Part shown: positions 1-14,620 of the stretch, in pieces
Layout: each line of letters starts with the position of its first letter
Numbering within the stretch: position 1 is the stretch's first letter
NCBI GenBank assembly: GCA_027603945.1
Contig: JADIIU010000208.1
Coordinates: forward strand, 1 to 14,620
Length of the DNA stretch: 14,620 bases
Direction: 5' to 3'
DNA from: Terramyces sp. JEL0728
Lineage: Eukaryota; Chytridiomycota; Chytridiomycetes; Rhizophydiales; Terramycetaceae
Program-made: the position numbers and the translations under genes
Notes under the pieces: model-generated
The model's database searches: none
Seen by the model: the letters and a program-made list of their open reading frames with translations, nothing else
What the model was told of the DNA's origin: nothing

Positions 1-179
1 GCAAAGTATACGATCTGACAAAGTTCATGAAGGTCCATCCTGGAGGAAAGAAAGCCATTATTATTGTTGGTGGCCAGGATGCGACAGAAGATTTTGAGGC
101 TATCCACGGAGATGGACCGAAAGCATCCAAAGAAAAGTATTGCATTGGTGTAGTTATCGCAGACAAGGCAAATTTGTAA
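1..179 (+). CDS. Cytochrome b5-like heme-binding domain protein, 3' end (5' truncated by window)
   Basis: The frame opens at base 3 and runs 58 residues to the TAA at 177-179. The visible part is the C-terminal two thirds of a cytochrome b5 fold. It contains the HPGG heme-ligand motif (residues 12-15 of the visible part) and the second ligand His in FEAIHG (residue 35), preceded by the usual YDLTKF. Cytochrome b5 domains carry electrons to desaturases, hydroxylases and reductases. The protein ends right after the domain, with no tail anchor, so either it is soluble or the b5 domain is the C-terminal module of a larger protein whose start lies outside. A GTAAGT donor-like string overlaps the stop (176-181), so splicing to a downstream exon is possible but not supported by any convincing continuation. 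The family call is secure; the exact protein is not. Confidence 0.85.
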   Translation, partial: KVYDLTKFMKVHPGGKKAIIIVGGQDATEDFEAIHGDGPKASKEKYCIGVVIADKANL

Positions 180-315
180 GTTAATATATTTTGTTTTTTG
201 CAAGACTGAGATTAGTTAGCACCTTAATTTGCACATATTGGCAATCCAAATCTTGCATCATGCACATCTTGTTTCCGCAAGATCAGGTGGCTAGAACTTT
301 TGGTTTTTTGCAAGC

Positions 316-1202
316 ATGAAACTAACACCACAGCAGATCCAGGAATTAGACCAGAGTAATCAATTGGCTTATCCCTGTCTAATATCTGGTATTCTCATGG
401 TATTCGAAGCTGTGTTCTTTCTGTCTTATATTTGGATAGATTCTAAAAGGGAACATAAACGGATAAAGACCGGCTTTAATATCGCAATAACAGGTTCTCA
501 ATACTAATATAGGTTATATCAGCATAATTCAGGATTGCTACTGACAAATGCGGCAACTATTATTTCATTTGGGATCACTTCATTGCTACCAGACTACAAA
601 TTGTACATTTACATTTCGGATTCGTTTTGGCTGTGCTTGTACAAGGCGCTTTTCATCAGGTATATATTTTTAATCAAGTACTTGTTACTAACAAGGTTAC
701 TCTTACTTTAGATCATACGTGCTGTTTGAAGAAAAAGGATACCGGACAGCATTGGAAATACTGTTGGGAATATCATGCATTTTGATCCAGCTGCCTTGGA
801 TATTCAGATTATTGTTGCTGACCGATATGTCTATCGACGTGCTTGAATTATCAAAAGTCTCTGGGATAGTTGGAACAGCAACAGCTATTTTATGGGATGC
901 ATTCTTTATGTTTATGTTTTTACGATGGATTTGGACACGGTGTGATGGCGATAGCCGGCTTGATATTATTACAGTAATACGTTACTAATTAGCTTTGCGG
1001 ATTGTACGCGTGTGTGTTTTCAGTATCTGCTGTCCTTGTGTCAGCGATACCTCTGAGTCAAAAAGAGTATTTGTATTTCATTGGGTTGTGGATGTTGAAT
1101 GGGAGTAGTTTGTCCTTGGTAGTAATGAAGACCATGTTGGTACAAGAAGAAAAAATCAAGAGTGAACTGGAAAAGAACCGATATGTTGTTGCTGTAGAAT
1201 AA
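316..1202 (+). CDS. Seven-transmembrane protein (258 aa, four exons), unrecognised family
   Basis: Exons: 316-493, 533-659, 712-973 and 993-1202 (stop included); introns of 39, 52 and 19 nt. The joined frame gives 258 residues with seven hydrophobic segments at about 19-41, 54-78, 84-106, 114-138, 151-177, 188-210 and 215-238. Loops are short and the C-terminal tail (EEKIKSELEK) is charged and probably helical. The ATG at 316 has A at -3 and is the first in-frame Met before TM1. The 19-nt intron GTAATACGTTACTAATTAG is unambiguous because both flanking frames are open and join in phase. The topology is receptor-like, but I see no diagnostic GPCR motif and cannot name a family; a transporter or other 7-helix protein is possible. 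The hexamer AATAAA at 1198-1203 contains the TAA stop. The 39- and 52-nt introns may be composite (see findings). Confidence 0.75.
494..532 (+). other. 39-nt intron, apparently two abutting ultra-short introns (19 + 20 nt)
   Basis: The segment must be removed to keep the 7TM frame open (TAA at 505-507). It splits exactly into GTTCTCAATACTAATATAG (494-512) and GTTATATCAGCATAATTCAG (513-532), each with GT at its start, a TAAT-type branch candidate and a terminal AG. Whether it is excised once or in two steps cannot be told from sequence. Confidence 0.55.
660..711 (+). other. 52-nt intron containing overlapping 18- and 19-nt intron-like units
   Basis: Removal of 660-711 joins the exons ending CATCAG and beginning ATCATACGTG in frame. 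The first 19 nt (GTATATATTTTTAATCAAG, 660-678) match the local ultra-short intron consensus. An 18-nt unit, GTACTTGTTACTAACAAG (678-695), holds a perfect TACTAAC branch box. Removing the inner unit would leave a 34-nt GT...AG intron, a nested arrangement. This is the longest intron in the window. Confidence 0.5.
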
Positions 1203-1696
1203 AGCCTGTTTTGATTTGAATCTTGGCTGATTTACTTCAAACGTTATCTACTCTGACAAATTTTTGAGTTGGATCACCCAAGTGATATTTGTAGTAGAAT
1301 ATTATTAGTGGTTCTCATTTCTTTTGCTCAGGTGATCAACATAAGTAAGCGCGCTCAATTCCGATGAAACCCACGCAAAGCAAAATCCAACTAACGACTT
1401 TATCTGTAAATTCAAATTACAGGAAATACTTGCGTTCCGTTCCAGCAAAGTGGAAAAATTAATAGGTATCATATTGAGTAATGTACCACGTTTTAACTTG
1501 GAAAAATGGAAAACGAAATATCTAGAGGAACATTGCACACGTTCTGGCGGGTTTAGAGAAGCATCCACAAAGTTTAGTATTTGGCCTCTGGACAATATTT
1601 TGTCATTGCGGGTGGTTGGTCTTGTGATGTTTTTGTTGTCCTGTTGTTTTCAATATAAACCACCATTTTTTTACGCGTTGAACGTACAATTTTAAA
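1203..1696. other. Intergenic region between the 7TM gene and the Cys-rich gene
   Basis: 494 bp without a gene I can support. It must hold the 3' end of the 7TM gene and the promoter of the Cys-rich gene. An open stretch on the plus strand (about 1414-1695) has no ATG at its 5' end and no recognisable similarity. A minus-strand open stretch (1305-1595) overlaps it. I see no convincing TATA box near 1697; the sequence just before that ATG is AAAATG-like with A at -3. Confidence 0.5.
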
Positions 1697-4600
1697 ATGC
1701 GTGTCTCAACGGTCGCATTAAGTTGCATTACGACTACAGTCTTGGCCTCTGGCCTTACTCCAGTATCCGAATATTGGACTGACTTTCAAATTTCCCTTGG
1801 AAACAATAACGAAGGCTCTGTGGTGGTTTTCAAAATTGATTTCGACAAGCCAGTCTACCTTACCTCAACATCAAACCCTTCCAACTCTGTTCCTTTGACT
1901 AGCTACGGGTTGTCGGTCAATTCTACAACTGGGTTTCCTGTTGTAACAATGTTGGCACAAGGTACACACTACTAACGACTTAGGCGCGCTTTCGTTGACC
2001 TGTGAAGGCAACGGTGCTTCTGTCAATGTTCCAAACATGTTTCCTAATGGCCCAATGAATGGCCCACCTCCAAATTTCATGGTTGCTCCACCAACAGGAG
2101 ATCCTGGCAGCACCATTGTCAACAGTGTTATTGGTGGAGTTAGGGTTAACGAAACCTTCTTTCCGAATCGTCTGGGAATAGCCTTTGTTGTAGCTTCACC
2201 TAACGTGCAAAGTCTTATTGGACACAGCTGTGTTGTTACTGGATTGACTTCTGGTGCGTATAGGATTACCAGTGCCGATGGGACGCCATGGACTACGCCA
2301 TTAAATGTAACGTGGCATAAACCAAGGTGTGTGTATTCAGAAGTAACTGCTTTGATTGAAGCCGCTCAAGCTATCAGTGATCTTGGAAGCAACATTACCG
2401 TTATTGATCAAGTGAATAGCATCCAAAATATGGTGATTTTTGTTAATCCAGGTTATGGTGCTGAACACTCGCGAAGCATTTTATGGGTGTCAAAATATGG
2501 TTTATTCTTTTGCAACAATCGGCACGGTCAACTTTACTATTACCGGATCAACTGACTGTGTCTACCCTTACAATGATCCACGATGGCAGACAGATCCTTG
2601 TTGCAACCAAAAGTAAGTTTTATTAATATAGTGTAGCGAGAACCCAATGCTGTGCTCCAAAAAGTTCGACTGGGTATTCTCCTATCTTGACTGGTCTTAA
2701 CGCTGAAATTATTACGCATACTTGTTTGAATCCTGGTAAAATCAGTGCTTTGATGAGTGACTTTGCTCAAGTCCAAGCAAGGATTGCTCTACTGCCAAAT
2801 TTAGACCTGGAATCTCTTTGGAACACTTATTCTGGAGCCTTGAGTGATTGCCAAACGACTGTTTATCAAACGCAATGTACCCTTGATACTGATTGCGCGT
2901 ATTCTGGCCAATGCGGCTCCAATTCCATGTGTGTTTCTACTGACCGCTCGTTAATGTATCAATGTCTGTTTGATATAATGGTATCGACATTAATCTAATC
3001 TAGTCTGATGATCTTCGGACCGAATTACTGCACGAGGCTGGGCTACCAAAAACCGGGCATTTCAGCCAAGATGGTAGAAATTTCTACAATTTTATTAAAG
3101 GTTTAGGATTAGTCTATGACTGTGTTGGACCTACTGGTTGGAACTACCGTCGAGGCTACCAACAACAAGGAACCGATGATCAAGGAAACCCCAATTGGGT
3201 TTATGTTCCAGCCAATGAATATGGCTGTTTGATGGACAAACAATGCACATATGAGCCTTGGAATCGTCGAAATGAGAGCCAATGTCTACATGGCCAGCTT
3301 CCTGGATTTTGCGGTCAGACTGATGGTACTAATGCCCAACCGCTATCCAGATTCGCTCAGTGTCAAATTAGCATGCAAGATCTGCAGGATAGCGCCTGTG
3401 CTTCATATGGAGGTGTAACTGCTTTTGATAATAATTGCGTTCTGCCTTCTCGTAATACGTCATCTACCTGCTTGACAGGTCCAACTTGTCGCGCAAGCCA
3501 AGCAGGCTCTGCTTGGGGTTGTGGTGGAAACGTCTGTTACAACGCTACTGCAACTACTCCGCAAAACTGTACTTATTCGTACAAAATGTATTGGGACCAA
3601 GATCGCTCTGTCTGTGCTTATGGTGTCATGTATAACGAAACCTCTTGCACTGCTGCGGGATTAACTTTTCTCCCTGGTTTATTTTTCAACTACGGGTACT
3701 ATGATTCTCCTGCTAAGTGTCCAAATTCTACATGTTCCGATCAACAACAGACCACATTATACAGTGATCCAGCCAATTATCTTACAGTCGCAACGAATCA
3801 GGTAAATCCCCTTAATAGTAGACTTACTGCAACGATATCGGAACCTGCAATGTTCCATGTGCGAGATGTCAGTCATTTGGCGGATATGATTACGGTGTTT
3901 GTATTGATTCTAATTACACTTCACAGTCTAGTTGCAACTCTGCTGGCGGCCAATGGCAAAACAGCCAATCTACATCCTTGTGCCTGCTCACTTCTCTTAC
4001 CCAGGCAGCCTGTACCAATTCAACTCAAACTTGGAGCGTGAGTTTCTTTTTAATCTTAGGATTGCAACAACTTGGGACAATATGGCTGCTCAAATTCTCC
4101 ATTTTCTCAAGCTTTGAATTGCCACTGGAACTCAATGACCAATTGTATCCGCTCTGCGCAATGTATGGCATCCGGAACTTGCAACGACTATGAATATTCA
4201 ATGAATGGGCAAAACAGTGGTGTCTGTGTTTATCCTAACCCATCCCAAGGTTCCTGTCCGAATGGAGATCAAAACACTAGAAATGGAAACTGTATTTCCC
4301 ACAATATTAATTCACAAAATACTTGCGCCAGCTCCAATTATACTTGGACAACTAGAGCAACTAATGCAGCAGCCTGCGCTGCTTATGGGGGGTACTGCTT
4401 AGATCCAAGAGGCAGAATGTCTTTTGTGAACACAACCGCCTGCACTGCATGCGGCGGTAAATACTACGATTTCTACCAATGGCAAAATGTAGGTTCGTTA
4501 CTAAACATAGCCTCGATGGTCCCCAACCCAAATGAAGACGACCCAGTGGATTCCAGTTGAATATTCTTCAGAAAACCAGTATGTTCAAGTAGTAGATGAC

Positions 4601-5426
4601 TCTAAAGCACAACAATATTTCCAAAATGCAATTGGCAGGATGATTGCACGAATGTATATTAATCAATTGAATATTAAATTCCGAGCCTATGGATCAATCT
4701 ACGAAGCAGTTGCCTGTGACTGCATTGCAAATCTTACTACCTGTTTTGTTTATCCAGTGACTTCACCAATCGATTCTTGCTTGGCAGATCCAAGCTCAAA
4801 CTCTACTTGTTCTGGAATAACTATACCTCAAGGTCTTTTCAACACTTCCAATGCTGTAACTATCATTGTCAACTATGTCAGTAATTCTGCTTTTGTCAAC
4901 AGCGCACTTGGCTCTAACTATCCTTTGGCCAAACGAACGGACAGTTCTAACAATGTAGCTGTTATTACTGATATTGGTGGAGATTTGGTTGGTCAGCTGG
5001 TTGGAAACGGCCAGCAGTACACATTCTCTTCAATGCCAACCTCTGCTGTTCCAGTTTGTCTTAATATCGATCTGTCTATTTATCAAAACACTGGAACTTT
5101 TCCAGTTATGGACTTTGTTAATATGCAAGTATTTGTTTAATCGTAGGACTGGCAATGCTTTAGGCGTTCCTCTCAATATCTCTATTACCAACAATGGCGG
5201 CCAATATTGTGGAAATGTTCCACCTTTCCAGTCTGCAACTTTCTTTCCTATTTTGAGGATCGTGCGTATTTCTACAGATTCAACTGCTGTCCTATCTGCA
5301 ACCGGCTCTTCCTCTGCTACTATGGCTTCTACTATGTCAGCTCCTCCTTCCCAAACCAGTGGAGGCCAAACGCTTGGAAGCATGGCGTTGATATGCGTAT
5401 TGCTGGTAGTATTGCAGGCTATTTAA
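1697..5426 (+). CDS. Large secreted Cys-rich protein with C-terminal GPI-type tail (~1185 aa, nine exons)
   Basis: Exons: 1697-1961, 1984-2432, 2452-2612, 2632-2980, 3004-3801, 3822-4037, 4060-4488, 4511-5104 and 5130-5426; introns 22, 19, 19, 23, 20, 22, 22 and (provisionally) 25 nt. Residues 1-17 form a signal peptide ending in VLASG. Residues 18-290 are an N-glycosylated domain with few Cys. From about 285 to 890 the chain is very Cys-rich, with CC pairs (DPCCN, TQCC) and EGF/knottin-like spacing (DTDCAYSGQCGSNSMC), plus many N-X-S/T sequons. Residues 890-1090 hold a second low-Cys domain. The end is Ser/Thr/Ala-rich (SSSATMASTMSAPPS) followed by a hydrophobic tail (MALICVLLVVLQAI), typical of GPI anchoring. 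This suggests a cell-surface or wall protein. I recognise no catalytic domain or named family. The last exon junction is uncertain (see findings). AATAAA at 5425-5430 overlaps the stop. Confidence 0.82.
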
Positions 5427-5678
5427 TAAATTTGATTCCTTTTCCAATGATGCATTGGTTTTTTGGTTAGACTACACTTTTTTCAGACAAGTATATTCAA
5501 AATCACACAATTGATTATCATCAATTCCAAGACCGACGAATGTTGCGAGATGCTGGCACAGAATCTAAAGTACGTGAAGCTGAATAATATGCATATCTGG
5601 CCTTGTCTTTGAGCAAAGGATTAGATTGGTCAAACTGAGAGTATGACAAAGTCTACACAAAATTATAATCCTTATTTA
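5427..5678. other. Convergent intergenic region
   Basis: 252 bp between two convergent genes. I see no further gene or RNA. Both flanking genes have an AATAAA hexamer at their stop codon, so most of this stretch is probably outside mature transcripts. Confidence 0.5.
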
Positions 5679-5891
5679 TTACAGAAATAAAAATGGAATA
5701 AACCAAATATCAGCAACTGTACCGAGGGCAAAACTAATTGGAGTTGGGTAGTCAGGGACAGCGGTTGGACCACTAGCAGCAGCAGTTGTAGTAGAAGTTG
5801 CAGTAGGGGCTGGGATAGTAATTGGATTAAGGTTCGTTTGAGTTAATGCGGCAGCAAATATACTACAGACAGAGAGATGTATTAATTTCAT
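5679..5891 (-). CDS. Small secreted Thr/Ala/Pro-rich protein with C-terminal hydrophobic tail (70 aa)
   Basis: A single exon with its ATG at 5891-5889 encodes 70 residues. An N-terminal signal peptide (about residues 1-18, MKLIHLSVCSIFAAALTQ) is followed by a low-complexity Pro/Thr/Ala/Ser stretch (residues 22-50, with a TATSTTTAAAS run) likely to be O-glycosylated. A hydrophobic C-terminus ends in ADIWFIPFLFL. This is the layout of a small GPI-anchored mannoprotein, or of a signal-peptide protein with one membrane tail. No family is recognisable, as expected for such compositionally biased proteins. It converges on the large Cys-rich gene and diverges from the gap before the second 7TM gene. 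AATAAA (5680-5675 on the minus strand) overlaps the stop. The signal peptide plus matching tail make chance unlikely despite the short length. Confidence 0.6.
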   Translation of the reverse strand: MKLIHLSVCSIFAAALTQTNLNPITIPAPTATSTTTAAASGPTAVPDYPTPISFALGTVADIWFIPFLFL

Positions 5892-6589
5892 TAGGTAAAC
5901 AAACCACCACGGAATTATTTATCCATGCCATGCACCAGTGCTTTAATCGAGTATCTTTCACAAATTAAAGACCTGCCGAGTATTGTGAATTGCGTCAATT
6001 GTAATGCAAGCAAAAGATTAGCCTGAAAATAATGTTGCAGTATCTTGTGCCTCCACCACATTATCGAGAGAATTATTCAAGAAATATATCAATCGCCTGT
6101 TTATATAATGCAGTGCTCCCTACAGGACAAACAGTACAATTGGGTAACGAGTGTCCGTCATACTATAAATCTGCAACAGCATCATTAAATTTCCTTCAAA
6201 CGCCATATTTGTCTGTCCTATGATTGGCCATTCTACAAAAGCCATAGATAACCTTTGAGGAATTGATTTATGATCTGTTTTTTGATATACCAAAAACGGT
6301 ATTGGGCCCTCGAAATCTCATCAATCATTGATCACAATTTTTATCAGAAAGTGGGCAGTTGAATATCTCTTTGAACTTCTTTTTGCCATATCCTTTACAA
6401 TCGCGTCAAATTGCTTGACTTTGGAATTTCAGCAATTGATATACGGCAATCACAACGACAGAAATAGCAGACAAATCTATCAGCAGGAACATAACCAAGA
6501 CCTTGTTTCAGCAATTTGGACAATAAGAATGACGTCAAATCAGTGATCGCCAATTAAAAATCTTCACAGCTCTTTTTAAATATCCGACA
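5892..6589. other. Gene-poor 0.7-kb region with two small orphan ORFs
   Basis: Divergent promoter space for the small secreted protein (-) and the second 7TM gene (+). On the plus strand, 6032-6223 is an ATG-initiated 63-codon ORF (MLQYLVPPPHYRENYSRN at its start; later ACLYNAV and GNECPSYY) with no hydrophobic leader or known domain; it could be a remnant exon of a secreted Cys protein. On the minus strand, 6492-6406 is a short ORF whose start (MFLLIDLSAISVVVIAVYQ) looks like a membrane or signal anchor. Neither is secure. A consensus CRE (TGACGTCA) lies at 6530-6537. Confidence 0.35.
6530..6537 (+). promoter_or_regulatory. ATF/CREB-type palindrome TGACGTCA upstream of the second 7TM gene
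   Basis: A perfect 8-bp CRE palindrome starts 60 bp before the ATG at 6590. ATF/CREB bZIP factors bind this sequence in fungi and animals. Its position in a proximal promoter supports function, but a single 8-mer can also arise by chance. Confidence 0.3.
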
Positions 6590-7705
6590 ATGATCTATCA
6601 TGATCCACAGCAAGCCTTGTCAAACTATTTTGTGGTGATTATGTTAATCGTTGACTACCTTGGATTGTTTCTTTCTGTCTGTCTTACCATTGGGTTGGTG
6701 CGTGCTTACTTTCAAAAGACTTTTACTCCGATGCAGTACAGCTGCATATTTCAATTGCTGTACAGTCTTGGGTTTTGCTTGGTTTGCATTTTCTCGAAAC
6801 ACGATTTGCTCTACTACAACTGGTCCGCAGGATCACTGTACTTTGACCATTCGGATGTAAATGCCACCTTTTCCACTTGGATTCACCGTGCTAATGCTTC
6901 AATTGCGATTTTTTGTATGGTGCCCATCTACGTCGCTGGCATTTGTCAAATTGCTGCGTTAGACTCCCTATTGGTAGACAAGTCCTCGGTAATTCGTGAC
7001 ATGGTAAGAAAATATCCGACATTGTACTACTCGGTGGGCTTGATCCCTGGCGTAATCATGCTGACCATTTATTGGATAGAAATCCAGGTCAGAGGCATTC
7101 CAGCTCCCTACTCGGTAAACGGCGCGATGATTTCGTGTTACAATACTTCTTACATAGGTAAGCTGCACTAAGATAGTTATTATTGCCTATGTCCTTGGTA
7201 TCTTGACCACGCTTTATGGGCTTTACCTCTCGCTTAGAACTTACAAAAATTTAAAAGTAAATTTCAAAAGAATGATCGAGACGGCTCAAAAAAGTGGTGT
7301 TTCTGGCTACGTGGTTTTCCAAGTGCTGCAAATTGGTTACGCCATGCCTATTGTTGGGTTTGTCAAAGGGTTTGAATTGCTTATCTGGATCTTTCCATCC
7401 GTAATTAACGTGTACTATGGTATTCCACATTAATTCAGGGACATATGGATTGGTACTAAGTTCAATCACTCCACTGCTGGTCTTTGTTAGCAATGGGAGC
7501 CACAAGAATATTCATCCGCTCGTTCCAATCTTTGGTGGGTTTTTAGGTAAATTAAATTAATCCAGGTGTAATTTATGAAAAGTCCTCAAAGGAAGAAGCC
7601 TGGAATCCGTTCTACAGCAAAGGATCGACTGCTGAAAAAAGCTTGGTGAAAAATTCAACACTGAAAACACCGTCTACGGCCATCAGCGTTTCTGTGCAAG
7701 AATAA
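6590..7705 (+). CDS. Seven-transmembrane, GPCR-like protein (352 aa, four exons)
   Basis: Exons: 6590-7157, 7177-7419, 7439-7546 and 7566-7705; all three introns are exactly 19 nt (GTAAGCTGCACTAAGATAG, GTATTCCACATTAATTCAG, GTAAATTAAATTAATCCAG). The 352-residue product has seven hydrophobic segments at about 13-36, 48-69, 103-124, 142-163, 187-208, 232-258 and 265-288, and a hydrophilic ~60-residue C-terminal tail rich in Ser/Thr. Sequons NWS and NAT in the TM2-TM3 loop and NTS in the TM4-TM5 loop fit an N-out, GPCR-type topology in which those loops are extracellular. Basic clusters (RTYKNLKVNFKR) fall in the predicted cytoplasmic TM5-TM6 loop. I cannot assign a GPCR class or ligand. The gene converges on PUS10 with 40 bp between the stops. 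A CRE lies 60 bp upstream of the ATG. AATAAT, one base from AATAAA, overlaps the stop. Confidence 0.8.
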
Positions 7706-7745
7706 TTGCTGAATATAAATATTTTTCGTGCCATTTACTTGACAC

Positions 7746-9357
7746 TCAGTTTATTTGAGGAGGCCAATCCAAATGAATTTCTTCAACATCAAGGTAGACG
7801 ACCGAACATTCAGTACCAAGTAAATCTCCTAAACAAGGGTTAGTTCGCCCACCATCTCCATGAACAAACTCTTTGACATAAGTACCGGCACTTGTCTTTA
7901 AATAAACCATAATTTCATCATTTTCGTCCAAATCTGCCGCTGGCAAAGGTCCGTCTTTCCATTTCACAATCTGTATAGTTTCAATGAGTTTGTCTCTAAC
8001 AAGGTCTGCTCGGCGTGGCACACGGGTCGGGTTTTGCTGTTTGAGTTCAATATCTGTCATTTCGTTGACTTTTTCTACTGTTTCCCAGCTTGCTTTTGAG
8101 TTGCATTTCACGAGACATCTATATTAACTAGAACAGACTTGTAGCTCTTTGATTTTGTGCTCGCGCTGTCTTTCATAATACTCGTATTGTCTTTGGTAAC
8201 CAATTGCAAATCCCATACTTTGATTCGCCCATTACACCCCTTGTTGATTTTGTCCATTACACCATCAATTGCGTCTAATTTATGAGGATTCACCAATTCA
8301 AAGTAAAACGGTCTTCCTCTACCCAGCATTCGCACATCAACGTCTTCTCTACCAGCTGAACTGAATTTATAGCTGCTACATTGAAATGCCTGTGTCAAAT
8401 AGGCACCAATAAGCTCTTCCATTGAATCTTGTGCCATTCGTTTTGACCCAACGAACCACTTTGAATTTGAAATTCCCCGTTCTAGTTTATTGTATCTTCC
8501 AGCAACGAATAACTGGGTGTGGTTAAATGAGATTCCAAGAGATGGGTTGGTTGTAATTGCGGGCGGCGGGTAGATATTGCTATTCTCTATGTCTTGTTCC
8601 GTGATGTTCTTTAGTGCCAAATTGATCTTGTCTACTGAAGCACCTTGATGCACGGTCCTCCCCCTTTTCTTGCTAACCTTGACATTGAATTTAGAGTGCG
8701 GCAAAGTAGTCATAAATTCATAGTCCATTACTGATTCGTTATGGTTGATTGCCAGCTGTAGAGAGAACGGAGACTAGGTTAGCACGAAAATACGTTGACA
8801 TTGTAAGACAAATTTGAAGCAGCAGCGAATGCATGCTTTAGTAGGTATTTAAATACTTCTTTGACTTCTAACGGTTCAGGTATTTCTTGTTTTTTAGGGC
8901 TCTTTGATGGCGATTGTGGTTTAATGTGATTCTTTAAAAAAAGCTGCATACTCTTGTTTCTGATTTGCAACTGAACGGGGAGTTGAATTGAAAGATTGAA
9001 TAAAGCCAATGGTGAATATTGCTCATCTTTCAGCGAATCCACTGAATCTTGAGCGAGTTTTTTGAAATTTAGTTGCAGCAGTCCTAAGCAAGTTGAACAT
9101 GGTTTGATTTCTGGCTCTTTTTCTTCAGTAGCATCTATTTCCTCTCCTTCCAATTTAATTTTCTTGTTCATTTCAGACTCTAATATAAGTTGACATGAAC
9201 CATAAGTTGGACTGTATTCCGCCAAGTCTTTCTGTTGATTTCGAAGTCCCAAGTATCTGGTAACACAGTTATAGCAACAGCCAACAGAGGCACATGAAGA
9301 AGCAATCTTTTCATACAACGGGTTTTCCAGTGTGATTTTCTTTATCAGATTTTGCAT
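7746..9357 (-). CDS. PUS10: tRNA pseudouridine synthase Pus10
   Basis: Exons, minus strand: 9357-8794, 8773-8139 and 8118-7746; introns of 20 nt each (GTATTTTCGTGCTAACCTAG and GTCTGTTCTAGTTAATATAG). The product is 523 aa, close to the ~530 aa of animal PUS10. The N-terminal Zn-type pairs are CYNC (residues 28-31, within CCYNCVTRYLGLR) and CSTC (87-90). The catalytic block SAGREDVDVRMLGRGRPF lies near residues 326-343, with the conserved Asp in GREDVD. The C-terminal block QNPTRVPRRADL and the KTSAGTYVKEFVHGDGGRTNP signature are family hallmarks, and the chain ends in the typical LDWPP. Pus10 isomerises uridine 54/55 in the tRNA T-loop. Splicing of both introns is needed to join the conserved blocks, which makes this the best proof of 20-nt introns here. 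It is divergent from CMS1 with 33 bp between the ATGs. Confidence 0.96.
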
Positions 9358-9390
9358 TTTTCTTTTTTTTTTTTTTCTGAAAAGTTTGAA
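9358..9390. promoter_or_regulatory. 33-bp divergent promoter with T tract
   Basis: The whole space between the PUS10 and CMS1 start codons is 33 bp and contains a run of 14 T (9363-9376). Poly(dA:dT) tracts exclude nucleosomes and commonly serve as bidirectional promoter elements in fungi. There is no room for separate classical promoters, so transcription must start inside this spacer or within the opposite gene. Confidence 0.5.
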
Positions 9391-10099
9391 ATGGCTAGTG
9401 CAGATTCTTTGGATGATGATTTCTATATTGAGGGTATCGACGGTGCAGCTTCAGATAAGGAACCGGAAGTAGATGTGGAAGTAGATGTGGAAGTAGATGT
9501 GGAAACCAAGACTGAAAAGGAAACCAAGAATGACAAGAAGGACAAGAAGGACAAGAAAAAGGATAAAAAGAAAAAGAAACCAAAGGCAGAGAAACCACAC
9601 ATGTCATTTGAATCACTAGGAGTAGAAATATCACCAAACCCTGATGATGCTCCGTCAATATCCAAACTTATTGATCAACTTTACATTGATGCTCCAAAAC
9701 CACTATACGTGAAATCGCACACCAAACTCAAAGTCTTGGTAGTATCTTCATCCGCACTGCGTTGCTTGGAAATTTACAAAGAAGTACGCGAAAAAGCAAA
9801 AACAATCAAACTATTTGCACGTCACTTGAAAATCAATGACCAAATAGAATCACTAAAAAAGGAACCCTTTCTTATTGGGGTTGGAACGCCAGGAAGAATA
9901 AGGAAACTTGTTGAACAAGATAAAGGTATTTTTTGTTAATTCAGATGCAATTAGGGTGAATAGGGTTGAGTTTGTGATTGTTGACGGATGGATTGATAGC
10001 AAGAATTTTAATATTCTTGATAATAATGAGACTAGGGAAGACACCTTGCATCTTGTTTCGCTATTTAAGGAAAGCGCACTTGGCATTCATATGATATAA
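9391..10099 (+). CDS. CMS1: Cms1/CMSS1-like ribosome biogenesis protein
   Basis: Exons: 9391-9925 and 9945-10099, joined across the 19-nt intron GTATTTTTTGTTAATTCAG; 229 aa. The family (yeast Cms1, animal CMSS1) is linked to the small-subunit processome. The N-terminus is acidic with a VDVE repeat (about residues 27-38), then a Lys-rich stretch (residues 43-68) that probably directs nuclear or nucleolar targeting. The conserved core follows: LKVLVVSSSALRCLEIYKE, then VGTPGRIRKL (a helicase-like TPGR element without the ATPase), then in exon 2 VEFVIVDGWID and NETREDTLHLVSLFKES. It is shorter than yeast Cms1 (~290 aa), mainly N-terminally. The ATG at 9391 is chosen because upstream in-frame codons are the T tract and would overlap PUS10. 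Identity as a Cms1-family member is likely; the yeast symbol is used by homology. Confidence 0.88.
9466..9501 (+). repeat. Tandem 12-bp repeat, three perfect copies, in the CMS1 coding region
   Basis: GAAGTAGATGTG is repeated three times without mismatch, encoding EVDV units. It is followed by a GACAAGAAG 9-mer repeated at 9532-9558 (last copy GACAAGAAA), encoding DKK. Both preserve frame, so copy number can vary without breaking the gene. Confidence 0.9.
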
Positions 10100-10443
10100 A
10101 TTTATTAGTTGTTTTTGTATTGGGAGCCCAGCAATATCTGATTTCAGTGTTACATGCTGAATTCTATCATTTTTGATTTTAAAAAAAGTGTATTCTTAAA
10201 GTTGTAAATTTTCTAGATTTGGTTTTTCTGTGGCAAGCTGGGAATGGCATCTGGAATGGCACAGGTTCGATTCCTGGAGTGTTGCGGAAGCGGTCGATGA
10301 TGATAACAACTGGAAGCAGACTATGATGGTGCATCCAAAATTATAGACTACAACGGTATCTGATGACCTTTTTTTCATGCCCAAGTCTCGGGAACGACCA
10401 GTGCACTAATTTAACTGCAGTCTATGAAATGACCAAATAGGAA

Positions 10444-10456
10444 GTGAGTCACTCAC
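10444..10456 (+). promoter_or_regulatory. AP-1/Gcn4-like site in a 13-bp inverted repeat (GTGAGTCACTCAC)
   Basis: The arms GTGAGT and ACTCAC are perfect inverted complements around one C. The 7-mer TGAGTCA (10445-10451) is the classical bZIP (AP-1/Gcn4) site. It lies about 200 bp upstream of an NAD(P)-binding NmrA-like gene, a plausible target of stress or nutrient bZIP regulation. Function is inferred from position only. Confidence 0.3.
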
Positions 10457-10619
10457 CAAAGAGGTTGCAAAACTTTAACCAACTGAGAAAACCACAGCTG
10501 CCACATCCCTTTATTTCCACCATACTATTAGCGTTATTGCATCAACATGCAGGCGCAGTCATTATACGCTGGAAACTATATATTTTCTTGGATATTGAAA
10601 CTGCAAAAAGCCACACTTG

Positions 10620-10627
10620 TATAAATA
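10620..10627 (+). promoter_or_regulatory. TATA box TATAAATA
   Basis: A consensus TATA element ends only 24 bases before the ATG at 10652. With the usual 25-40 bp spacing, the transcription start would fall at or very near the start codon, implying a minimal 5' UTR. Confidence 0.45.
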
Positions 10628-10651
10628 GGAATGCTGTGAAAAGGAACTGCT

Positions 10652-11485
10652 ATGCTCGATTCAATTCTAGTAGTTGGTGGTTCTGCTGGTATCGGTAGAC
10701 ATGTTGTTTTGGAAGCGCTGAAAGACTCTTTCTATAAAAAGGTAGGAGTATTATCGAGAAAACAAACACCAGCTCTTGATGAATTAGTATCACTCGGTGC
10801 AGCCGTTAATGTAGTTGACTACAGCGACTTGATGGCACTTGAACAACATATGCACGGATATAAAGTGGTAGTTGCTATCCACAATACATATGGAAACATT
10901 GATGATGCGCTTGCAATTATCGACACTGCAAAGAAAGCTGGCGTCAGTAGATTTGTTCCAAATGTGTGGGGAGTAGACTACGAATTAAATGCAGTACTCC
11001 CTTGGCTTGGTCCTCGTTTAAAAATTCGCAACCACCTAAAGGAAATTGGATTAGCGTATACTGAAATAATCCTTGGGTTCTTTTTGGAAAATATTCAGAA
11101 AGATGGAATTGATGGCTGCGCGATTGATTTTGCAAACAAAAAGGCAACTTTTTATGGAGATAAACCAGCTTCTTGGACTCTTCGAAGAGATGGAGCAAAG
11201 TTTTTGTTGCATAAATTAAAAACTGAAAAAGGAAATAATAGTTATCGAATTGAAGGTGATCGTATTTCATTCCCTCAAATCGTTAGCCTTGTGGAAAGGA
11301 AATTGGGAGAATTCACTAAAGAAAACGTATCTGAAAACGTACTTGAATTGTATGAAAGCATAAGCGATCCATTTGATTGTATGGCAGGGCTAGGGAGAGG
11401 AGTAGCCAATCCGAATGGTGAACAACTTCAACCGCTCATGAATCCAATTACCGTTGAATCATGGCTGGATCAATTATTTGAATAA
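10652..11485 (+). CDS. NmrA-like / atypical SDR NAD(P)-binding protein (277 aa)
   Basis: A single-exon 277-residue protein. The N-terminal Rossmann signature is LVVGGSAGIGRHVV (about residues 5-18, Gly-rich loop GGSAGIG), followed by a second strand ending in the VGVLSRK region that usually selects NADPH over NADH. Later segments (VVVAIHNT, ID then AKKAGVSRFVPNVWGVDY) match the NmrA/isoflavone-reductase-like group, where KKAGVKRF-type motifs follow the dinucleotide fold. Members are either redox-sensing regulators such as fungal NmrA or true reductases; sequence alone does not decide. There is no SDR Tyr-x-x-x-Lys pair, consistent with the atypical class. The TATA box is 24 bp upstream. AATAAA at 11481-11486 contains the TAA stop. 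It is the only longer complete gene here without an intron. Confidence 0.85.
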   Translation: MLDSILVVGGSAGIGRHVVLEALKDSFYKKVGVLSRKQTPALDELVSLGAAVNVVDYSDLMALEQHMHGYKVVVAIHNTYGNIDDALAIIDTAKKAGVSRFVPNVWGVDYELNAVLPWLGPRLKIRNHLKEIGLAYTEIILGFFLENIQKDGIDGCAIDFANKKATFYGDKPASWTLRRDGAKFLLHKLKTEKGNNSYRIEGDRISFPQIVSLVERKLGEFTKENVSENVLELYESISDPFDCMAGLGRGVANPNGEQLQPLMNPITVESWLDQLFE

Positions 11486-11730
11486 ACTTTTGGGTAATTA
11501 TATCAAGTTTTATTCTTTTCAAGCAACTTTCTAGTGGCGGTTTGGGAAAAGTATGGACAGAGGCAGGCGGGTAGGTGTTGTTTTGCCTCCTGTTGATTTC
11601 CAACCTTTGACCGGGCCAGCGTGTTATTTGGTGTAATGTTTGGTATGATAAACACGCCTGACTTTTTATGCAAGACAATTGATTTATTTCAACGCAATGC
11701 GCATTAGCTTGGATATCCAAAATGCCACAT
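11486..11730. other. Intergenic stretch before the hAT relic
   Basis: 245 bp downstream of the NmrA-like stop. I see no coding signal or repeat. Confidence 0.4.
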
Positions 11731-12060
11731 TCATACTACCGTCTCACTCAATGAGGATCGATACACCCAAGACGATGATATTCTTATGCTCCATCGTGCA
11801 ATACAATATAGAGAAGTTATTTCAGATACTATATATAGACACAAGGATAATGACCTTATCAAATTACTGTTGAACGACAGCGATTGGGACTGCATGAAAG
11901 ATTTGCTTGCTGTTTTAAAACCTCTTAAAGAAGTTACTTTGTTGAGCTCAAAAAGCAACTCACGATAAAAATCTGAACGCGATTTCTCCTGCTTTTTGGA
12001 AAAACGAAAGATCGAAAGGCGAATGACTACACTGCTTTGTTGTATAATCATTTCAATAAT
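11731..12060 (+). pseudogene. hAT-family transposase relic
   Basis: An open frame covering 11771-11968 translates to RAIQYREVI, LLLNDSDWDCMKDLLAVLKPLKEVTLLSS. This matches the conserved middle of hAT (BED-finger/RNase H-like) transposases, where W..l..ll.vLkPf.e.T..ls is a standard block. It then hits a stop (11966-11968). Similarity reappears in another frame at about 12006-12062 (NDYTALLYNHFNNLF), the kind of spacing seen further along hAT proteins. The catalytic Asp/Asp/Glu regions, zinc finger and terminal inverted repeats are not visible. It is therefore a short, frame-broken remnant, ending where the HNH gene begins on the other strand. Confidence 0.6.
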
Positions 12061-12998
12061 TTATTCACACATTTGAGAGGACATGGGGTTGGGCATATCC
12101 CACATTTTAACCTTAAAATTACTTTCAGCAAGAATGAATTCAGCCTGAGCTTTCAGTCTGTTCTCTTCTCGTTTTTTGTAAAAGCATTTGTTGTGGAATT
12201 TCAAAAACTTTTCGCCAGGCCATTCGTTCTTTCTATCTGAATCAAAAGAAATCTGTTTTCCATCCAATTGCACAATTTCTTTTTGTAATTCCTTTTCATC
12301 AATTGTCTCTGGCTCTCGAAATTCATCCTCACGCAGCGTTTCTACAACATACACATCTCCTCTTTTGATAATTGTAAAGTCAAAGTCATCAAAAGCTCCA
12401 TTAAGAGGACCCCACATAAGAATCCCATTGCGAATGTCCATCACACGGTGTTCAGGATTGTCGCAGCTGTAAGGAAATACAGAGTCGAAAATCTCTTTGC
12501 CAACCAAATCGTTCTTTTGAAAGTAAGTCCAAGAGACAATATGACATGCTTGACAATCCAGTGCTTTTTTGCCAGTTAATACACAGCCATTAGTATCTCT
12601 TTCACATATTCTTTTCCTGAAAGATTGCTGATTTAGTTCGGTTCCATTACTGCCTCTGGTAGTGTTGCTAGCGGACCGAGACCTTTTAGATGGTATTATA
12701 AACTCTGTTTGGTCATTGTGGGGTTTGATTAATAGTGCAGTGTCTTCTGTATTTCCAGAATTTAATGAACTAAGCAGGAGGCCACCTTTAAGAGCATCAT
12801 TTGCCAAGTCACCTATAATTAACTCCTATTAATACCAGTATGGAGAGTGAGGTTTCCAGCAAAAACAGAAGCAACAGGAGAGTTTGGAAGTCCCTGGAAA
12901 GCTCTAATAATCAAAGCAATATTTGATAAGAGGAAATTCCATAGCGATTCTGTTTGCATGAATGTGTGTGTCAATCTTAACTGGTCTATTGTTGCCAT
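12061..12998 (-). CDS. HNH endonuclease-domain protein (304 aa, two exons)
   Basis: Exons, minus strand: 12998-12836 and 12812-12061, separated by a 23-nt intron (12835-12813). The second exon alone has no ATG start; splicing adds 55 residues beginning MATIDQLRLTHTFMQTESLW, and the upstream in-frame TGA fixes the start. The HNH core is FRKRICERDTNGCVLTG (from about residue 119), then CQACHIVSW with the first His at ~145, DIRNGILMW with Asn ~183, and GPLNGAFDDFDF. This fits the HNH_2 type found in many fungal genomes. At the usual last His (LHxxFD) this protein has Asn (~192), an H-N-N variant. A basic PSKRSRS stretch (~95-101) may be a nuclear signal. The biological role of these eukaryotic HNH proteins is not known to me. 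It abuts a hAT relic; AATAAA (12065-12060) contains its stop. Confidence 0.8.
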
Positions 12999-13134
12999 AT
13001 TTAATCCAAAAAGTCTTGTTCTGATTCATTTCTGAGAAAAATGTGGCTGACAACTTTGTTAGCTTACACTTCTTAATATGAAACAATTAATCTTATACTA
13101 CCGGTAGTGTCTAATAATCAAAACTGTGAATATA

Positions 13135-14620
13135 TTAATCTTCATAAGACTCTAAAGGAGGGCAAGAACAAATCAAATTACGATCACCATAAGTGTCGTC
13201 CACTCTGCTAACTGTCGGCCAGAATTTGGATTTATGGCGCAACAAATTCATAGGATATGCTGCTACAGCTCTGCTGTATGGTCTATCCCAGCTATCCGAC
13301 ATCACAACCTGTTGAGTATGTGGAGCCTTGACAAGCACATTATTATCTTTTGGATACTTGCCGTCAGCTACTTCTTGGATTTCCTTGCGGATAGAAATCA
13401 TTGCATCGCAGAATCTGTCCAATTCAGCCAGAGATTCGGATTCAGTCGGCTCAATCATCAAAGTGTTTGCAACTGGAAAAGACATTGTTGGAGAGTGGAA
13501 ACCATAGTCGTGTAATCTCTTTGCAATATCAATCGCTTCAATTCCAGAAGTTGCTTGGAATGGATGGCAATCAATAATAAATTCATGTGCACATTTGCCA
13601 TGGTTGTTTGTAAACAACACTTTGTAGTGGTCTTTGAGACGGTACATCATATAGTTGGCATTCAATAACGCCAATTGAGTAGCTTTTTTGAGGCCGTCGT
13701 CTCCCATCATTTTCAAATATGCCCACGAAATTGGCAGGATGGATGCTGATCCCCATGGTGCAGCCGAAATTGGCCCAATAGCTTTGTCTCCCCCAGAAAC
13801 TACAACAGGATTTCCCGGCAAGAACGGACCTAAATGAGCTTTAACTCCAATTGGACCCATACCAGGACCACCACCACCGTGTGGTATACAGAAAGTCTTG
13901 TGCAAGTTCAAATGGCAAACATCAGCCCCGATTTCTGCAGGTTTACACAACCCCATTTGAGCGTTCAAGTTTGCACCATCCATATATACCTGGCCTCCAT
14001 GCTCGTGAATAATTTTGCATGCTTCGGTGATTCCTTCTTCGAATACACCATAGGTAGATGGGTAGGTAATCATAGTCGCAGCAAGTGTTTTTTCGTACTT
14101 TTTTGCCTTTTCCTTTAAATCCTTTAAATCCAGGTTTCCTAATTCATCGCATTTGACTGTAATTACTTTCATTCCGCTCATGACGGCAGAAGCAGGATTA
14201 GTGCCGTGGGCAGAAACTGGAATCAAACATATATCGCGATGGCCCTCTCCGATCGATTCGAAATAAGCTTTGATGCAGCGTAACCCTGCATATTCACCCT
14301 GAGCTCCGGAATTTGGCTGAAGCGAGACGTAATCAAATCCGGTAGCTTCTTTAAGAGCATACTCCAATTCCCTAAACAAGATTTGATATCCCTCTGCTTG
14401 GTCTGTCGGTACGAATGGATGAATATTTCCAAATTCTGGAAAAGTAACTGGAATCATTTCAACGGTAGAGTTGAGTTTCATGGTGCATGAGCCTAGCGGA
14501 ATCATTGCGTCTGCCAAAGATAAATCCTTCTTTTGCAAGTGGTAAAGGTATCGAAGCATATCAGTTTCAGAATGGTAAGAGTTAAATACTGGATGTTCAA
14601 GATATGGCGTAGTCCTAACC
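13135..14620 (-). CDS. GCV2: Glycine dehydrogenase (decarboxylating), glycine cleavage P-protein, C-terminal half (5' truncated by window)
   Basis: An open frame enters the window at 14619 and runs 494 residues to the TAA at 13137-13135, without introns. It begins in the conserved [21 protein letters not shown] region and carries [12 protein letters not shown], the [15 protein letters not shown] block and HGTNPASA. The PLP-binding loop is [18 protein letters not shown], with the Schiff-base Lys codon at 13899-13897. The end is [12 protein letters not shown]. The P-protein decarboxylates glycine with PLP and passes the aminomethyl group to the lipoyl H-protein in the mitochondrial glycine cleavage system. 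Full-length eukaryotic proteins are about 950-1050 aa, so roughly half is missing, together with any targeting peptide. The next gene in the same orientation starts 136 bp downstream of the stop. Unlike most neighbours, no AATAAA overlaps this stop. Confidence 0.97.

Follow-up and report, generated by a model that had tools for sequence, protein, structure and literature searches.

Genes of Terramyces sp. JEL0728 (Chytridiomycota) contain segments of 19–22 nt that are very probably U2-type spliceosomal introns of the ordinary kind, reduced genome-wide to a functional floor. From sequence evidence we infer that these ultra-short segments are removed from Terramyces RNA. Their GT (rarely GC)-AG ends, YTAAY branch motif and fixed internal distances form a near-rigid two-part ruler of 19–22 nt. 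The window spans an entire contig (14,620 nt) from an assembly of 15,016,339 bases in 231 contigs, and the genome-scale scan used a 200-kb sample, 1.3% of the assembly.

Introns of the window

Gene models were re-derived for six genes and gave open frames with 18 introns, 16 of which are 19–23 nt long and two 39 and 52 nt. The sequence-only reading had proposed 18 introns in six genes, 16 of them short; this count stands, but its 25-nt upper length does not, as the 25-nt intron placed at 5105 was wrong. It had also given GT as the start of every intron, and this was incorrect for one: 17 of the 18 are GT-AG and the intron at 5125-5146 is GC-AG. Homology backs 11 junctions (two in PUS10, one in CMS1 and eight in gene C), and the seven in genes B, D and HNH_2 are supported by frame, motif or an automated public model. 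The C155 copy used for the allele comparison overlaps no window intron, apart from a region that is absent from this copy.

The exons of PUS10 and CMS1 were said to join inside conserved blocks, and profile scores agree. The three introns are as follows.

8119..8138, reverse strand: 20-nt intron of PUS10 (9357-7746)
8774..8793, reverse strand: 20-nt intron of PUS10
9926..9944, forward strand: 19-nt intron of CMS1 (9391-10099)

Joining across 8119-8138 turned two Pus10_C halves of 129.5 and 102.4 bits into a single 242.6-bit match covering positions 1-231 of 232. The orthologue alignment is gapless at this junction in eight of nine sequences, the exception being the B. macroporosus model, from which 5 residues are missing. 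Removal of 8774-8793 raised the Pus10_N_euk score from 41.4 to 67.7 bits, and all nine aligned sequences are gapless there. The CMS1 score rose from 50.1 to 77.7 bits upon joining. PUS10 is itself deposited as a Terramyces protein, and the automated deposited model is the same as our spliced model over 523 aa.

Gene C (1697-5426, forward strand) encodes a Cys-rich protein of 1,186 aa, and all eight of its junctions are gapless against Boothiomyces P0122.

1962..1983, forward strand: 22-nt intron
2433..2451, forward strand: 19-nt intron
2613..2631, forward strand: 19-nt intron
2981..3003, forward strand: 23-nt intron
3802..3821, forward strand: 20-nt intron
4038..4059, forward strand: 22-nt intron
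4489..4510, forward strand: 22-nt intron
5125..5146, forward strand: 22-nt GC-AG intron with a GCAAGT donor, placed by orthologue alignment

Splicing of 2613-2631 gives CCNQNVARTQCC, gapless against CCNPVLSLTQCC of P0122, and the public Terramyces model P0121 lacks 6 residues at this intron. The B. macroporosus model P0123 omits precisely the exon between 3802-3821 and 4038-4059. Splicing of 5125-5146 gives FVNMTGNALGVPLN, gapless against FVNMTNNALGVPLN of both P0122 and P0123, while P0121 runs into this intron and then stops. The orthologue-fitting 22-nt intron replaced the provisional one at 5105, and an 18-nt alternative at 5129-5146 was rejected since it results in the wrong frame.

Seven introns lie in the two membrane-protein genes B and D and in the gene for an HNH_2 protein.

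494..532, forward strand: 39-nt intron of gene B, the sole frame-keeping GT-AG option among the 15–80 nt tried
660..711, forward strand: 52-nt intron of gene B; frame open, protein P0125 identical across this point
974..992, forward strand: 19-nt GT-AG intron of gene B, from the gene model; public model P0125 concurs
7158..7176, forward strand: 19-nt intron of gene D (6590-7705), called from frame and motif only
7420..7438, forward strand: 19-nt intron of gene D, called likewise
7547..7565, forward strand: 19-nt intron of gene D, called likewise
12813..12835, reverse strand: 23-nt intron of the HNH_2 protein gene (start 12998), called likewise

The HNH_2 profile match falls in the second exon of its gene. 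At 660, six choices keep the frame open (16, 28, 34, 52, 73 and 79 nt). The 39-nt intron is composed of 494-512 (19 nt) and 513-532 (20 nt), each unit having GT, a branch-like TAAT and AG, which points to fused or back-to-back introns; no orthologue of gene B was found for checking it. A general class of tandem introns was dropped, the smallest gap among the 127 strongest candidates being 67 nt, although this test is weak because both units at 494-532 start with GTT and may lie outside the 127.

Length distribution and internal ruler

Intron candidates were defined as GTA..YTAAY..AG and compared with third-order Markov shuffles (5 or 10). In the 200-kb sample, counts against the mean of 5 shuffles were 53 versus 4.2 at 19 nt, 82 versus 5.6 at 20 nt, 37 versus 6.0 at 21 nt and 22 versus 4.6 at 22 nt. 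With 10 shuffles, 194 candidates of 19–22 nt compare with 18.0, which supports the view that ultra-short introns with GT-AG ends and a branch motif are pervasive. Outside this class there were 44 candidates versus 31.4 at 13–18 nt, 10 versus 5.1 at 23 nt and 369 versus 280.1 at 24–79 nt, the last a mild and diffuse excess. No clear excess was seen at 15, 16 and 17 nt in the 200 kb (9, 8 and 6 versus 5.6, 5.0 and 4.4). The sampled candidates thus peak at 19–22 nt and have no peak at 24–79 nt, a result that favours the sequence-only reading over a distribution centred on ordinary fungal sizes. The mode of 19 nt that it had given is correct for the window (7 of 18 introns), but in the 200-kb sample the mode is 20 nt.

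Decoy motifs were used to interpret these counts. With the donor GAT and the same branch motif and AG, 19–22 nt gave 30 versus 27.4 and 24–79 nt gave 662 versus 417.8. Since the decoy donor reproduces the 24–79-nt excess, longer introns were rejected as its origin, and the excess arises where the 3′ ends of real introns are combined with unrelated sequence upstream. The decoy branch YATAY gave 24 versus 18.6 at 19–22 nt. Another decoy, YAATY, gave 104 versus 37.0; an excess was to be expected here, as this motif overlaps TTAAT with a shift of one base.

A coding-only gene finder, which uses GT, AG and coding statistics, found the same peak, with 41 of 77 introns at 19–23 nt. YTAAY stands right before the AG in 29 of these 41, compared with 2.6% of all AGs. 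The 36 introns outside 19–23 nt are provisionally taken as mostly errors.

All 16 short window introns have lengths that are not a multiple of three, as had been stated. This does not extend to the genome, where the 195 motif candidates include 32 of 21 nt, and given this class the claim of a frame shift at every retention is not supported. Retention would bring a stop into the frame for 20/20 predicted 21-nt introns and for 20/48 of those of 20 nt. A signature of NMD was nevertheless dropped, because the gene finder is blind to stop-free 21-nt introns and 7 of the 32 candidates lie inside predicted exons.

The branch A is mostly at intron position 14 or 15 and 4–6 nt ahead of the final G. Sites with a donor–branch distance of 14–16 and a branch–end distance of 4–6 number 185 versus 11.8 expected, whereas a donor–branch distance of 13 is at chance level (2 versus 4.2). 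With so short a tail, a polypyrimidine tract cannot fit downstream of the branch point, in agreement with the sequence-only reading. At donor position +5, G accounts for 23% and T for 51% in 94 motif-assisted predicted introns, a pattern that differs from the usual donor consensus.

Splicing machinery and possible explanations

The genome encodes U2AF65, with a U2AF_lg score of 333.8 bits after splicing (cut-off 310.3) and a match to profile positions 68-507 of 510, which is nearly whole. Three internal introns and one near the start were joined in this gene; unspliced, it scores 251.7 plus a separate 27.9 bits. SF1 is encoded in two exons (66.2 and 42.9 bits), and U1C (zf-U1 profile) and an SF3a60-like protein are encoded as well. 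The U2 snRNA was found at 140.2 bits with its branch-binding GUAGUA intact. Among 14 bacterial control genomes, zf-U1 matched in two, once above the cut-off, and U2AF_lg matched in two, never above it, so that weak hits to these profiles carry little weight; the hits relied upon have E-values of 9.3e-13 and 3.5e-74, respectively. The presence of genes for both U2AF65 and SF1 contradicts the loss of these factors that had been suggested, so that such a loss does not explain the ultra-short introns.

The U1 snRNA was not found with a covariance model or with a pattern containing the U1-70K loop, searches for which there was no informative control genome. A search for the 10-base U1 5′ end gave 14 sites, none of them U1, and the U1-70K N-terminal domain had no match in the genome, with an uninformative control. 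The U6 snRNA was not found either: one pattern gave no site and another gave 24 versus 22 in the reversed control, again with no informative control genome. Two U6 matches of 27.4 and 26.9 bits (cut-off 44) were rejected as near-identical copies within what by eye resembles a protein-coding gene. The U1 snRNP and U6 should exist despite these failed searches. A U6 whose ACAGAGA box has changed, or whose gene is interrupted by introns, would account for both the loss of the +5 G and the failure to find it.

Under the explanation that we prefer, the spliceosome would recognise each intron as a single unit (intron definition). The branch point would be chosen by SF1 and then by the U2 snRNA, and the first AG downstream of it would be the 3′ splice site, giving a lariat loop of 14–15 nt. 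U2AF65, present but with no downstream tract to bind, might make no RNA contact or use the T-rich sequence that separates the donor from the branch point. Factors at the two intron ends may bind one after the other and not next to each other at the same time. The 14-nt donor–branch distance would be a lower bound towards which deletion bias presses the length. Unusual steric handling by the spliceosome, as first proposed, is a fair inference. The human B-complex geometry described in the available part of PMC6692369 needs about 52 nt between the 5′ splice site and the branch site, compared with only 14–15 nt in Terramyces.

Errors of sequencing or assembly, or frameshifts in pseudogenes, could be misread as introns, and lengths that are mostly not multiples of three, together with public gene models that differ from ours at some junctions, would suit such an origin. 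Random errors cannot, however, yield GT-AG ends, YTAAY on a fixed ruler and a peak at 19–22 nt; P0122 has no extra residues at any of the eight gene C junctions, and the deposited Terramyces models also splice many of the same short segments. We give this origin practically no credence. Non-spliceosomal removal, by IRE1 plus ligase as for HAC1/XBP1-type introns or by another small-insert excision system, is highly improbable. Introns of the HAC1 type are known to occur once per genome and those of the HAC1/XBP1 type are defined by non-GT-AG ends, whereas the Terramyces introns are GT-AG with a YTAAY motif, the U2 snRNA has its intact GUAGUA, and 195 candidates stand against 5.75 expected in 215 kb. 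Such a route would fit the missing U1 and U6 snRNA and a donor–branch distance under the mammalian minimum given in the accessible text of PMC6692369.

Spliceosomal removal by a distinct route, for example with SPF45/RBM17 replacing U2AF, is unlikely but deserves more weight. The available part of PMC8363638 reports such a route for human introns whose pyrimidine tract is truncated, and the 4–6 nt from branch to AG in Terramyces leave no downstream tract. The nearly whole U2AF65 argues against such a replacement.

Relation to known systems and gene models

Ultra-short introns are a known kind, and their occurrence in a fungus is what is added here. To our knowledge, ciliates, rhizarian parasites and nucleomorphs were so far the only known hosts of introns this short, and these systems are genetically hard to handle or have reduced spliceosomes. 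No description of them in a fungus was found among the papers listed in the literature searches, most subscription papers lying outside these, and the accessible parts of PMC13391722 and PMC8476143 hold nothing on such fungal introns.

Chlorarachniophyte nucleomorphs (Bigelowiella natans and relatives) have GT-AG introns of 18–23 nt, with 18, 19 or 20 nt commonest depending on the species, according to the accessible part of PMC4494063. The 200-kb Terramyces sample likewise holds GT-AG ends and a narrow class at 18–23 nt, hundreds of introns are common to both systems, and the 39-nt intron at 494-532 resembles the two nucleomorph introns of 40 and 41 nt, which that source explains by fusion, a relict AG remaining in the centre. 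Unlike these relict nuclei with very small genomes and 793–1,028 introns (PMC4494063), Terramyces is a fungus with a 15.0-Mb assembly. Stentor coeruleus shares a single narrow class, a fixed branch-A position, a tail of about 5 nt and AT-richness, but its introns are 15–16 nt long with a 10–11-nt lariat and no strong branch consensus (PMC9505925, available part), in contrast to 19–22 nt, a predicted 14–15-nt lariat and a clear YTAAY in Terramyces. Mikrocytid introns are also extremely short and uniform (16–17 nt, 224 predicted in M. mackini) but belong to a reduced parasite with a reduced spliceosome (PMC10245619, accessible part), whereas genes for U2AF65, SF1 and U1C were found in Terramyces. 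Paramecium and Nyctotherus have likewise pervasive tiny introns, but these are longer, at about 25 nt, and the hosts are ciliates, not fungi (PMC5014332, as far as available).

A bolder reading, less likely than not, is that about 10,000 introns leave through 14–15-nt lariats in a free-living fungus that has kept much of its major spliceosome (U2AF65, SF1, U1C, an SF3a60-like protein and U2). If so, the published pre-catalytic geometry, with far more RNA between the donor and branch helices, would not be obligatory. U1 and U6 would be altered enough to accommodate such introns, in line with a donor +5 G that is largely lost and with standard models that fail to recognise U1 and U6. Terramyces offers a fungal system for asking what the smallest intron is that the splicing machinery can handle, and whether introns reach this floor without strong genome reduction. 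With U2AF, SF1 and U1C retained, it can be asked directly which spliceosome contacts are dispensable. The strain is presumably in culture, and a 15-Mb assembly and close relatives with deposited proteins (Boothiomyces) are at hand.

Four deposited models compared here (P0003, P0121, P0123 and P0125) appear to be wrong at or near ultra-short introns, and the protein sets of this family may carry the same intron-linked damage.

Introns and genes of the window

The Terramyces sp. JEL0728 assembly consists of 15,016,339 bases in 231 contigs, and the window is one entire contig (C208). NCBI taxonomy places the host in Chytridiomycota, Rhizophydiales, Terramycetaceae, as the fungal assignment assumed earlier had it. 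The sequence-only reading had proposed 18 introns in six genes. Both numbers were re-derived, and all six intron-bearing genes were rebuilt with open frames:

316-1203, gene B, open after splicing
1697-5426, gene C (1,186 aa), open after splicing
6590-7705, gene D, open after splicing
PUS10, CMS1 and the HNH_2 gene, within the window, open after splicing

Candidate introns of 19-23 nt account for 16 of the 18, and the other two are 39 and 52 nt. The 25-nt member formerly placed at 5105 was ruled out by orthologue alignment, the better choice being a 22-nt GC-donor intron (5125-5146). When this intron is spliced out, the protein's alignment with two orthologues from Boothiomyces continues without gaps until about 39 residues past the junction. 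The deposited Terramyces model of gene C, P0121, runs into the same intron and then terminates.

The PUS10 and CMS1 exons had been said to join within conserved family blocks, and the domain scores bear this out. Separate PUS10 exon pieces split Pus10_C into matches to 1-126 (129.5 bits) and 126-231 (102.4 bits), and exon joining gives a single match to 1-231 at 242.6 bits. Joining also raised Pus10_N_euk from 41.4 to 67.7 bits and the CMS1 domain from 50.1 to 77.7 bits. The first PUS10 junction lies inside a block that is gapless in 9 of 9 aligned sequences; the second is gapless in 8 of 9, the exception being the deposited B. macroporosus model (P0003), which lacks five residues there. The spliced PUS10 is identical (100% over 523 residues) to the deposited 'putative tRNA pseudouridine synthase Pus10 [Terramyces sp. 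JEL0728]'. All eight junctions of gene C are gapless against its orthologue from Boothiomyces sp. JEL0838 (P0122). The remaining 7 of the 18 junctions (genes B, D and the HNH gene) were placed by frame and motif, and for gene B also by an automated public model; in one protein search with gene B, the Terramyces record was the only match. Elsewhere in the genome, the U2AF65 gene has four short introns (20, 20, 19 and 19 nt), the first of which, near the start codon, was picked by frame only. Unspliced, this gene gives a best match of 251.7 bits and a separate 27.9-bit piece; the spliced protein reaches 333.8 bits, above the cut-off of 310.3.

A narrow length class across the sample

Ten contigs supplied a 200-kb sample in addition to the window; about 2 kb of window sequence recurs in one of these contigs, C155. 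The pattern GTA..YTAAY N2-5..AG was tallied by length in the 200 kb and in five third-order Markov shuffles. At 19, 20, 21 and 22 nt it occurred 53, 82, 37 and 22 times, against 4.2, 5.6, 6.0 and 4.6 in the shuffles. No peak was found outside 19-22 nt in this count, the next largest being 14 against 5.8 at 37 nt. Summed by class with ten shuffles, the counts were 194 against 18.0 for 19-22 nt, 44 against 31.4 for 13-18 nt, 10 against 5.1 for 23 nt and 369 against 280.1, a diffuse excess, for 24-79 nt. A decoy GAT donor gave 662 against 417.8 for 24-79 nt and 30 against 27.4 for 19-22 nt. Because the decoy shows the larger excess at 24-79 nt, that excess is attributed to true 3' ends paired with unrelated upstream letters.

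As a non-circular check, a gene finder was run on GT, AG and coding statistics alone, with a flat length range of 8-160. It placed 41 of 77 introns at 19-23 nt, with a mode of 20 (19 introns) and the remaining 36 scattered. YTAAY stands just before the AG in 29 of these 41, compared with 2.6% of all AGs; the finder's other length classes gave 1/5, 3/10 and 4/21. By eye, several of its ten introns of 24-60 nt start or finish with a similar 18-21-nt unit. The ultra-short introns are real and general within the sample. The narrow class proposed from the window extends beyond it, but the mode moves from 19 to 20 nt in both the 200-kb count and the coding-only finder. Such introns have apparently not been described from a fungus in the literature searched.

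Branch-point spacing, splicing machinery and a possible mechanism

When 214,620 bases were scanned for a GTA donor and a YTAAY branch, 185 sites (11.8 expected) had the branch A at intron position 14-16 and the last G 4-6 nt further on. The A fell at position 14 in 88, at 15 in 81 and at 16 in 16; position 13 gave 2 sites against 4.2 expected. With the branch A so fixed, most lariat loops would measure 14-15 nt, followed by a tail of 4-6 nt. The usual donor consensus is GTAAGT or GTATGT. Among 94 introns of 17-25 nt predicted by a motif-assisted model in the 215-kb sample, +3 is A in 86%, and +5 is T in 51% but G in just 23%; from +5 to +9, T is the letter seen most often. A combined feature score, which admits 18-22 nt only, gave 195 candidates against 5.75 in shuffles (1, 50, 98, 32 and 14 at 18, 19, 20, 21 and 22 nt). 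Predicted genes cover just part of the coding sequence; 109 candidates lie outside them, 85 inside on the sense strand (64 of these sense by model construction) and 1 antisense. By extrapolation, a density of about 190 per 0.215 Mb would correspond to some 13,000 introns in 15 Mb.

The 39-nt intron at 494-532 is the sole GT-AG choice, among those tried (15-80 nt), that leaves gene B open. It equals a 19-mer plus a 20-mer exactly, both with the branch-point spacing given above. Two nucleomorph introns of chlorarachniophytes, 40 and 41 nt long, have each been explained as a fusion of two ultra-small introns with a relict central AG (PMC4494063). At the 52-nt intron of gene B, six choices in all keep the frame open.

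The possible loss of U2AF or SF1 raised by the sequence-only reading is not seen, as both are encoded (U2AF65 at its spliced score; an SF1-HH domain match in the genome). U2 snRNA was found at 140.2 bits with its branch-binding GUAGUA intact, and a U1C zinc finger (52.4 bits) lies within a U1C-like reading frame. Another protein is presumably SF3a60, judging by a C-terminal motif. U1 snRNA and the U1-70K N-terminal domain had no match in this genome or in the control genomes, and U6 snRNA was not recognised by a covariance model or two patterns. Across the machinery searches the named control genomes with matches were all bacterial, so these negatives do not amount to evidence of loss; U6 may be absent from the assembly, intron-split or diverged.

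The simplest reading is probably that an ordinary spliceosome would remove these introns through intron definition. SF1 and U2 would select the branch point, and the first AG would then be used as the 3' splice site. A distance of about 52 nt between donor and branch is said to be necessary in the human B complex (PMC6692369); here it is 14-15 nt. Either factors would occupy the two intron ends one after the other, or early complexes might be different. By analogy, Stentor introns, which imply a 10-11-nt lariat (PMC9505925), indicate that the catalytic core can probably tolerate a small loop. The step at issue for such short introns is assembly.

Deposited gene models and a second copy of the locus

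Several deposited models appear damaged at or around these introns. At the 19-nt intron 2613-2631, P0121 is short of six residues, and it ends prematurely at the GC-AG intron. The Boothiomyces model P0123 leaves out precisely the one exon flanked by introns 3802 and 4038, pointing to an intron at each of these positions in B. macroporosus. In P0125 (255 aa), the final part of a cytochrome b5 gene is run together with gene B; window 3-179 (cytochrome b5 end) and 316-1203 (gene B) look like separate genes.

The gene C product is Cys-rich, with a signal-like start and a hydrophobic end by eye. Its four hits at E <= 0.001 are Terramyces itself, two Boothiomyces proteins and one distant unnamed protein (23% identity).

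C155 (positions 249-2289) aligns at about 99% with two window segments, 11730-12138 and 13109-14620. In the region of window 12202-13072 it is without most of the HNH_2 gene, and it has no match left of window 11730. Judged by this alignment, C155 is a second, structurally different copy of the window locus, a putative haplotype or duplication.
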